From contig JAURML010000130.1 of assembly GCA_030830695.1 (NCBI GenBank), positions 1-64,000 on the forward strand: DNA of 64,000 nt, written 5' to 3'. The DNA comes from Caenibius sp. (GTDB lineage Bacteria; Pseudomonadota; Alphaproteobacteria; Sphingomonadales; Sphingomonadaceae). This document shows positions 1-64,000 of the stretch, piece by piece. Every line of letters begins with the position of its first letter. Within the stretch, counting starts at the first letter, position 1. Below the pieces are notes generated by a model, which was not told where the DNA came from, ran no database searches, and was given only the letters and a program-made list of their open reading frames with translations. Position numbers and translations under genes: made by a program.

Positions 1-4
1 GAGA

Positions 5-664
5 ATGCCTTTGAAGGGTCGAAGCAAGAAAGAACTGGGGGAGGCGGTTGCTCAAAGGCTCGGTATCCGGGTGATGTCATGCGATTATGCCATCATGCTG
101 GAGCTTCACGAACGAGTCAGCGCAACTTCCGGCGAACTCCTGCTGAGTTGTCCGGCGTCACCGGCTACATTTCAGGCGCATCTCAGAGGGCTGACCCAAC
201 GCGGGCTGGTGGAGTGGCAATTCGATCCGGCTGATGGCCGCCGCCGAATTTACCGACTTTCTGATAAGGTCAGGGAATTGTTCAATCAGGGCTTGCGTTT
301 TCCCACTCACTGGGAGCCTTCACAGCGCCGTTCGCTGAACCGGCTGAGGATCGGCACCTGCATGAAGCAGCTTGAACGCAATCTCCAGATCAGGGCGCTG
401 TCGTTCGAATACATGATCGTGCTGGCGCTATATGAATACGGGCCGATGACCACGGGCGATCTGATCGGCCGGTCATTTGCATCGCCTGGCGCGTTGCACC
501 TGTCGCTGCGCCGCCTGCTGGATCGCGGACTGGTCCATGTGATCGACGATCCGAGCGACCGGCGCCGCAAGGTCAATTGCCTGGCCGACTGGACCTGCGA
601 ATTCCTCGACGAAATACATGTCGAACTGCGCGAATGGGCGGCCAGCCTCCCCATTGCGGGCTGA
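5..664 (+). CDS. MarR-like regulator with two tandem winged-helix domains
   Basis: Predicted DNA-binding transcription regulator of 219 residues. The protein has two similar halves, roughly residues 25-95 and 120-205. Each ends in a MarR-type wing: DPADGRRRIYRLSD in the first and DPSDRRRKVNCL in the second. MarR proteins normally have one such domain and dimerise, so this looks like a fused dimer. The ATG lies 4 bases from the window edge, so an upstream in-frame start cannot be excluded. The next gene is on the same strand about 40 bases away, but its function gives no clue to the target. Ligand and operator are unknown. Confidence 0.75.
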   Translation: MPLKGRSKKELGEAVAQRLGIRVMSCDYAIMLELHERVSATSGELLLSCPASPATFQAHLRGLTQRGLVEWQFDPADGRRRIYRLSDKVRELFNQGLRFPTHWEPSQRRSLNRLRIGTCMKQLERNLQIRALSFEYMIVLALYEYGPMTTGDLIGRSFASPGALHLSLRRLLDRGLVHVIDDPSDRRRKVNCLADWTCEFLDEIHVELREWAASLPIAG

Positions 665-704
665 AACCCTTGCAATGGCGCCGCGCGCCCGCCACATCGC
701 AGCC

Positions 705-1391
705 ATGACTGACACCGCCACCACTGACAAGCCGCTGCCGCCGATGCGCGCGGCGATCCTGCCCGTTACCCCGTTGCAGCAGAATTGCAGCCTGATCTGG
801 TGTACCCGCACCATGAAGGGCGCGCTGGTCGATCCCGGCGGCGATCTGGACCGCCTGAAGGATGCAGTGGCCAAGGCCGGGGTGACGCTGGAAAAGCTGC
901 TCGTCACGCATGGGCATCTCGATCATTGCGGCCAGACCGGGGTGCTGGCCAAGGAACTGGGCCTGCCCATCGAAGGACCGGCGCGGGCGGACAGTTTCTG
1001 GATCGAACGCCTGCCTGAAGACGGCCAGCGCTGGGGCCTGCCGGGCGAGAGTTTCGCACCCGACCGCTGGCTTGAAGATGGCGACAAGGTGACGGTGGGC
1101 GATCTCGAACTCGACGTGATTCACTGCCCCGGCCACACGCCGGGCCATGTGGTCTTCTATCACGCGCCATCGCAGTTCGCGATCGTGGGCGATGTCTTGT
1201 TCCAGGGGTCGATCGGGCGCACCGATTTCCCGATGAGCAATCATCAGGATCTGGTCGATGCCATTACCCGCAAGCTGTGGCCGCTGGGCGATGATGTGAC
1301 GTTCATTCCCGGCCACGGTCCGGTCAGCACCTTCGGTCAGGAACGCGCGACCAATCCCTTTGTCGGGGACCGGGCGATGGGCCTCGGCTAA
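705..1391 (+). CDS. MBL-fold metallohydrolase, GloC/YcbL type (glyoxalase II-like)
   Basis: Cytosolic metallo-beta-lactamase-fold hydrolase of 228 residues. The metal motif HGHLDH is at residues 69-74, followed by downstream histidine motifs ([21 protein letters not shown] and PGHGP). [15 protein letters not shown] and the short C-terminus are typical of the YcbL/GloC type of hydroxyacylglutathione hydrolases, which split S-lactoylglutathione. The ATG at 705 (MTDTATT) was chosen because conservation begins about 13 residues later, at [11 protein letters not shown] 675 and an upstream start at 618 are in frame, but the latter would overlap the preceding gene. The exact thioester substrate is inferred from family. 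Confidence 0.85.
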
Positions 1392-1421
1392 GCGCGAAGC
1401 AGTTTTTGCTGGCATGGATGC

Positions 1422-1449
1422 TTGCAAGCCGCGGGAAAATCGCTATAGG
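1422..1449 (+). promoter_or_regulatory. Candidate sigma-70-type promoter for rpmF-plsX-fabH
   Basis: TTGCAA at 1422-1427 and TATAGG at 1444-1449 are separated by 16 bases. They lie 124 bases upstream of the rpmF ATG in the 181-base gap after the metallohydrolase. Identified by eye only; no second candidate of similar quality was seen in the gap. Confidence 0.45.
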
Positions 1450-1572
1450 CCGCGCCTTCGCCGCCGGTCATCCCCGGCGGAATGCCTGACTCGGTGCAAG
1501 GGTTGTGCATTCCGGGGGGATCGCTTAGGGCGGCTCCAACAGTTACGAATTTATGCAGGAACAGGTGCCGCA

Positions 1573-1752
1573 ATGGCTGTCCCCAAGAGAAAAGTCTCGC
1601 CTCACCGCCGTGGCAACCGCCGCGCGCACGATTCGCTTAAGGTGGAAGCCTTCCACGAATGCTCCAATTGTGGTGAACTCAAGCGTCCGCACAATCTGTG
1701 CCCGCATTGCGGCCACTACAACGGACGCCAGGTCGTCGCCGTCGGGCTCTGA
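1573..1752 (+). CDS. rpmF: 50S ribosomal protein L32
   Basis: Component of the large ribosomal subunit, 59 residues, the usual length in alphaproteobacteria. The N-terminus [17 protein letters not shown] is diagnostic. A Cys4 zinc ribbon follows (CSNCGEL and CPHCGHYN). The start at 1573 has an AGGA Shine-Dalgarno 14 bases upstream; a longer in-frame reading from 1360 has no homology-like sequence. It is followed after 25 bases by plsX, the widespread rpmF-plsX-fabH linkage of translation and lipid synthesis genes. A DUF177 gene often precedes rpmF elsewhere but is not seen here. Confidence 0.97.
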
Positions 1753-1777
1753 GCCCGTTTAGCTGGAGAGCGCTGAA

Positions 1778-2845
1778 ATGTCCCTGCCGCGTATCGCCAT
1801 CGATGCGATGGGCGGGGATGAAGGCGTTCGGGTGATGATCGAAGGCGCGGCGCTTGCCCGGCGCCGCCACGACCGTTTCAAATTCCTGCTGGTAGGCGAT
1901 GAAGCGCGAATCAAGAGCGCGCTTGAATGCCACCCCAACATGCGCGGCGCGTCCGAAATCCTGCACGCTGACGATGTCGTGTCGGGCGAGGAGAAGCCGA
2001 CTCAGGCGCTGCGCCGCGCCCGGACCACCTCGATGGGGCTCGCGATCAATGCCGTGAAGATGGGCGATGCGGGGGCTGCGGTCAGCGCCGGCAACACCGG
2101 TGCGCTGATGGCCATGTCCAAGCTGGCGCTGCGCACCATGCCGGGGATCGACCGGCCCGCTCTCGCGGCATTGCTGCCGACACTGGGCGACAATGATGTG
2201 GTCATGCTCGATCTGGGCGCCAATACCGAATGCGATGCGCGCAATCTGGTGCAATTCGCGATCATGGGCGCCGCCTATGCCCGGATCGTGACCGAACGGC
2301 CCGCGCCGCGCGTACGCCTGCTCAATATCGGCACGGAAGAAATCAAGGGCACGGAAGGCGTGCAAAGTGCGGCCGCCCAGTTGCGCGCGGCTACCGCGCT
2401 GGCGCTGCAATTCGATGGCTTCGTGGAGGCGGACAAGATCAATCGCGGTGAATGCGATGTGGTCGTGACTGACGGTTTTTCAGGCAATATCGCGCTGAAA
2501 GCGATCGAAGGGGCGGCGCGTTTCGTCACTGACCTGCTCAAGGATGCGTTCCGCAGTTCGCTGCGCTCGAAGGTGGGCTTCCTGATCTCGCGCCCCGCGA
2601 CCGAGCTGTTGCGCCATCATCTCGACCCCAATAATCACAATGGCGCGGTTTTCCTCGGGCTCAATGGCGTGATCGTGAAAAGTCATGGCAGCGCCAATGC
2701 GCGCGGCGTGGCCAATGCGGTGGCAGTGGCCGCCCGGCTGCTGGAAGAAAACCTGACTGAACGAATCACCGCCGACCTGGCTGAACTGGGCGCGGATAAT
2801 TTGCGCGCCGGCCATGCGTCGGCAGAGGGGGAAGCAGCGGCATGA
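1778..2845 (+). CDS. plsX: Phosphate acyltransferase PlsX
   Basis: PlsX converts acyl-ACP and phosphate to acyl-phosphate, the acyl donor for PlsY in the first step of phospholipid synthesis; it is a peripheral membrane enzyme. The 355-residue protein starts with [11 protein letters not shown] and contains [21 protein letters not shown] and [11 protein letters not shown], all hallmarks of the family. Length is normal. A Shine-Dalgarno-like GGAGAG precedes the ATG. The stop overlaps the fabH start by 4 bases (ATGA), indicating translational coupling. Confidence 0.97.
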
Positions 2846-3807
2846 TCCGGTCAGTATTCAAGGGTAGCGGGTCTGCCCTGCCGCGACGGCTGGTGACCAA
2901 TGCTGATCTGGCGCAGGAACTGGACACCAGCGACGAATGGATTGTCGAGCGCACGGGTATCAGCCAGCGCTATATCGCCGATGAGTCGGAAACCACGTCA
3001 AGCCTGGCCATCGAAGCGGCGCGCAAGGCGCTGGATGCCGCCGGGATCGATGGCAAGACGATTGACCTGATCGTGCTGGCGACCGCGACTCCGGACCAGA
3101 CTTTTCCCGCCACCGCCACCAAAGTGCAGGCGGCGCTGGGTGCGAATGGCGGGATCGCCTTCGATGTCGCTGCCGTCTGCTCCGGGTTCCTTTACGGGCT
3201 GGGCGTGGCCGATTCCATGCTGCGTACGGGCATGGCCAAACGCGCTCTGGTGATCGGGGCGGAGACGTTCAGCCGCATTCTGGACTGGGAAGATCGCGGC
3301 ACCTGCGTGCTGTTCGGCGACGGTGCGGGCGCATTCGTGCTTCAGGCCGAAGAGGTGGAGCAGGACGGGCCGGGAATTCTCGCTACGCGGCTCCATGCCG
3401 ATGGTGATCACAACCAGCTTCTGTATGTGGACGGCGGGCCATCCACCACGCAAACGGTCGGCAAGCTGAGGATGAAGGGCCGCGAAGTGTTCCGGCACGC
3501 GGTCGTCAACCTCGCCAGCGTTCTTGAGGAAGTGCTTGACGAAGTCGGGCTGTCACCCGCCGATATCGACTGGGTGGTGCCGCATCAGGCGAATGAGCGG
3601 ATTCTGGACGCGACCGCGCGGAAACTGGACTTGCCGCCTGAACGGGTGATCAAGACCGTGGGCCTGCACGCCAACACCTCTGCCGCATCCGTGCCGCTTG
3701 CCTTCGATCACGGGTTGCGCGACGGACGGATCAAGCCGGGTGACCTGGTCATGCTCGAAGCAATGGGCGGCGGCTTCACCTGGGGCGCCAGCCTGATGCG
3801 CGTCTGA
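2842..3807 (+). CDS. fabH: 3-oxoacyl-ACP synthase III (FabH)
   Basis: FabH condenses acetyl-CoA with malonyl-ACP to start fatty acid synthesis. The 321-residue protein shows the full triad: Cys113 in AAVCSGF, His248 in PHQANERI and Asn278 in HANTSAAS. The QANERI segment marks FabH rather than elongating synthases. It overlaps plsX by 4 bases. A 110-base gap with no visible terminator separates it from ihfA. Confidence 0.97.
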
Positions 3808-3917
3808 CGTGCCATTTTTGGGCATTTCGGAAATCTTTTGCCTGACCCATTGTAAGTCTGGCAGAAAATGCTAAAGTTAACGGCAAAGGGGCGCAAAACT
3901 TAAAGAGGGGTAAGCCG

Positions 3918-4217
3918 ATGATGCGTTCGGTTGGTACGCTCACACGGGCTGATCTGGCAGAGGCGATAAACCGGAAAATGGGTTTATCGCGATCGGAATC
4001 CCTCGCCCTTGTCGAAACCATCCTCAGCCGTATGAGCGAGGCGATGGAGCAGGGGGAAAACGTCAAGATCTCCGGCTTCGGCACGTTCCTGCTGCGTGAC
4101 AAGGCTCAGCGCATCGGCCGCAATCCCAAGACCGGTGTCGAAGTGCCGATCACCCCGCGCCGGGTCATGACCTTCCGCGCCAGCCAGATCCTGAAAGACA
4201 GGATCGCCAAGGGATGA
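3918..4217 (+). CDS. ihfA: Integration host factor subunit alpha
   Basis: DNA-bending HU/IHF family protein of 99 residues, forming a heterodimer with IhfB. The beta-arm segment [25 protein letters not shown] carries the IHF signature, including the intercalating proline in RNPKTG. The start is ATG 3918, with AGAGGGG about 9 bases upstream; a second ATG follows at once (3921). It overlaps the next gene by 4 bases. The same ihfA-merR pair is common in alphaproteobacteria. Confidence 0.95.
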
Positions 4218-4573
4218 GCCTGTTTGCCGATCCGCGTTTCGCCGACGGCAAGGAAGCCGGGGCGCTGCGCACGATCGGCGAAGTCGCCAAAGCGCTGAAC
4301 ATTGCGCCGCATGTCCTGCGCTATTGGGAATTGCAATTCCCCATGCTGCAGCCCCTCAAACGCAGCGGTGGCCGCCGCTATTACCGGAGCGAGGATATCG
4401 CGCTGGTGGAAACGATCGACCGGCTGGTCAATCGTGAAGGCTATACGCTAAAGGGCGCGAGGAAGGCGATTTCCAAAGGAACCGTGCCGGATTCAGAAGT
4501 GGAGGCCGGTGATGGCTTGCTGGATCGCTTGCGCGCCATTCGCCACAGGCTGGCCGCGGCGCTGGAAGTCTGA
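4214..4573 (+). CDS. MerR-family transcriptional regulator
   Basis: Small regulator of 119 residues with an N-terminal MerR winged helix ([20 protein letters not shown], then [22 protein letters not shown]). The short C-terminal helix has no cysteine pattern for metal or an Fe-S cluster, so a metal-sensing role is not supported. It is coupled to ihfA by a 4-base overlap. The target genes cannot be read from the sequence. Confidence 0.88.
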
Positions 4574-4588
4574 GGGGCTTCGCCGCGT

Positions 4589-5134
4589 TCAGTCCATCAA
4601 TTCCGGGCCAAGGCTTGCATCGAGATCGCGCGGGCGCGCGAAATCGACCAGCCGCCCGCAACCGGGCGCCAGTTCGCCCCAGTCGTCGATTTCCAGTTCG
4701 AGCACCGCATAGGCGGCCGTTGGAAACTTGTTGGTGATGGCGTCGAGCGTGGGATCGTCACCTTCGTCCTGCGCCAGTTCCAGAACAAGTTCCTGCAGGC
4801 CCGGATTGTGCCCGGACACCAGAATCGATTTCGGGCCACCTTGCGCTTCGCGCAGCACATCCATGATCGTCCCGGGGCTGGCGAGGTAGAGCCGTTCATC
4901 CCATTCGACCGGCGGCAGCAGCGTGGTGACAGCGTTGATATCGGCCAGGGTTTCGCGCACCCGCGCAGCAGTGCTGGCGATCACCCGTTCGTAGCGCAGT
5001 CCGTGGCCTTGCATGTGTTGACCCATAAGCCGGGCACCCTTGTGCCCGCGCTGGTTCAGCACGCGGTCGAAATCGCGCACGTCGAGATCTTCCCAGGAGG
5101 ATTTCGCGTGACGGAGAATACCAAGAATTTTCAC
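4589..5134 (-). CDS. sixA: Histidine phosphatase SixA-like
   Basis: Histidine (phosphoglycerate mutase-like) phosphatase of 181 residues. The catalytic RHA motif is near the N-terminus (ILRHAKSSW), DFDRVLNQRGHKGA follows, and a later SGHNPGLQEL carries the second histidine. SixA proteins dephosphorylate phosphohistidine domains in E. coli; a matching role here is inference. The start codon overlaps the stop of the upstream helicase gene by 4 bases, so the two are likely co-transcribed. Confidence 0.87.
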   Translation of the reverse strand: MKILGILRHAKSSWEDLDVRDFDRVLNQRGHKGARLMGQHMQGHGLRYERVIASTAARVRETLADINAVTTLLPPVEWDERLYLASPGTIMDVLREAQGGPKSILVSGHNPGLQELVLELAQDEGDDPTLDAITNKFPTAAYAVLELEIDDWGELAPGCGRLVDFARPRDLDASLGPELMD

Positions 5135-7905
5135 GGTTCGAACGAAGATCCAGCTGGTTGCGCGGCGTTCCTATCGCCTGGGTTGCCTTCCCGCAAGGAG
5201 ACAACAGGGGCGATGCGCTGTAAAGCCTCTTCCAGTGTCAGCCGTATGACAGGCGTCTCGACCGGGAAGGCGCACAGCAGGCGGCTGGGGAAAGCGGCAG
5301 ACAGGACTATGAAATGCCCGTGGTCATTCTTGGAGCGGATCAGACGTCCGAACGCCTGAGCCAGCCGGGCGCGAATGATCCGGTCATCATAGGCGCTGCC
5401 ACCCTGCGCGGCCCGGCGCGCGCGATGCAGAATGCCGGGCCGGGGCCAGGGCACCTGTTCCATCACCACGCAGCGCAGCGAACGACCGGGTACGTCAACC
5501 CCGTCGCGCAGCGCATCGGTGCCCAGCAGGGAGGCATGGGGATCGTCGCGGAAAATATCCACCAGCGTGCCGGTGTCGATGGGATCGACATGCTGGGCAT
5601 AAAGCGGCAGCCCGCTGCGTGCGAGCCGGTCGGCAATGCGGCCATGCACTGCGCGCATGCGGCGGATCGCGGTGAACAGGCCCAGGACACCGCCCTGGCT
5701 GGCCTCGATGATGCGCGCATAGGCCCCGGCAAGCGCGGGGATGTCGCCCTTGCGGATATCCGTCACGATCAGCACTTCGGCCTGTGCGCCATAATCGAAC
5801 GGACTTTGCGTGGCTGAAAGCCGCGGCCGCACATCCAGCCAGTTCGCGCCGGAACGGGCCAGTGCGCCGTCCCAATCCTCGCCGCTCGGCCCGCCGCGCT
5901 CCATCAGGGTGGCGCTGGTCAGCATTGCGCCATGCGTGCCTTCCAGCACGGTGCGGGCAAAGGGCTTGGCGGGGTCAAGGAAATGGCGATGCAGCCCGAC
6001 ATCGAATTCGCGCGCATCTGACCGGTCGACCGCGAGCCAGTCCACGAAGTCGGGGTCGGGCGGGCCACCCAGGCGATCGAGCAACGCCTCCCACGCGGAA
6101 AGGAGGTCGATTCGCCATTGCAGTGAATGGCGAGCACCCTCGATCCGGGCGCGGCCCTGCGCGTCGAGCCAGTCGGGCGGGTCTTCCAGCAGCGCGTCGA
6201 GCCGCACCGCGAGCTTCATCAGCGGGTGGCGCAGCGCGGCCAGCGCAGCCTGGGCCTGGCCTGCCAGTTCCACGAAATTGCCGTCAAGCTGGGCGGCCTC
6301 TGTCTCGATCCCGTAACCCGCTTCCTGTCCGCCGGATTCGTCGCGGGCGTATGTGAGCGAACGCACCGCCGCCAGCAGCGCTTCAAGCGGGCCCGATGGC
6401 TCTCCGTCATGCAGCCGTTGCAGCCAGCCTTCGGTGGGCAGCGCCTCTGCCGCCGCCACGGCTTCGGTCACCGCCTTGCCGCCCTGTTCGTCATAGCTGG
6501 CGACATCGGCCAGGCGGGCGGACAGGCCCCGCCGCCTGCCTGACGAACCGCGCCCGCCGCTGCGTTCAGGCCCGATTACCCAGCGCCGCAATTCGATGCA
6601 TTCGCTCCCGCTCAGCGCCGCAGAGAAAGTGCTGTCCGCCGCTTCGAACACATGGTGGCCTTCGTCGAAGATGATCCGCGTGGGGCGTTGCGCATGGTCG
6701 CGCCCGCGCGCCGCATTCACCATCACCAGCGCATGATTGGCGATGACCAGATCGGCCTCGGCGCTGGCCCGCGCCGCCCGTTCGATGAAGCATTTGCGAT
6801 AATGCGGGCAGCCAGCATAGACGCATTCGCCGCGCTGGTCAGTCAGCGAACGGATCGCGCGGGCGCGGAACAGCGTGCCCAGCCAGCCCGGCAAATCGCC
6901 GCCGATCATGTCGCCATCCTGGCTGAAGGCGGCCCAGCGCGCCACCAGCTGCGCCAGAATGGCCGCCCGCCCGCCAAAGCCGCCCTGCAGCGCATCTTCC
7001 AGATTGAGCAGGCAGAGATAATTTTCCCGCCCCTTGCGCACCACCACCGGTTGTGATCCATCCATGCGCCGTTCGGGCCAGGCCCGGCGGCTTTCCTGCC
7101 GCAACTGCCGCTGGAGATTCTTGGTGAAGGTCGAAACCCAGACCGTCCCGCCCGATTTTTCCGCCCAGAGCGAAGCCGGGGCGAGATAGCCGAGCGTCTT
7201 GCCAATGCCGGTGCCCGCCTGGGCCAGCAGGATATGGGGCGCTGCCTCGCGCGGGCGCGGAGCGAAGAGATGCGCGGCTTCGATCGCGTACAGGCGTTGC
7301 CCCTCGCGCTGCTCTGCGCCTTGCCCGGTCAGCTGCTCCAGCCGCTCCGCAACCTCTTCTGCGGTCAGCGAAACCTGCGCGGGCTGCGCCCGCTCAGCCG
7401 TTTCTTCCCATTCGGGCAGGCGGGAGAACAGCCATTTTTCCGCGCGTTCGGGACGCGGCAGTTGCGGACTGAGGATCTGCGCCCAGGGCCAGCGCAGCCG
7501 GGCCAGCGATTGCAGCGCGCTCCACGCGCCTTCGCGTTCCGCCCAACCGGCGCTCGCGCAGGTGGCAACCAGCGTCCCGGCAGCCTGCTGCAACAGGCGC
7601 GGTACGTCATCGTCGCCGGCGGGTTCGGCAAGGCCCAGCGCATGAGCCAGCCCCTTGGGGGTCGGGACGATGAACCGCGCCGGGTGAATGAAGGCGAAGA
7701 GTTCCAGCACATCGAGGCCTGACAGATCGGGATAGCCTAGCCGGCTGGCCACCAGCGGTGCGTTGAGGATCAGCAGCGGCGTGTCCGCAGCGGCCATGAT
7801 CGCTTCGCCCTTGCTGAGACCGCGCGTCTGCCCTTCGCCTTCGCGCAGCCAGACCCCCCCATGGCTGGCGTGAAGGGCGGGAAGCGGGAGGGGTGCGTGC
7901 TCCAT
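5131..7905 (-). CDS. DinG-like ATP-dependent DNA helicase (XPD-type, Fe-S)
   Basis: Superfamily 2 helicase of 924 residues. The Walker A AGTGIGKT is at about residues 230-237. A four-cysteine Fe-S segment (ECVYAGCPHYRKC and a preceding Cys) precedes the DEGHH box, and a C-terminal helicase domain ends with QAFGRLIRS. This is the DinG/XPD arrangement. About 200 residues precede the helicase core; that part contains no recognised exonuclease motif and is a lineage-specific extension. ATG 7905 was chosen because the upstream in-frame reading (to 8187) runs antisense into lysK. No GTTC-N7-GTTC LexA box was found in the upstream gap. Confidence 0.88.
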   Translation of the reverse strand: MEHAPLPLPALHASHGGVWLREGEGQTRGLSKGEAIMAAADTPLLILNAPLVASRLGYPDLSGLDVLELFAFIHPARFIVPTPKGLAHALGLAEPAGDDDVPRLLQQAAGTLVATCASAGWAEREGAWSALQSLARLRWPWAQILSPQLPRPERAEKWLFSRLPEWEETAERAQPAQVSLTAEEVAERLEQLTGQGAEQREGQRLYAIEAAHLFAPRPREAAPHILLAQAGTGIGKTLGYLAPASLWAEKSGGTVWVSTFTKNLQRQLRQESRRAWPERRMDGSQPVVVRKGRENYLCLLNLEDALQGGFGGRAAILAQLVARWAAFSQDGDMIGGDLPGWLGTLFRARAIRSLTDQRGECVYAGCPHYRKCFIERAARASAEADLVIANHALVMVNAARGRDHAQRPTRIIFDEGHHVFEAADSTFSAALSGSECIELRRWVIGPERSGGRGSSGRRRGLSARLADVASYDEQGGKAVTEAVAAAEALPTEGWLQRLHDGEPSGPLEALLAAVRSLTYARDESGGQEAGYGIETEAAQLDGNFVELAGQAQAALAALRHPLMKLAVRLDALLEDPPDWLDAQGRARIEGARHSLQWRIDLLSAWEALLDRLGGPPDPDFVDWLAVDRSDAREFDVGLHRHFLDPAKPFARTVLEGTHGAMLTSATLMERGGPSGEDWDGALARSGANWLDVRPRLSATQSPFDYGAQAEVLIVTDIRKGDIPALAGAYARIIEASQGGVLGLFTAIRRMRAVHGRIADRLARSGLPLYAQHVDPIDTGTLVDIFRDDPHASLLGTDALRDGVDVPGRSLRCVVMEQVPWPRPGILHRARRAAQGGSAYDDRIIRARLAQAFGRLIRSKNDHGHFIVLSAAFPSRLLCAFPVETPVIRLTLEEALQRIAPVVSLREGNPGDRNAAQPAGSSFEP

Positions 7906-8011
7906 CGTCTGCGATCTTAGCTGTTCGTGCGGCAAAGCCCATGGGGGATGCGGCACCTTCCCCTGATTTTCCGCGCTTGCGAAATCCGCGTAAAACCGCA
8001 AAAGCGCCCGC

Positions 8012-9637
8012 ATGACCGATAGCGCGACCATTGACACTGCCCTGATCGAAGCCGCCCGCTGTTCCAAGGCCTGGCCGTTCCAGGAGGCGCAGCGCCTGGC
8101 GAAGCGTTTTCCGCAGGGCAAGCCGGGCGGAGAACCGGTGCTGTTCGAAACCGGATACGGTCCTTCGGGACTGCCGCATATCGGCACCTTTCAGGAAGTG
8201 TTGCGCACCACGCTGGTGCGCCGCGCTTATGAGGCGCTGACCGGCGGTGCGCCGACCCGGCTGGTGGCGTTCAGCGATGACATGGACGGGCTGCGCAAGG
8301 TGCCTGACAATGTCCCGCAGGCCGAAATGCTGGCCAGCCATCTGGGCAAGCCGCTCAGCCGGATTCCGGATCCGTTCGGCAAATTCGAGAGTTTCGCGCA
8401 TCACAACAATGCGATGCTGCGCGAATTTCTGGATCGCTTCGGCTTCGATTATGAATTCGTCTCGGCCAGCGACCGTTACAATTCCGGCGCCTTCGATGAT
8501 GCGCTGCGCAACGTGTTGCGTCATTACGATGCGATCATGGATGTAATGTTGCCCACGCTGCGCGCGGAACGGGCGGCCACCTATTCGCCGGTGCTGCCGG
8601 TCAGTCCCGCCAGCGGCGAGGTGTTGCAGGTGCCCATCAAAGTGATTGATGCCGAGGCGGGGATGATCCGGTTCGAGGACGATGGCCAGACGATCGAGCA
8701 TTGCATTTTCAGCGGGCAGGCCAAGCTGCAATGGAAAGTGGACTGGGCGATGCGCTGGGTGGCGCTGGGCGTCGATTATGAAATGTGCGGCAAGGATCTG
8801 ACGGACAGCCTGACACAGTCGGGCAAGATCGCGCGCATCCTTGGCGGTCATCGCCCCGAAGGCCTGATTTACGAGCTGTTCCTTGACGAAAAGGGAGAGA
8901 AAATCTCCAAGTCCAAGGGCAATGGCCTGACGATCGAGGAATGGCTGCGCTACGGCAGCGAAGAAAGTCTGGGCTTCTATCTGTTCCGCGAACCCAAGAG
9001 CGCGAAACAGCTTCATGTCGGCATCATCCCGCGTGCGGTGGATGAATACTGGCAGTTCCGCGCCAGGATACCGGAGCAGCCGCTGGACCAGCAGCTGGGC
9101 AATCCGGTGTGGCATCTGCTGCGCGCCAATGGTGCGGGGCAGGGCGAAGACGCCCCGGGTGCGGGCGATACGCTGCCGGTGACTTACGGTTTGCTGCTCA
9201 ATCTGGTGGGTGTGCTTGGCCCGCATGCCACGCATGAACAGGTGTGGTCCTATCTCGGCAACTACATTCACGATGCCGATCCGGCGCATCACCCCGAACT
9301 GAACAGTCTGATTGAACCTGCGCTGGCTTATAATCGCGATTTCGTGCTGCCCACGCTCAACCATCGCGCGCCGAGCGCGAATGAAGCGGCGGCGCTGCGC
9401 GAACTCGATGCCCAGCTGGCGATGCTGGACGAGGATACACCGGCCGAAGAGATCCAGACGCGCGTCTATGAAATCGGCAAGGACGAGGCGTTCGGATTTG
9501 ACAATCTGCGTGACTGGTTCAAGGCCCTTTACGAAGTGCTGCTTGGCTCCAGTCAGGGGCCGCGCATGGGCAGCTTCTTTGCGCTTTACGGGATTGCCAA
9601 CAGCCGCAAGCTGATCGAAGAGGCGCTGTCCCGATAA
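8012..9637 (+). CDS. lysK: Lysyl-tRNA synthetase, class I
   Basis: Charges tRNA-Lys using the archaeal-type class I fold instead of the more common bacterial class II enzyme; this form is known in alphaproteobacteria. The 541-residue protein has the HIGT signature at 56-59, and near residue 297 KISKSKGNG corresponds to KMSKS. No class II motifs are seen. The gene is divergent from the DinG-like helicase with a gap of 106 bases. Downstream, a DUF1003 gene follows after 21 bases. Confidence 0.95.
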   Translation: MTDSATIDTALIEAARCSKAWPFQEAQRLAKRFPQGKPGGEPVLFETGYGPSGLPHIGTFQEVLRTTLVRRAYEALTGGAPTRLVAFSDDMDGLRKVPDNVPQAEMLASHLGKPLSRIPDPFGKFESFAHHNNAMLREFLDRFGFDYEFVSASDRYNSGAFDDALRNVLRHYDAIMDVMLPTLRAERAATYSPVLPVSPASGEVLQVPIKVIDAEAGMIRFEDDGQTIEHCIFSGQAKLQWKVDWAMRWVALGVDYEMCGKDLTDSLTQSGKIARILGGHRPEGLIYELFLDEKGEKISKSKGNGLTIEEWLRYGSEESLGFYLFREPKSAKQLHVGIIPRAVDEYWQFRARIPEQPLDQQLGNPVWHLLRANGAGQGEDAPGAGDTLPVTYGLLLNLVGVLGPHATHEQVWSYLGNYIHDADPAHHPELNSLIEPALAYNRDFVLPTLNHRAPSANEAAALRELDAQLAMLDEDTPAEEIQTRVYEIGKDEAFGFDNLRDWFKALYEVLLGSSQGPRMGSFFALYGIANSRKLIEEALSR

Positions 9638-9658
9638 GTTCTGATGGGGTGAGGCTGG

Positions 9659-10195
9659 ATGAAACTGGATACCAGTCCCGAAGCGCTGGCCGAGGAGATT
9701 CTCGGGCGCAGTTTTGACGAACTCGACGCGAACGAGCGTGCCGTGCTGCACCGGGTCAGCACTGGCGAGATCATCGGGCTGGATGCGGACGAGCGCGCCG
9801 CCGCGCAGGTCACTTTCGGCGATCGCCTGTCAGACCGGGTCGCGGGCGTTGGCGGCAGCTGGGCCTTCATCACCGGTTTCATGCTGGTGCTGCTGAGCTG
9901 GATGGTAATCAACAGCCGGGTGCTGGAGCATCTGGGGCTGAGGGCCTTTGACGGTCACCCCTATATCTTCCTCAACCTGATGCTCTCGATGCTGGCGGCC
10001 TTGCAGGCGCCGGTCATCATGATGAGCCAGAACCGCCAGGCGGCCAAGGACCGCGTTGCCGCGCGCCACGATTATGAAGTCAATCTGCGCACCACCATCG
10101 AACTGCTGCGGCTGCATCGCAAGGTGGACCGGATAATGAGCAGGTTGGGCCATATCGAAGCGGCGCAGCAACCGTCCGGACACCATATGGAATGA
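9659..10195 (+). CDS. DUF1003 membrane protein
   Basis: Predicted inner-membrane protein of 178 residues. Two hydrophobic segments are seen: WAFITGFMLVLLSWMVI, near residue 65, and IFLNLMLSMLAALQAPVIMM, near residue 105. The following SQNRQAAKDR is the DUF1003 hallmark. The cytosolic N-terminus is acidic and the C-terminus is helical. Function is unknown for the family. It is probably read with lysK, 21 bases upstream. Confidence 0.88.
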   Translation: MKLDTSPEALAEEILGRSFDELDANERAVLHRVSTGEIIGLDADERAAAQVTFGDRLSDRVAGVGGSWAFITGFMLVLLSWMVINSRVLEHLGLRAFDGHPYIFLNLMLSMLAALQAPVIMMSQNRQAAKDRVAARHDYEVNLRTTIELLRLHRKVDRIMSRLGHIEAAQQPSGHHME

Positions 10196-10216
10196 TCCGC
10201 GTGCGCCCTGGGGCGG

Positions 10217-10900
10217 TCAGGACCAGGGACGCACCCGATACCATTTGGTGATGACATGCTTCACCCCCTTCACCACCGGGGTGGCGGTGTGCAGCGTCAT
10301 GTCATTGGGCAGCCCTTCGGGCGTTGCATTGTTCCAGATCAGCAGCGATCCCGTCTCAGGCGTGACGGTCACGCCAAGGCGCGGAAATTCCGTCGCCCCG
10401 CCTTCCTCCACATCGTTGAGATAGCACATGGCCGTCCAGCTGCGCTGGCCGCCGCGCTTCTTTTCCGATTTCCAGTAGCTGGTGTTGGTATAGAAAAAAT
10501 CGCAATGCTGCTTGTATTGCTGACCGGGCAGATAACGTTGCCCCTGCAGGGTTTCGCCGCATGGCGGATCCATGCCCAGCAGATCGTCGATCTTGCGATC
10601 GATCATGGTGATGAAGGGATCGTCGCGATAGAGGTGGCCCGAATAGCTGGTCCGGTAATCGGGATCGTTGTTTTCCCCGTCAAACAGGGTCGATGGCTGG
10701 GCGACCGCATCAATCATCGCGGTCAGGCGGAAACATTCGCCCAGGTCGAGGAATCGACCGAATGCGAAGATTTCCGCATCCTTCACCGGCACCTTGTGAA
10801 CATGCGGGTCTGCTTCAAGCCGGGCGCGCACCCTGGCGCCGATCTTTGCCAGCGCCGACTGATCCGGCACACTGTCCTTCTTGCGTGAAAATAAGGCCAT
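10217..10900 (-). CDS. Prolyl 4-hydroxylase-like 2OG-Fe(II) oxygenase
   Basis: Fe(II)/2-oxoglutarate-dependent oxygenase of 227 residues. The P4Hc domain shows the HxD motif (YKQHCDFF), followed by RSWTAMCYLNDVEEGGATEFP, SLLIWNN and the distal metal His with 2OG-binding Lys in GVKHVITKWY. It would hydroxylate a protein or peptide proline, or another substrate; none is evident nearby. Start ATG 10900 (MALFSRKKDS) was chosen over 10969 because the extension is a hydrophobic stretch without a ribosome site. It is convergent with the DUF1003 gene, 21 bases apart. Confidence 0.88.
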   Translation of the reverse strand: MALFSRKKDSVPDQSALAKIGARVRARLEADPHVHKVPVKDAEIFAFGRFLDLGECFRLTAMIDAVAQPSTLFDGENNDPDYRTSYSGHLYRDDPFITMIDRKIDDLLGMDPPCGETLQGQRYLPGQQYKQHCDFFYTNTSYWKSEKKRGGQRSWTAMCYLNDVEEGGATEFPRLGVTVTPETGSLLIWNNATPEGLPNDMTLHTATPVVKGVKHVITKWYRVRPWS

Positions 10901-11020
10901 CGCGCAAAAGCCATTGCCGAACGCGGCCGCAAGGGCAAGACTGCGCAGCGCGGGAAATGTGATAATCATGCCGCAAATGAACCATTGCGCGCTTATTGCG
11001 AATCGTTCACAGGAGTGAGA

Positions 11021-11590
11021 ATGGAAACGACAGACACGGCCAGCGCGGCCTATCGCTATTCATCCGGTGCCATCATCCTGCACTGGATCATCGCCATCGC
11101 CGTCATCGCTATGTGGCGGATCGCGGAAGCTGCCGAACATGCCGGGAGCAAGGAGGAAGCGATGGCGGTCATGGCCCATCACAAGGCGCTGGGGATCGTC
11201 ATCCTGCTGCTGACGCTGGCCCGGCTGGCCTGGCGCGTTATTCACCGGCCGCCGCCGTCGTCAGCCAATCTCAAGCCCTGGGAACGCATCCTGGCGCATG
11301 GCACGCACATGCTGTTCTACGTGCTGCTTGTGGGGCTGCCGATCGGCGGCTGGATCGCCAGTTCCTTCTACCGCATGGGGATCGAGGTGTGGAGCGTGTT
11401 CACCCTGCCGGCGCTGCCGCTGCCGAAGAATGAGGATATCGGCCACTTCATCCTTGAAGCGCATGCCGCAGGCGGCACGTTCCTGCTGCTGCTGGTCGTG
11501 CTGCATGTTGCAGGCGCGTTGAAGCATCAGTTCGTGGACCGCGACGGCAATCTGTTCCGTATGCTGCCATTCGGAACGCCGAAGGCCTGA
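11021..11590 (+). CDS. Cytochrome b561 family protein
   Basis: Inner-membrane di-heme cytochrome b of the bacterial b561 type, 189 residues. Four hydrophobic helices carry histidines: LHWIIAIAVIAMW, HHKALGIVILLLTLARL, AHGTHMLFYVLLVGLPIGGW and a C-terminal FILEAHAAGGTFLLLLVVLHVAGALKH. E. coli CybB oxidises ubiquinol and can pass electrons to superoxide; the acceptor here is unknown. Start ATG 11021 has CAGGAG 8 bases upstream; 10985 is an alternative without one. Confidence 0.9.
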   Translation: METTDTASAAYRYSSGAIILHWIIAIAVIAMWRIAEAAEHAGSKEEAMAVMAHHKALGIVILLLTLARLAWRVIHRPPPSSANLKPWERILAHGTHMLFYVLLVGLPIGGWIASSFYRMGIEVWSVFTLPALPLPKNEDIGHFILEAHAAGGTFLLLLVVLHVAGALKHQFVDRDGNLFRMLPFGTPKA

Positions 11591-11603
11591 ACGGGTAAAG
11601 GAA

Positions 11604-11632
11604 AACCCCCGCCTGAGGGAAAGGCGGGGGTT
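11604..11632. terminator. Bidirectional terminator between cytochrome b561 and the RcnB-like gene
   Basis: An 11-bp stem (AACCCCCGCCT with AGGCGGGGGTT) and a 7-base loop lie between two convergent genes. On the reverse strand the stem is followed by a short T run, so it can serve the reverse-strand gene; on the forward strand the T run is only two bases. Confidence 0.75.
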
Positions 11633-11676
11633 ACTCGGCCCGCGCTGCCGGACCACTCTTTCCGGCAGTCTGGGGC

Positions 11677-12549
11677 TTACCAGAAGACGTCGTAGATTAC
11701 GTCCACCACTTCGCCGCTGTAGATATCGACCAGCAGCGCATCGTCATAATAGCGCACCCAGCGATAGGGGCCATAGGCGGGCGGAAGCCGGTAGTAATAG
11801 GGATCACCGATCCAGTAGCGGTTCGAATAGAACAGCGAATCCAGGTAAAAACCCACGCTCAACCGGCGATAGGACCACGAACTGTAGGGTGAGTAATAGC
11901 GTCCTACCCGGTAGATATGACGGTGCTTGTCGCGGTAGCTTCTCCAGTCATAGCGGTTGTCGCGGCGCCAGTCGTGCCGGTCCCAGCGATAGTCTTTTTT
12001 CGAATTGTAGCGGTTCCAGTCACTTTTGCTGCGGTCGGTGTCCCGGTCGCGATAGGCATAGTTCCGGTCACCCGAATAGGTGCGGTTGCGATTTGTGTCG
12101 GTATAGCTGCGGTTGCGCCAGGTGCTGCGGTCCTCGACCCGTTCCGCGCGGCGTTCGCTGCGGATGTCGATTCGATCCGCGCGGCGGTCGCCCCGCTCTT
12201 CGACCCGATCGGCGCGCCGTTCGCTGCGCCGGTCAATCTGGGCAGAGCGGCGATCGCCCCATTGTTCGACGCGCGGTGAAGCATTTTCAGTGCGGCGCTG
12301 AACCTGTTCGGCGCGGCGGTCTCCGCGCTGTTCGATGCGCGTGGAGCGTTGTTCGGACCGATTGTCGACGCGCGCGGCGCGGCGGTCGCCCCGGTTTTCG
12401 ATCGGTGCAGCGCGCTGTCCGGAGCGATCGCCGTTCCAGCCGCGCTGCGCATCGTCGGCGGCACTGGCGGCAACGGGCATGGTCAGCACGGCAATTGATG
12501 CCGCCAGGCTGGCCATTCCACTGGTCTTCAGAAGAGTTTTCAATGTCAT
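11677..12549 (-). CDS. Periplasmic Arg-rich repeat protein with RcnB-like C-terminus
   Basis: Exported protein of 290 residues. Residues 1-30 form a signal peptide ending VAASA. Residues 47-145 are nine 11-residue repeats with alternating RGDRR and RSERR endings. A Tyr/Trp/Arg-rich linker follows. The last ~80 residues (YSPYSSWSYRRLSVGFYL, YYRLPPAYGPYRWVRYYDDALLVD and GEVVDVIYDVFW) match the RcnB pattern. E. coli RcnB is periplasmic and affects nickel/cobalt homeostasis; that role is not shown here, and no RcnA-like exporter is near. ATG 12549 gives a clean signal peptide. Confidence 0.8.
   Translation of the reverse strand: MTLKTLLKTSGMASLAASIAVLTMPVAASAADDAQRGWNGDRSGQRAAPIENRGDRRAARVDNRSEQRSTRIEQRGDRRAEQVQRRTENASPRVEQWGDRRSAQIDRRSERRADRVEERGDRRADRIDIRSERRAERVEDRSTWRNRSYTDTNRNRTYSGDRNYAYRDRDTDRSKSDWNRYNSKKDYRWDRHDWRRDNRYDWRSYRDKHRHIYRVGRYYSPYSSWSYRRLSVGFYLDSLFYSNRYWIGDPYYYRLPPAYGPYRWVRYYDDALLVDIYSGEVVDVIYDVFW
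12115..12411 (-). repeat. Nine tandem 33-bp units (11-residue Arg-rich repeats)
   Basis: Coding minisatellite inside the RcnB-like gene: nine imperfect units of 33 bases. The protein units alternate between an RGDRR ending (AAPIENRGDRR, STRIEQRGDRR, ADRVEERGDRR) and an RSERR-like ending (SAQIDRRSERR, ADRIDIRSERR), giving a 66-base higher-order period. Confidence 0.85.
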
Positions 12550-12707
12550 CGCGGCATCTCCATCCAATCTGCCGCTGAGTGGGAAGGCGGCCGGTTCGTG
12601 CCATGTCTGTATATGGGGTCTGGCCTGTCGCGAATGTGAACCGGTGCGATGACCAATTGTTCAGCTTGCAGGGTGGATTTCCGCGGGCGGTGCGGATAGG
12701 GCGGGGC

Positions 12708-14045
12708 ATGGCCTTCCTCCGCACCATCAAGGGGAAACTGGCCGAGGCCAACCCGGCCCCGCGTTTCGAACTTGAACTCTGGCGCCGCCGCCTGGCTACC
12801 CTGGCGGGCGGTGTGCTGGTCGGCCTTGTCGCCCTGGGTTTTGCGCATTTCGGTGACCTCGCCCAGCGCACCTTCAGCCAGATGCAAGCGCGGGTCTGGT
12901 GGTTTCCGCTGATCTGGACGCCCGCTCTGTTCATCCTGTTTGCAGCCGTTACCATTCGGATGGTGCCCGAAGCGCGCGGATCTGGCATTCCGCAGGTCAT
13001 CGCGGCAACTCATGCGCCGGACAGCGCGAATGCCCGGCGGCTGCTTTCGCTGCGGGTTGCCTTTTCCAAGCTGTTCCTGACCGTTGGCGCCCTGTTTGCC
13101 GGCGGTTCTGTCGGCCGCGAAGGGCCGACGGTGCAAGTGGCAGCGGCAATCATGGCCCGGGTACATAAATGGCTCAGGGTGCCGCTTGGCCCCGGGGTGA
13201 TGATCGCGGGCGGCGCGGCAGGCGTTGCGGCGGCATTCAATACCCCGGTGGCCGGTATCGCATTTGCGATCGAGGAACTGGCCGTGGCCTATGAACAACG
13301 GGTGGCGTTGCTGGTCATGGCGGCGGTGATGATTTCGGGCCTTACGGCGCAGGGGCTGGCGGGCGATTATGTCTATTTCGGCACGATGGCGTCGAGCCTG
13401 CCGGTGACAACGGTGATCATCGCAGCGCCGCTGTGCGGGATCGTGGGCGGCATTGCAGGCGGCTTGTTCTCCCGCTCGCTCCTGGCCTTGCGGGGCCCTG
13501 GCAGCAGGTTTGCCGCCAAGTTGGGGCGGCGGCCGCTGCTGACCGCGCTGGCCTGCGGGCTGGTGGTCGCGGGGCTGGGGATCGTAACCGGCGGGCTGAC
13601 CTGGGGCACCGGATATGAGCCGACCAGACATCTGCTGGAAGGCGGCGATGGCCCGCTCTGGTTCGGCCCGGCCAAGCTTGCAGCCACGCTGGCGACCGCC
13701 GCCAGCGGCATTCCGGGCGGGATATTCGCGCCGTCGCTGGCGGTGGGGGCCGGCTTTGGCGAAATGCTAGCGCCCCTCTTCAAACCGGAAGAAGCCGGTG
13801 CGATCGTGCTGCTGGGCATGGTCGGTTATTTCGTGGGCGTGGTGCGCGCACCGCTGACTGCGGTCATCATCCTGGTCGAGACAACTGGCAGCGCCAGCGC
13901 CATTCTGCCCCTGTTCGCCACCGCGCTGATCGGCGACTGGGCGGGATCAATGGTGTGCAAGCAGCGGCTTTATCACGCGCTCGCGCGCACCTTCAAGCCG
14001 CCGGTCAAGGACGCTGATGAAGCGAAAGTTAATCCACCAGCCTGA
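12708..14045 (+). CDS. ClC-family chloride/proton antiporter
   Basis: Polytopic membrane protein of 445 residues. ClC motifs: GSGIPQ at 91-96, GREGP at 136-140 with gating Glu138, FAIEE at 186-190 with the internal proton glutamate, and GIPGGIFAPSLAVGAGFG near the C-terminus. Both glutamates are present, which in known ClC proteins goes with H+/Cl- exchange, not a channel. No CBS domains. Start ATG 12708 is preceded by GGGCGGGG; the in-frame extension to 12579 runs into the divergent gene's leader. Substrate could also be another anion. Confidence 0.9.
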   Translation: MAFLRTIKGKLAEANPAPRFELELWRRRLATLAGGVLVGLVALGFAHFGDLAQRTFSQMQARVWWFPLIWTPALFILFAAVTIRMVPEARGSGIPQVIAATHAPDSANARRLLSLRVAFSKLFLTVGALFAGGSVGREGPTVQVAAAIMARVHKWLRVPLGPGVMIAGGAAGVAAAFNTPVAGIAFAIEELAVAYEQRVALLVMAAVMISGLTAQGLAGDYVYFGTMASSLPVTTVIIAAPLCGIVGGIAGGLFSRSLLALRGPGSRFAAKLGRRPLLTALACGLVVAGLGIVTGGLTWGTGYEPTRHLLEGGDGPLWFGPAKLAATLATAASGIPGGIFAPSLAVGAGFGEMLAPLFKPEEAGAIVLLGMVGYFVGVVRAPLTAVIILVETTGSASAILPLFATALIGDWAGSMVCKQRLYHALARTFKPPVKDADEAKVNPPA

Positions 14046-14267
14046 TTTTCTTGCTATTTGCTGCATTGCACAGTAGAGGAGCGTCAAATCGGCGTTCGGG
14101 CAATGGCCCTGTTCCGTCTGAAGCAGCGTGAAGCCCGGCAATATCCGGGGCGCCCGGACGAAGTATCGCCGAATCGCTGAAGCTTCCTTCATCACGCAGG
14201 GTCGCATCTTACGAACCCTTGCGCCGCGCCCATGGTGGGCGCGCCGTTACCTGTTGAAAGTTCCACA

Positions 14268-16019
14268 ATGTCTTATTTTTCCGAGCTCGGCCTGGCCGAG
14301 CCTGTCCTGCGCGCCCTGGGCACGAAGGGCTATTCCGATCCCACCCCGATCCAGAAACAGGCCATTCCGGCGCTGCTGGAAGGGCGTGACCTGTTGGGCA
14401 TCGCCCAGACCGGCACCGGCAAGACCGCTGCCTTTTCACTGCCGTCCATTCATCGCCTTGCCGCTGATCCGCGACCGCGCAACAATGCGGGCTGCCGTAT
14501 GCTGGTCCTTTCGCCGACGCGCGAACTGGCCGCACAGATCGCTGAAAACATGCGCGGCTATGCCAAATATCTGGCGCTCTCGATCCAGTGCGTGTTCGGC
14601 GGCGTGCCGGTAGGCAAGCAGGCGCGCGCGCTGGTCCATGGCTGCGATATTCTGGTGGCGACGCCGGGACGCCTGCTGGACCTGATCGACCAGCGCGCCC
14701 TGACGCTGCGTCATGTCGAGATTTTCGTGCTGGACGAAGCTGACCAGATGATGGACCTCGGCTTCATTCATCCGCTCAAGCGCATTGCCGGCATGCTGCC
14801 CAAGGAACGGCAGAGCCTGTTCTTCTCGGCCACCATGCCCAAGGCGATTGCCGATCTGGGCAAGCAGTTCATTCACAATCCGGTCCGCGTCGAAGTGACG
14901 CCGCAGGCGACCACCGCCGAACGGGTTGACCAGTATGTCACCTTCCTCAACCAGACCGAAAAGCAAGCATTGCTGACCTTGCGCCTGCGCGCTGGTCTGG
15001 CCGATGGTTCGGTGGAACGGGCACTGGTTTTCACTCGCACCAAACATGGGGCGGACCGGGTCGTGCGCCATCTGGTGACTGCCGGGATCTCCACCGCTGC
15101 CATTCACGGCAACAAGAGCCAGGCGCAGCGCACCGCTGCGATCAAGGGTTTCAAGTCGGGTTCCGTGCCGGTCCTGGTGGCCACTGATATTGCTGCGCGC
15201 GGGATTGATATTCCGGGCGTCAGCCATGTCTTCAATTTCGAAATGCCGAACGTGGCCGAACAATATGTTCATCGCATCGGCCGCACCGCGCGCGCCGGGG
15301 CGGATGGCATCGCCATGAGCTTCGTTGCGCCGGATGAAAAATCCTATCTTCGCGACATCGAACGGCTGACCCGGGTCAAGCTGGAGACAATGCCCTTGCC
15401 CGAGGGTTTCACCGCTGAGGCCGCGCGCCTGCCCCTGCCTTCGCGCAAGGCGGTGCAGGATGCGATGGCCGATGATGGCCGTCCGGCGCATCACCGCCCG
15501 CGCGGCAATCGCGATGGCGAACGGCGCGGCGGGCGTCCGGACGGGCGCGGTCGCCCCGATGGGCGCGAGGGCGAACGGCCCCGGCACGCAGAATCCGGTG
15601 ATCGTGGGCCGCGCAAGCCGCGCACCGATCGTTCCTTCATTCAGCCTGCAGGCGGAGATCGACCGGATCGGGCGCGTGGCGGCGATGAACGTCAGGGCCA
15701 GCGTGGTCCGCGCCCCGCTGAGGCACGTCCGGCGCCGCAGCGCGAGCACCGGGCAAGGGACGAGCGCCCGCGCGATGATCGTGCGCGCCGCGACGACCGG
15801 CCACGGGGCGATGCCCCCGGCCATGCCCGCGCCGAACGCCCGACTGCTCCGCGTGGTGACCGGCCGCATCGTGCAGACCATGATGGCAAGCGTCCCTCGT
15901 CTCACAAGGGTTCGCACAGCCATGGTGGCCAGACGCGCGATGGACAGCGCAGCGGTGGCGGTGAACGCCGGGGCAACGGGCAGCGCCCGGTAAGGCGCCA
16001 GGCGCGCCCGCAAGGTTGA
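14268..16019 (+). CDS. DEAD-box RNA helicase with Arg/Gly-rich tail
   Basis: ATP-dependent RNA helicase of 583 residues, RhlE-like. Motifs in order: Q motif (GYSDPTPIQ), Walker A AQTGTGKT at 46-53, PTRELAAQI, VATPGRL, DEAD in VLDEADQMMD, SAT, VLVATDIAARGIDIPGVSHV and HRIGRTARAG. Residues from about 395 form a disordered Arg/Gly/Asp-rich tail. Such tails bind RNA. The 222-base leader from 14046 holds no gene and may be an untranslated region. Start ATG 14268 (MSYFSELGL) matches family N-termini; 14232 is an alternative. Confidence 0.93.
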   Translation: MSYFSELGLAEPVLRALGTKGYSDPTPIQKQAIPALLEGRDLLGIAQTGTGKTAAFSLPSIHRLAADPRPRNNAGCRMLVLSPTRELAAQIAENMRGYAKYLALSIQCVFGGVPVGKQARALVHGCDILVATPGRLLDLIDQRALTLRHVEIFVLDEADQMMDLGFIHPLKRIAGMLPKERQSLFFSATMPKAIADLGKQFIHNPVRVEVTPQATTAERVDQYVTFLNQTEKQALLTLRLRAGLADGSVERALVFTRTKHGADRVVRHLVTAGISTAAIHGNKSQAQRTAAIKGFKSGSVPVLVATDIAARGIDIPGVSHVFNFEMPNVAEQYVHRIGRTARAGADGIAMSFVAPDEKSYLRDIERLTRVKLETMPLPEGFTAEAARLPLPSRKAVQDAMADDGRPAHHRPRGNRDGERRGGRPDGRGRPDGREGERPRHAESGDRGPRKPRTDRSFIQPAGGDRPDRARGGDERQGQRGPRPAEARPAPQREHRARDERPRDDRARRDDRPRGDAPGHARAERPTAPRGDRPHRADHDGKRPSSHKGSHSHGGQTRDGQRSGGGERRGNGQRPVRRQARPQG

Positions 16020-16040
16020 GAACAAGGATTATCCGGGAGG

Positions 16041-16069
16041 ATTGCGGCGGGAACAGACCCGGCCGCAAT
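16041..16069 (+). terminator. Hairpin after the DEAD-box helicase gene
   Basis: Stem ATTGCGGC-GGG with CCC-g-GCCGCAAT around a 6-base loop, 22 bases after the helicase stop. There is no T run. It may end transcription or protect the 3' end, and it marks the left edge of the catabolic island. Confidence 0.45.
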
Positions 16070-16148
16070 TCGCCTGCAATCGACCGAAATAATCGTCGCA
16101 TGAATCCGCAATCATGCGGGCAGTGGGCGCGGCCGTTGCCGCGATGCG

Positions 16149-17339
16149 TCAGCGGGTCAGGATCACCGAGCCGCCATTTGCGCCGAGCCCCAGTACGGCT
16201 GTCATACCTACTTTTGCGTCGGGTACCTGATGCCCATGCGCTTCGCCGCGCAGTTGCCAGAGCACCTCGCTCACCTGCAGCAAGGCCTGGGCAGTTGTCG
16301 CTTCGCCGAAAGACAGGAATCCGCCGCTGGGATTGATCGCCAGCTCGCCGCCGATCGCCAGCTTGCCCTGCTCCAGCATCCAGTCGCCCTGACCGGGCTC
16401 GTAAAAGCCGAACAGTTCGGGCCACGCCAGGATATGCCATGCGGAATTATCGGCCATTTCCAGAAGATCGACGTCTTCTGGGCCGATCCCGGCAAGCTCG
16501 AACGCAGCCCGCACTGCGCCGGTCACCTCGCTCGTATGCGCAACGCCCTCGCGGACGGTGCTGGATATGGTTGGAATGCGCCGCGCCGGATCGCCAAACT
16601 GACCCGACCCGACCGCACAACCAGCCACCCGCACCGCGGCCTTGCCCGAGCGCCTGACGAATTCCTCGCTCCCCAGAATGACGGCCGCAGCGCCATCGCT
16701 TACCGGGCAGATCTGCAGCAAGTGCAAGGGATCTGCGACCATGGGCGAGGCGAGCACATCCTCCTCGCTTATCGGATCGCGGTATCGCGCCAGGCGGTTT
16801 CCGCCCGCATTGCGGCGCATCAGGGCGGAAGCCTGCGCCAGGGTCCGCTCGCTGGTGCCGTGCTCATGCTGGCGGCGGCGGGCCTCGATCGCCCAATAGG
16901 CAGGATTGGTCGCCCCCATTGCAACCCAGCGCAGAAAGTCATTGTCGCTACGATCGTCCGCACTGCCCGGTGGACGAGGGATGAAGCCCTTGGGCATGCG
17001 TTCAGCGCCAAGCGCGGCCACGACGTCATATTGCCCGCTTGCGACCAGAGCATGTGCGGTTTGCAGCGCAATCGCCCCTGCGGCACAGGCGCCGCCGACG
17101 TTGATGCAGGGAATGCCCTGTTCCGCGACTGCCTGAACAACCTCGTTGGCGTGCAGCCCCCAGCCCATCCCGCCCTCAAAGCGCGAGGAGGCCGCCACCA
17201 GCCCCTGAACCTCCGTCCAGACGATGCCCGCATCTGCGAGGGCTGCGCTCATTGCTTCCAGCGCAAGCTGCAACTGCGGTTTTTCGGGCCACTTGCCCCA
17301 GGGATGCGCGCCCGCGCCAAGTGCGTAGACCGGCCTCAC
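16149..17339 (-). CDS. Thiolase-fold retro-aldolase-like protein (Ltp2/SCP-x family)
   Basis: Thiolase-superfamily protein of 396 residues. The first nucleophile-type Cys is present (INVGGACAAGA). The thiolase GHP histidine region reads NPSGGFLSFGEATTAQ, with Glu in place of His, and the C-terminal catalytic Cys motif reads LGLGANGGS, with no Cys. Ordinary thiolysis is therefore unlikely. The gene overlaps a DUF35 gene by 4 bases. Actinobacterial Ltp2 needs a DUF35 partner and performs retro-aldol cleavage of a 3-hydroxyacyl-CoA side chain; the same role here is inferred from family and gene order. Confidence 0.8.
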   Translation of the reverse strand: MRPVYALGAGAHPWGKWPEKPQLQLALEAMSAALADAGIVWTEVQGLVAASSRFEGGMGWGLHANEVVQAVAEQGIPCINVGGACAAGAIALQTAHALVASGQYDVVAALGAERMPKGFIPRPPGSADDRSDNDFLRWVAMGATNPAYWAIEARRRQHEHGTSERTLAQASALMRRNAGGNRLARYRDPISEEDVLASPMVADPLHLLQICPVSDGAAAVILGSEEFVRRSGKAAVRVAGCAVGSGQFGDPARRIPTISSTVREGVAHTSEVTGAVRAAFELAGIGPEDVDLLEMADNSAWHILAWPELFGFYEPGQGDWMLEQGKLAIGGELAINPSGGFLSFGEATTAQALLQVSEVLWQLRGEAHGHQVPDAKVGMTAVLGLGANGGSVILTR

Positions 17340-17785
17340 AATGCCGTTCCAGCGGGAGTGAATTTATAAGTCAGCACCGCTGTGCCATCGTCGTCGCAAT
17401 AGAGCGGCTCTGTCACCAGTTGCAGCGTCATCCCGATGCGTACTTCCTGTTCTTTGACCCCTGTCAGCATTCCCATGACCTGCAGCCCGTCACCCATATC
17501 AACCAGGCCCAGCAGATAGGGCTCCCATCCATCCATGCGGAACAGGGGAGGGGGTTGATAGCGCTGGACAGTATAGCTGTAGAGCGTGCCCTGGTCTGGC
17601 AGCAGCGCCGCGACAGGCGCCTTGTCGGTGCAGGCCGGATTGGGGCAGCTTGCCTTCTGCGGAAAATAGGTCGTTCCGCACCCCCTGCATCGAGAGCCAA
17701 TCAGGCGGGGCCCGGCAGGCGTCTGTTCGACCAGGCCTTCAACCACGAACCTCTCGGCTGCCTTTCCCAATTCCTGCCTCCTCAA
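17336..17785 (-). CDS. DUF35 Zn-ribbon/OB-fold partner protein
   Basis: Small acyl-CoA-associated protein of 149 residues. A rubredoxin-like zinc ribbon is near the N-terminus (CRGCGTTYFPQKASCPNPAC), then an OB-fold (GTLYSYTVQRYQPPP, LGLVDMGDGLQVMGML). DUF35 proteins stabilise thiolase-fold or MaoC partners; in mycobacteria the domain is fused to the MaoC hydratase ChsH2. Here it is a separate gene overlapping its neighbours by 4 bases on both sides, so near-equimolar expression is likely. Confidence 0.87.
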   Translation of the reverse strand: MRRQELGKAAERFVVEGLVEQTPAGPRLIGSRCRGCGTTYFPQKASCPNPACTDKAPVAALLPDQGTLYSYTVQRYQPPPLFRMDGWEPYLLGLVDMGDGLQVMGMLTGVKEQEVRIGMTLQLVTEPLYCDDDGTAVLTYKFTPAGTAL

Positions 17786-18300
17786 AGTGAAAGGATGTCG
17801 CGCACTTCACGGAAATAGAGCATTCCCGTCGCTGTATCAGTCACATGCACCTCGTGCCGCACATAGCGGCGACCGCGTTTTTCATATTTGTCGATCGCCC
17901 TTGTCGTGATGCGCACCGTCGCGCCAACGGGAATCGGTTCGAGGATTTCGGAATCATGGAATGTGTGAATCGAACCGATGGCAAACGGCTTGGTATGGTC
18001 GAACTGGACTGACAGGACGAAATGGGAAACCAGCAGCGGAGGAACAATGGCGCCGCCAAATGGTGATTCTCCATCAATGTGCCAGCTGTTCATGCGCCAG
18101 CCTTCGTACCAGGGATTATAATCCTCCACCGGATCAAGGTAGAGAATCACCAGCTCGGGCGTAATATGCAGGTCGCGCGACAGCTCGTCGCCGATCTCGA
18201 CCATGTCCCAGTATGTTTGCGAACCTTGCTGAAGTGCCCCGACAAATGCCCGGGTCTGCGCTTCCTGCACGGCTGATTGCGGTTTGAGTTCGTTGTTCAT
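17782..18300 (-). CDS. MaoC-like hydratase subunit (ChsH2 N-domain-like)
   Basis: Hot-dog-fold protein of 172 residues, FAS1-dehydratase/MaoC type. A hydratase-like loop reads YLDPVEDYNPWYEG, and FGGAIVPPLLVSHFV follows. The classic catalytic His of the hydratase motif is not obvious, so it may be the non-catalytic partner of the next MaoC protein, as in heterodimeric ChsH1-ChsH2. It is 3 bases from that gene and overlaps the DUF35 gene by 4. Confidence 0.78.
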   Translation of the reverse strand: MNNELKPQSAVQEAQTRAFVGALQQGSQTYWDMVEIGDELSRDLHITPELVILYLDPVEDYNPWYEGWRMNSWHIDGESPFGGAIVPPLLVSHFVLSVQFDHTKPFAIGSIHTFHDSEILEPIPVGATVRITTRAIDKYEKRGRRYVRHEVHVTDTATGMLYFREVRDILSL

Positions 18301-18303
18301 CGG

Positions 18304-18750
18304 TCAGACCCCCACATCCGCTTCGACCCAGCCCACGGTCTTTTTTTCTCCGGCTTCATTGGCCGCCCAGATGTCCGCCCTGAAGCGGAAGCCGTTTCCC
18401 TTCGGAGTTTTTTCGGTAATGACGCCGCCGGTCACGATCACTTCGTTTGCGATGGTCGATGCGATGTACTTGCAGACGATCCGCGCGTTTTTGAACATGG
18501 CGGCGCCAAAATGATTGACGCACATTTCAGAAATATAGGCGGATGACATTTCGCCGGTCTGGATCGGGTCAGTCAGACCCGTCGAACGGGCATAATCAGG
18601 ATCCCAGTGATTGGGGTTGAAGCGCCCCCATACCCTGCTGCCCATAAGCTGAATTGCCGCCTTCTTCTTTATGGGCTGCAATTCGTAACCCACCGGCGTT
18701 TCCGGCGTGATGCGCAAACTGTCCAGATTCAAACCATTCTGGCTGGCCAT
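18304..18750 (-). CDS. MaoC-like enoyl-CoA hydratase subunit (ChsH1-like)
   Basis: Hot-dog-fold protein of 148 residues. The motif GRFNPNHWDPDYAR carries a hydratase-type Asn/His/Asp set, and GLTDPIQTGEM follows. It probably hydrates an enoyl-CoA to the 3-hydroxyacyl-CoA that the downstream retro-aldolase-like protein would cleave. First gene of the four-gene reverse-strand module. ATG 18750 is preceded by a GGGAGAG Shine-Dalgarno; an upstream in-frame reading to 18990 overlaps the tetR start and was rejected. Confidence 0.8.
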   Translation of the reverse strand: MASQNGLNLDSLRITPETPVGYELQPIKKKAAIQLMGSRVWGRFNPNHWDPDYARSTGLTDPIQTGEMSSAYISEMCVNHFGAAMFKNARIVCKYIASTIANEVIVTGGVITEKTPKGNGFRFRADIWAANEAGEKKTVGWVEADVGV

Positions 18751-18829
18751 CGTGTCGCTCTCCCGATCATGCACCAGTTCTAACCTGAACGATGCCACTG
18801 CGGGTTCTTGCCACGGGAATCGAAAAACA

Positions 18830-18847
18830 GTCAACGGTATCGTGGAA
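18830..18847. promoter_or_regulatory. Degenerate copy of the island palindrome between maoC and tetR
   Basis: GTCAAC at 18830-18835, six bases, then GTGGAA, which matches four of six positions of GTTGAC. It sits between the divergent maoC module and tetR, where an autoregulatory operator would be expected. Weak match; supported only by position and by the better copies at 21314, 21383 and 25870. Confidence 0.35.
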
Positions 18848-18943
18848 AAATTGCGTCCTTCGGGAAAGGCAGGCAAGCCAGACGGATCATGGCTGGATAC
18901 GACAAGCCATTGCAAAATACTGGGGGCAGGATAGGTTTTGAAA

Positions 18944-19591
18944 ATGACAAAGCCGTCCAATATTTCGAAGCGCCGGGAAACTGCCCTCAAGGAGGGCAGC
19001 AGCGATTATCTCGCCAAGCGAGAAGAACTGGTGGAAATCGCTGCGGGCCAGTTCAAGCAAAGCGGCTATCGCGCGACCACGCTGGCCGAAATCGGGCGCA
19101 AGGCCGGGCTGGACCGGGCCACGGTCTATTACTACTTCGGCAGCAAGGAAGAATTGTTCCGTGAAATCCTGCGTACAGGCGTGGACGCCAACATGCGCGA
19201 GTGTGCGCGCATTTCACAAGATGGAACGATTGACCCGGTTGAGAAGCTCAAACGCGTCATCCGCCAGTTGATGACGGCCTATGACGAGCATTATCCGCAC
19301 ATGTACGTGTACATCCAGGAAGAGATGGAGCGTATCGCCAGCGAGCAGAGCGTGTGGGCGCGCGAAATTATCGGCCAGACCCGCAAGTTCGAACGCATCG
19401 TCACCAATCTGATCGAGGAGGCGACTTCAGCAAAGCTGCTGCGCAGCGATGTGCCGGTATCAGTGTCGGCAAATGCCATCTTCGGCATGCTGAACTGGAC
19501 TCACCGCTGGTATCGGCCGGGCGGGAAATATTCAGCTCAGCTCGTCAGCGATTCCTTCGCCAGCATCTTCATTGATGGAATGCGGGCCTGA
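18944..19591 (+). CDS. TetR-family regulator of the catabolic island
   Basis: Transcription regulator of 215 residues. N-terminal TetR HTH: QFKQSGYRATTLAEIGRKAG, then LDRATVYYYFGSKEELF. The C-terminal ligand domain (VEKLKRVIRQLMTAYDEHYPHMYVYIQEE) resembles the TetR_C domain of FadR/KstR-type acyl-CoA-sensing regulators, but the ligand is not known. ATG 18944 has an AGG 8 bases upstream; TTG 18938 is too close to it. It is divergent from the maoC module and convergent with the acyl-CoA ligase gene. The likely regulator of the GTCAAC-N6-GTTGAC sites (inference). Confidence 0.9.
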   Translation: MTKPSNISKRRETALKEGSSDYLAKREELVEIAAGQFKQSGYRATTLAEIGRKAGLDRATVYYYFGSKEELFREILRTGVDANMRECARISQDGTIDPVEKLKRVIRQLMTAYDEHYPHMYVYIQEEMERIASEQSVWAREIIGQTRKFERIVTNLIEEATSAKLLRSDVPVSVSANAIFGMLNWTHRWYRPGGKYSAQLVSDSFASIFIDGMRA

Positions 19592-19601
19592 ACCGGCCCG
19601 C
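19582..19601. terminator. Hairpin between convergent tetR and acyl-CoA ligase genes
   Basis: Perfect 7-bp stem GCGGGCC/GGCCCGC with a 6-base loop that contains the tetR stop codon, in the 14-base gap between the two convergent genes. No T run. Confidence 0.45.
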
Positions 19602-19605
19602 CGCC

Positions 19606-21240
19606 TCAGCTCATTTCGGCGAGCCGTTTTCTAAGCTCCACCTTGTTGACCTTCGTCGCTGACATCGGCCATTCGGCAGTGGCGACAAAATAGATCGCAC
19701 GCGGCACCTTGTAGCTGGCGATATTGCCCTTGCAGTGGCCGATCAGCTCATCCTCGTCTGCGCTGGCTCCGGGATGCAGTTCGACAAAGGCCACCGGCAC
19801 TTCGTCCATGCGTGCATCGGGCCGTCCGACCACTTCGGCGATCTTTACCGCCGGATGGCGGCACAGATAAGCCTCAACCTCGATCGCCGCGACATTCTCC
19901 CCGCCAACCTTGAGCATGTCCTTGGCGCGGCCATTGAAGGTGAGGCTGCCTTCCGGGGTGCGCGCATAGAGATCGCCGGTGTGCAACCAGCCGTCCGCGT
20001 CAATCGCCTCAGCGGTTTTTGTCTGATCCTTGTAATAACCCCTGGTTACGCAATAGCCGCGCACCAGGATTTCACCCACCTCACCATCGGGCAGATCTTC
20101 GCCGGTGTCCTTGTCGACGATACGCACCTCGATGCCGGGCACGGGTTTGCCATGAGTGGTCGAGCGCTGTTCGCGGGTTTCGTCGGGGTCGCTGATCGCA
20201 AAGATGCCAGCCGTTTCGGTCATCCCGCAGCCTTGCAACACTTCCGCCTGTGGCAGTCGGTACTGGATTTCCAGCACCAGCGATTCCGGGCCGATGAACA
20301 GCATGGTGCGCACTTTCGCGGCCGCTTCGTCAAACCCCGGATCAGCCATAAGTGGCTGGAGAATGGCCGGGAACCATGGCCAGAAGGCCGTGCAGCCATT
20401 GTCCTTCATCAGCTTTATCGCCCGGGCGGGATCGAAGAAGCTGTCAGTCAGATAGGTTCCGCCGGTGCCGATCGAGCCGAGGAAGGGCGCCAGCGAGCCG
20501 ATGTGGAACAGCGGGCCGCCGCCCCAGGTCACGTCATGATCGCAGGAACGGAACCGGCTGTCCGCGCGCTCCACCGGGCCACGGGTCATCGCCTCATGCG
20601 TCAGCATACACCCTTTGGGATTGGCGGTCGTACCCGAGGTGTAGATGATCGCCGCGAGATCGGCGAGGCGCGTGCGCATGCGCAGCCGATCAATTTGTGC
20701 GTCGCCGATTGCCTCGCCAGCCGTGTAAAATTCATCCGCGCTGGTAAATCCCGGTGCGGGATCGCCGCTCAGCAGCACGATCCGTTTCAGCTTCGGTGCC
20801 TCGTCCAGCGCCAGGGCCGCGCCGGTCGCGTCTGCCAACGAAGGCATGGCGTCACTGAGCACGCTTCTGAAATCGAGATAGGTCGTATCAGCTGCAGCTG
20901 TCAGCAGCAGGCTGATGTCCGCATTGTTGATGATGTATGCCAGTTCATGCGCCTTGTGCCGCGCATTGAGGGGCACCACCGCACAATTGGCGAGTTGGGC
21001 GCCGAAGAAGCCGGCCACGAACTCGGGCCCGTTGTTGCAGAACAGCCCGATGTTCGAACGCGGCGCGATGCCAAGGCCGATGATGCCGCGCGCCACCTTT
21101 ACCGCCTCGGTCAGCAGTTCACGATATGTAATCCGGCAATCGGGCATCACATAAGCGGCGCGGTCCGGATGGCGTGCGGCGCTGCGCACCAGCAGATCGC
21201 CAATCGGACACACTTCGCTCCAGCGCTCGAACGTGGCCAT
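19606..21240 (-). CDS. Acyl-CoA synthetase (AMP-forming)
   Basis: ANL-superfamily ligase of 544 residues. P-loop-like AMP motif IYTSGTTANPKGCMLTH; adenylation core with GCGMTETAG; HTGDLYARTPEGSLTFNGRAKDMLKVGGENV hinge; C-terminal KVNKVELRKRL with the catalytic Lys. It activates a carboxylic acid to its CoA thioester. The substrate is unknown but is probably the ring-opened acid made by the neighbouring oxygenases. ATG 21240 has a GGGAGAGAG Shine-Dalgarno. It is divergent from the LLM gene across the 349-base control region. Confidence 0.92.
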   Translation of the reverse strand: MATFERWSEVCPIGDLLVRSAARHPDRAAYVMPDCRITYRELLTEAVKVARGIIGLGIAPRSNIGLFCNNGPEFVAGFFGAQLANCAVVPLNARHKAHELAYIINNADISLLLTAAADTTYLDFRSVLSDAMPSLADATGAALALDEAPKLKRIVLLSGDPAPGFTSADEFYTAGEAIGDAQIDRLRMRTRLADLAAIIYTSGTTANPKGCMLTHEAMTRGPVERADSRFRSCDHDVTWGGGPLFHIGSLAPFLGSIGTGGTYLTDSFFDPARAIKLMKDNGCTAFWPWFPAILQPLMADPGFDEAAAKVRTMLFIGPESLVLEIQYRLPQAEVLQGCGMTETAGIFAISDPDETREQRSTTHGKPVPGIEVRIVDKDTGEDLPDGEVGEILVRGYCVTRGYYKDQTKTAEAIDADGWLHTGDLYARTPEGSLTFNGRAKDMLKVGGENVAAIEVEAYLCRHPAVKIAEVVGRPDARMDEVPVAFVELHPGASADEDELIGHCKGNIASYKVPRAIYFVATAEWPMSATKVNKVELRKRLAEMS

Positions 21241-21313
21241 GTGCTCTCTCTCCCTTGCTGCCTGCCGCGTTTCTAACGGACTGCCGCATAAAATGGGAGC
21301 ATTACCGCAAACT

Positions 21314-21331
21314 GTCAACGTATGAGTTGAC
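21314..21331. promoter_or_regulatory. Palindromic operator, copy 1 (GTCAAC-N6-GTTGAC)
   Basis: GTCAACGTATGAGTTGAC: perfect 6-bp arms and a 6-base spacer. It lies 74 bases upstream of the acyl-CoA ligase ATG. Size and symmetry fit a TetR dimer site. Confidence 0.7.
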
Positions 21332-21382
21332 CAGAGATGAATCCGAGGCACCGTTGCTTGACACGAAGTGGCCAAACCGCAT

Positions 21383-21400
21383 ATCAACGTACGCGTTGAT
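21383..21400. promoter_or_regulatory. Palindromic operator, copy 2
   Basis: ATCAACGTACGCGTTGAT: perfect 7-bp arms around 4 bases. It shares TCAAC-N8-GTTGA with the other copies. It lies about 190 bases upstream of the LLM gene and about 140 bases upstream of the ligase gene. Confidence 0.7.
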
Positions 21401-21589
21401 TAAAGATTCGTGTGGAACGCACCTTGAAGAGCGGGTCGGGATGCTATCTGATGCTCGCATCCTGTCCGGCGGTTTGGTGAAAGCGCCAACCGCGCGGTGC
21501 AACCGGCAAGCCGGCCTGGCCAACAGGCCCACAAAACAGTTCGGCGGGCATAAGTACCGCCAGAAACCGTGATTTTTAGGAGAGAGTGC

Positions 21590-22690
21590 ATGGCCATGCA
21601 ATGCGGAATTTTCATGACCCCCTACAACCCGCCGAGCCGCACGCCGCGGCAGGTTTTCGACTGGGCGGTCGATATCGCACGCATCGCGGACGACGCGGGC
21701 TTTGCGGATTTCATGATCGGCGAACATTACACGCTGGCGTGGGAAAACATTCCCTTGCCCGAAGCGATCATCGCCGCCTGCGCCCAGACCACGAAGCAGA
21801 TTCGCTTTGCTCCCATGGCGCACCTTCTGCCCTATCACGATCCCGCCACGCTGGCGTTGCGGGTTGGCTGGCTGAGCCAGGTGATGGAAGGCCGTTATTT
21901 CCTTGGGGTTGCTCCGGGCGGTCACCATACAGATGCAATCCTGCACGGCTTCGAAAACATCATGGAATTGCCGCCCATGCAGCTCGAAGCGCTGCACCTG
22001 ATGGAGCGTGTATGGGAAGGCAAGCCGTTCCTGGAGAGGGGCAAATATTTCAAGGCCGGCTTCCCGGGTCCTGATACGATGCCTGAATACTGGGTCGATA
22101 TCGCGGACAACTCCCCCTACGGCGGGCGCGAAAATCTGGAAATCGCGGTCACCGGCCTGTCCGAAAATTCCAAGTCCATGGAATTTGCCGGATCGCGCAA
22201 TTACAGCCCGATTTCCTTCTTCGGGGGCACCAGCCAGATGAAGGCGCATTGGGACACCTGGGCCGGCGCAATGGAGAAGGCCGGACACACGCCTGATCGC
22301 AAGCGGTTCCGCGTGTGCCGTGATATTTTTATCGCCGATACGGACGAGGAAGCGAAACGGCTGGTCCGCAAGACCGGACTGATGCAGACCTGGAACAAGT
22401 ATCTTAAGGAAATTTACGTCAAGTTCGGCCTGTTCAACGGCATTATCGCTGACAGCGGGGTCGATATCACCCCCGAACAAATCGATGACGAATTTCTGGT
22501 CAATCATGTTATTCTGTGCGGATCGCCCGAAACGGTGATCGAGAAGCTGGAAGCGCTGGCGGACAAGGTCGGCGGCTGGGGGCAGATCGTGGCCAACCAG
22601 CATGACAGCATCGATGATCCCAAACCGTGGGAAGAATCGTTGCGCCGCCTGGCGGGCGAGGTTTGCCCCAAGGTGAACATGCCGATGTGA
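21590..22690 (+). CDS. LLM-class flavin-dependent monooxygenase
   Basis: Bacterial luciferase-like oxidoreductase of 366 residues, expected to use reduced FMN and O2. It starts with CGIFMTPYNPPSRTP and has GFADFMIGEHYTLAWEN, APMAHLLPYHDPATLALRVGWL and GRYFLGVAPGG, all typical of the LimB/luciferase alpha-like group. This family includes limonene monooxygenase-like enzymes and type II Baeyer-Villiger monooxygenases. Which of these applies cannot be read from sequence alone. ATG 21590 follows TTAGGAGAGAG; ATG 21596 is an alternative. It leads a forward operon with the alcohol dehydrogenase and P450. Confidence 0.87.
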   Translation: MAMQCGIFMTPYNPPSRTPRQVFDWAVDIARIADDAGFADFMIGEHYTLAWENIPLPEAIIAACAQTTKQIRFAPMAHLLPYHDPATLALRVGWLSQVMEGRYFLGVAPGGHHTDAILHGFENIMELPPMQLEALHLMERVWEGKPFLERGKYFKAGFPGPDTMPEYWVDIADNSPYGGRENLEIAVTGLSENSKSMEFAGSRNYSPISFFGGTSQMKAHWDTWAGAMEKAGHTPDRKRFRVCRDIFIADTDEEAKRLVRKTGLMQTWNKYLKEIYVKFGLFNGIIADSGVDITPEQIDDEFLVNHVILCGSPETVIEKLEALADKVGGWGQIVANQHDSIDDPKPWEESLRRLAGEVCPKVNMPM

Positions 22691-22782
22691 ATTGGCGGGG
22701 CGGGCAACGCTGCTTCGCCCCCGTCGCCGCCGAAATACACCGCCTGAATGCACCGGATGTGCACGCGTTTGAGGAGAGTTGA

Positions 22783-23868
22783 ATGGCCACCGGTAAAGCC
22801 TGCGTCATGGTTGAAACCAATAAGCTGGAAACCTGGGATGTGCCCATTCCCGACCCCGAAGCAGGCGGCGCGCTGGTCCGGGTTGTGGCAGGCGGCGTGT
22901 GCGGCAGCGATGTTCACATCCTGACCGGCGAAGCGGGCATCATGCCTTTCCCCATCATCCTGGGCCATGAAGGCGTGGGCCGGATTGAAAAACTGGGGCC
23001 GGGTGTGGAAACCGACTATGCCGGTGTTCCGGTGAAGCCGGGCGATCTGGTCTACTGGGCGCCGATTGCACTGTGCCACCGCTGCCACAGTTGCACCGTG
23101 CTGGAAGAAACCCCGTGTGAAAATTCGCAATTCTTCGAACATGCGGAAAAGCCGAACTGGGGCAGCTATGCCGATTTTGCGTGGCTTCCCAACGGCCTCG
23201 CGTTTTTCCGTGTTCCTGATCATGCTTCAGTCGATGCCGTGATCGCGCTGGGCTGTGCCTTGCCGACCGCGCTGCGCGGCTTTGACCGCTGCGGCCCGGT
23301 GCGGATGGGTGAAACGGTCGTGGTACAGGGGGCTGGCCCTGTCGGTCTGGCCGCTATCCTCGCCGCGTCAGTGTCCGGTGCGCGCGAAGTGATTGCCATC
23401 GACATGCATCAGAACCGGCTGGACGTTGCCCGGTCGCTGGGTGCCACGGCCACGGTTTCGCTAAAGGAAAGTCCAGAAGAACGTCGCCGCCAGATTTACG
23501 ACATTTGCGGCCCTCATGGCCCGAATGTCGTGGTTGAAGCGGCAGGCGTGCTGCCGGCTTTTCCGGAAGGCGTGGACCTTACCGGCAACCATGGCCGATA
23601 CATCATTCTGGGTCTGTGGGGCGCCATTGGCGAGCAGTCCATCTCGCCGCGCGACACCACGCTTAAGAATCTCACCATCGCCGGGGCGACTTTCCCCAAG
23701 CCCAAGCATTACCATGGAGCGTTGCAGCTGGCAGTGCGCTGTCAGGAAAAGGTGCCGCTGGCCGATCTGGTCACGCATCGGTTCGGCATCGCACAGGCGC
23801 AGCAGGCGCTGGATGCAACCGCAAGGGGCCAGGTCGTCAAGGCCGTGATCGACCCCGAAATCAGCTAA
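22783..23868 (+). CDS. Zinc-dependent alcohol dehydrogenase (MDR family)
   Basis: Medium-chain dehydrogenase of 361 residues. Catalytic zinc ligands are in GGVCGSDVH and GHEGVGRIE. The structural zinc loop has four Cys spaced CxxCxxCxxxxxxxC ([15 protein letters not shown]). The Rossmann motif [13 protein letters not shown] is followed by [10 protein letters not shown], whose Asp favours NAD+. It would oxidise a secondary alcohol to a ketone, plausibly the product of the P450 just downstream, in the same order of logic as CamC and CamD in camphor breakdown (inference). Good Shine-Dalgarno GAGGAG. Confidence 0.92.
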
Positions 23869-23894
23869 ACCGGATTATCCCAGGAGCCCTTACC

Positions 23895-25139
23895 ATGACT
23901 GACACCGCAGCGATTGACCCGCGCGCCCGCGCCGCCCGGCCAGACCATGTGCCCGAGGAGCTTGTCCGCGACATTGACATGTATGCGCTGGACGGCATCG
24001 AGAATGGATACCACGAGGCTTGGAAATCCTTGCAGGAGGGCCAGCCCGATCTGGTCTGGACCCCGCTGACAGGTGGTCACTGGATCGCGATGAGCGGTCC
24101 GGTGGTCAAGGAAATCTACGAAGACCCTACCCGCTTTTCTAGCGAGGTGATCTTTCTGCCGAAAGAAGCAGGCGAAAAATACGCAATGGTCCCCACGCGC
24201 ATGGATCCGCCCGAACACACCCCCTATCGCAAGCTGCTCGACAGTGCACTCAACCCCGCCCGCATCCGCGAACTGGAAGGCATGGTGCGCAAGGCGGCGA
24301 TTGACCTGATCGAGGAAATCGCTCCGCGCGGAGAATGCGACTTCGCGATGGATTATGCCAAGAAGTTCCCGGTTCGCGTGTTCATGGCGCTCGCCGATCT
24401 TCCGATCGAGGATGCGCCCAAGCTGGCACTTTTTGCAGATGATATGACCCGCCCGCGGGGCAACACCCCGGAAGAAATGGCGGCTTGCCTTGATGAGGCG
24501 AACAAGGGCTTTTTCGCCTATGTTGAGCCGATCATCGCAGCGCGCAAAGGGAGGACGGGCAAGGATCTCATCACCACGCTCGTCAACGGCAACATCAACG
24601 GCGAACCCATGTCACATGAGAAGGAACTGGGCCTGATCTCGCTGCTGCTGCTGGGCGGTCTTGATACGGTCGTCAACTTCCTCAGCTTCATGATGATCTA
24701 TCTTGCCCGCCATCCTGAAAAGGTGGCCGAAGTGCGCGGGAACGACCTCAAGCTGATGCGCGGGGTCGAGGAACTGTTTCGCCGCTTCCCCGTGGTGTCG
24801 GAAGCGCGCATGGTCGCCAAGGACCAGAGCTATCGCGGAGTTGATCTGAAGCGTGGGGACATGATCCTGATACCCACCGCGCTGACCGGGCTCGATGAGA
24901 CCGCGAACCCCGATCCGTTCACGCTCGACTGGGAACGGTTGCCCAAGCATTCGACCTTCGGCGGTGGTCCGCACCGCTGCGTCGGGCTGCATCTGGCGCG
25001 GATAGAAGCGACTCTGACCCTGCAGGAATGGCTCAAGCGCATTCCCGAATTCCGCCTGGCTGACGGATGCAAGCCGGTCTACGCATCCGGCATCGTCGCT
25101 ACCGCAGAAAACGTCAGGCTGAGCTGGAACGTTAAGTAG
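23895..25139 (+). CDS. Cytochrome P450, CYP101-like
   Basis: Soluble class I P450 of 414 residues. I-helix [14 protein letters not shown] with the Asp-Thr pair, ExxR in EELFRRFP, and the heme loop [10 protein letters not shown] with the axial Cys. The overall pattern, including [16 protein letters not shown] and VHLKRGD-like substrate-side segments, is close to camphor-hydroxylase-type P450s. It hydroxylates an unactivated C-H bond. No ferredoxin or ferredoxin reductase gene is in the window, so redox partners must lie elsewhere. It follows the dehydrogenase after 26 bases. Confidence 0.92.
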
Positions 25140-25158
25140 GCGGCACCGGTCCATTTAT

Positions 25159-25200
25159 GCCATGCAGGGATAGCCGCAAGTTAGGCGATCCCTGCATGGC
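25159..25200. terminator. Strong hairpin between P450 and the convergent CMD-like gene
   Basis: Perfect 13-bp stem GCCATGCAGGGAT/ATCCCTGCATGGC with a 16-base loop. It overlaps the last codons of the reverse-strand gene and lies 19 bases after the P450 stop, so it may serve both. No T run. Confidence 0.65.
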
Positions 25201-25840
25201 TGGCCGCCGCCGCCGCAAGATCCAGTGCTTGGGTGATTTGTGCGCGGCTGGCGCCCAGCGCCTTCGCGTTGGCCAGATGTACACGAAACCCGGGGCCAAA
25301 GGCGTGAGTGGGGGCGATGTCGCAGGCCATCGCGGCCAGTTCCTTGACCACTGCGCGCACGGAACCGATCTTCCATGGCACCGCACAATATTCGAAAAAG
25401 GCGCTGAACTGTGCCGGGCAAAGTCGCAGCATCGCGTCCAGAAATCCCGGATTTTCCCGCTCGAAGCCATTCCAGAACGGGTCCGTGCCGACGTAACGAT
25501 CCCACAGCGCCTGGCGTTCCGCATTAAGCGGGGCCTGGGGGTCGATCAGCCCGCGCGCGCCCGCTTCGGCCAGAACCATGGCCTGGCTGAACATCAGCGA
25601 ATGGACGCCGAGCCCGGAGACCAGCGCGATGATTTCTTCTATCTGGTCCAGGCTAGCGCCGGCGTCAAAAGCCTTGCTGAGCGTTGACCTCGTCCCGTCG
25701 GAGTGAAGCGAGGTGACCGAGATGGCAAGACCCAGTTCGATCAGGGCGCGCGATACCGGATCAAGTGGCTCGCCTTCGGGCAGATCGGCGATGGCGTTCG
25801 CCGCATGGTCGCGCAGCGCGTGCAGGATTTTATCGTTCAT
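25181..25840 (-). CDS. Carboxymuconolactone decarboxylase-like protein without CxxC
   Basis: AhpD/CMD-superfamily helical protein of 219 residues with two half-repeats (near 55-100 and 160-215: FRVHLANAKALGASRAQITQAL). The peroxidase CxxC is absent: the corresponding region reads VTSLHSDGTRSTLSKAFDAGAS. A thiol peroxidase role is therefore not supported; a lactone-ring or decarboxylation-type reaction is possible but unproven. Its start is 30 bases from operator copy 3. Convergent with the P450. Confidence 0.75.
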   Translation of the reverse strand: MNDKILHALRDHAANAIADLPEGEPLDPVSRALIELGLAISVTSLHSDGTRSTLSKAFDAGASLDQIEEIIALVSGLGVHSLMFSQAMVLAEAGARGLIDPQAPLNAERQALWDRYVGTDPFWNGFERENPGFLDAMLRLCPAQFSAFFEYCAVPWKIGSVRAVVKELAAMACDIAPTHAFGPGFRVHLANAKALGASRAQITQALDLAAAAASHAGIA

Positions 25841-25869
25841 GAGTCGATACTATATCACACACCAAACTA

Positions 25870-25887
25870 GTCAACTTTGGTGTTGAC
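25870..25887. promoter_or_regulatory. Palindromic operator, copy 3 (GTCAAC-N6-GTTGAC)
   Basis: GTCAACTTTGGTGTTGAC: the same perfect 6-bp arms and spacing as copy 1. A second inverted repeat, CACCAAA-N9-TTTGGTG (25860-25882), overlaps it. It lies between the divergent CMD-like gene and the NTF2/hydratase operon. Confidence 0.72.
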
Positions 25888-25930
25888 CAGATTGCGGCCT
25901 CCAGCCATAGTCCTGCCGGGAGAGCGAGAT

Positions 25931-26446
25931 TTGTCCACACTTGAAGAACGCATCCGCCGGTTGGAAGACCGTGCCGAGATTCAGGATCTCGTCGCCGCCT
26001 ATTTCCGGGCAGTCGACGATGACGACTACGCTGTGGTCGCCCGGTGTTTTACACCCGACGCGCAGTTCGTCGCCTCTGGCTTTACGGGCGACCGTTCGCG
26101 CGAGGCGGTGGTCGCATTCCTCAAACTGGCGCGCTCGGGCATGGGGCAAACCGTGCATACGCCGAATTACGTCCAGATCGAGTTTACCGGAGATGGTGCC
26201 GCCAGCGGCCTGGTGAGCGCGCATCTGGAACTCGGGCTGGGCGACAAGACGCATTACGGCGCAGTCCGCTATATGGATGAATACCGGCGGGTCGATGGTG
26301 TCTGGCAGATCGCCTTTCGCGACATGAAAGCGGTTCACATGGGGCCGTGGTCGCAGGTCGAAAGCTCGCTCACCACGGCGCTGAATGTTCGCTGGCCGGG
26401 AGCTGATCCGCTGCCCAGTGACTGCCCGCGAGCAACACCGGGCTGA
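25931..26446 (+). CDS. NTF2-fold (SnoaL-like) protein 1
   Basis: Protein of 171 residues with an NTF2-like cone fold: LEERIRRLEDRAEIQDLVAAYFRAVDDDDY, then ARCFTPDAQFVASG and a C-terminal YMDEYRRVDGVWQIAFRDM. This superfamily includes isomerases, dehydratases and cyclases of ring compounds. The start is probably TTG 25931, with a GGGAGAG site upstream; the longer frame from 25877 overlaps the operator and was rejected. First gene of a forward operon running to 30922. Confidence 0.78.
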   Translation: MSTLEERIRRLEDRAEIQDLVAAYFRAVDDDDYAVVARCFTPDAQFVASGFTGDRSREAVVAFLKLARSGMGQTVHTPNYVQIEFTGDGAASGLVSAHLELGLGDKTHYGAVRYMDEYRRVDGVWQIAFRDMKAVHMGPWSQVESSLTTALNVRWPGADPLPSDCPRATPG

Positions 26447-26525
26447 GCGGTTGCACGCCCGATGTTGCGGGGCGCCACCGCGTGTGACATCGTGATTTGA
26501 ATTGAATAGTTGAAAGGAATTGAAG

Positions 26526-26987
26526 GTGGATTTGGAGAGGGAACTGCAGCGCCTGATTGACGAACGCGAGATCGAGCGCGTGATGGCCGATTATGCCTAT
26601 TACCTCGACATGAACATGCCGGAGCAGATGGCCGAATTGTTCGTGGATGATTGCGAAGTCGATTATGCGCCCAATTTCGGCGCGACGGGCATCGAAGCCT
26701 ACAAGAAGACGCTGGACGGAATCGGCAGCTTCTTCCGCGGGACGAGCCATCACAACTCGACCCCGGCGATTGACTGGGTTTCGCCGACCGAAGTCAACAC
26801 GCGCACGATCCTGGTCGCCATCCACCGTTACACCAAGGAACGGCCCGACGGAATCCTGTACGGCCAGTATTTCGACACGCTGGTCAAGCGCGACGGGAAG
26901 TGGAAGTTCAAGAAGCGTGTGCTCAAGACCACGATGACGACGGATTACCACGTCAAGGCGGGCAACGAGATCGGTCGCAACCCCTGA
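26526..26987 (+). CDS. NTF2-fold (SnoaL-like) protein 2
   Basis: Protein of 153 residues in the same superfamily as its upstream neighbour but of a different subgroup: LIDEREIERVMADYAYYLDMN, ELFVDDCEVDYAPNFG, and a SHHNS motif in the pocket region like scytalone dehydratase/SnoaL-type enzymes. GTG 26526 is the likely start, with AGG 8 bases upstream; TTG 26520 is too near. A dehydratase or isomerase step on a cyclic intermediate is possible. Confidence 0.78.
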   Translation: MDLERELQRLIDEREIERVMADYAYYLDMNMPEQMAELFVDDCEVDYAPNFGATGIEAYKKTLDGIGSFFRGTSHHNSTPAIDWVSPTEVNTRTILVAIHRYTKERPDGILYGQYFDTLVKRDGKWKFKKRVLKTTMTTDYHVKAGNEIGRNP

Positions 26988-26997
26988 GGCCATACGG

Positions 26998-27831
26998 ATG
27001 AACGCGTCTGCCCCCCTGAGAATCGAGCATGGCGAGGCGATCTCGTGGATCGTCCTTGACCGGCCCGACGCTGCCAACGCGTTCAACAGCGCGCTGCTCG
27101 ACGGCTTCAGCGCTGCCTTGCACCAGCTTGAAACCGAAGGCGCGCCGGTGATCGGCATCAGGGGGGAAGGCAAGGGATTCAGCGCCGGGGCCGATCTGTC
27201 GGAATACAATGCCGAAGCCACCCCGGTGGAAGATGTGGCGCGTTTGCGCCGCAATCTGGACCGGTGGCTGGCGATGTGGCGCCATCCCAAGCCGGTGATC
27301 GTGGCGATTCACGGTTTCTGCATGGGAATTTCCGCGCAGATGCCCTGTTTTTCCGATCTCACCATAGTGACCGAGACTGCCCGGATCGGGGAACCTGGCA
27401 TTCCCATTGGCGGCGGATATGTAGCCCCGGCCTGGGTGCAGCATGTCGGTGCGCGGCGGGCGAAGGAAATGGCGTTTCTGCCCGGTAACTGGGTTGACGG
27501 GCGCACGGCGGTGGAATGGGGCTGGGCGAATGCCGCCGTTCCGGCGGACCAGCTTGTCCCCTGCGTCGAGGCATTGGCCGAACGCATGGCCATGATCCCC
27601 CTGCCGGTGCTGACGATCAAGAAACAGTCGATCAACCGCGCCATGGAAGCCCAGGGTTTTCTGTCAGCGGTGAATGCGGTTTCGGAAAGCGACGCGATCC
27701 TGCACCTTGAACCGGCGGTTCTGGCGATGCGCCAGCGTATTGCCGACGAAGGGCTGATGGCGGTCGTGGGGCATTACCGGGGCGAAAGCTCCACTCAGAT
27801 ATTCAATCGTTTCAGGAAGGAATCCAACTGA
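26998..27831 (+). CDS. Enoyl-CoA hydratase/isomerase family protein 1
   Basis: Crotonase-fold protein of 277 residues. N-terminal core LDRPDAANAFNSALLDGF and oxyanion-hole loop GKGFSAGADLSEYN. The second oxyanion segment reads IHGFCMGISAQMPCFSDL, less canonical than usual. The catalytic region reads IGEPGIPIGGGYVAPAW, with one Glu only, so it may be an isomerase, hydrolase or lyase and not a plain hydratase. Its last base is the first base of the next gene's ATG (TGATG). Confidence 0.85.
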   Translation: MNASAPLRIEHGEAISWIVLDRPDAANAFNSALLDGFSAALHQLETEGAPVIGIRGEGKGFSAGADLSEYNAEATPVEDVARLRRNLDRWLAMWRHPKPVIVAIHGFCMGISAQMPCFSDLTIVTETARIGEPGIPIGGGYVAPAWVQHVGARRAKEMAFLPGNWVDGRTAVEWGWANAAVPADQLVPCVEALAERMAMIPLPVLTIKKQSINRAMEAQGFLSAVNAVSESDAILHLEPAVLAMRQRIADEGLMAVVGHYRGESSTQIFNRFRKESN

Positions 27832-28601
27832 TGGCTGACGTCGAATTCAGCGTCGAAAATCACGTCGCGCACGTGCGGCTCAACCGCCCGCAGGGCATGA
27901 ACGCCATTACCGGTGGCATGGATGATCTGCTCTACAAGGCCTGGACAACGATCAACGAGGATCCGGACATCTGGTCCGTCATTCTTTCGGCTGAAGGTGA
28001 AAAGGCGTTCTGCATTGGTGCGGATGTGTCCGAAGGTCCGGAACGCAAGACCCGCATGGCGCTGGCTGGCGGGCTGACCGGCATCGGCGGGCCGCTGGTC
28101 ACCTTGAAGAAGCCGATGGTCGCGGCCGTGCAGGGCTTCTGCGTGGGCGGCGGCTTTGAACTGGCGATGTGCGCGGATATCATCGTCGCGGCCGAAAACG
28201 CCCAGTTCGGCCTGCCCGAAACCCGCCATGGCATCATTGGCGAATGCGGCGTGGTGCACCGTGCCGTGCGCCAGCTGCCTTATCACATCGCCATGGCCAT
28301 GATCCTGACCGGGGAACGCATCAATGCCGCTACGGCTGCTCAGTTCGGCCTGGCCAATGAAGTGGTGCCGCTGGAAGGCCTTGGAGCGGCGGCGGCGGAA
28401 TGGGCCGCCAAGATCAACAAGGCTGCGCCACTGGCCAACCAGGCGGCGAAGGCCGCTGTTAACGGCCGCGTTGGTTATCCGCTCGAAGTTGCGCTGATGA
28501 CGCGCTTCGAAGAGATTGAGCAATATGCCGAAAGCGAGGACGTTAAGGAACGCAACGCAGCCGGAGCCGAAGGGCGCAAGCCGGTCTGGACCGGGCGCTG
28601 A
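27831..28601 (+). CDS. Enoyl-CoA hydratase/isomerase family protein 2
   Basis: Crotonase-fold protein of 256 residues with canonical loops: RLNRPQGMNAI, KAFCIGADVSEGPE, VQGFCVGGGFELAMCADI and AQFGLPETRHGIIGECG. It is more typical than its neighbour. Likely role: hydration or related chemistry on an enoyl-CoA in the breakdown of the island's substrate. Coupled to the upstream gene by TGATG. Confidence 0.88.
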   Translation: MADVEFSVENHVAHVRLNRPQGMNAITGGMDDLLYKAWTTINEDPDIWSVILSAEGEKAFCIGADVSEGPERKTRMALAGGLTGIGGPLVTLKKPMVAAVQGFCVGGGFELAMCADIIVAAENAQFGLPETRHGIIGECGVVHRAVRQLPYHIAMAMILTGERINAATAAQFGLANEVVPLEGLGAAAAEWAAKINKAAPLANQAAKAAVNGRVGYPLEVALMTRFEEIEQYAESEDVKERNAAGAEGRKPVWTGR

Positions 28602-28605
28602 CTCG

Positions 28606-29412
28606 GTGGCTGGGGCGGCCAAGGATCGGCTGACCGGCTATCCGCCCAATCCGGCCTATGGCACGGGCGTATGCCGGCGGCGGTTTGGCTTTGTCGCCTC
28701 GCCAGGACGGATGACTGTCAGCCTGTATGACGATTTCCACGACATGATCGTGGAAATCGATCATGATGGGTCAGTGGTGACGGCAACTGCCGGGGCCATG
28801 CGACGGTTTCCGAAAGACACCTGCCCCGGCGCAGTCGCGCTGCTTCAGCAATTCGTCGGCTGCGATGTGACGCAGGGGCGAAGCGCCATCGCCGGGCGGT
28901 TTTCGCGCGGTGCGCATTGCACGCATCTGATCGACATGGCGGCCCTTGGCCTGTCCGCGATTCAGCGCGGGGTAGCGGATCAAACCGTCGAATTGTCCGT
29001 GACGGATCCGGATGCGAATCACCGCCAGAACCTGATCGCGAAAGTGGATGGTGAAGTTGCCCTTTCGCTGGAACTTCAGGGTGAGGCGATGGTGACGCCT
29101 GCACAATATGCGGGGCGATCGCTGTTTGGCGGGTTCAGCCGCTGGGCGGATGAGCAGTTCACCGGTTTCGAGCGTGACCTTTGGCAAATGGCGCAGATGA
29201 TGCTGTTCATTTCGCACGGGCGAAAATTCATCGTCGACGGGACGACCCGGATTGCGGCGCGCGATGAACCCCACCGCAAGGGCAATTGTTTCAGTTACAG
29301 CGACCCTGCCTTTCAGACGGCACTGGACATGGTCGGCTTCTTCCGTGATCACACTGATGGGCTGCCACCACGTGATCGTGAAAACGAACGCACAGGGCAT
29401 GAGGCATCATGA
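28606..29412 (+). CDS. DUF2889 domain protein
   Basis: Protein of 268 residues with a DUF2889 pattern: MTVSLYDDFHDMIVEIDHDGSVVTA, FPKDTCPGAVALLQQFVGCDV and FSRGAHCTHLIDMAALGLSA. The conserved Cys and His residues could bind a metal. No function is established. GTG 28606, five bases after the hydratase stop, is the chosen start; an in-frame start at 28516 would overlap the hydratase gene by 86 bases. Its stop overlaps ribB by 4 bases. Confidence 0.75.
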   Translation: MAGAAKDRLTGYPPNPAYGTGVCRRRFGFVASPGRMTVSLYDDFHDMIVEIDHDGSVVTATAGAMRRFPKDTCPGAVALLQQFVGCDVTQGRSAIAGRFSRGAHCTHLIDMAALGLSAIQRGVADQTVELSVTDPDANHRQNLIAKVDGEVALSLELQGEAMVTPAQYAGRSLFGGFSRWADEQFTGFERDLWQMAQMMLFISHGRKFIVDGTTRIAARDEPHRKGNCFSYSDPAFQTALDMVGFFRDHTDGLPPRDRENERTGHEAS

Positions 29413-30521
29413 GCGGCGTTTCCCCCATCGAGGACATCATTGACGATGCCCGCAACGGCAAGCCGTTCATTCTGGTCGATGCCGATGATCGCGAGAATGA
29501 AGGCGACATCATCATTCCCGCCCAGTTCGCCACGCCCGAACGGGTCAATCAGATGGCGCTGCATGCGCGCGGCCTGATCTGCCTGGCGCTGAGCGCGCAG
29601 CGCGCGCGCGACCTGCAGCTTGAACAGATGTCGAGCGATAATCGATCGGGCCACGGCACGGCCTTTACCGTTTCGATCGAGGCAGCCGAAGGCGTGACCA
29701 CCGGCATTTCCGCCTATGATCGGGCGCGCACCATATCAGTGGCCATTAACCCCGCCTGCGGGGCGGATGATCTGGTCACGCCGGGGCATGTCTTTCCCCT
29801 GGTCGCGCGCGATGGCGGGGTGCTGATCCGCGCGGGACATACCGAGGCCGCCGTCGATATTTCGCGCCTGGCCGGGCTGACGCCGGCGGGGGTGATCTGC
29901 GAAGTGATGAATGACGACGGCACGATGGCGCGTCTGCCCGATCTCATCCCCTTCGCGAAGAAACACGGGATGAAGATTGGCACCATCGCCGATCTGATTG
30001 CCTATCGCCGCAAATCGGAAAAGCTGGTCGAAAAGGTGGCCGAAGCCCCCTTTGAAACCCACTTCGGCGATCATTTCACCATTCACGTGTATCGCGACCT
30101 GATTGACCATGGCGAACATGTGGCGCTGGTGCGCAAACGCATTCATGAGGGTGAGGTGACGCTGGTGCGGGTGCATCAGGTCGATCTGACCGCTGACGTG
30201 CTCGGCTTCAAATCCGCGCATCGCAATTATGTGCCGCGCATGCTGCAACAGATCGCTCAGCATGACGGGCCGTCAGTTGCGGTGTTCGTGCGTGATCCGG
30301 ACCGGCAATCGCTGTCCCGGCGGGTGAAAGGCGGGCGGCGTGAATATGCCAGCCAATATGGCTCGCGCGATTATGGCATCGGCGCGCAGATCCTGCAGGA
30401 TCTGGGGGTTAGCCGGATGAATTTGCTGACCTCCAGTTCCACCAAGATGGCGGCGCTGGAAGGGTTTGGCCTGGAAGTGGTCGGGCGCACGGCTGTGGCG
30501 CCCGCGAAGGAGGATGATTGA
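29409..30521 (+). CDS. ribB: 3,4-dihydroxy-2-butanone 4-phosphate synthase with degenerate GTP cyclohydrolase II domain
   Basis: Makes the four-carbon unit of riboflavin from ribulose 5-phosphate. Residues 1-205 form a complete RibB domain (DADDRENEGDIIIPAQF, SSDNRSGHGTAFTVSI, PGHVFPLVAR, RAGHTEAAVD). Residues 206-370 are a GCHII-like domain that has lost its zinc cysteines: the first region reads VRVHQVDLTADV and the second KSAHRNY. So this half is probably inactive, as in other RibB-RibX proteins. It is embedded in the catabolic operon (4-base overlap upstream, TGATG downstream). Confidence 0.92.
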   Translation: MSGVSPIEDIIDDARNGKPFILVDADDRENEGDIIIPAQFATPERVNQMALHARGLICLALSAQRARDLQLEQMSSDNRSGHGTAFTVSIEAAEGVTTGISAYDRARTISVAINPACGADDLVTPGHVFPLVARDGGVLIRAGHTEAAVDISRLAGLTPAGVICEVMNDDGTMARLPDLIPFAKKHGMKIGTIADLIAYRRKSEKLVEKVAEAPFETHFGDHFTIHVYRDLIDHGEHVALVRKRIHEGEVTLVRVHQVDLTADVLGFKSAHRNYVPRMLQQIAQHDGPSVAVFVRDPDRQSLSRRVKGGRREYASQYGSRDYGIGAQILQDLGVSRMNLLTSSSTKMAALEGFGLEVVGRTAVAPAKEDD

Positions 30522-30922
30522 TGTCGGTTCTTGATGACAACAAGGCTGCGGCCGCCGCGCTGCTCGAAGCGTTTAGCCGTGGCGATGTTGCCGCGATGAC
30601 CGCGATGATGACAGATGACGCAACCTGGTGGGTTGGGGGCCGGATCGATGGATTGTCGGGCACTTACGGGCGTGACCAGTTTGCAGCTTTGGTCGAAGGT
30701 GCCAAGGCAGCTTACAAGACTGGCGCGCTGAAGATCTGGCCCACCGCGATGATCGCCGAAGGGGACAGGGTTGCGGTCGAGGCGGAAAGCCATGCCGAAC
30801 TGCACAATGGCCGCGTCTATTCCAATCTCTATCACCTGCTGGTGACGGTGCGCGACGGCAAGATCGCAGCGGTGAAGGAATATTGCGACACGCTGCACAT
30901 GAAGCAGGTGTTTTTCGACTAG
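30521..30922 (+). CDS. NTF2-fold (SnoaL-like) protein 3
   Basis: Protein of 133 residues, SnoaL/ketosteroid-isomerase-like: KAAAAALLEAFSRGDVAAMTAMM and DDATWWVGGRIDGLSGTYGRDQF, then YHLLVTVRDGKIAAVKEYCDTLHM. Its ATG shares a base with the ribB stop. The substrate is unknown. Last gene of the forward run; convergent with the UbiH-type gene. Confidence 0.82.
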   Translation: MSVLDDNKAAAAALLEAFSRGDVAAMTAMMTDDATWWVGGRIDGLSGTYGRDQFAALVEGAKAAYKTGALKIWPTAMIAEGDRVAVEAESHAELHNGRVYSNLYHLLVTVRDGKIAAVKEYCDTLHMKQVFFD

Positions 30923-30934
30923 GCCGGGTGCCTT

Positions 30935-32158
30935 TCAGGCCGCGTTATTTTTCAGCAGTTCCGGCACCTGGCCGGAAATGCCACGCGCTTCGTCCATGAA
31001 CCAGCGCTTGAGCGGCCCGATCCGCTGCACCCCGGCCATGCCGAAGCGGCGGATGGCGGACGGGATCCGGCCAGGGATGCCGAACAGCCGGGTGAGGCTG
31101 TCCGTGGCAAAGGAGACGCTGAAATTGTCGAGATTGCGCCAGCGTTCATAACGGGCAAGCAGTTGCGCATCGCCGGGATCGAGCCCGATCCGCGCCCCGT
31201 CGGCCAGCACTTCCACCAGCGCCCCCACGTCGCGCAGGCCAAGGTTCAGCCCCTGACCGGCAATGGGGTGCATGCCATGGGCCGCATCCCCCACCAGTGC
31301 CAGCCGCTGGGCGGTGATTTTCGCCGTATGCTGGAAGCCGAGCGGATAGGACTGGCGCGGACTGTCAAGCGCAATGGCGCCAAAAATGCCGTGCATGCGC
31401 TGTTCGACTTCGGTGACGAAGGCCCGGTCCGACAGCGCCAGCACGCCCGCCGCGTCCTTTTCCGCCACGGTCCACACCAATGCACTGCGGTGCGAACCAC
31501 CTGGCCCGTCCAGCATCGGCAGCAGTGCGAACGGTCCCGCCGGATAGAAGATTTCCCAGGCCACATTGTCATGCGGCTTCTCATGCGAAAGCTCGGCGAT
31601 CATCGCGCGGTGGCGGTAATCCCAATGCGCCAGTGGCAGCCCGGCTTCGTCGCGGGTGGGCGAACGGCGTCCTTCCGCCGCGCACATCAGCGCCGCTGCC
31701 AGCCGCCGTCCGTCTGCCAGAAGTGCGGATACGCCGAATTCGCCACGCTCGCGTTTCACCACCTGGGCCGGTGCGTGCCAGGCGATAAGCGGTTCATCCT
31801 TCGCCGCTTCAAACAGGGCCAGACGCAACTCGCGATTGGCGAACATGCGGCCTAGCGATGCCTCATTCGGTTCGGGGCGGAAATCGATCCGGCCCGGCTT
31901 CATCCCGTCCGTCACCGCGATCGCGTCGATCGGGCAGCCATGCGGGGCAAGGCGTGGGCCAAGGCCGATATTCGAAAAAAGGTTCCAGCTGGCGGTGGAA
32001 ATGGCGGAAGCGCGCCCGTCAAACCCCGCGTGAGTCAGCTCTGCCGGGTCAGCAAGATCGACCACATGGCTGGACAGGCCCCGGTGTGCAGCAGCCAGCG
32101 CCAGCGTCATGCCCACCAGCCCACCGCCCAGGATCAGGAGATCGCGCTTGTCCGTCAT
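30935..32158 (-). CDS. UbiH/UbiF/COQ6-family FAD monooxygenase
   Basis: Flavoprotein hydroxylase of 407 residues. FAD motif LILGGGLVGMTLALAAAHRG near the N-terminus and the second motif LVGDAAHGMHPIAGQGLNLGLRD. The protein belongs to the ubiquinone-ring hydroxylase group; which ring position it hydroxylates cannot be told from the sequence. Divergent from dsbD by 27 bases. Confidence 0.9.
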   Translation of the reverse strand: MTDKRDLLILGGGLVGMTLALAAAHRGLSSHVVDLADPAELTHAGFDGRASAISTASWNLFSNIGLGPRLAPHGCPIDAIAVTDGMKPGRIDFRPEPNEASLGRMFANRELRLALFEAAKDEPLIAWHAPAQVVKRERGEFGVSALLADGRRLAAALMCAAEGRRSPTRDEAGLPLAHWDYRHRAMIAELSHEKPHDNVAWEIFYPAGPFALLPMLDGPGGSHRSALVWTVAEKDAAGVLALSDRAFVTEVEQRMHGIFGAIALDSPRQSYPLGFQHTAKITAQRLALVGDAAHGMHPIAGQGLNLGLRDVGALVEVLADGARIGLDPGDAQLLARYERWRNLDNFSVSFATDSLTRLFGIPGRIPSAIRRFGMAGVQRIGPLKRWFMDEARGISGQVPELLKNNAA

Positions 32159-32185
32159 CGCTCAGGCTCCTAGATCGGCGGCATC

Positions 32186-34270
32186 ATGCGCGCAAGGATA
32201 AGGCTCACCGGGATCGTCATGGCGCTGGCCTGCGCGATCATGACGCTGTTGGCGCTGCCTGCTGCCGCGCAGCCCGCCCGCAATCATATCGCTGCCGAAT
32301 TGCTGGCCGAACTTGTGGCAGGTCGCGCGGATGCGCTGAACCTGTGGCTTCACTTCACGCCGGAACCGGGCTGGCACGGTTACTGGCGCAATCCGGGCGA
32401 TGCGGGATTCGGGATGGAGCTTGAGTGGCGCCTGCCCGCCGGCTGGACTGCGGGGGAGGCGCTTTACCCGGTGCCGCAGCAATTGCTGATCGGCGGGTTG
32501 ATGAATCATGTCTATGAAGCGGATTATGCGATCCTGATCCCGCTCAGCCTGCCCCGCGGCGGGGCGGGGGACGGCCCGCATGCGGTGGAGGTGGTGGCGC
32601 ATTGGCTGGCCTGCACGGACCGCGTCTGCGTGCCCGAACAGGCGGTGCTGAAGGCTGATATACTGCCGCGCATGGGTGCAGGCGATGCGCGGTTTGACCG
32701 CTGGCGCGCCGCGATTCCCCCGCTGCTTGGCGGCAAGGGGACATTCGCGCTGGCGGGCGACAAGCTGCGCCTGGCGATCCCCTTGCCCGCAAGCATGGAT
32801 GTGATTCAGCCGCACGTCTTCATCGCGACCGAAGAACTGGTCGATTATGCGGCGGCGCAAGGCTTCAGCCGCAAGGGTGACCGGCTGATTGCCGAGGTTC
32901 CGCTGCGCGGCGGAGCGCGGCCCCGCACGGTCGAAGGGATCGTCAGCTTTGGTGAGGGGGAAGGGCTGCGCTTCGCGGCCGTCCCCGGTGCGGTTCCCGC
33001 AGATGGCGCGCCGCTGTCCGAACCTCCCGCCCCCGCCGGGTCTTACTGGCTGCTGGTGCTGGGCGCGCTGGCGGGTGGTTTGATCCTCAACATCATGCCC
33101 TGCGTCTTTCCGGTGCTGAGCCTCAAGGCGATCAGCCTGGCCCGGGCCGGGGAAAGCCAGGCACAGGCCCGCGCCGAAGGGCTGGCCTATACCGCAGGCG
33201 TCGTGCTCGCCTGCCTGGCGCTGGGGGGCGTGTTGCTGGCGCTGCGTGCGGCGGGTGCGCAGCTGGGCTGGGCGTTCCAGCTGCAGGACCCGGGCGTGGT
33301 GGTTGCGCTGCTGCTGCTGGCGGTGGCGATCACCGCCAATCTGGGCGGGCTGTTCGAACTGCCGTCACTCTCCATCACGCGCAGCGGTGAACCGGCCAGC
33401 GCCTTTGCCACCGGCCTGCTGGCCGCGTTCGTGGCGACCCCGTGCACCGGTCCCTTCATGGCTGCGGCGATGGGCGCGGCGCTGCTGCTGCCGCCGGTCC
33501 AGGCGCTGGCGCTGTTCGCGGCGCTGGGGCTGGGGCTGGCGCTGCCCTTCCTGGCGCTGGGCTTCGTGCCTGCGCTGCGGGCGATGCTGCCCCGCCCGGG
33601 GACGTGGATGGAAGGCTTCCGCCACTGGATGGCGGCCCCGATGGGGCTGACCGCGCTGGCGTTGCTGTGGCTGGCGAGCAGGCTGGGCGGCAAGGGCTTT
33701 GCGCTGGTCGCGCTGATCGTGGCGGGTGGGCTGCTCATCGCGCTGATGGTAGCGGGGCGGTTGCAGCGGGCCGACAGGATGGCCTGGCCAGCGTTCGGGC
33801 TGGTCGTCACCCCCTTCCTCACTTTCGGCGCCTTCGCGCTCCCCGCCAGCCTGTCCGCGCCGGCGAAGGCGCAGGTCAGCCTGCCCGGTGCGCGCACGTT
33901 CAGCGAAGCGGGGCTGAGCGAAGCGCGTGCCAGCGGGCAGCCGGTGTTCCTGTGGTTCACGGCGGACTGGTGCGTGACCTGCAAGGTCAATGAAAGCGTG
34001 GCGATAGAGCGCGAAGCAACGCGCGCGGCCTTCGCCGAAGCCGGGGTGATCCCCATGGTCGGGGACTGGACCCGGCGCGATCCGGCGATCACGCGCTTCC
34101 TTACCGCGCATGGCGCGGCGGGTGTGCCGCTCTATCTGTGGTATCCGCCGGGCGGAGAGGCACGGCAATTGCCGCAGGTGCTGGGGCCGGACAGCCTTGT
34201 CGAACTGGTCAGCCAGGCTGGCGGCAACGCGCCAGCAGCTGGCCCGGCAGGGGCGAACCCGCCAGATTGA
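32186..34270 (+). CDS. DsbD-like protein-disulfide reductase
   Basis: Membrane thiol:disulfide interchange protein of 694 residues carrying electrons from cytosolic thioredoxin to the periplasm. Order: signal peptide (ends LPAAAQP); ScsB/DsbD-like N-domain with a CTDRVCVP Cys pair; eight or so hydrophobic helices with the CcdA cysteines in NIMPCVFPVL and VATPCTGPFM; thioredoxin-like C-domain with WCVTCK. The large N-domain and overall length match the ScsB/DsbD group. ATG 32186; the 3' end overlaps the convergent lipoprotein gene by 62 bases. Confidence 0.9.
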   Translation: MRARIRLTGIVMALACAIMTLLALPAAAQPARNHIAAELLAELVAGRADALNLWLHFTPEPGWHGYWRNPGDAGFGMELEWRLPAGWTAGEALYPVPQQLLIGGLMNHVYEADYAILIPLSLPRGGAGDGPHAVEVVAHWLACTDRVCVPEQAVLKADILPRMGAGDARFDRWRAAIPPLLGGKGTFALAGDKLRLAIPLPASMDVIQPHVFIATEELVDYAAAQGFSRKGDRLIAEVPLRGGARPRTVEGIVSFGEGEGLRFAAVPGAVPADGAPLSEPPAPAGSYWLLVLGALAGGLILNIMPCVFPVLSLKAISLARAGESQAQARAEGLAYTAGVVLACLALGGVLLALRAAGAQLGWAFQLQDPGVVVALLLLAVAITANLGGLFELPSLSITRSGEPASAFATGLLAAFVATPCTGPFMAAAMGAALLLPPVQALALFAALGLGLALPFLALGFVPALRAMLPRPGTWMEGFRHWMAAPMGLTALALLWLASRLGGKGFALVALIVAGGLLIALMVAGRLQRADRMAWPAFGLVVTPFLTFGAFALPASLSAPAKAQVSLPGARTFSEAGLSEARASGQPVFLWFTADWCVTCKVNESVAIEREATRAAFAEAGVIPMVGDWTRRDPAITRFLTAHGAAGVPLYLWYPPGGEARQLPQVLGPDSLVELVSQAGGNAPAAGPAGANPPD

Positions 34271-34697
34271 GCGTGCCCGCGCCCGGCAATGTCGCCGCGA
34301 CCGGGCCAGAGCCTGCAAACACGCGCAGCGCCGAATCCTGTGCGCGCAGCACGCTCAGCCATTCACCTTCGCTCTCGTCCGCCTTGATCCGGGCGACCGT
34401 GCCATTGCCGATCAGCGCGAACAGCGCTTTGGCCGCAGGTTCTGCCGGGGCGTGGCGAGTGATGCGCGCCGTTGCACCGGAACAGGCGAGGGTGAGCAGT
34501 GGCTGCGCGCCCGGCTTGCCGAATGTCAGCGCTCCGCCCGGCTGTTCCGCCCATAGTGCCCCGGCAACGTCAGGCGAGGGGTGCGGCTGCGATGCGCGCA
34601 CGGCAAGATCGTCCAGCACGATGCGTTGCGCGGCATGGTCATCCCCCTGCCCGCAGGCGGCAAGAGCGAGGAACGAGAGGCAGGCAAGACGGCGCAA
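34209..34697 (-). CDS. Putative lipoprotein
   Basis: Protein of about 162 residues. The N-terminus LRRLACLSFLALAACGQ is a lipoprotein signal with lipobox LAAC. The body contains GALWAEQPGGALTFGKPGAQ and LTLACSGATARITRHAP, with no recognised domain. The start is uncertain: TTG 34697 gives the cleanest signal peptide, GTG 34760 is possible, and a longer frame runs through a repeat element. It overlaps the dsbD 3' end by 62 bases. Confidence 0.6.
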   Translation of the reverse strand: MRRLACLSFLALAACGQGDDHAAQRIVLDDLAVRASQPHPSPDVAGALWAEQPGGALTFGKPGAQPLLTLACSGATARITRHAPAEPAAKALFALIGNGTVARIKADESEGEWLSVLRAQDSALRVFAGSGPVAATLPGAGTLNLAGSPLPGQLLARCRQPG

Positions 34698-34812
34698 TGC
34701 GCGCGCTGATATTGCCCGCCGGGCATCACCGGAAGGAGCTATTCGTTCCCTGCCGGGCACCCTGCGTCGGGGATGAGACACGCGTGACACTTTGTCCACC
34801 ACGGCAATATTG

Positions 34813-34902
34813 TCCCTCTGAACCGGTTTCAGGGTTCGTTCCCCCACCTGTTCAGGTTGGTCCCGGAGGCGCGATGGATGCTGAAGCAAGTTCAGCATGA
34901 CG
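34813..34902. repeat. Sphingomonad REP-like hairpin pair, copy A
   Basis: Two imperfect palindromes: CTGAACCGGTTTCAG (34818-34832) and TGCTGAAGCAAGTTCAGCA (34879-34897), with GATGGATGCTGAA before the second. The same pair recurs at 44006-44140 and 46191-46277. It lies between the putative lipoprotein and the uvrB 3' end. Confidence 0.75.
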
Positions 34903-34915
34903 GGTTGGGAACGCG

Positions 34916-37102
34916 TCACCTCCCCCACTTCCGCTGGGTCTTGCCATAGCGCAGTTTGCGTGTGCCGGGGCGGCCTTCATTAGACCTGCCGACCCTGGGT
35001 GCCTTGTGTTCCCCTTCCGGCAATCCAAGTTCGGTGGCTTCGAGCCGCCTGATCTCGTCCCGCAGCCTTCCGGCTTCCTCGAACTCCAGATCGGCGGCGG
35101 CGGCGCGCATGCGGCCTTCCAGTTCCTCGATGTAGGCCCTGAGATTGTGCCCAACGAGGTTGTTGCGGTCCTCATCCTCGATCTCCACCAGCACGCCATC
35201 GCGGCTGGCGGTATCGGCCACGATATCGTGAATGGCGCGGCGGATGGTTTCGGGGGTGATGCCGTGTTCCTTATTATAGGCGCGCTGTTTTTCGCGGCGA
35301 CGATCGGTTTCGGCGATGGCGCGTTCCATGCTGCCGGTCATCCGGTCAGCATAAAGGATTACCCGGCCATCCACATTGCGCGCGGCGCGCCCGATGGTCT
35401 GGATGAGGCTGGTTTCGCTGCGCAGGAAACCTTCCTTGTCCGCATCGAGAATGCAGACCAGCCCGCATTCGGGAATGTCCAGCCCTTCGCGCAGCAGGTT
35501 GATGCCCACCAGCACGTCATAGACGCCAAGGCGCAGGTCGCGGATCAGTTCGATGCGTTCCAGCGTTTCCACGTCCGAATGCATGTAGCGCACGCGCAGG
35601 CCGGCCTCGTGCATGAATTCGGTCAGGTCTTCCGCCATCCGCTTGGTCAGGGTGGTGACCAGCGTGCGATAACCGCGCGCGGCGGTCTGCCGGCATTCGT
35701 TGATGCAGTCCTGCACCTGGTCTTCCACCGGGCGGATTTCCACCGGCGGATCAATCAGGCCGGTCGGGCGGATCACCTGTTCGGCAAAGGCACCGCCCGA
35801 TTGCTCCATCTCCCAGCCGCCGGGGGTGGCGGAAACAGCCACGGTCTGCGGGCGCATCGCGTCCCATTCGTTGAAGCGCAGCGGGCGGTTGTCAATGCAG
35901 CTGGGCAGGCGAAAGCCATATTCCGCGAGGGTAATCTTGCGGCGGTGATCGCCCCGCGCCATCGCGCCTACCTGCGGCACGGTCTGGTGGCTTTCATCAA
36001 CGAACAACAATGCGTTATCCGGCAGGTATTCGAACAGCGTCGGCGGTGGTTCGCCCGGCAGGCGTCCGGTGAGAAAACGCGAGTAATTCTCGATCCCCGC
36101 ACAGCTGCCGGTGGCGGCGATCATCTCCAGATCGAAATTGGTCCGCTGTTCCAGCCGCTGGGCTTCCAGCAGGCGGCCTTCGGCGTTCAGTTCCTTCAGG
36201 CGTTCGGCCAGTTCGAAACGGATCGCCTCCATCGCCTGCTTTATCGTCGGGCCGGGGGTGACATAGTGCGAATTGGCGTAGATCCGCACCTTGCCGAGGT
36301 TTGCCCCCTTCTTGCCGGTCAGCGGATCGAATTCGCTGATCTCCTCGATCTCGTCCCCGAAGAAGCTGATCCGCCAAGCCATGTCCTCGTAATGGCTGGG
36401 GAAGACTTCCAGACTGTCGCCGCGCACGCGGAAATTGCCGCGGGCGAAGGCATGGTCGTTGCGCTTGTATTGCAGGGCCACCAGCTTGCGGATGATTTCG
36501 CGCTGGTCCTGCGTTTCGCCGGCCTTGATGTCGAAGATCATGGCGGAATAGGTTTCGACCGAGCCGATGCCGTACAGGCAGGATACAGAGGCGACGATGA
36601 TCACATCGTCCCGTTCCAGAAGCGCTCGGGTGGCCGAATGGCGCATCCGGTCAATCGCCTCGTTGACGCTGCTTTCCTTCTCGATGTAGGTGTCCGACCG
36701 GGGCACGTAGGCTTCCGGCTGGTAGTAATCGTAATAGGATACGAAGTATTCCACCGCGTTTTCGGGGAAGAAGCTCTTGAATTCGCCGTATAATTGCGCG
36801 GCAAGAATCTTGTTGGGCGCCAGCACCAGGGCGGGCCGCTGCAACTCCTCGATCACCTTGGCCATGGTGAAGGTCTTGCCCGATCCGGTCACGCCCAGCA
36901 GCACCTGCGTGCGTTCGCCTTCGCGCAAGGCTCCCACCAGTTCGGCGATAGCCTGGGGCTGATCGCCCGCCGGTTCGTATTCGCTGACGATGCTCAGCCG
37001 CTTGCCGCCCAGCGTTTTTTCGGGCCGGGCGGGCTTGTGCGGAACGAACTGGCCGGAGGTGTCGGGTTCTTCCAGCCCCCTGCGAATGACGAGTTCTGCC
37101 AT
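34916..37102 (-). CDS. uvrB: Excinuclease ABC subunit B
   Basis: UvrB verifies damage in nucleotide excision repair with UvrA and UvrC. The 728-residue protein has Walker A GVTGSGKT, the beta-hairpin region [36 protein letters not shown], helicase motif VI-like QTIGRAARN, and a C-terminal UVR coiled coil ([25 protein letters not shown]). Length is normal. ATG 37102 (MAELVIRRG) was chosen; 37159 gives an unlikely extension. No GTTC-N7-GTTC LexA box was found upstream. Confidence 0.96.
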
Positions 37103-37225
37103 GGGCGCTGATATGGGGGAGGCTGGCCCAGCGCGCAATGCCCGTTGGCAGGTCGGCATGCGGCTTTTAGACCGGCGCCAACAACACAGCCGGTCGCGGT
37201 ATCAACAGCCGATCAGGAGCAGTCC

Positions 37226-37777
37226 ATGCGTTTTTCCTCTATTTGTCTTTCGCTTGCCGGGGCGGTCGCCCTGGCCGGGTGCGGCAGTTCCGACAAGGCG
37301 GCCGATGGCCCGATCTCGCCGGAAGAAGCGGCCGCATCAATGGCCGATCTCGAAACCCCGCGCGCCGGGCAGTACAAGGCCACGGCGGAGCTGCTGGAAA
37401 TCGACATTCCGGGCCTGCCGGACGAGCAGGTGGCGCAGATGAAAGGCATGATGACCGGGGCGATGACCGCGGGCAACAGCTATTGCCTGACCGCTGAGGA
37501 GGCGGAGCAGGGCGCCAGGCAAATGGCTGAAAAGCTGGCCGAGGGCGATTGCACGTTCAACAAGTTCGAGGTCGGCGGGAATTCGCTCGACGCCGAAATG
37601 GTCTGCAAGGACAAGAACGGCCTGCAGGGCAATGTGAAGCTGACCGGCACGATGACCCGTGAAAGTTCTGACATGCTGATGGAAATGAACCAGAAGGTTC
37701 CGAACATGCCGGGCAAGGGCATGGTGCACATGAAAATGAAAATGGTTTCGACGCGTACCGGCGATTGCACAAGCTGA
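37226..37777 (+). CDS. DUF3617 lipoprotein 1
   Basis: Exported lipoprotein of 183 residues: signal MRFSSICLSLAGAVALAGC with lipobox LAGC. The DUF3617 domain follows (PRAGQYKATAELLEIDIPGLP, NSYCLTAEEAEQG, GDCTFNKFEVGGNSLDAEMVCK). Family function is unknown. The conserved Cys residues probably form disulfides. It is divergent from uvrB. A paralogue starts 11 bases after its stop. Confidence 0.88.
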   Translation: MRFSSICLSLAGAVALAGCGSSDKAADGPISPEEAAASMADLETPRAGQYKATAELLEIDIPGLPDEQVAQMKGMMTGAMTAGNSYCLTAEEAEQGARQMAEKLAEGDCTFNKFEVGGNSLDAEMVCKDKNGLQGNVKLTGTMTRESSDMLMEMNQKVPNMPGKGMVHMKMKMVSTRTGDCTS

Positions 37778-37788
37778 GGGCGCGCGCG

Positions 37789-38325
37789 ATGAACCGGGGG
37801 GTAACTCTGGCCATTGCCGGCCTCTTGGCGCCTGCAGGGTGCGGCACCGCGGACGGCGAAAAATCGTCGCAGAATGTGGTGCGCGAGGCGGGCAAGAGCG
37901 AGAAGCCCCTGCCGGAGCTTTATGAAACGGCGGTGAATGTTCTGGCCTATGACATTCCCGGCGCATCGCCGCAGGATGCGGACCGGATGCGGCATATGAT
38001 GACGGGCCTGCAAAGCCAGGTCAGCCGGTTCTGCCTGAAGGCGAGCGATGTCGACAAGGGCTTCGAGGAAATGATTCGCCGCGCCGCCGAAGGCAATTGC
38101 ACCTTCCGCAAGTTCGATGCGCAGGCCAACAGCGTGTCTGCGCAGATGACCTGCGATCTGGGCAAGCAGGCGGAAGCCTCCATCAATCTCGAAGGCCAGA
38201 CCGGCGCGGAGCGATCGCGCATGGTGATGGAGATTGACCAGTTCGCCCCGGATGTGCCGGGCGGGAAGGTCTTTACCCGGATGGAAGTGGTGAACCGCCG
38301 CGTGGGGGATTGCCCGCAGGGCTGA
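37789..38325 (+). CDS. DUF3617 lipoprotein 2
   Basis: Paralogue of the previous gene, 178 residues: signal MNRGVTLAIAGLLAPAGC, then YETAVNVLAYDIPGASPQDADRM, SRFCLKASDVDKG and GNCTFRKFDAQANSVSAQMTC. The two proteins align over the whole DUF3617 domain, with the same Cys pattern, so they come from a tandem duplication and have diverged. ATG 37789; 37765 would overlap the preceding gene. Confidence 0.85.
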   Translation: MNRGVTLAIAGLLAPAGCGTADGEKSSQNVVREAGKSEKPLPELYETAVNVLAYDIPGASPQDADRMRHMMTGLQSQVSRFCLKASDVDKGFEEMIRRAAEGNCTFRKFDAQANSVSAQMTCDLGKQAEASINLEGQTGAERSRMVMEIDQFAPDVPGGKVFTRMEVVNRRVGDCPQG

Positions 38326-38394
38326 TTCTCTCGCCAGCCCGGCCCGGCGATACCGTTCATATTTTATGCAGGCACTGTCTGTAATAAATATGTA

Positions 38395-39186
38395 ATGGTG
38401 TGTCCGGTGAAACATTCAAATCCTCTCTTCAAGGCGGAACTGCCTGACCTTGGCCAGATGGCGGGCGCGCTGTCGCGGCGGGTCGAACTGGTGCGCCAGC
38501 CGCGCCCCGCCGGGGTGCAGGGGCCGCCAGCGGCCAAGCTGCTGGGCGAATTTGCGGTGCTGCTGGAGCCGCTGCGCCGCATCACACGCAAGCTTGATAT
38601 CCCGGTTTCGGCCAACCCGCGCACGATCATGCTGCTGCCCGGATTTGCGACTCATCCCGTGCGGATGCGTTACATGGCGCGCCAGCTTGAACGGGCCGGG
38701 CACAAGGTCAAACGCTGGGGGCTGGGTTTCAATTTCGGCCCGACCGAGGAAAATTTCGCGCTGCTGGAGGATCGCCTGGTCGATCTGCACCAGCGCTATG
38801 ACGACAAGGTGGTGCTCGTCGGCTGGAGCCTGGGCGGTCTGTTCGCGCGCGAACTGGCCAAGGCGCATCCCAGCATCGTCGCCAAGGTCGTGACCATGGG
38901 ATCACCTTTTTCCGGCGATCCGCGCGCCAACAACGCCTGGCGCCTTTATCAGGCAGTGACCGGGCACAGCGTGCTTTCCCCGCCGGTCGGACGCGACACC
39001 GCCGCCAGACCGCCGGTGCCGACCGTGGCCTTGTGGAGCGCGCGCGACGGGATCATCTCCCCCGAATCTGCCCGGGGTCGGGCTGGTGAACGTTGCCGTT
39101 CGGTGGAGCTCAACTGCACTCATCTGGGCTTTGCCTATTCGCCTGAAGCGATCCTCGCCGTGCTGGCGGAGCTGGAGCAGATTTGA
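38395..39186 (+). CDS. Alpha/beta hydrolase
   Basis: Alpha/beta-fold hydrolase of 263 residues. The oxyanion region MLLPGFATHP and nucleophile elbow GWSLGG (Ser) are present, with a later Asp in WSARDGIISPE and a His in NCTHLGF, giving a complete Ser-Asp-His set. The N-terminal ~80 residues have no recognised domain. The substrate is unknown. Weak ribosome site; GTG 38407 is an alternative start. Confidence 0.8.
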   Translation: MVCPVKHSNPLFKAELPDLGQMAGALSRRVELVRQPRPAGVQGPPAAKLLGEFAVLLEPLRRITRKLDIPVSANPRTIMLLPGFATHPVRMRYMARQLERAGHKVKRWGLGFNFGPTEENFALLEDRLVDLHQRYDDKVVLVGWSLGGLFARELAKAHPSIVAKVVTMGSPFSGDPRANNAWRLYQAVTGHSVLSPPVGRDTAARPPVPTVALWSARDGIISPESARGRAGERCRSVELNCTHLGFAYSPEAILAVLAELEQI

Positions 39187-39251
39187 TTTAAAGAAAGCGA
39201 TTGGCAAGCCCCCAGCGTTGTGACATTGTTGCAGTGCAACAAAAGGTGGCT

Positions 39252-40679
39252 ATGGGCGGGTCTGATCCGGTTTTCGACGAAATGCATGACGCAAACGGCG
39301 CCGTGCGGCCCGCCTATGCCGGGTATGACAAATGGCTGAGCGAGCAGGACCAGTCCCTGCTGCGGCGCAAGGGTGCAGAGGCTGAGAGCTTCTTTCGCCG
39401 CACCGGCATCACCTTCAACGTCTATGGCGAAGAAGACGCGGAAGAGCGGCTGATTCCGTTCGACATGTTGCCGCGCGTGATTACCGGGGCGGAATGGCGC
39501 CGCCTTTCGCGCGGCATCGACCAACGGGTGCGCGCGCTCAACGCCTTTATTCACGATCTCTATCACCGTCAGGAAATCATCCGGTCGGGCCGCCTGCCGG
39601 AACGGCTGTTTCGCGACAATGATGCCTGGCTGCCGCAGATGGTGGGCTTTACCCCGCCCGGTGCGGTTTACTCGCATATCGTCGGCATCGATCTGGTGCG
39701 GACCGGGCCTGACGAATTTCTGGTCCTGGAAGACAATGCGCGCACGCCCAGCGGGGTGAGCTACATGCTCGAAAACCGCGAAACCATGATGGCGATGTTC
39801 CCGGAACTCTTTTCGCGGGTGCGGGTTCGGCCGGTTTCGGATTATCCGCGCCGCCTTGCCCGTAGCCTTGCCGCCTGTGCGCCCGATTGTGCGGCGCAGC
39901 GCCCCGTGGTGGCGGTGCTGACGCCCGGCATCTACAACAGCGCCTATTTCGAACATGCCTTCCTGGCCGACCAGATGGGCGCCGAACTGGTGGAGGGCAG
40001 CGATCTCAGGGTCGAGAACGGGCGCGTCTGCATGCGCACCACCCGCGGGTTTAAGCCGGTCGATGTGATCTATCGCCGGGTCGATGACGAATATCTCGAT
40101 CCGCTCAGCTTCAATCCGCAAAGTATGCTGGGCGTGCCGGGCATAATGGATGTCTATCGCGCGGGCAGGATCACCATCGCCAATGCGCCGGGCACCGGCA
40201 TTTGCGATGACAAGGCGATTTACAGCTTCACGCCGGAAATCGTCGAATTCTATACCGGCGAAAAACCGCTGCTGAAGAATGTCCAGACCTGGCGCTGCGC
40301 GGAAAAGGACAGCCTGGCCTATGTGCTGGACAATATTGCCGATCTGGTGGTGAAGGAAGTCCACGGCTCGGGCGGATATGGCATGCTGATCGGGCCGACA
40401 TCCTCGAAGCGGGAAATCAGCCGCTTCGTGAAGAAGCTGAAAGCGCGGCCGGAAAACTATATTGCCCAACCCACGCTGGCACTCTCCACCGTGCCCGTGT
40501 TCACCAAGGCGGGTCTGGCCCCGCGCCACGTCGATCTGCGGCCATTCGTCCTGGTATCGCCGGACAGCATCGACATCACGCCCGGCGGATTGACACGGGT
40601 GGCGATGAAGCGCGGTTCGCTGGTGGTCAATTCCAGCCAGGGCGGGGGCACCAAGGACAGCTGGGTGCTGGACGACTGA
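39252..40679 (+). CDS. Circularly permuted ATP-grasp type 2 protein (Anbu cluster)
   Basis: COG2308-type protein of 475 residues, cp-ATP-grasp fold (DUF404/DUF407). Segments GITFNVYGEEDAEERLIPFDMLPRVI, VYSHIVGIDLVRTGPDEFLVLEDNARTPSGVSYMLENR, and VVKEVHGSGGYGML are characteristic. The family is predicted to form peptide or amide bonds with ATP. First of four genes always linked with the Anbu peptidase. ATG 39252 has AAAGG 8 bases upstream; TTG 39201 is an alternative. Confidence 0.9.
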   Translation: MGGSDPVFDEMHDANGAVRPAYAGYDKWLSEQDQSLLRRKGAEAESFFRRTGITFNVYGEEDAEERLIPFDMLPRVITGAEWRRLSRGIDQRVRALNAFIHDLYHRQEIIRSGRLPERLFRDNDAWLPQMVGFTPPGAVYSHIVGIDLVRTGPDEFLVLEDNARTPSGVSYMLENRETMMAMFPELFSRVRVRPVSDYPRRLARSLAACAPDCAAQRPVVAVLTPGIYNSAYFEHAFLADQMGAELVEGSDLRVENGRVCMRTTRGFKPVDVIYRRVDDEYLDPLSFNPQSMLGVPGIMDVYRAGRITIANAPGTGICDDKAIYSFTPEIVEFYTGEKPLLKNVQTWRCAEKDSLAYVLDNIADLVVKEVHGSGGYGMLIGPTSSKREISRFVKKLKARPENYIAQPTLALSTVPVFTKAGLAPRHVDLRPFVLVSPDSIDITPGGLTRVAMKRGSLVVNSSQGGGTKDSWVLDD

Positions 40680-40695
40680 TGGCAAGGGACCGCAT

Positions 40696-41640
40696 ATGCT
40701 AGGCCGCACCGCTCACGCCATTTACTGGATGTACCGCTATCTGGAGCGGGCGGAAAATACGGCCCGGCTGCTGGATGCGGTGTTTCGCATGGCGCTGACC
40801 CGGGGTGCCGATGCGGCGAGCGAGGAGTGGAATTCGGTTCTGGCAACGCTGGGCATTCAGGAAATTTACGCTCAAGCCTATGACGAGATCACCGGGCCAC
40901 AGGTGTTCAATTTCGTCCTGCGCGACCGGAACAACCCCGGCAATGTGGTGCAGATGATCGAACAGGCGCGCTCGAACGCGCGCATGTCGCGTTCCTCGCT
41001 CACGCTTGAAGTGTGGGAAGGGGTGAACGAGGCGTGGATGAACCTGCGCGATCTGCTGGCCCGGCCGGTGCGGGAGAGCAATCTGGGTGCGGTCCTCACC
41101 AGCATCCGCCGGGAATCGACCGCAGTGCGCGGCGCGACATACGGCACCATGCTGCGCAATGAGATCTATCATTTTGCGCGCGCCGGCACCTTCATCGAAC
41201 GGGCCGAGAATACGGCGCGGATCCTCGACGTGAAATATCACCTCCTGCTGCCATCGCTGGCCTATGTCGGATCGAGCCTCGATTCTTCGCAATGGGATCA
41301 TGTGCTGCGCTCGCTTGCGGGGGATCGGGTCTACAGCTGGTTGAATGCAGGTCGGATCGATCCGCGCGGCATTGCCGAATTCCTGATTCTCGACCGCCGG
41401 TTTCCGCGCAGCCTCACCTTCTGCTATGGGCAATTGCGCGAAAATCTGGCCGCGCTGGCGCAGGAACATGGTGCGGAAATGCCCACACAAGCCCTGCTGC
41501 GCGATGCCGATATCCGGCTGGAAGCACTGACGATCGAGGAAATCTTCGATCAGGGGCTGCACGAATTCCTCGTCGATTTCATCGCCCAGAACCTGCAGAT
41601 ATCTCTCGCGATCGGCGAAGATTACCGGTTTACGGCCTAG
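40696..41640 (+). CDS. Alpha-E domain protein (Anbu cluster)
   Basis: All-helical COG2307-type protein of 314 residues: MLGRTAHAIYWMYRYLERAENTARLLDAVFR at the N-terminus and a repeated version later (FARAGTFIERAENTARILDVKYH). The function is unknown; it is a constant partner of the cp-ATP-grasp protein. It follows that gene after 16 bases. Confidence 0.9.
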   Translation: MLGRTAHAIYWMYRYLERAENTARLLDAVFRMALTRGADAASEEWNSVLATLGIQEIYAQAYDEITGPQVFNFVLRDRNNPGNVVQMIEQARSNARMSRSSLTLEVWEGVNEAWMNLRDLLARPVRESNLGAVLTSIRRESTAVRGATYGTMLRNEIYHFARAGTFIERAENTARILDVKYHLLLPSLAYVGSSLDSSQWDHVLRSLAGDRVYSWLNAGRIDPRGIAEFLILDRRFPRSLTFCYGQLRENLAALAQEHGAEMPTQALLRDADIRLEALTIEEIFDQGLHEFLVDFIAQNLQISLAIGEDYRFTA

Positions 41641-41663
41641 ATGAAGGGGAAGGGACCAGCCTG

Positions 41664-42479
41664 ATGCGCCTCTCGATCAGCCACACCACGACCTATCATT
41701 TTGATCGGCCGGTCGCACATGCGCTGCAGCGTATCCGGCTGATGCCGAAGGAAACACAGGGGCAGACCATCCGTGAATGGTCAATGCGGTTTGCAGGGGC
41801 GATGGAAGAGCTGAGCTATGAGGACCAGAACTGCAATCATGTGCACCTCCTTTCAATCCTGCCCGACGCGCTCGAAGTATCGATCACCAGCGAAGGGATC
41901 GTCGAAACGCTCGACCATGCGGGCGTGATCGGCCGACATTCCGGGCATCTTCCGCTGTGGAGCTTCGTCGGCCAGACGCCACTGACGGCGCCGGGCGCGA
42001 GGATGCGGGCGCTGGCAGCGCGGGTGCGCGGCAGCGCGGGTGACGATCTGGACATGCTGCACGCGCTTTCATGCGAGGCGCTGAATACGGTAAAATACGA
42101 GACTGGCCATACTGGCGCCACCACCACCGCTGAGGAGGCGCTGGGCGCGGGCTGCGGGGTGTGTCAGGATCATGCGCATATCTTCATCGGGGTGGCCCGC
42201 CTGCTGGGCATTCCGGCACGCTATGTCAGCGGCTATCTGATGATGGATGACCGGGTGGAGCAGGAGGCGACTCACGCCTGGGCCGAAGCGCATGTCGACG
42301 GGCTCGGCTGGGTCGGGTTCGACATTTCCAATGGTATCAGCCCCGATGCCCGCTATGTCCGGGTGGCGACCGGGCGTGATTACCGGGAAGCTGCGCCGAT
42401 CACCGGAATCAGCTTTGGCGGGGCCGAAGAACGCCTGCACGTCAGCCTGGCCGTCGAACAGCAACCTGCGCAGCAATAA
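41664..42479 (+). CDS. Transglutaminase-like cysteine protease-fold protein (Anbu cluster)
   Basis: COG1305 transglutaminase-like protein of 271 residues. An N-terminal beta domain (LSISHTTTYHFDRPV) is followed by a core with catalytic Cys167 (GCGVCQDH), His204 (THAWAEA) and Asp220 (GWVGFDISN). It may hydrolyse or form peptide bonds. ATG 41664 was chosen; the much longer frame from 41292 lies inside the upstream gene. Third gene of the cluster. Confidence 0.9.
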   Translation: MRLSISHTTTYHFDRPVAHALQRIRLMPKETQGQTIREWSMRFAGAMEELSYEDQNCNHVHLLSILPDALEVSITSEGIVETLDHAGVIGRHSGHLPLWSFVGQTPLTAPGARMRALAARVRGSAGDDLDMLHALSCEALNTVKYETGHTGATTTAEEALGAGCGVCQDHAHIFIGVARLLGIPARYVSGYLMMDDRVEQEATHAWAEAHVDGLGWVGFDISNGISPDARYVRVATGRDYREAAPITGISFGGAEERLHVSLAVEQQPAQQ

Positions 42480-42566
42480 GACGCGTCCGCAGATGGGTTT
42501 GCCGATCCGGCCGCTCTGCGCTAGCGCATCGCCCGTGCCCCCGGATGGCCGGGTGCGGGAGATTGC

Positions 42567-43334
42567 ATGACCTATTGTGTGGGAATGACGCTGGACAAGG
42601 GTCTGGTGCTGATGAGCGACACCAGAACTAATTCGGGTGTCGATAACATATCCGTGTTCCGCAAGATGTTCTGCTGGAACGTGCCGGGCGAACGGATCAT
42701 CAGCGTGATGACATCCGGCAATCTGGCGACGACCCAGGCAGTGATCAGCCAGCTGGAAGAGCGCAACAAGGCCCCCGTCGACCGCCACAATACAGTGATG
42801 GAAGCGCCGACGATGTTCCAGGTGGCGACCATCGTGGGCCGCCAGCTGCGCGAAACGATCATGGGTGCGCAGACAGATAACGGGCAGGGCGGATCGGGCC
42901 GCTTTACCGCCTCGATCATTCTTGCGGGCCAGATCGCGGGGATGGAGCCGCGCCTGTTCCTGATCTATCCCGAAGGCAATTTTATCGAAGCCAGCTTCGA
43001 CACGCCCTTCTTCCAGATCGGCGAGACGAAATACGGCCGCCCCATCCTGATTCGCGGATATGACCGCACGATGAGCTTCGAAGATGCGGTGAAGCTGCTG
43101 TGCGTGTCATTCGATTCGACGCTGAAGGCCAATCTCTCGGTCGGCCTGCCGCTGGACCTGATGGTGATCGAGCGTGACCGGTTTGAACCGCTGCACGAGC
43201 GGCGCATTCACGGTGACGATCCCTATTTCACGGCCATCTCCTCGCGCTGGGGGGATGCGCTGAAGGAGGCGTTCCAGTCCCTGCCTGATTACAGTTTCGC
43301 GCAAGGAGAGGGCAAACCCGGGGCCGATACTTAG
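42567..43334 (+). CDS. Anbu (ancestral beta-subunit) proteasome-type peptidase
   Basis: COG3484 Ntn-hydrolase of 255 residues, a relative of HslV and proteasome beta subunits. Removal of the initiator Met exposes Thr as the predicted nucleophile (MTYCVGM); Asp in SDTRTN and Lys in FRKMFCW fit the catalytic positions. Published Anbu proteins form open helical or ring assemblies with no known unfoldase. It is encoded 87 bases after the transglutaminase gene. Confidence 0.9.
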   Translation: MTYCVGMTLDKGLVLMSDTRTNSGVDNISVFRKMFCWNVPGERIISVMTSGNLATTQAVISQLEERNKAPVDRHNTVMEAPTMFQVATIVGRQLRETIMGAQTDNGQGGSGRFTASIILAGQIAGMEPRLFLIYPEGNFIEASFDTPFFQIGETKYGRPILIRGYDRTMSFEDAVKLLCVSFDSTLKANLSVGLPLDLMVIERDRFEPLHERRIHGDDPYFTAISSRWGDALKEAFQSLPDYSFAQGEGKPGADT

Positions 43335-43476
43335 GCAAAAGGCCGTATTTCGATCCGGATCGGATATAAATCCGCAGCACATTTCCGGCGGGTGAGCGCT
43401 GCCGCGCCCTAAATTCGCTTCACAATGGCGGGTTTGCGCCGTGCCCGCCGCTGCGGCCTGCGCCACCATGCTGGCC

Positions 43477-43950
43477 ATGGAACATCGCCACACCATTCAT
43501 CTCGTCGACGCCGCGCCCCGTTACCGGGCCGAGGGCGCCCGCGCGGCTTTCGCGCTTGGCCATCATGCAGAGGTTTACGAAGGGCTGCAGGAATTGCGCG
43601 AACGCCGCGCGGGCGCGCTCGGCTATATCTCGCTGCCTTACCGGCAGGACGAATTCGCCCGGGTGCTGGCCGATGTGGCCGGCGAGGCGCGCATGCGGGC
43701 GCAGGAACGCCGGCGCGTGCTGGAGGCGCACCAGCATGTCGCCGCGCTCAGCCACCGCGAAGGCGAAGTGCTCAGCCTGCTGTCCAACGGGTGCAGCAAC
43801 AAGGAGATCGCGCGCGAACTGGAGATCAGCCCGCGCACGGTTGAAATTCACCGCGCCAACATGATGCGCAAGCTGAAGGCGCATCATGCATCCGATGCGG
43901 TACGGGTATGGTTCGAGGCCGGGCAGACGACCGAACCGGCGCTGAACTGA
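43477..43950 (+). CDS. LuxR-type HTH regulator with a short N-terminal domain
   Basis: Regulator of 157 residues. The C-terminal LuxR/FixJ HTH is clear: LSHREGEVLSLLSNGCSNKEIARELEISPRTVEIHRANMM. The N-terminal ~85 residues begin like a receiver (HTIHLVDAAPRYRAEGARAAFALGHHAEVY) but lack the normal length and the phosphoacceptor-Asp context, so phosphorylation control is doubtful. ATG 43477 is preferred; 43468 is possible. It could control the Anbu cluster or be independent. Confidence 0.82.
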   Translation: MEHRHTIHLVDAAPRYRAEGARAAFALGHHAEVYEGLQELRERRAGALGYISLPYRQDEFARVLADVAGEARMRAQERRRVLEAHQHVAALSHREGEVLSLLSNGCSNKEIARELEISPRTVEIHRANMMRKLKAHHASDAVRVWFEAGQTTEPALN

Positions 43951-44005
43951 TATAGTCCAGCCGTTCTGGTAAGCTGGAAGCGAAGTTTGCAGCATTGAAA
44001 GATCG

Positions 44006-44140
44006 TCACCCTGAACCTGTTTCAGGGTCCATACCCTCGCGCGCTACGCTTTGGAAAACGATGCAAGCGGCGCGGTTTCGTCTTGTGTCAGGCCAAAGGC
44101 GCGTAACGCCTGATGGATGCTGAAACGAGTTCAGCATGAC
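44006..44140. repeat. Sphingomonad REP-like hairpin pair, copy B
   Basis: ACCCTGAACCTGTTTCAGGGT (44008-44028) and TGCTGAAACGAGTTCAGCA (44118-44136) with GATGGATGC before the second. The spacer between the palindromes is about 90 bases, longer than in copies A and C. It lies between the LuxR-type gene and the convergent extensin-like gene. Confidence 0.8.
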
Positions 44141-44174
44141 AATCCATTATGCAACGCATTTCAGATTCGGGTCG

Positions 44175-44843
44175 CTAGCGGCAGAAATTCCCGCCGCCTG
44201 ATTCGACGTGCAGATGATCGCGATGAGCGGCGTTGTATTCCGGGCCGAGCACCGTGCCGAACCGCTTGCAAGCGCTGGCATGAACAATCCGCAAAAAGCG
44301 CTGTTCGGCATCGGTTCCGTCCGTCCAGTCGCGGATTATGCTTACGCGGCGCCCGTCCGCAAGAATGAAGGCAGACACATCGATCGCATTGGCGGTGGCA
44401 TGGGCCGACCGCCGGCCGGTACCCGCGACATTGCGGCAGGCATAGCTGCCCATGGTTTCGATCCGCACCACCGGGCTGCCCAGGATCTGGCGCGCGGCGC
44501 GGTCAACGCCGTACCGCGCCCATGCGGCAAAATCATTGGCCAGAGGACAGGCCACCGGCCCCAGATTGACGAGTGACAGCTGTGCATCGTCGCTGCGCAG
44601 GGCAGACAGGGTGACGCTGTTAAGCGTGGAGCAGCCATCGCCCAGATAGCGATCGGGCACGGGCGTGAAATTGGCGTTGGTGCGGCCCAGTTCGGCCAGG
44701 CACTGGCGCGCTTCGGGGCCACTCACAAAAGTGGAGGTGGAACGGCGCACATCCTGGCGCGCACTGCCGCCCCGGCTTTCGGGCAGCACCGAACACCCGG
44801 CAAGGGCGGCGGCGAACATCAGGAGGCAGGCCAGACGTTTCAT
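44175..44843 (-). CDS. Extensin-like lipoprotein
   Basis: Exported lipoprotein of 222 residues: signal MKRLACLLMFAAALAGC with lipobox LAGC. The extensin-like C-terminal domain shows GSYACRNVAGTGRRSAHATANAIDVSAF, WTDGTDAEQRFLRIVHASACKRFGTVLGPEYNAAHRDHLHVE. The His/Asp pattern resembles the VanY/LAS metallopeptidase-like fold, so a cell-wall role is plausible, but no activity is established. Convergent with copy B of the repeat; divergent from serC. Confidence 0.85.
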   Translation of the reverse strand: MKRLACLLMFAAALAGCSVLPESRGGSARQDVRRSTSTFVSGPEARQCLAELGRTNANFTPVPDRYLGDGCSTLNSVTLSALRSDDAQLSLVNLGPVACPLANDFAAWARYGVDRAARQILGSPVVRIETMGSYACRNVAGTGRRSAHATANAIDVSAFILADGRRVSIIRDWTDGTDAEQRFLRIVHASACKRFGTVLGPEYNAAHRDHLHVESGGGNFCR

Positions 44844-44982
44844 GCGCCGATTTTCGCCCTGACATGGTTAATTTTTCCCTAACAAATGTGCCGCATTGCG
44901 GCAAAATCCTGTGGCCAAATCCCTTCCGGCTGCGTTTGGCGCTTGACGCATTGCAGCAGGCCACTATTGCCGCCCCCGGGCC

Positions 44983-45027
44983 ACGCGGTCCCAACGCCGC
45001 GCGTGCTCTCTGTAAGGAGAGTCTGAA
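44983..45027 (+). ncRNA. Candidate serC RNA motif (leader of serC)
   Basis: Two small hairpins directly before the serC ATG: GCGG/CCGC (44985-44988 and 44997-45000) and CTCTC/GAGAG (45006-45010 and 45017-45021), the latter enclosing the Shine-Dalgarno GGAG. The serC RNA motif is a published alphaproteobacterial cis element upstream of serC; position and layout fit. Not checked against a covariance model. Confidence 0.55.
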
Positions 45028-46179
45028 ATGACTGATATTGCCAAGCCGCAGACCAAGCCTGCGCGCCCTTATTTTTCTTCCGGTCCCTGCGCCAAGCCGC
45101 CGGGCTATTCCCTCGACAAGCTGGCAACAGACGCGCTGGGCCGTTCGCATCGCGCGAAGATCGGCAAGGCACGGCTGGCCTATTGCATCGATCTGATGCG
45201 TGAACTGCTGGGCCTGCCTGATACGCATCGCATCGGCATCGTGCCAGGTTCGGATACCGGCGCGTTCGAAATGGCGATGTGGACCATGCTGGGCGCCCGC
45301 CCGGTCACCACGCTGGCCTGGGAAAGCTTTGGCGAAGGCTGGGTGACTGACGCGGTCAAGCAGCTCAGGCTCGATCCCACCATCATTCGCGCTGATTACG
45401 GGCAACTGCCCGATCTTGCGCAGGTCAACTGGTCCAGTGACGTGCTGTTCACCTGGAATGGCACGACCAGCGGCGTGCGCGTGCCCGATGGTGACTGGAT
45501 CGCCCCGGATCGCGAAGGGCTGTGCTTTGCAGACGCGACCAGCGCGGTTTTCGCTTACGACATTCCGTGGGACAGGATCGACGTCGCCACTTTCAGCTGG
45601 CAGAAGGTGCTGGGCGGCGAGGGCGGCCACGGCGTGCTGATCCTGGGGCCGCGCGCGGTGGAGCGGCTGGAAAGCTATACCCCCGCATGGCCGCTGCCCA
45701 AGGTGTTCCGCCTGGTGAGCAAGGGTAAGCTGGCCGAAGGCGTGTTCAAGGGCGAAACGATCAACACCCCCTCCATGCTGGCGGTGGAGGATGCGATTTT
45801 CGCGCTGGAATGGGGCAAGTCAGTGGGCGGTCTCGACGGGATGATCGCGCGCAGCAAGGCCAATGCCAAGGCGCTTAACGCCATTGTCGAAGCGCGCGAC
45901 TGGCTGGGCCATCTGGCGCAGGATTACGCCAGCCGTTCGGGCACCAGCGTGTGTCTGACGGTCGAAGGGGCGGATGCGGATTTCATCAAGAAATTTGCCG
46001 GCCTGCTCGAAGCCGAAAACGTCGCCTATGACATCGCCGGCTATCGCGATGCCCCGCCGGGGCTGCGCATCTGGTGCGGCGCCACGGTGGACGCGGCGGA
46101 CATCGAAGCGCTCGGCCCCTGGCTGGACTGGGCCTATTCGGTCGTAAAGGCCGAGGCGCAGGCAGCCCACTCCGCCTAG
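45028..46179 (+). CDS. serC: Phosphoserine aminotransferase
   Basis: PLP enzyme converting 3-phosphohydroxypyruvate to phosphoserine (and serving in pyridoxal phosphate synthesis). The 383-residue protein starts ...YFSSGPCAKPPGYSL, has VPGSDTGAFEMAMWTMLGAR and FTWNGTTSGVRVP, and the PLP lysine is in FSWQKVLGGEGGHG. The alphaproteobacterial form is typical. It is followed by serA after a 120-base spacer that carries repeat copy C. Confidence 0.95.
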   Translation: MTDIAKPQTKPARPYFSSGPCAKPPGYSLDKLATDALGRSHRAKIGKARLAYCIDLMRELLGLPDTHRIGIVPGSDTGAFEMAMWTMLGARPVTTLAWESFGEGWVTDAVKQLRLDPTIIRADYGQLPDLAQVNWSSDVLFTWNGTTSGVRVPDGDWIAPDREGLCFADATSAVFAYDIPWDRIDVATFSWQKVLGGEGGHGVLILGPRAVERLESYTPAWPLPKVFRLVSKGKLAEGVFKGETINTPSMLAVEDAIFALEWGKSVGGLDGMIARSKANAKALNAIVEARDWLGHLAQDYASRSGTSVCLTVEGADADFIKKFAGLLEAENVAYDIAGYRDAPPGLRIWCGATVDAADIEALGPWLDWAYSVVKAEAQAAHSA

Positions 46180-46190
46180 CCTGGATTGGC

Positions 46191-46277
46191 ACCCTGAACT
46201 TGTTTCAGGGTCCATTTTTCCGTTTCAAACCGTCGCTGCTGGTTGCGCGATGGATGCTGAAACAGGTTCAGCATGAC
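46191..46277. repeat. Sphingomonad REP-like hairpin pair, copy C
   Basis: ACCCTGAACTTGTTTCAGGGT (46191-46211) and TGCTGAAACAGGTTCAGCA (46255-46273) with GCGATGGATGC before the second. It is inserted between the functionally linked serC and serA genes, in the same orientation as copies A and B. Confidence 0.82.
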
Positions 46278-46299
46278 AATGTTGTGATTGGATAGATCA

Positions 46300-47883
46300 A
46301 TGACCAAGCCCAAAGTACTCATTTCCGACAAGATGGATCCCAATGCCGCCCGCATTTTCGAGGAAAACGGCTGCGACGTGGATGTCATCACCGGCGAAAC
46401 CCCCGAACAGCTGATCGCCCGCATCGGCGAATATGATGGTCTGGCGATCCGCAGTTCGACCAAGGTGACGAAGGAGGTGCTGGACGCGGCGACCAATCTC
46501 AAGGTCATCGGCCGCGCCGGGATCGGCGTTGACAATGTGGATATCCCCTATGCCAGTTCCAGGGGCGTGGTGGTAATGAACACCCCCTTCGGCAATTCGA
46601 TCACCACCGCCGAACATGCGATCGCGCTGATGATGGCGCTGGCCCGCCAGATTCCCGAAGCCAACGCCCAGACCCAGGCGGGGCTGTGGCCGAAAAACGG
46701 GTTCATGGGCGTGGAAGTGACCGGCAAGGTGCTGGGCCTGATCGGGGCGGGCAATATCGGCTCGATCGTGGCCAGCCGCGCGCTCGGCCTGAAGATGAAG
46801 GTCGTCGCCTTCGACCCCTTCCTGACCGCTGAACGCGCGGTGGAAATGGGGGTTGAAAAGGTCGATCTCGACACGCTGCTGGCGCGGGCCGATTTCATTA
46901 CGCTGCACACGCCGCTGACGGATCAGACGCGCAACATCCTGAGCAAGGATAATCTGGCCAAAACCAAGCAGGGCGTGCGCATCGTCAATTGCGCGCGCGG
47001 CGGGCTGGTTGACGAAGCGGCGCTGAAAGCCGCGCTGGACAGCGGCCATGTGGCGGGCGCGGCGCTGGACGTGTTCGAAACCGAACCGGCCAAGGAATCG
47101 CCCCTGTTCGGCACGCCGAACTTCATCTGCACCCCGCATCTGGGCGCATCGACCACTGAAGCGCAGGTCAATGTGGCGCTGCAGGTGGCGGAACAGCTGG
47201 CCGATTACCTCGTCAATGGCGGCGTCACCAACGCGCTTAACATGCCTTCGCTGTCGGCTGAGGAAGCGCCCAAGCTCAAACCGTACATGGCGCTGGCTGA
47301 AAAGCTGGGCAGCCTGGTCGGCCAGCTGGCGCATGGCAACCTCACCGAAATCAGCATCGAACGCTGCGGGGCGGCGGCGGAACTCAACGGCAAGCCGATC
47401 GAGGCGGCGGTGCTGGCGGGGCTGATGGGCCAGTATTCGGATAGTGTGAACATGGTCAACGCGCCGCATCTGGCCAAGGAACGCGGGCTGGACGTGCGTT
47501 CGGTCCGGCATGACCGGGAAGGGGTCTACCACACGCTGCTGAGCGTGACGGTGGCGACAAGCCAGGGCCCGCGCACCGTGGCGGGCACGCTGTTCGGCAA
47601 TGCCGCGCCGCGCCTGGTCGAGATATTCGGGATCGGCATCGAGGCGGATCTGGACGGCCATATGCTCTATATCGTCAATCAGGATGCGCCGGGCTTCATC
47701 GGTTCGGTCGGCACGCTGCTGGGCGAAAACGGCATCAACATCGGCACTTTCCACCTTGGCCGCCACAAGGCGGGCGGGGAGGCGGTGCTGCTGCTGTCAG
47801 TCGATCAGGCGCTGCCCGAAAGCGTGCTGAAGCAGGCCTGCGAACTGCCCGGCGTCAAGGTGGTCAAGGCCCTCTCTTTCTGA
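46300..47883 (+). CDS. serA: D-3-phosphoglycerate dehydrogenase
   Basis: First step of serine synthesis: NAD-dependent oxidation of 3-phosphoglycerate. The 527-residue long-type protein has the NAD motif GLIGAGNIGSIVA, catalytic NCARGGLVDEAAL and FEPA/HLGASTTEAQ segments, then an intervening domain and a C-terminal ACT domain (YIVNQDAPGFIGSVGTLLGENGINI) for serine feedback. ATG 46300; the Shine-Dalgarno is weak and lies just after repeat copy C. Confidence 0.95.
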   Translation: MTKPKVLISDKMDPNAARIFEENGCDVDVITGETPEQLIARIGEYDGLAIRSSTKVTKEVLDAATNLKVIGRAGIGVDNVDIPYASSRGVVVMNTPFGNSITTAEHAIALMMALARQIPEANAQTQAGLWPKNGFMGVEVTGKVLGLIGAGNIGSIVASRALGLKMKVVAFDPFLTAERAVEMGVEKVDLDTLLARADFITLHTPLTDQTRNILSKDNLAKTKQGVRIVNCARGGLVDEAALKAALDSGHVAGAALDVFETEPAKESPLFGTPNFICTPHLGASTTEAQVNVALQVAEQLADYLVNGGVTNALNMPSLSAEEAPKLKPYMALAEKLGSLVGQLAHGNLTEISIERCGAAAELNGKPIEAAVLAGLMGQYSDSVNMVNAPHLAKERGLDVRSVRHDREGVYHTLLSVTVATSQGPRTVAGTLFGNAAPRLVEIFGIGIEADLDGHMLYIVNQDAPGFIGSVGTLLGENGINIGTFHLGRHKAGGEAVLLLSVDQALPESVLKQACELPGVKVVKALSF

Positions 47884-47958
47884 GCGGGGCCTGCCCGCCG
47901 CTGGGCGCGCTTTTCTGGGTTCGACAGGATCGCGCCAAGCGGCTAGGGGCGTTTCACC

Positions 47959-49074
47959 ATGACGGATACCGCACCCGATCTGCTGCCCGAAGGGCTTGAA
48001 GACCAGCTGCCGCGCGAAGCGGCCGCCGCCGCACGCATCACCCGCGCGGTGATGGATGCGCTGGACAGCCACGGCTATGACCGGGTCAATCCGCCGCTGA
48101 TCGAGTTTGAAAAGAGCATGGCGGGCCGGATGGCCGGGGTGCAGCCGCGCCGCATGTTCCGCTTCGTCGATCCGGCCAGCCTGCGCACGCTGGCGCTGCG
48201 TTCGGACATCACCGTGCAGGTCGGGCGCATCGCCGCGACCAGCATGGCCGCTGCCGCCCGGCCGCTGCGCCTGTGCTATGCCGGGCAGGTGGCGACGATC
48301 AAGGGGGACGGGCTGGACCCGACCCGCGAACGCACGCAGCTGGGCGCGGAACTGATCGGCAGTGACAGCGTGGCCGCAGTGGCCGAACTGGTCAGCCTGG
48401 CAGTGGACGCTTTGACGGCTGCGGGCGGGCGGGGCATTTCAGTGGATTTCACGCTGCCCGATCTGGTCGATACGCTGGCGGCGGGGCCGCTGGCGCTTGA
48501 CCCCGGACAGGTCGATGCGGTGCGGCGCGAACTGGACGCCAAGGACGCGGGCGGGTTGCTGCAGGCGGGCGGCGAAGCCTATCTGCCGCTGCTGTATGCG
48601 GCGGGCCCGTTCGATCAGGCGATTGAACGACTGGCGGCGATTGATGCGGGCGGGGCGCTGGCCAGACGGATCGAAGGGCTGCGCGCGGTTGCCGCGCGCG
48701 TCAATGGCAAGGCGCGGCTGACGCTTGATCCAACGGAGCGGCACGGTTTCGAATATCAGAGCTGGTTCGGCTTCACCCTCTATGCCGAAGGGGTGCGCGG
48801 CGCGCTGGGGCGGGGCGGCACTTATCGCATTCTGGGCAGCGGGGGCGAGGCGGCGACCGGCTTTTCCCTTTACACTGACCCGCTGGTGGAAGCGGGGCTG
48901 GACCAGGCCGCGCCGCGCGACACGCTGTTCCTGCCACCCGGCCATGACCGCGACGTGGCCGCGCGCCTGCGCGCGATCGGCTGGCGCACCATTGCCGCGA
49001 TTGACGCGGCGGATGATGCGGCGGCGCTTGGCTGCACGCATGTTCTGGACCAGGGCGAGCCCCGGAAACTCTGA
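47959..49074 (+). CDS. hisZ: ATP phosphoribosyltransferase regulatory subunit
   Basis: HisZ is a class II aaRS-like (HisRS paralogue) protein that activates the short HisG enzyme at the start of histidine synthesis. The 371-residue protein has the dimer/core pieces [30 protein letters not shown] and [10 protein letters not shown]-like C-terminus, and lacks the histidyl-tRNA anticodon domain. Its presence implies a short HisG elsewhere in the genome; none is in the window. Confidence 0.9.
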
Positions 49075-49088
49075 GGAAAGAAAAGACT

Positions 49089-50378
49089 TTGGCCAATGTA
49101 ACCGTGATCGGCGCCCAGTGGGGTGATGAAGGCAAGGGCAAGATCGTCGACTGGCTGGCGAGCCGGGCCGACGTGGTTGTGCGCTTTCAGGGCGGGCACA
49201 ACGCCGGACACACGCTGGTTGTGGGCAGTACCACTTACAAGCTTTCGCTGCTGCCTTCGGGCATCGTGACCGGCACGCTCAGCCTGATCGGCAACGGGGT
49301 GGTGCTGGACCCGTGGGCGCTGCGCGACGAGATCGCCCGGCTGGAAGGGCAGGGCGTTTCGATCACGCCCGAAAATTTCGGCATCGCTGACAATTGCCCG
49401 CTGATCCTGCCGCTGCATCGCGATCTTGACGGGCTGCGCGAAGCCGCGGCGGGTAAGGGCAAGATCGGCACTACCGGGCGCGGCATCGGCCCGGCCTATG
49501 AAGACAAGGTGGGCCGTCGCGCGATCCGTGTATGCGACCTTGCCCATCTGGGCGAACTGGACGCGCAGCTTGACCGGCTGTGCGCGCATCATGATGCGCT
49601 GCGTGCCGGTTTCGGGCAGCCGCCGGTTGACCGGGCGCAATTGCTGGCGGAACTGGCGGGCATCGCCCCCTTCGTGCAGAAATTTGCCCAGCCGGTGTGG
49701 CGGCGGCTGAACGAGGCGAAGAAGGGCGGCGCGCGCATCCTGTTCGAAGGGGCGCAGGGGGTGCTGCTGGATGTCGATCACGGCACTTATCCCTTTGTCA
49801 CCAGTTCCAACACGGTCAGCGGCACAGTCGCATCCGGTTCGGGCCTTGGTCCTGGCGCGGCGGGCTTCGTGCTTGGCATCGTCAAGGCTTATACTACCCG
49901 CGTCGGCAGCGGGCCGTTCCCCACCGAACTGGATGACGAGGTGGGCGAAACGCTGGGCCGCAAGGGGCATGAATTCGGCACCGTTACCGCGCGCAAGCGG
50001 CGCTGCGGCTGGTTCGATGCGGCGCTGGTGCGGCAAAGCTGCGCCATTTCGGGCGTAACCGGCATCGCGCTGACCAAGATTGACGTGCTGGACGGGTTCG
50101 AAACCATCAGGATCTGCACCGGTTATCGCCTGCGCGGCGAAGCGATCGATTATCTGCCCGCCAACGCCGTCGAACAGGCGGAACTGGAACCGGTGTATGA
50201 AGAGATGGACGGCTGGAGCGGCACCACCGTGGGCGCGCGCAGCTGGGCCGATCTGCCTGCCCAGGCGATCAAATATATCCGCCGGATCGAAGAACTGATC
50301 GAATGCCCGGTGGCATCGGTGTCCACCTCGCCCGAACGCGAGGACACGATTTTGGTGCGCGATCCGTTCGAGGATTGA
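49089..50378 (+). CDS. purA: Adenylosuccinate synthetase
   Basis: Joins IMP and aspartate with GTP on the way to AMP. The 429-residue protein starts with [20 protein letters not shown] (the conserved GDEGKGK loop) and has [27 protein letters not shown] and [11 protein letters not shown]. The start is TTG 49089, with GAGGAAAG about 10 bases upstream; there is no in-frame ATG at that place. Its stop overlaps the next ATG (TGATG). Confidence 0.96.
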
Positions 50379-50935
50379 TGCACGGCACCGTGCCGCCTAT
50401 CCCGTGGGGGATGGTGAAGCCCGGTTTCCCGGCGTGTCTGGCACTGTTGCTGGCGGCCTGCGCACCGCGTCTGGCGGACGCGCCCGCGCTGCCGCCTGCA
50501 CCGCGCCCGCCTGCGCCGGTTGCGGTCGATTTCGTGGAGGTCGACAAGTCGGACCGCAGCCTGACCCTGTTCGGGCAGGGGCAGGCCCTGCGCCGCTACA
50601 GCGGACTGCAGTTTGGCGACGCGCCGCAAGGGCACAAGCGCTTCGAAGGGGATGAACGGACCCCGGAAGGGCGCTACATCATCGACTATCGCAATCCGCA
50701 AAGCGCCTATCACCTCAGCCTGCAAATCTCCTATCCCGACGCGCAGGACCGGGCCTATGCCCAATCCTTCGGCCGGTCGCCCGGCGGCCAGATCTTCATT
50801 CATGGCCAGCCCAACGGGGTGGAGCATCGCATCGCCGGCGACTGGACCGATGGCTGCATTGCACTTGCCAATCACGAGATTGAGGAAATCTGGCGCTTCG
50901 TTCCCGATGGAACGCCGATAGAGATTCGCCCCTAG
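50378..50935 (+). CDS. L,D-transpeptidase (YkuD domain) lipoprotein
   Basis: Exported cell-wall enzyme of 185 residues: signal ending CLALLLAACAP with lipobox LAAC, a Pro-rich linker, then a YkuD fold (FVEVDKSDRSLTLFGQG and FIHGQPNG). The catalytic loop is DWTDGCIAL, with Thr-Asp before Gly-Cys where many have Ser-His; the nucleophile Cys and the upstream His are present. ATG 50378 is coupled to purA (TGATG); ATG 50411 is an alternative giving a shorter signal peptide. Confidence 0.83.
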   Translation: MHGTVPPIPWGMVKPGFPACLALLLAACAPRLADAPALPPAPRPPAPVAVDFVEVDKSDRSLTLFGQGQALRRYSGLQFGDAPQGHKRFEGDERTPEGRYIIDYRNPQSAYHLSLQISYPDAQDRAYAQSFGRSPGGQIFIHGQPNGVEHRIAGDWTDGCIALANHEIEEIWRFVPDGTPIEIRP

Positions 50936-50962
50936 GAAATATACTTGCTCTGAACTCTTTTT

Positions 50963-50977
50963 GTTCCTATCATGTTC
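50963..50977 (+). promoter_or_regulatory. LexA-box-like direct repeat GTTC-N7-GTTC
   Basis: GTTC at 50963-50966 and at 50974-50977 with exactly 7 bases between, 22 bases before the ATG of the winged-helix regulator. This is the known alphaproteobacterial LexA site form. By base composition one to two chance matches are expected in a window this size, so the value lies in its promoter position. Confidence 0.4.
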
Positions 50978-50999
50978 TGTATGTGGAACGGAGGAGCAT

Positions 51000-51992
51000 A
51001 TGGCTCAGGCGGATTTTGCCTATCAGGCAGCCAATGATGCGGCTGGCATGGTGCTGGGCGTGTCGATCTTTGCCGATCGTGCGCATCTGCGCGAACAGAT
51101 TCGCGAAGACGCCGAAATGGCAGGTTTCAGGACCGTGGGCTGTGCCGGGATCGATGCCTTGCTCGATGGCGCTGTGCGCGCGCTGGGCGATGTCGTGCTG
51201 CTCGATTGTCCAGCCCCGGATGCGGCGGCCATGGCGGCGCTGTCGCGGCTGGACATGCGCGTAGCGCATGCGGGAGCGCAGCTGGTGGTTTCGACCACCG
51301 TCGCCGGACTGGACGATGTCTTCGCCTGTCTTGACCAGTCGTGCCCGCAAATCCTTGTCGATCCGGGCCGGGCGGAAAGGGTGATTGCGCTTGGCAGGGT
51401 GCTCGGCCGCATGCCCGGTCTGCGGCTGCGCGAATTGTCTGAGGAAGACCGGCTGACCCTGCTGCGGCTGACGGAACAGGTTGGCCAGATCGCCGAACGG
51501 CTGGAAAGGCTGGGCGGTGCGTCCGCGCAATCGCGCCCGTCAGACAGCGCGTTCCGCTTCGAATCGCCCGCGCCGCCATTTCATGGCGAGGACGGGCAGG
51601 TTGGCGATGGCAGTGACCGGCTGGTGCGTGCGGCCCGCCCGCCGCTGCCCGATCCGCGGCTGGTGCGCAAGATCATCCGGCAGCGGCAATTGCGCGCGCG
51701 TTTCTTCGATGGCGATCTGTTTGCCGATCCGGCCTGGGACATGCTGCTGGACCTGACCGCCGCCCGGGTGGAACATGCGCGCGTGTCTGTTACCTCGCTG
51801 TGCATCGCGTCGGGCGTGCCGCCCACCACCGCGCTGCGCTGGATCAGCCAGATGACGGAGGCGGGCCTGCTCGAACGGGTGGAAGATGAAACTGACCGGC
51901 GGCGCGCCTTTATCGCGCTGACCGATCGGGCGGCGGATGCCATGGCCCGCTATTTTGCCGAACTGGGCAAGGGCGCCAGCCGACTGGTCTGA
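51000..51992 (+). CDS. Winged-helix regulator with N-terminal unknown domain
   Basis: Protein of 330 residues. N-terminal ~170 residues contain a Rossmann/receiver-like alternation (MVLGVSIFADRAHLREQIREDAEMAG, VVLLDCPAPDAAAM, QLVVSTTVAGLDDV) without a clear phosphoacceptor motif. A linker follows, and the C-terminus is a MarR-like winged helix (VSVTSLCIASGVPPTTALRWISQMTEAGLLERVEDETDRRRAFIALT). ATG 51000 has GGAGGAG directly upstream. Function unknown. A GTTC-N7-GTTC repeat precedes it. Confidence 0.78.
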   Translation: MAQADFAYQAANDAAGMVLGVSIFADRAHLREQIREDAEMAGFRTVGCAGIDALLDGAVRALGDVVLLDCPAPDAAAMAALSRLDMRVAHAGAQLVVSTTVAGLDDVFACLDQSCPQILVDPGRAERVIALGRVLGRMPGLRLRELSEEDRLTLLRLTEQVGQIAERLERLGGASAQSRPSDSAFRFESPAPPFHGEDGQVGDGSDRLVRAARPPLPDPRLVRKIIRQRQLRARFFDGDLFADPAWDMLLDLTAARVEHARVSVTSLCIASGVPPTTALRWISQMTEAGLLERVEDETDRRRAFIALTDRAADAMARYFAELGKGASRLV

Positions 51993-52078
51993 CCGGTTTT
52001 CAGCGCGCTTCGTGCCTCGCCGCGTGGGCTTGCACGCCAAACTGTTGTGCTGGTGCGGCAGATGGCTGAAAAATTCAT

Positions 52079-52096
52079 GTAATGATATATCATTAT
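52079..52096. promoter_or_regulatory. Zur-like palindrome before the TonB receptor gene
   Basis: GTAATGATATATCATTAT contains a perfect 16-bp palindrome (TAATGATA/TATCATTA, 52080-52095), AT-rich in a high-GC context, 18 bases before the GTG start of a His-rich receptor. Size and symmetry resemble Fur-family Zur sites. Not matched to a matrix. Confidence 0.6.
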
Positions 52097-52113
52097 GTGC
52101 TAGGTGTGCTGGC

Positions 52114-54207
52114 GTGACACATCATCGCCCTGCCATCCGCCGCATTTCGTCCGTTCTTACCTTGCTGTTCCCAGCCTTGCTGCCAGCGCCAGCATCGGCG
52201 GCGGAGCCTGCGCCCGGTCATGTGGACGATCATCACGATCACGATCAGGACATCGTCGTCACCGGTCTGCGCAAGGCGGCAAGCGATGCGGTCAGCGGCG
52301 TCACCGTGCTTGACGGGGCCGCGCTTGCCGGCGAAGTGCGCGCAAGCCTTGGCGAAACGCTGGCACGCCAGCCCGGCGTCAGCGCGACCAGCTTTGGCCC
52401 CACCGCCTCGCGACCGATCCTGCGTGGGCTGGGCGGGGAACGGATCCGCCTGCTGACGGACGGGATCGGCAGCCTCGATCTCTCATCCTCCAGCGGCGAT
52501 CATGCGGTGGCGATCAACCCGCTGACGGCGGACCGGATTGAAATCCTGCGCGGGCCGGGCGCCCTGCTGTTCGGCTCGTCAGCCATTGGCGGGGTGGTCA
52601 ATGTGATTGACCGGCGCATCCCGCGCCGTTTGCCCGAGGCGCCATTTCATGCAGAAGGCTCGGCCGCCTATGGCAGCGCGGCGGATGAACGCTCGGCCAG
52701 TCTTGGCCTCGATGCGCCGCTGGGCGGCGGCCTCGTGCTGCATGCGGACGGGAACTGGTCGAAGAGCGACGATCTGGAAACCGGGGGTCATATCCTTGCC
52801 CCCGCCCTGCGGCAGGTGGCGTCCGCCAGCGCAGACCCGGCCATCGCTGCGCTGGCCGGTCTGAAGGGCAGGCTGCCCAACACCGCGGCGCGCGCATCCG
52901 AAGCGGCAGGGGGCCTTGCCTATGTCGCGGGCGATCTCAATCTGGGCCTCTCGCTCGCGCGGCATGATGCCAGGTATGGGGTGCCGATCCGCTATGCGCT
53001 GGAAGCGGGCGGCGAAGCCGAAGCACCGACCATTGACCTGCGCCAGACGCGGCTCGATGGTCGCGCCGAAATTCCGCTGTCCGGCTGGCTCCAGAAAGTC
53101 AGTCTGCGTGGCAATTATGTGCACTATGCTCATGATGAGATTGAAAATTCTGGCGCAGTCGGCAGCCGGTTCCGCGCCCGGGGCGGGGAAGCGCGACTTG
53201 ACCTCGCTCAGGCCGAAATGGGCGGCTGGGGCGGGACCAACGGCGCGCAATATATGGAAAAATCGGTCCGCATTGCGGGGGAGGAGAAATATCTTCCCGA
53301 CGCGCGCCAGCGCCAGTTCGGCCTGTTCACCCTGCAATCGCTCGAATCCGGGCCGTGGCGGTTTGAAGGGGGCCTGCGCTTCGAACACAGCCGCCTGACC
53401 GCGAACGAGGATGACGATCTTGCGACCCCCGCGCGGGCGCGCAGCTTCGATACGGTCTCTGCCTCGCTCGGTACGGTGGTGGATTTCGCGCCCGGCTGGA
53501 AGGGGGCGCTCAATCTTTCGCGCGCTGTGCGCGCGCCGGCGCTGGACGAATTATTCGCGCATGGGCCGCATGCCGGAACCCAGGCGTATGAGATTGGCGA
53601 GCCCGATCTGTCACCCGAACGCAGCCATGGCGTGGAATTGAACCTTCGCCACCGCGCCGGTCTGCTTCGGATCGATCTCAGTGCCTTTTACGCGCGCTTC
53701 AGCAACTTTATATACCTCTTCGGGGATGGCACGGAGCAGGATGATATGCCGGTATACAGATACCGTCAGGGCAAGGCCCGCTATCTGGGTTTCGAGGCGG
53801 AATTGCAGGCTCCACTGGGCGAATTTCTGGGCGTTGACTGGGATCTGGACGCGCAGGCCGATTATGTGCGCGCGCGGATCGACGGCTTCGGACCGGCCCC
53901 GCTGATCCCGCCCATGCGACTGATTGGCAAGCTCTCGTGGCGCAGTGGCCCGCTGGACGGCTCGATCGGGCTGGAGCACGCACTGCGCCAGTCACGCACA
54001 GCGCCCGGCGAAACCGAAACACCGGCCTATACGCTCGTCAACGCGGCGCTTGAATGGCATGTGCTCGATGGCGCGCATCAGCTGACACTGGGCCTTGCCG
54101 CAGACAATATCTTCGACGTCGTCGCGCGGCGCCATTCCAGCCTGCTCAAGGATTATGCGCCGCTGGCCGGGCGCGATGTGCGCCTCACGCTGCGTTTTGC
54201 CTACTGA
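52114..54207 (+). CDS. TonB-dependent outer-membrane receptor, probable zinc/metal importer
   Basis: Outer-membrane receptor of 697 residues. Signal peptide ends PAPASAA. Residues 36-46 are His/Asp-rich (HVDDHHDHDQD), followed at once by TonB box DIVVTG. The plug contains LGETLARQPGVSATSFGPTASRPILRGLGGERIRLLTDGIGS and RIEILRGPGALLFGSSAIGGVVNVID; the last residue is an aromatic Tyr after FA, as in beta-barrels. The His-rich N-terminus and the upstream Zur-like site suggest zinc. GTG 52114 with AGG upstream; the frame from 51937 overlaps the previous gene. Confidence 0.85.
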   Translation: MTHHRPAIRRISSVLTLLFPALLPAPASAAEPAPGHVDDHHDHDQDIVVTGLRKAASDAVSGVTVLDGAALAGEVRASLGETLARQPGVSATSFGPTASRPILRGLGGERIRLLTDGIGSLDLSSSSGDHAVAINPLTADRIEILRGPGALLFGSSAIGGVVNVIDRRIPRRLPEAPFHAEGSAAYGSAADERSASLGLDAPLGGGLVLHADGNWSKSDDLETGGHILAPALRQVASASADPAIAALAGLKGRLPNTAARASEAAGGLAYVAGDLNLGLSLARHDARYGVPIRYALEAGGEAEAPTIDLRQTRLDGRAEIPLSGWLQKVSLRGNYVHYAHDEIENSGAVGSRFRARGGEARLDLAQAEMGGWGGTNGAQYMEKSVRIAGEEKYLPDARQRQFGLFTLQSLESGPWRFEGGLRFEHSRLTANEDDDLATPARARSFDTVSASLGTVVDFAPGWKGALNLSRAVRAPALDELFAHGPHAGTQAYEIGEPDLSPERSHGVELNLRHRAGLLRIDLSAFYARFSNFIYLFGDGTEQDDMPVYRYRQGKARYLGFEAELQAPLGEFLGVDWDLDAQADYVRARIDGFGPAPLIPPMRLIGKLSWRSGPLDGSIGLEHALRQSRTAPGETETPAYTLVNAALEWHVLDGAHQLTLGLAADNIFDVVARRHSSLLKDYAPLAGRDVRLTLRFAY

Positions 54208-54217
54208 TCGGGGAAAA

Positions 54218-54293
54218 TGGTGGGCGGTAACGGGCTCGAACCGCTGACCCTCTCGGTGTAAACGAGATGCTCTACCAACTGAGCTAACCGCCC
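54218..54293 (-). tRNA. tRNA-Val (anticodon TAC)
   Basis: 76-nt cloverleaf: acceptor GGGCGGT/ACCGCCC-A, CCA encoded; D arm GCTC-AGTTGGTAGA-GC; anticodon stem CTCG/CGAG around TTTACAC (TAC); T arm with GGTTCGAGCCC. Reads GUA codons (and others by wobble). Ten bases after the TonB receptor stop. Confidence 0.95.
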
Positions 54294-54349
54294 GGCACGC
54301 CGGAAACCGCGCCTTTAAGCCAATTTTCCGTCCCGTCAATGGCGCAGCG

Positions 54350-54928
54350 TCAAGCCGGGTCTGGCACGGCTTGGTCGATCAATCGGGTGGCCTCGGTGCT
54401 GGTCCAGTCGAAATCGCCCGCCAAGCGCCAGACTTCCCTGCCGTTGGCATCGTAAAGCACGCTCATCGGCAGGTTTGCGCCGCCGAAATGGAACGCAAGC
54501 TCGCTTTCCGGATCCAGCCAGGGTTCGAGATGCGCGAATTTGCGCGCGGCGAAGAAGGGCGCGACCGTTTTATCCCCTTCCATGTCCTGGCTGACCGTCA
54601 CGACCCGCAACCTGCCCTTCATTTGCGCCGCCAGCTGGTCAAGGAGCGGCATTTCAGTGACGCATGGCGCGCACCATGTGGCCCAAAGGTTGAGCAGAAC
54701 CGGGGTTCCGCGCAACGCCTTCAGTTCCAGCACCTTGCCGGCCGGATCGGCAAAACGGAAGTCGGGCATCGCAGTTCCGGCATGGCTGGTGTCCACGCTG
54801 CCATCCGCAACGCGTGTTTCGCGCGCATTCGGTTGCACCGGAGCCTCGCTTTGCCTATCGCAGCCAGCACTTGTGAGGGCGAGGCCCAGGACGGCGAATG
54901 TGAGCGAAGGTGACGACATGCGGGGCAC
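54350..54928 (-). CDS. TlpA-like thioredoxin-fold lipoprotein
   Basis: Membrane-anchored periplasmic thiol protein of 192 residues: signal [19 protein letters not shown] with a lipobox, then [42 protein letters not shown] with active-site WCAPC. Reduces or isomerises disulfides, for example in cytochrome c maturation. GTG 54928 with GGAG 6 bases upstream is the best start; ATG 54919 is possible. The 5' end overlaps the divergent argH by 11 bases. Confidence 0.87.
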
Positions 54929-56324
54929 GGAAAGCTCCAACAAGATGTGGGGTGGCCGGTTCGCTGAAGGGCCTAGCGCGATCATGCGCGAAATCAACGC
55001 TTCTATTCCGTTCGACAAGGCGCTATGGCGTCAGGATATCGCCGCGTCCAAGGCGCATGTCGCCATGCTGGGGGCGCAGGGCATCGTTTCGACTGATGAC
55101 ATGGCTGCCATCAGCGCTGGACTAGACCAAGTTGCGGCTGAATATGCGGCGCAGGGCGTTCCCGAAAACTGGGACCTTGAAGATATCCACATGACCACGG
55201 AAAGTCGGCTGGCCGAGCTGGTCGGCTCCGCGGCCGGGCGGCTGCACACCGCCCGCAGCCGCAATGATCAGGTGGCGACGGATTTTCGCCTGTGGGTGCG
55301 CGACGCGATCGATCAGGCTGACGCGGGGCTGGCGGCCCTGCAACGGGCGCTGGTCATGCGTGCGGGCGAACATGCCGACAGCATCATGCCCGGCTTCACG
55401 CATCTGCAGACTGCGCAGCCGGTGACGCTGGGGCATCATCTGATGGCCTATTATGAAATGGTGCGGCGCGATCGCAGCCGCTTTGCCGATGCGCGGGCGC
55501 GGATGAACGAATGCCCGCTTGGTTCGGCTGCGCTGGCCGGCACAGGCTTTCCGATTGACCGGAAGGCGACGGCTGCGGCGCTCGGGTTCGATGGCCCGAC
55601 GGCAAACAGCCTTGATGCCGTGTCCGACCGGGATTTCGCGCTGGATTACCTCTCCGCCGCCATGCAGGCTTCGCTGCATCTCTCGCGGCTGGCGGAGGAA
55701 TTCATTATCTGGGCGAGTCAGCCGTTTGGTTTTGTTGCGCTGCCCGATGCGCTCAGCACCGGCAGTTCGATCATGCCGCAGAAGAAGAACCCCGACGCGG
55801 CGGAGCTGGTGCGCGGCCATGCCGGGCGGATAGTGGGCTGTCTGACCAGCCTGATGGTGACGATGAAGGGGCTGCCGCTTGCCTATTCCAAGGACATGCA
55901 GGACGACAAGCCGCCGGTGTTCGAGGCGGCGGGCCTGCTGGGCCTTTCCATCGCGGCGATGACCGGAATGGTGACGGACAGCGCGTTTCGCACCGAACGA
56001 ATGCGGCAGACGGCGGAGCTTGGCTATGCCACGGCGTCTGATCTGGCCGACTGGTTGGTGCGCGAGGCGGATATTCCCTTCCGCGAGGCGCATCATATCA
56101 CCGGCGCTGCGGTCAAGCTGGCTGAACAGCAGGGCGTGGCGCTCGATGCGCTTTCGCTTGAACAATTAAGGGCGATTGACGCAAGGATTGACGAGCGCGT
56201 GTTCAACGCGCTCTCAGTCGATGCATCAGTCGCCTCGCGCGAGAGTCATGGCGGGACCGCGCCCGATCAGGTCCGCCTTCGCGTTGCCGAGGCCATGGCC
56301 GCCCTGGAAGGAGAATCGCGCTGA
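54918..56324 (+). CDS. argH: Argininosuccinate lyase
   Basis: Splits argininosuccinate into arginine and fumarate. The 468-residue protein starts ...[14 protein letters not shown], has [39 protein letters not shown] and the superfamily signature [12 protein letters not shown]. Length is normal. ATG 54918 has AAGG 7 bases upstream. The start lies inside the divergent tlpA-like gene, so the argH promoter must be within that gene. TGATG links it to the small lipoprotein gene. Confidence 0.95.
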
Positions 56325-56563
56325 TGCGTCTGGTAATCTCACTTGTGCTGGCACTGGCGCTGTCCGCCTGCGGCAGCCGCAGTGAATTGAAGCCCGCCGT
56401 GGATGCGAGCCTGCCACCGGCGCCTTATGGCGCCGATGCTCCGCACAGCGCCAAGGAGCTGCTGGAAGTGCCGGCACAGGCCGATCTGGGGCGCAGCATC
56501 GAATTGCGCAGGCGATCGGAAGAGCGCGAGACTGACCCGTTCGACCTTCCGCCGGAAGGATAA
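56324..56563 (+). CDS. Small lipoprotein between argH and lysA
   Basis: Lipoprotein of 79 residues: signal [19 protein letters not shown] with lipobox LSAC, then a Pro-rich, charged tail (PPAPYGADAPHSAKELL and RRSEERETDPFDLPPEG). A lipoprotein gene at this place between argH and lysA is a common alphaproteobacterial arrangement. Function unknown. It shares one base with the argH stop, and lysA starts 3 bases after it. Confidence 0.8.
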   Translation: MRLVISLVLALALSACGSRSELKPAVDASLPPAPYGADAPHSAKELLEVPAQADLGRSIELRRRSEERETDPFDLPPEG

Positions 56564-56566
56564 GCG

Positions 56567-57826
56567 GTGGATCATTTCCAGCTCAAGCACGGCATCCTGC
56601 ATGCGGAGGATGTACCGATTGACCGGATCGCGGACGAAGTCGGCACGCCGGTCTATATCTATTCGCACGCCACGCTGACCCGCCATGCCCGGGTGTTCCG
56701 CGATGCGCTGTCGGTCCTGCCGCGCGTACACCTGGCATTTGCGGTCAAGTCGAACCCGAATCTCGCCGTGCTGAAAGTGCTGCAGCGCGAAGGGTATGGC
56801 GCCGATGTGGTGTCCGAAGGGGAAATGCACCGGGCGCTGGCTGCTGGCATGCGCGCGCAGGACATCGTCTTTTCCGGCGTCGGCAAGAGCGCTGCGGAAC
56901 TGGCTGCGGGGCTGGAAGCAGGGATCGGGCAGTTCAACCTCGAAAGTGAGGAGGAAGGCCTCGAACTGGCCGCGCTTGCGGCCGCGCGCGGCATTCGCGC
57001 CGTGGCGGCCCTGCGCGTCAATCCAGATGTCGAGGCGGGGACGCATGCCAAGATTTCCACCGGTAAGGCGGAAAACAAGTTCGGCGTAACCTATGACCGG
57101 GCGGCGGAGATCTATGCGCGGCTGTCCGCGCTGCCGGGGATCGAGATGCGCGGTCTGGCGGTGCATATCGGCAGCCAGCTTGCCCGGCTCGAACCGCTGC
57201 GTGATGCCTTTGCCCGCATGGGCGATTTGATGCGCCTGCTGCGCGGCCAGGGGCTCCGTGTCACGCATATGGATCTTGGCGGCGGGCTGGGTGTTCCTTA
57301 CCGGGCGGACGAGACATTCCCCAGCCCTGCCGAATATGCCGCGATGGTTGCCGAAGCGACCCGGGGCTGGAACGTTACGCTGATGTTCGAGCCGGGGCGC
57401 GTGATCGCGGGCAATACGGGGGTTCTGGTTACCCGAGTGATCCGGGTGAAGGCCGGGGTGAACTGCCCCTTCGTGGTGGTGGACGCGGCCATGAACGACC
57501 TTGCCCGGCCCTCGCTCTACGACGCCTGGCATGATTTCGTCGCGGTGCGGCCCAATGGCAAGCGCATGGTGGCCAGCATCGTCGGCCCGATCTGCGAAAG
57601 CTCCGACACTTTCGCGAAGGAACGCGATATCGATGCGGTCGCGGCGGGTGATCTTGCTGTTTTTCGAACCGCCGGCGCCTATGGCGCGACCATGGCCAAC
57701 ACATACAACAGCCGCCCGCTGGTGCCCGAGGTGATGGTGGATGGCAGCCGCTACGCCATCGTCGCTGACCGGATTGATCCGGCGGCCATTCTGGCGGCGG
57801 AGCATGTGCCGGACTGGCTGGCCTGA
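56567..57826 (+). CDS. lysA: Diaminopimelate decarboxylase
   Basis: Last step of lysine synthesis: meso-DAP to lysine, PLP dependent. The 419-residue protein has PLP Lys61 in LAFAVKSNPN, then ADVVSEGEMHRAL, GQFNLESEEE, HIGSQLARLEP, DLGGGLGVPYR, EPGRVIAGNTG and GPICESSDTFAK with the catalytic Cys. GTG start at 56567, after a GAAGGA site. Its stop overlaps the next ATG (TGATG). Confidence 0.95.
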   Translation: MDHFQLKHGILHAEDVPIDRIADEVGTPVYIYSHATLTRHARVFRDALSVLPRVHLAFAVKSNPNLAVLKVLQREGYGADVVSEGEMHRALAAGMRAQDIVFSGVGKSAAELAAGLEAGIGQFNLESEEEGLELAALAAARGIRAVAALRVNPDVEAGTHAKISTGKAENKFGVTYDRAAEIYARLSALPGIEMRGLAVHIGSQLARLEPLRDAFARMGDLMRLLRGQGLRVTHMDLGGGLGVPYRADETFPSPAEYAAMVAEATRGWNVTLMFEPGRVIAGNTGVLVTRVIRVKAGVNCPFVVVDAAMNDLARPSLYDAWHDFVAVRPNGKRMVASIVGPICESSDTFAKERDIDAVAAGDLAVFRTAGAYGATMANTYNSRPLVPEVMVDGSRYAIVADRIDPAAILAAEHVPDWLA

Positions 57827-58596
57827 TGCGCAGCCTGCCGCTTTTCCACCGCGTCGCGGGGCAGCGGGTAGTGGTTCTGGGCGATGGTGACGCAGCGGCG
57901 GCAAAGCGGCGACTGGTGGAGCGGGCAGGAGGTATCCCGGTTGGCGAGCCGGAGGCGCATCATGCGCGGCTGGCGTTCATCGCGCTGGAGGAGGAGCGCG
58001 AGGCGCGCGCGGCGGCGATGCGTCTGCGTGGTCTTGGTCTGCTGGTGAATGCGGCCGACCGGCCAGAACTGTGCGATTTTACGGTGCCCAGCCTGCTGGA
58101 GCGTGATCCCGTACTGCTGGCGATCGGGACGAGCGGAGCGTCGGCAGGGCTTGCCAAGCATCTCCGGCTCCGACTGGAAGCACTCTTGCCTCAGGGCCTG
58201 GGGCGCCTTGCCGCCGCGCTGGAGGGCGCGCGCGATGCCATGCGGGCGCGCTGGCCCGATGCCGGGGCGCGGCGCAATGCACTTGATAGGGCGCTGGGCG
58301 AGGGCGGCAGGCTCGATCCGCTGCGCGAACATGGTGGCGGTGCGGTTACGCAATGGCTGGATGAGCCCGATCGGCCGGAGCCAACGGGCCTGATCGAACT
58401 GGCCATCTTCAGCGCCGATCCCGACGATCTGACGCTGCGGCAGGCCCGGCTGCTGGGCATGGCAGATGTGATTTATCATGATGATTCCATCTCGCCTGCG
58501 ATTCTCGATCGTGCCCGCGCCGATGCCGCACGTCGACCGCTGGCGCAGGCCACGGCGGCGCAGGACAGGCTTTCGATCGTGCTGAAATCAGCCTGA
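57826..58596 (+). CDS. Precorrin-2 dehydrogenase/ferrochelatase-like protein (CysG N-part) with SUMT remnant
   Basis: Protein of 256 residues. The N-terminal NAD-binding piece RVVVLGDGDAAAAKRRLVERAGG and the helical dimer part (LAIGTSGASAGLAKHLRLRLEALLP) match the CysG dehydrogenase-chelatase that makes siroheme from precorrin-2. The last ~75 residues start like uroporphyrinogen methyltransferase (IFSADPDDLTLRQARLLGMADVIYHD) but the GxGPG motif is lost and the rest is absent, so methylation is not expected. Coupled to lysA by TGATG. Confidence 0.8.
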   Translation: MRSLPLFHRVAGQRVVVLGDGDAAAAKRRLVERAGGIPVGEPEAHHARLAFIALEEEREARAAAMRLRGLGLLVNAADRPELCDFTVPSLLERDPVLLAIGTSGASAGLAKHLRLRLEALLPQGLGRLAAALEGARDAMRARWPDAGARRNALDRALGEGGRLDPLREHGGGAVTQWLDEPDRPEPTGLIELAIFSADPDDLTLRQARLLGMADVIYHDDSISPAILDRARADAARRPLAQATAAQDRLSIVLKSA

Positions 58597-58704
58597 AAAC
58601 CGCAGAATTCCGGCGATTAAAATCTTTTAACTTAACCTGAGCACGCCCCCCCGGCAGCATCTCCCCGAGGCGAAATTGCCTCACCGACCAGGGGAGACCT
58701 TTCC

Positions 58705-58863
58705 ATGAAACTGCCTCAAATCGATTTGTCCCAGCTGCCTGACCTCGACACGCTGACCGGCCTGTTCGGCAGCGGCAACGCCGGCTTGCCGGGCACGGAT
58801 GACCGCATCGTCATCATGATGACCTATCTTTACGAAACCTTCCCGGTTTCGGGCCTCATCTGA
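58705..58863 (+). CDS. Small 52-residue protein, possible peptide precursor
   Basis: Short gene with a strong AGGGGAGA site 7 bases before ATG 58705 and stop TGA at 58861. The first 25 residues are Leu/Asp/Pro rich (IDLSQLPDLDTLTGLFG), then a Gly-rich hinge (GSGNAGLPG), then TDDRIVIMMTYLYETFPVSG plus two hydrophobic residues. No signal peptide and no helix long enough to be a clear membrane anchor. Leader-hinge-core layout resembles precursors of modified peptides; function unproven. It is followed after 28 bases by three unrecognised genes. Confidence 0.7.
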   Translation: MKLPQIDLSQLPDLDTLTGLFGSGNAGLPGTDDRIVIMMTYLYETFPVSGLI

Positions 58864-58891
58864 ACAGGCGCATGAGCTGAGGAGACTGGCG

Positions 58892-59323
58892 ATGCGGATT
58901 GATCCAGCGCAGTGGGCGATGCGGACCAATGACGAAGCGCAACGCCAGGCTCAGCACGCAATGGTCGAGGCAGCCGCCGCATGGCGCCAGCAATCGTGCT
59001 GGCGTGATGTCGCTGCCGGGATCAGGGTGTTCGGCGAAGGCGCAGGGCTTGCGCAATGTCCGGCGCTCGTCACCCTGTTTGCGCCAGACGGCGCAGGACA
59101 GAAGCTGGCGCGCGCCTTCGTCAAACATTTTCTTACAGTGCTGGCTCGCGAACCGCTGGCCCAGGTGCCTTCGCGCTATGCCGCCAATGGCTCGGTAATG
59201 ACGCTGATGTTGGCGGCGAGCGGACGCGCCACGCTCTCGCTGGTGCTGTTCGACGGTGCGCGGCTGGCCGACGTCCCGCTCCCCAGTCTGCCGGATTTGC
59301 CCAAGGGGAACGACGGGAACTGA
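58892..59323 (+). CDS. Unrecognised protein A of the small-peptide locus
   Basis: Protein of 143 residues, no recognised domain: RIDPAQWAMRTNDEAQRQAQHAM, then AAWRQQSCWRDVAAGIRVFG, ALVTLFAPDGAGQKLARAF and SVMTLMLAASGRATLSLVLF. Alpha-helical and beta segments alternate. Clear Shine-Dalgarno GAGGAGA. The next ATG overlaps the stop (TGATG), so products A and B are probably made together. Confidence 0.75.
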   Translation: MRIDPAQWAMRTNDEAQRQAQHAMVEAAAAWRQQSCWRDVAAGIRVFGEGAGLAQCPALVTLFAPDGAGQKLARAFVKHFLTVLAREPLAQVPSRYAANGSVMTLMLAASGRATLSLVLFDGARLADVPLPSLPDLPKGNDGN

Positions 59324-59811
59324 TGATTGCCGGTTGCGGCGAAGGGCGGCTGGTTGAACGTGTGCATTCCCATGGCCCGCTTTCGTCGCGGCTGCTGCAT
59401 TTCCAGCCGGGCCAGATACTGGACATTGACACCGCCCGGCAGGCCTTGCTGGTCGAGCGGGTGGATGGCGCGATGATGACCATGCGCCTGATGCGCACCG
59501 CGCAGGAGCCAGGGCCATCGCGCGAATATGCGTTGAGCGACGGGCGGCTGGTGCATCAATCCGCCGGGACAATCGGCGAAAGCGCTCAGGAACTGATGCT
59601 GGCCCTGCTGGGGCGAATGAAGCGCGCCGATGCCGTGCCGTTGATGGCCCGGATGAGCGGCGAGGGCGGCGAGAGCTTGCGCTGGCAGGCACTGCGCGAA
59701 TGCCTTGCACTGGATAGTGGGGCGGGGTTCCGCGCATTATGCGCGATTGCAGCAGATCCGGGCGATGTGCTGGCTGCGCCAGCCGGGGCGTTGCGCGCGC
59801 AATTGCTTTAA
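59323..59811 (+). CDS. Unrecognised protein B with a helical C-terminal half
   Basis: Protein of 162 residues. The first half is beta-rich (GPLSSRLLHFQPGQILDIDTARQALLVERVDGAMMTMRLMR), possibly a barrel. The second half is helical, HEAT-like (ESLRWQALRECLALDSGAGFRALCAIAADPGDVLAAPAG), with a pattern similar to the C-terminus of the next protein. Function unknown. ATG 59323 was chosen because it couples to the previous stop. Confidence 0.72.
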   Translation: MIAGCGEGRLVERVHSHGPLSSRLLHFQPGQILDIDTARQALLVERVDGAMMTMRLMRTAQEPGPSREYALSDGRLVHQSAGTIGESAQELMLALLGRMKRADAVPLMARMSGEGGESLRWQALRECLALDSGAGFRALCAIAADPGDVLAAPAGALRAQLL

Positions 59812-59855
59812 GCCTATCCCGTGCTTGCCGGGATGCTGGAAGTGGAGGACATGCC

Positions 59856-60758
59856 ATGCCCCGCATAATCGAAGGTGCGGACAGCGCCTGCTGCGAACTT
59901 GCCGAATGCGTTGCCGCGCTGGGCGAAACCGGGTTCGAGCCTGAGGATGAAGCCAGCCTTGCCCATGCAGCCAGCTGGCTGCGGCGGCTGGGCAACAATC
60001 GCACATTTCTGGGCGACATCATGCTGAAGCGGCTGGCGGAGCGCCATCGCGAAGACCCGGAACAGAGTGCCTATGGCCCGCAGGTCATCATGCTCTCGCG
60101 CCCGTCGGGCGACTTCTTCCTGGGCGCCAATATCTGGCCTTCGCAAGACGAGCACATGTTTCGAGCCAGCGGCGGCGGAACCTTTGTGTATGGTGTGCCG
60201 CACGATCACAATTTCGATTTTCTGACCGTCAGCTATTTCGGACCCGGCTACTGGAGCGACTATTACGAGTTCGATTACGAGCGACTGCACGGCTGGACCG
60301 GTGAGAAGGCCGAACTGCGGTTTGTGGAGCGCAGCCGCCTCGAACCCGGCAAGCTGATGCATTACCGCGCGCATCGCGACGTGCACAGCCAGCTCCCCCC
60401 CGATGCGCTGTCAGTCTCGCTTAACATCATGCACATGCGCCCCAGCCAGGCCTGGTTCGATCAATATCGGTTCGACACGGAGAAGGACGAGGTCAGCGCG
60501 ATTCTCAATCACGGGGCCAGTGAGATCTTCCTGCGGATCGCGGTCGCGCTGGGCGGAGAGGAGGCGCTGGACCTGGCTGAACGTTTCGGCGGCCATCACC
60601 CCAGCGACCGGATGCGTCTGGTTGCATGGGATGCACAGGCAGCCGCGCTTTGCGATCCGGCCGCGCGCGATGCCCTGTGGCGCCGGGCCGAAGCGTCTGG
60701 CAACCGGATGGTGGCGATGGAGGCGCGGGCGCGCCGCGCCGCCTTGCAGACCGCCTGA
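59856..60758 (+). CDS. Cupin-like protein of the small-peptide locus
   Basis: Protein of 300 residues. Central cupin-like pattern: HDH at 116-118 (YGVPHDHNFDF), acidic residues near 138 and a second His region (MHYRAHRDVHSQLPPDALSVSLN, residues 168-190), enough for an iron-type metal site. The C-terminal 90 residues are helical repeats. Non-heme oxygenase or epimerase-type chemistry is possible; no close family was recognised. ATG 59856 has GGAGG 7 bases upstream. Confidence 0.75.
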   Translation: MPRIIEGADSACCELAECVAALGETGFEPEDEASLAHAASWLRRLGNNRTFLGDIMLKRLAERHREDPEQSAYGPQVIMLSRPSGDFFLGANIWPSQDEHMFRASGGGTFVYGVPHDHNFDFLTVSYFGPGYWSDYYEFDYERLHGWTGEKAELRFVERSRLEPGKLMHYRAHRDVHSQLPPDALSVSLNIMHMRPSQAWFDQYRFDTEKDEVSAILNHGASEIFLRIAVALGGEEALDLAERFGGHHPSDRMRLVAWDAQAAALCDPAARDALWRRAEASGNRMVAMEARARRAALQTA

Positions 60759-60768
60759 GTTCGGGCAG

Positions 60769-61251
60769 TCAGGCCGCCGATCCGGCCAGCGCGTCAATCG
60801 CGCCCTGCAGGATCACGGCCGCTGCAGCCGAATCGATCCGTTCGGCCCGCTTGGCGCGGCTCATGTCCTGTTCGATCAGCCCCCGTTCCGCGCTGGCGGT
60901 GGACCAGCGTTCGTCCCACAGCAGGATTGGCAGGCCCAGCACCGACAGGTTGCGGGCAAAGGCTCGGGCCGCCTGCGCGCGCGGGCCTTCGCTGCCATCC
61001 ATGTTGAGCGGCAGGCCAATGACGATGCCCGCCACGCCGCGTTCTGCAATCAGCAGTTCGAGCGCCGTCTTGTCGCGGGCGAATTTTCCGCGCGGCAGGG
61101 TCTTGCCGGGCGAGGCAAAATGCCAGCCGCTGTCACAAAAGGCGGTTCCGATCGTTTTCGTGCCGTGATCGAGACCAAGCAGCACGCCGCCCTGAGGTAG
61201 CGCATCGCGAAATTCCGCCGCGACTGTGGTGATCAATGCCCGCCCGCCCAT
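60769..61251 (-). CDS. ruvX: Holliday junction resolvase-like YqgF/RuvX
   Basis: RNase H-fold nuclease of 160 residues, implicated in pre-16S rRNA processing: VLLGLDHGTKTIGTAFCD carries the first Asp, GIVIGLPLNMDGSEGPRAQ follows, and LLWDERWSTASAERGL and IDSAAAAVILQGAID complete it. ATG 61251 overlaps the upstream hydrolase stop by 19 bases; TTG 61236 is an alternative. Confidence 0.92.
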   Translation of the reverse strand: MGGRALITTVAAEFRDALPQGGVLLGLDHGTKTIGTAFCDSGWHFASPGKTLPRGKFARDKTALELLIAERGVAGIVIGLPLNMDGSEGPRAQAARAFARNLSVLGLPILLWDERWSTASAERGLIEQDMSRAKRAERIDSAAAAVILQGAIDALAGSAA

Positions 61252-62384
61252 GCGTTTACCCGGCGGATCGCATCCAGGCGCAGATTCTCCCAGAACAGGG
61301 GGATGTCGTAGACGTGGTAATTGTTCCCGGGGAAGACGAGATTGCCCATCTCGGGCGGCTGACCGATCAGCAGCAGTCCGCGCGAATCGCATCTTGCCGG
61401 CACCATCGCGGGGCGCAATGTCCCGCTCTTCATCAGCAGATCGGGCACCAGTGTGCCGCGATTCAGTCCGGCGTCCGCAGTGCCACCGGTTGTTCCGGTC
61501 AACGGATTGAAGCACAGGATCGCCTCCTCGCCGCGCGGCTTGCCATCGAAACCCGAAGTTTCGCTGAATTTGGCCAACGCCAGGCCAGGGTCGGCAGGTT
61601 CGGCAAAGCTCATCCAGCTGGCGATGCAGCCGCTCTGATCCGGCTGTGCGCAGGGTTGCAGGCCAAGTTCGGGCAGATCGTGCGACAGTGAAACCGGCCA
61701 GCCGACAGCATACACCGCCGCGATGCGCCCCGCCTCTGGCGTTCCTTTCACATGTTCGCGCAGCAGGCGCAGCAGGTGCAGCGCGCCCTGACTGTGCCCG
61801 GCAAGGACGATCGGCGTGTCCCGGTCAATGCTTGAAAGGAAGAAGGCAAAGGCCTGCTCGACGTCTGCATAGGCGGCATCAAGGGCCTTGTCGCCATCCG
61901 GCGTGTCAGTCAGGAACGCCCCGAACGCTGCCTGACGATAGCGCGGCACCCAGATTTCGCGGGCGGCGTTGAACGGGCTGGCAGTGAGATGAATGAGATT
62001 GCGCGCCCGGTCCTGCGATTCCACATCGTCGAGCGGTGCGTTCCAGTGGCTGGTTGCCAGATAGCTGGTCGGGTGAATGTAGAACACCGCAAAGGCAGGC
62101 GGGGGTGCAGGCGCGGGATCGGCCGGGGTGGGCAGTCCGGCGCGATCCTGTTCCGCCATCGCCGGTTGCCAGCGCGCCGGATCGCCGGTGCCAAGCCCGG
62201 GGCGGGAAAACCACATCGCCGGGTCGTTATAGGCATTGTCATCGAGCGGTTGCTGCTGTTCGAAAACGCTGCGTGGAACGAAGGCAAACCGAGAAAGTTC
62301 ATTCGACCAGATGCGCAATACGAACAGGCCTGCGATCACCAGAATGACGGCGATGGCGACGAGGTAGAGGAATTTGCGGGCCAT
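61233..62384 (-). CDS. DUF3089 alpha/beta-hydrolase, membrane anchored
   Basis: Protein of 383 residues. An N-terminal membrane helix (FLYLVAIAVILVIAGLFVL) anchors an exported alpha/beta-hydrolase-like domain with YIHPTSYLATSHWNAPLDD and nucleophile elbow AGHSQGALHLLRLLREH. DUF3089 is found in lysophospholipase-like proteins. Substrate unknown. The stop is inside ruvX; 9 bases separate it from lepB. Confidence 0.85.
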   Translation of the reverse strand: MARKFLYLVAIAVILVIAGLFVLRIWSNELSRFAFVPRSVFEQQQPLDDNAYNDPAMWFSRPGLGTGDPARWQPAMAEQDRAGLPTPADPAPAPPPAFAVFYIHPTSYLATSHWNAPLDDVESQDRARNLIHLTASPFNAAREIWVPRYRQAAFGAFLTDTPDGDKALDAAYADVEQAFAFFLSSIDRDTPIVLAGHSQGALHLLRLLREHVKGTPEAGRIAAVYAVGWPVSLSHDLPELGLQPCAQPDQSGCIASWMSFAEPADPGLALAKFSETSGFDGKPRGEEAILCFNPLTGTTGGTADAGLNRGTLVPDLLMKSGTLRPAMVPARCDSRGLLLIGQPPEMGNLVFPGNNYHVYDIPLFWENLRLDAIRRVNAWAGGH

Positions 62385-62393
62385 GCGCGATCC

Positions 62394-63263
62394 TTATCCG
62401 GTGGTGTCGGCCGGCGCGGCGAGGGGCGGGCGCAGGCTCGTCCATGCGCGGCCCTGACGCAGCGATCTGAACCAGGTCAAGGGGTTCAGCGTTTCTTCTC
62501 CATCCAAAGAAAAAGTGATGAATTCCGCGCGTCCGCCCACATTTTCCAGCGGAACCGGGCCGCCCAGGCCACGTTCGAATGTTTCCGCCCGGCTGTCCGC
62601 AGAATGATCGCGATTGTCGCCCATCAGAAAGACATGATCTGCCGGAACTTCGATCTCGGCCATATTGTCCAGCCGCTGGCGCATGTGATCGATCACCAGA
62701 TAGGTCGCGCCATTGGGCAGCGTTTCGCGCAGCACGGGCAGTTCGCACACCGCCTTGCCAGATGGCTTGCGCTTCCTGAGGCCGGGATAATCCTGGTCCG
62801 AACAGGGCGAATTGGGGTAGACCGGCAGTTCGATCGCCGGTTCTACGGCCTGGGGCACGGGCTTGCCATTGAGGATAATCTGCCCGTTCACCACCGCGAT
62901 GCGATCGCCCGGCAGGGCCACCACGCGCTTGATATAATCCTCGTCCCGGTCAGGCGGCACGGCAATCACGATGTCGCCATATTCGGGCGTTGCCCCGAAC
63001 AGGCGCTGGCTGAAGCGCGGCAGCACATGGAAGGAGGCCGAAACCCATGACCAGCCATAGGGATATTTGCTGACCACCAGCCGGTCACCGACCTGCAGCG
63101 AGGGCATCATCGATTGCGACGGGATATAGAATGGCTTAGCGATCAGGCTGTGGAAGGCAAGCACCGCCAGCAGCATCAGGGCCAGCCCGCGTAATTCGCT
63201 GATGAGGTTGACGGGTTCCCTGTCCCGCGCCGGGGCTTCGCGCTGTTCCTGCAATTCGGTCAT
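62394..63263 (-). CDS. lepB: Signal peptidase I
   Basis: Cleaves signal peptides of exported proteins in the inner membrane. The 289-residue protein has one N-terminal helix ([22 protein letters not shown]), catalytic Ser51 in PSQSMMPSL, the Lys region [12 protein letters not shown] and box [15 protein letters not shown] 63263 overlaps the acpS stop by 4 bases. Order pdxJ-acpS-lepB is typical of alphaproteobacteria. Confidence 0.95.
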
Positions 63264-63661
63264 GCAATTCGCGCCTCGATCACCACGAAGGCTTGCGCCC
63301 ATGGGTGATCGTCCGTGAGCGTGAGATGAATGAAGGCTTCGTGTCCGTCAGGCGTGAGCAGGGCGAGGCGCTGCGCGGCGCCACCCGTCAGCGCCAGCGT
63401 GGGCGCGCCCGAGGGTGCGTTGACGACGCCGATATCCTTCATGAACACACCGTGCCTGAATCCCGTTCCGACCGCCTTGGAAAAAGCCTCCTTGGCGGCG
63501 AAGCGTTTCGCATAGGTTCCGGCGCGCGTATGGGGGCGCCGCGCCGCCTTTGCCCGTTCCAGTTCGGTGAAGACGCGCAGTTCGAAACGCTCCCCGAACC
63601 GGTCCAGCGATGCCTGGATGCGTTCGATGTTGCACAGGTCCGATCCCATGCCGATAATCAT
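63260..63661 (-). CDS. acpS: Holo-ACP synthase
   Basis: Transfers phosphopantetheine to acyl carrier protein. The 133-residue protein starts [15 protein letters not shown] and has [16 protein letters not shown], the Mg-binding KEAxxKA motif. Its ATG overlaps the pdxJ stop and its stop overlaps lepB, so all three genes are translationally coupled. Confidence 0.96.
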
Positions 63662-64000
63662 CGCGCGTGATCCATCAATGAGCGCATCCGCCTGACCGAT
63701 TCTTCCAGCCCCACGAAAACCGCTTCGCCGACCAGATAATGGCCGATGTTGAGTTCGGCCAGTTGCGGGATCGCTGCGATCGGCTGAACATTCTCATACG
63801 TCAGCCCGTGCCCGGCGTGCGGTTCGATCCCGTTTCTGGCGGCCAGCGCGGCCATATCGGCGATGCGTTTCAGTTCGGCTGCGCGCTGTGCGCCATCGGC
63901 ATGCGCATATTCGCCGGTGTGAAATTCCACCACGGGCGCCCCCAGTTGCATGGCCGCTTCCACCTGACGGGGGTCGGGGGCGATAAACAGGCTGACACGG
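63658..64000 (-). CDS. pdxJ: Pyridoxine 5'-phosphate synthase, 5' part cut by window end
   Basis: PdxJ forms pyridoxine 5'-phosphate from 1-deoxyxylulose 5-phosphate and 3-amino-1-hydroxyacetone phosphate. Only the C-terminal ~114 residues are inside the window. The frame stays open to the last base ([20 protein letters not shown]), then [29 protein letters not shown] and [21 protein letters not shown] with the conserved His residues. SerC upstream in the window supplies a precursor of the same pathway. Confidence 0.95.

Follow-up and report, generated by a model that had tools for sequence, protein, structure and literature searches.

In the stretch of 64,000 nucleotides analysed here (the window), the corrected unit at the locus is, by comparison with its relatives, peptide - AB - C, and we consider it on balance probable that these three genes form an undescribed RiPP-like module, in which the putative iron enzyme C and its pseudoenzyme-like partner AB would modify the peptide. 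More tentatively, and with somewhat less than even confidence, we propose a new RiPP class of the Sphingomonadaceae/Erythrobacteraceae and scattered Gammaproteobacteria, where an enzyme of the thiol-dioxygenase fold and its metal-free paralogue would modify a mostly Cys-less peptide under the control of a near-private cis-element. A literature search, with most subscription journals outside it, returned no description of the peptide-AB-C module. In the window, lysA and a sirohaem-synthase N-terminal gene lie upstream of the locus, whose features are as follows.

58615..58634, plus strand: conserved element, putatively for control (in relatives GATTACAATCTTTTAATTTC), starting 90 bp before the peptide ATG
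58705..58863, plus strand: peptide gene, 52 aa, from the profile match (E 4.8e-22 in its own genome), the alignment and pN/pS by segment; residues 1-23 are leader-like, 24-30 linker, and 31-52 hydrophobic and core-like
58892..59838, plus strand: AB, disrupted; one gene in relatives (~320 aa), from the profile match and structure
58892..59323, plus strand: "protein A" of an earlier note on this DNA, AB from its N-terminus to the frameshift
59323..59811, plus strand: "protein B" of that note, the AB remainder between the frameshift and an in-frame TAA
59856..60758, plus strand: C, 300 aa, with a predicted thiol-dioxygenase fold (H116, H118, H177) and a C-terminal helical repeat domain

The small gene, its neighbours and its upstream element

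The 52-codon ORF at 58705-58863, with the Shine-Dalgarno-like GGGGAG upstream of it, and the 28 bases that separate it from "protein A" were confirmed as originally described, and the ORF is genuine, standing far above chance and belonging to a conserved family almost confined to the position before the AB-C pair. A profile built from 51 peptides was searched against 299 genomes of the family, where 99 had a peptide match, 103 a C match and 96 both, with 7 having C only, 3 the peptide only and 193 neither (Fisher p 2e-65). The earlier note had asked whether the small gene sits with A, B and the cupin in relatives, and 96 of the 101 peptide matches have C 190-1387 bases downstream on the same strand, that is, at most 1.4 kb away. 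The outcome that the note named as refuting, a small gene lacking conservation next to conserved A, B and cupin genes, is contradicted by these counts. In the case of the C-only genomes, the locus was read in six of the seven, and all six carry a short ORF with the same layout that the profile missed; likewise, a peptide-like ORF with this layout was present at nearly all of the divergent loci read (30 listed). This is the arrangement expected of a RiPP locus, a short gene for a putative precursor conserved next to genes for what would be its modifying enzymes. Genomes G018, G232 and G293 have the peptide and no C match above threshold, and at their loci (L260, L258 and L259, respectively) the peptide gene is kept, while AB and C are absent or only a C fragment is left. 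In G286 (C30; L212, 6508-11096) there are two C copies, one after AB and a single peptide, and the other behind a tandem pair of short, peptide-like ORFs that differ from each other.

The neighbours of the module vary by lineage (cysG/ruvX, yidC/engB and others, with gene names from sequence reading), and since they differ between lineages, the peptide, AB and C keep together in different places; the module was also found on a plasmid of Alteromonas stellipolaris and, here and there, in genomes from other families. It could be argued that these genes are conserved neighbours co-inherited without any shared function, given that many genomes of the family retain the cysG/ruvX synteny, but such a coincidence is contradicted by the co-movement of the three genes, which occur as a set on a plasmid, in Gammaproteobacteria and in several neighbourhoods unrelated to one another, and we hold it to be very improbable indeed. 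Distant C homologues also adjoin restriction-modification genes on a plasmid of Vibrio sp. ED002 (L093, 6997-8417) and occur on an IMG/VR contig classed as viral (L199).

A 20-bp element upstream appears, from its distribution in these genomes, to be nearly confined to the peptide gene. GATTACAATCTTTTAATTTC is found in 64 of 66 relatives at -85 to -103 from the peptide ATG (at least 15 of 20 matches), and a search of 150 family genomes for RTTACARTNNTTTAAYTT gave 11 exact matches, all 11 just before the peptide gene, with no match of its reversed control in the same 150 genomes. The window copy, with the pattern at 58616-58633, has one mismatch and is the sole match with at most 3 mismatches in the 64 kb, and a dyad-like variant (TTACA-N4-TGTAA or TTAA) occurs at a similar distance in several divergent loci.

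AB, one gene in relatives and broken in the window

The locus had been described as having three unrecognised proteins besides the small one, and there are actually two, AB and C, with AB broken in the window genome. Of the 60 loci from genomes and 80 public contigs, nearly all have, where A and B would lie, a single open frame of ~320 aa that usually runs into the start of C. The AB profile aligns to the window in two pieces and in different frames, 58892-59281 (profile 1-131) and 59260-59838 (profile 125-321), and the lesions are a frameshift at ~59260-59281, where the frames overlap, and an in-frame TAA at 59809-59811. In the alignment, conserved residues before the ATG of B (GERRELMIAG) and after its stop (AYPVLAG...PCPA) are part of the same protein, interrupted here by a frameshift and an in-frame stop; in the predicted AB structure, moreover, the A/B border would fall inside the cupin barrel and divide it. 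The TGATG previously noted at 59321-59325 is indeed there, whereas the two translationally coupled genes read from it were rejected, given that AB is one gene in relatives and the TGATG is a scar of the frameshift.

Since AB is disrupted in the window, the local copy is probably inactive, and the window copy of the module as a whole is probably defective. The search with the AB profile gave no second intact AB elsewhere in the window genome, and the genes flanking the module appear intact by ORF length. The genome is apparently a draft (200 contigs), and the AB lesions may be sequencing errors. That C is also decaying in the window was rejected, because its deviations at nearly invariant sites (R90G and G126S), 2 of 81 conserved columns, are ordinary among relatives. 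In the MAG of the nearest relative (G093, locus L110), C is frameshifted near residue 262, the module being either damaged or mis-sequenced there, and in G162 (L261/L262) an insertion of ~40 kb splits AB, leaving the peptide and the 5' part of AB on one side and the 3' part of AB with C on the other, where C also has one in-frame stop.

C and its metal-free paralogue

The cupin-like protein with an HxH motif and a downstream His was found as described earlier (59856-60758; H116, H118 and H177), and its generic cupin label is better replaced by that of a thiol-dioxygenase-fold protein. The AlphaFold models of AB and C were confident (pLDDT 92.5 and 91.2, respectively), and residues 11-219 of C match the P. 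aeruginosa thiol dioxygenase 4tlf (Z 13.3, rmsd 3.6, 163 aligned), with mercaptosuccinate dioxygenase 8vni also at Z 13.3 and thiol dioxygenases heading both fold-comparison lists, including that of Foldseek. In the profile comparison of C with CDO/MDO proteins, which were taken from genomes by Pfam CDO_I, HDH falls on HDH and DVH on DIH (E 2.5e-4), and in a column-shuffled control at another hhalign setting the score was at most 7.8 vs. 32.2 for the real C profile. By sequence, the relationship is remote, with a single-comparison hhalign probability of 43%. All of 31 diverse members have H116, H118 and H177, and where thiol dioxygenases carry a second-sphere SxHxY, C reads SxNxM. No match to Pfam CDO_I (PF05995) was obtained in the 31 C members scanned; Pfam, NCBIfam, PADLOC and PHROGs gave no domain match beyond a weak HEAT at the C-terminus of some C homologues, and a PDB sequence search gave chance-level matches only. 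None of the four window ORFs matches Pfam or NCBIfam, in agreement with the first reading of the locus. According to the predicted structure and the profile comparison, C would be a remote relative of the thiol dioxygenases that keeps the three metal-binding His in a predicted site. With these enzymes (CDO, 3-mercaptopropionate/mercaptosuccinate dioxygenases and ADO/PCO) it shares the fold (Z 13.3, 163 residues) and the HDH + DVH/DIH triad in register, but it differs from them in its extra C-terminal helical repeat domain, in SxNxM, in lying below Pfam detection, and in the peptide gene and pseudoenzyme-like paralogue linked to it.

The predicted structure of AB consists of helices, a cupin barrel without the His triad, and HEAT-like helices, and it has the same kind of fold as C with a lower Z (~10) and no invariant His. 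Its homology to C (E 1.2e-4) covers the second barrel half and the C-terminal helices, and the helical C-terminal part that had been noticed in both B and C was thereby confirmed. The AB profile gave no significant match to thiol dioxygenases, and therefore their link to AB rests on the fold (Z ~10) together with the homology to C. AB is a paralogue of C, most likely a pseudoenzyme, with the predicted thiol dioxygenase fold and without the metal ligands.

The peptide, its proposed modification and the rival readings

The peptides follow the pattern M-x-LPKIDLSSLPDLDTLTGVFGS, then a linker of variable length and then a hydrophobic stretch, which reads DDtiviLMvfiYE in the main clade, whose peptides have almost no Cys, and takes the form ...EVGGxxC plus hydrophobic residues in a second subfamily. 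The mean pN/pS of 427 pairs was 0.16 in the first 23 residues, 0.76 in the linker and 0.50 in the last part, and a constrained N-terminal half with a drifting C-terminal half would be the leader-core pattern expected of a RiPP precursor. The Cys-bearing peptides cluster on the C tree (6 changes vs. 12.7 in shuffles, with 0 of 500 as low), and the core type, with or without Cys, tracks the enzyme tree. Conserved core residues had also been suggested as a check, and none is shared by all peptide subfamilies, which leaves no one residue to point to as the site of modification; the core is wholly different between subfamilies, and C is conserved meanwhile.

This last contrast also weakens the reading of the peptide as an unmodified small subunit or allosteric partner of an AB-C oxygenase working on a small molecule, e.g., a thiol, since the core changes completely between subfamilies and C does not. 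Such a partner would fit the fact that small thiols are the substrates of thiol dioxygenases, that AB and C are paralogues that could form a heterodimer, and that the module is mostly single-copy and often adjoins cysG (sirohaem synthesis) in the family, but the leader with a drifting core, the variable linker length, the two tandem peptides of G286, the exporters by distant copies, and the occurrence of the module in neighbourhoods other than that of cysG argue against it, and we regard it as unlikely, though a serious contender.

In the case of export, the Alteromonas copy adjoins a Yip1 protein, an HlyD-type membrane fusion protein, a MacB-type ABC exporter and an ABC-2 exporter, and the copy in the gammaproteobacterium G859 adjoins FtsX/MacB-type and ABC-2 transporters and a PadR regulator. 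No dedicated exporter was found in the sphingomonad neighbourhoods inspected, no leader protease was noticed in the module, in either sphingomonad or exporter-linked copies, and the search for an RRE or a known maturase found none. In G859 (L200, 7742-8443), an extra, weak Cupin_2 protein is located just downstream of C on the same strand. The exporters at some loci, together with the Ile/Val-rich hydrophobic C-terminus, the GG in one subfamily, and the retention of the peptide where AB and C were lost, would also suit an unmodified membrane-active or signalling peptide (a bacteriocin or pheromone), with AB and C as accessory or immunity proteins; we find this distinctly improbable, however, given that AB and C are predicted cupins, that the His triad is invariant in C, and that the hydrophobic stretch mostly falls short of the length of a membrane span.

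A constrained leader, a core drifting with the enzyme clade, an iron-enzyme-like C with a metal-free paralogue, and exporters beside distant copies are most simply explained by a RiPP-like pathway. The early proposal of a peptide with its modifying enzyme is thus borne out as regards conservation, linkage, leader/linker/core-like selection and exporters near distant copies, and from these we infer the modification itself, along with the precursor status of the peptide, leader binding, oxidation, leader cleavage and export. The small gene would encode a precursor in which a variable linker joins the conserved leader (LPKIDLSSLPDLDTLTGVFGS) to a hydrophobic core at the C-terminus; AB, whose metal ligands have been lost, probably acts by binding the leader and presenting the core, and C, with its predicted three-His iron site, probably oxidises a core residue using O2. 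The oxidised residue could perhaps be the Cys after GG in the EVGGxxC subfamily and would have to be another one in the main DD...YE subfamily, which has no Cys. Cleavage and export of the product would follow, in sphingomonads via proteins encoded elsewhere, and in Alteromonas and G859 via the ABC exporters beside the module.

If this RiPP-like account is true, an unannotated peptide system is present in about one third of the sampled family genomes (103/299), with a small gene easily missed by standard annotation and partner proteins without a Pfam or NCBIfam name. The thiol dioxygenase fold would then enter peptide modification, including that of Cys-less substrates, and, since most of the peptides have no Cys, the chemistry would be new for this fold; AB would be a further case of a pseudoenzyme paralogue probably serving as a peptide-binding partner. 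A peptide and two proteins make a system small enough to be tested directly in E. coli.

Compared with known systems, the module differs from lasso peptide clusters in that no B protease or Asn-synthetase-like C match (Pfam/NCBIfam) was found in the four ORFs of the window, and C has another fold. Double-glycine leader bacteriocins resemble one peptide subfamily in its EVGG and Cys-containing hydrophobic core, but the main subfamily has no GG, and no C39-peptidase transporter was seen in the module. PbsQ/BpmG, a cupin-like (JmjC-type) hydroxylase of biphenomycin-type RiPPs (PMC12257519), likewise acts on a RiPP precursor, by hydroxylation there and as a proposal here, but its partners, an MNIO, an arginase and a B12-rSAM, were not seen in the peptide-AB-C module. 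In crocagin biosynthesis, CgnA is the precursor, CgnB and CgnE, derived from an aminopeptidase-like fold, are peptide binders, and CgnC is a dioxygenase that needs 2-oxoglutarate (PMC10070186). The logic of a short precursor, a non-catalytic enzyme-derived binder and an iron dioxygenase would be the same, as a likeness of layout only, whereas the binder candidate here, AB, is itself a predicted cupin and a paralogue of C, the putative iron protein, and the protein types of the two systems are, by their description, apparently unrelated.
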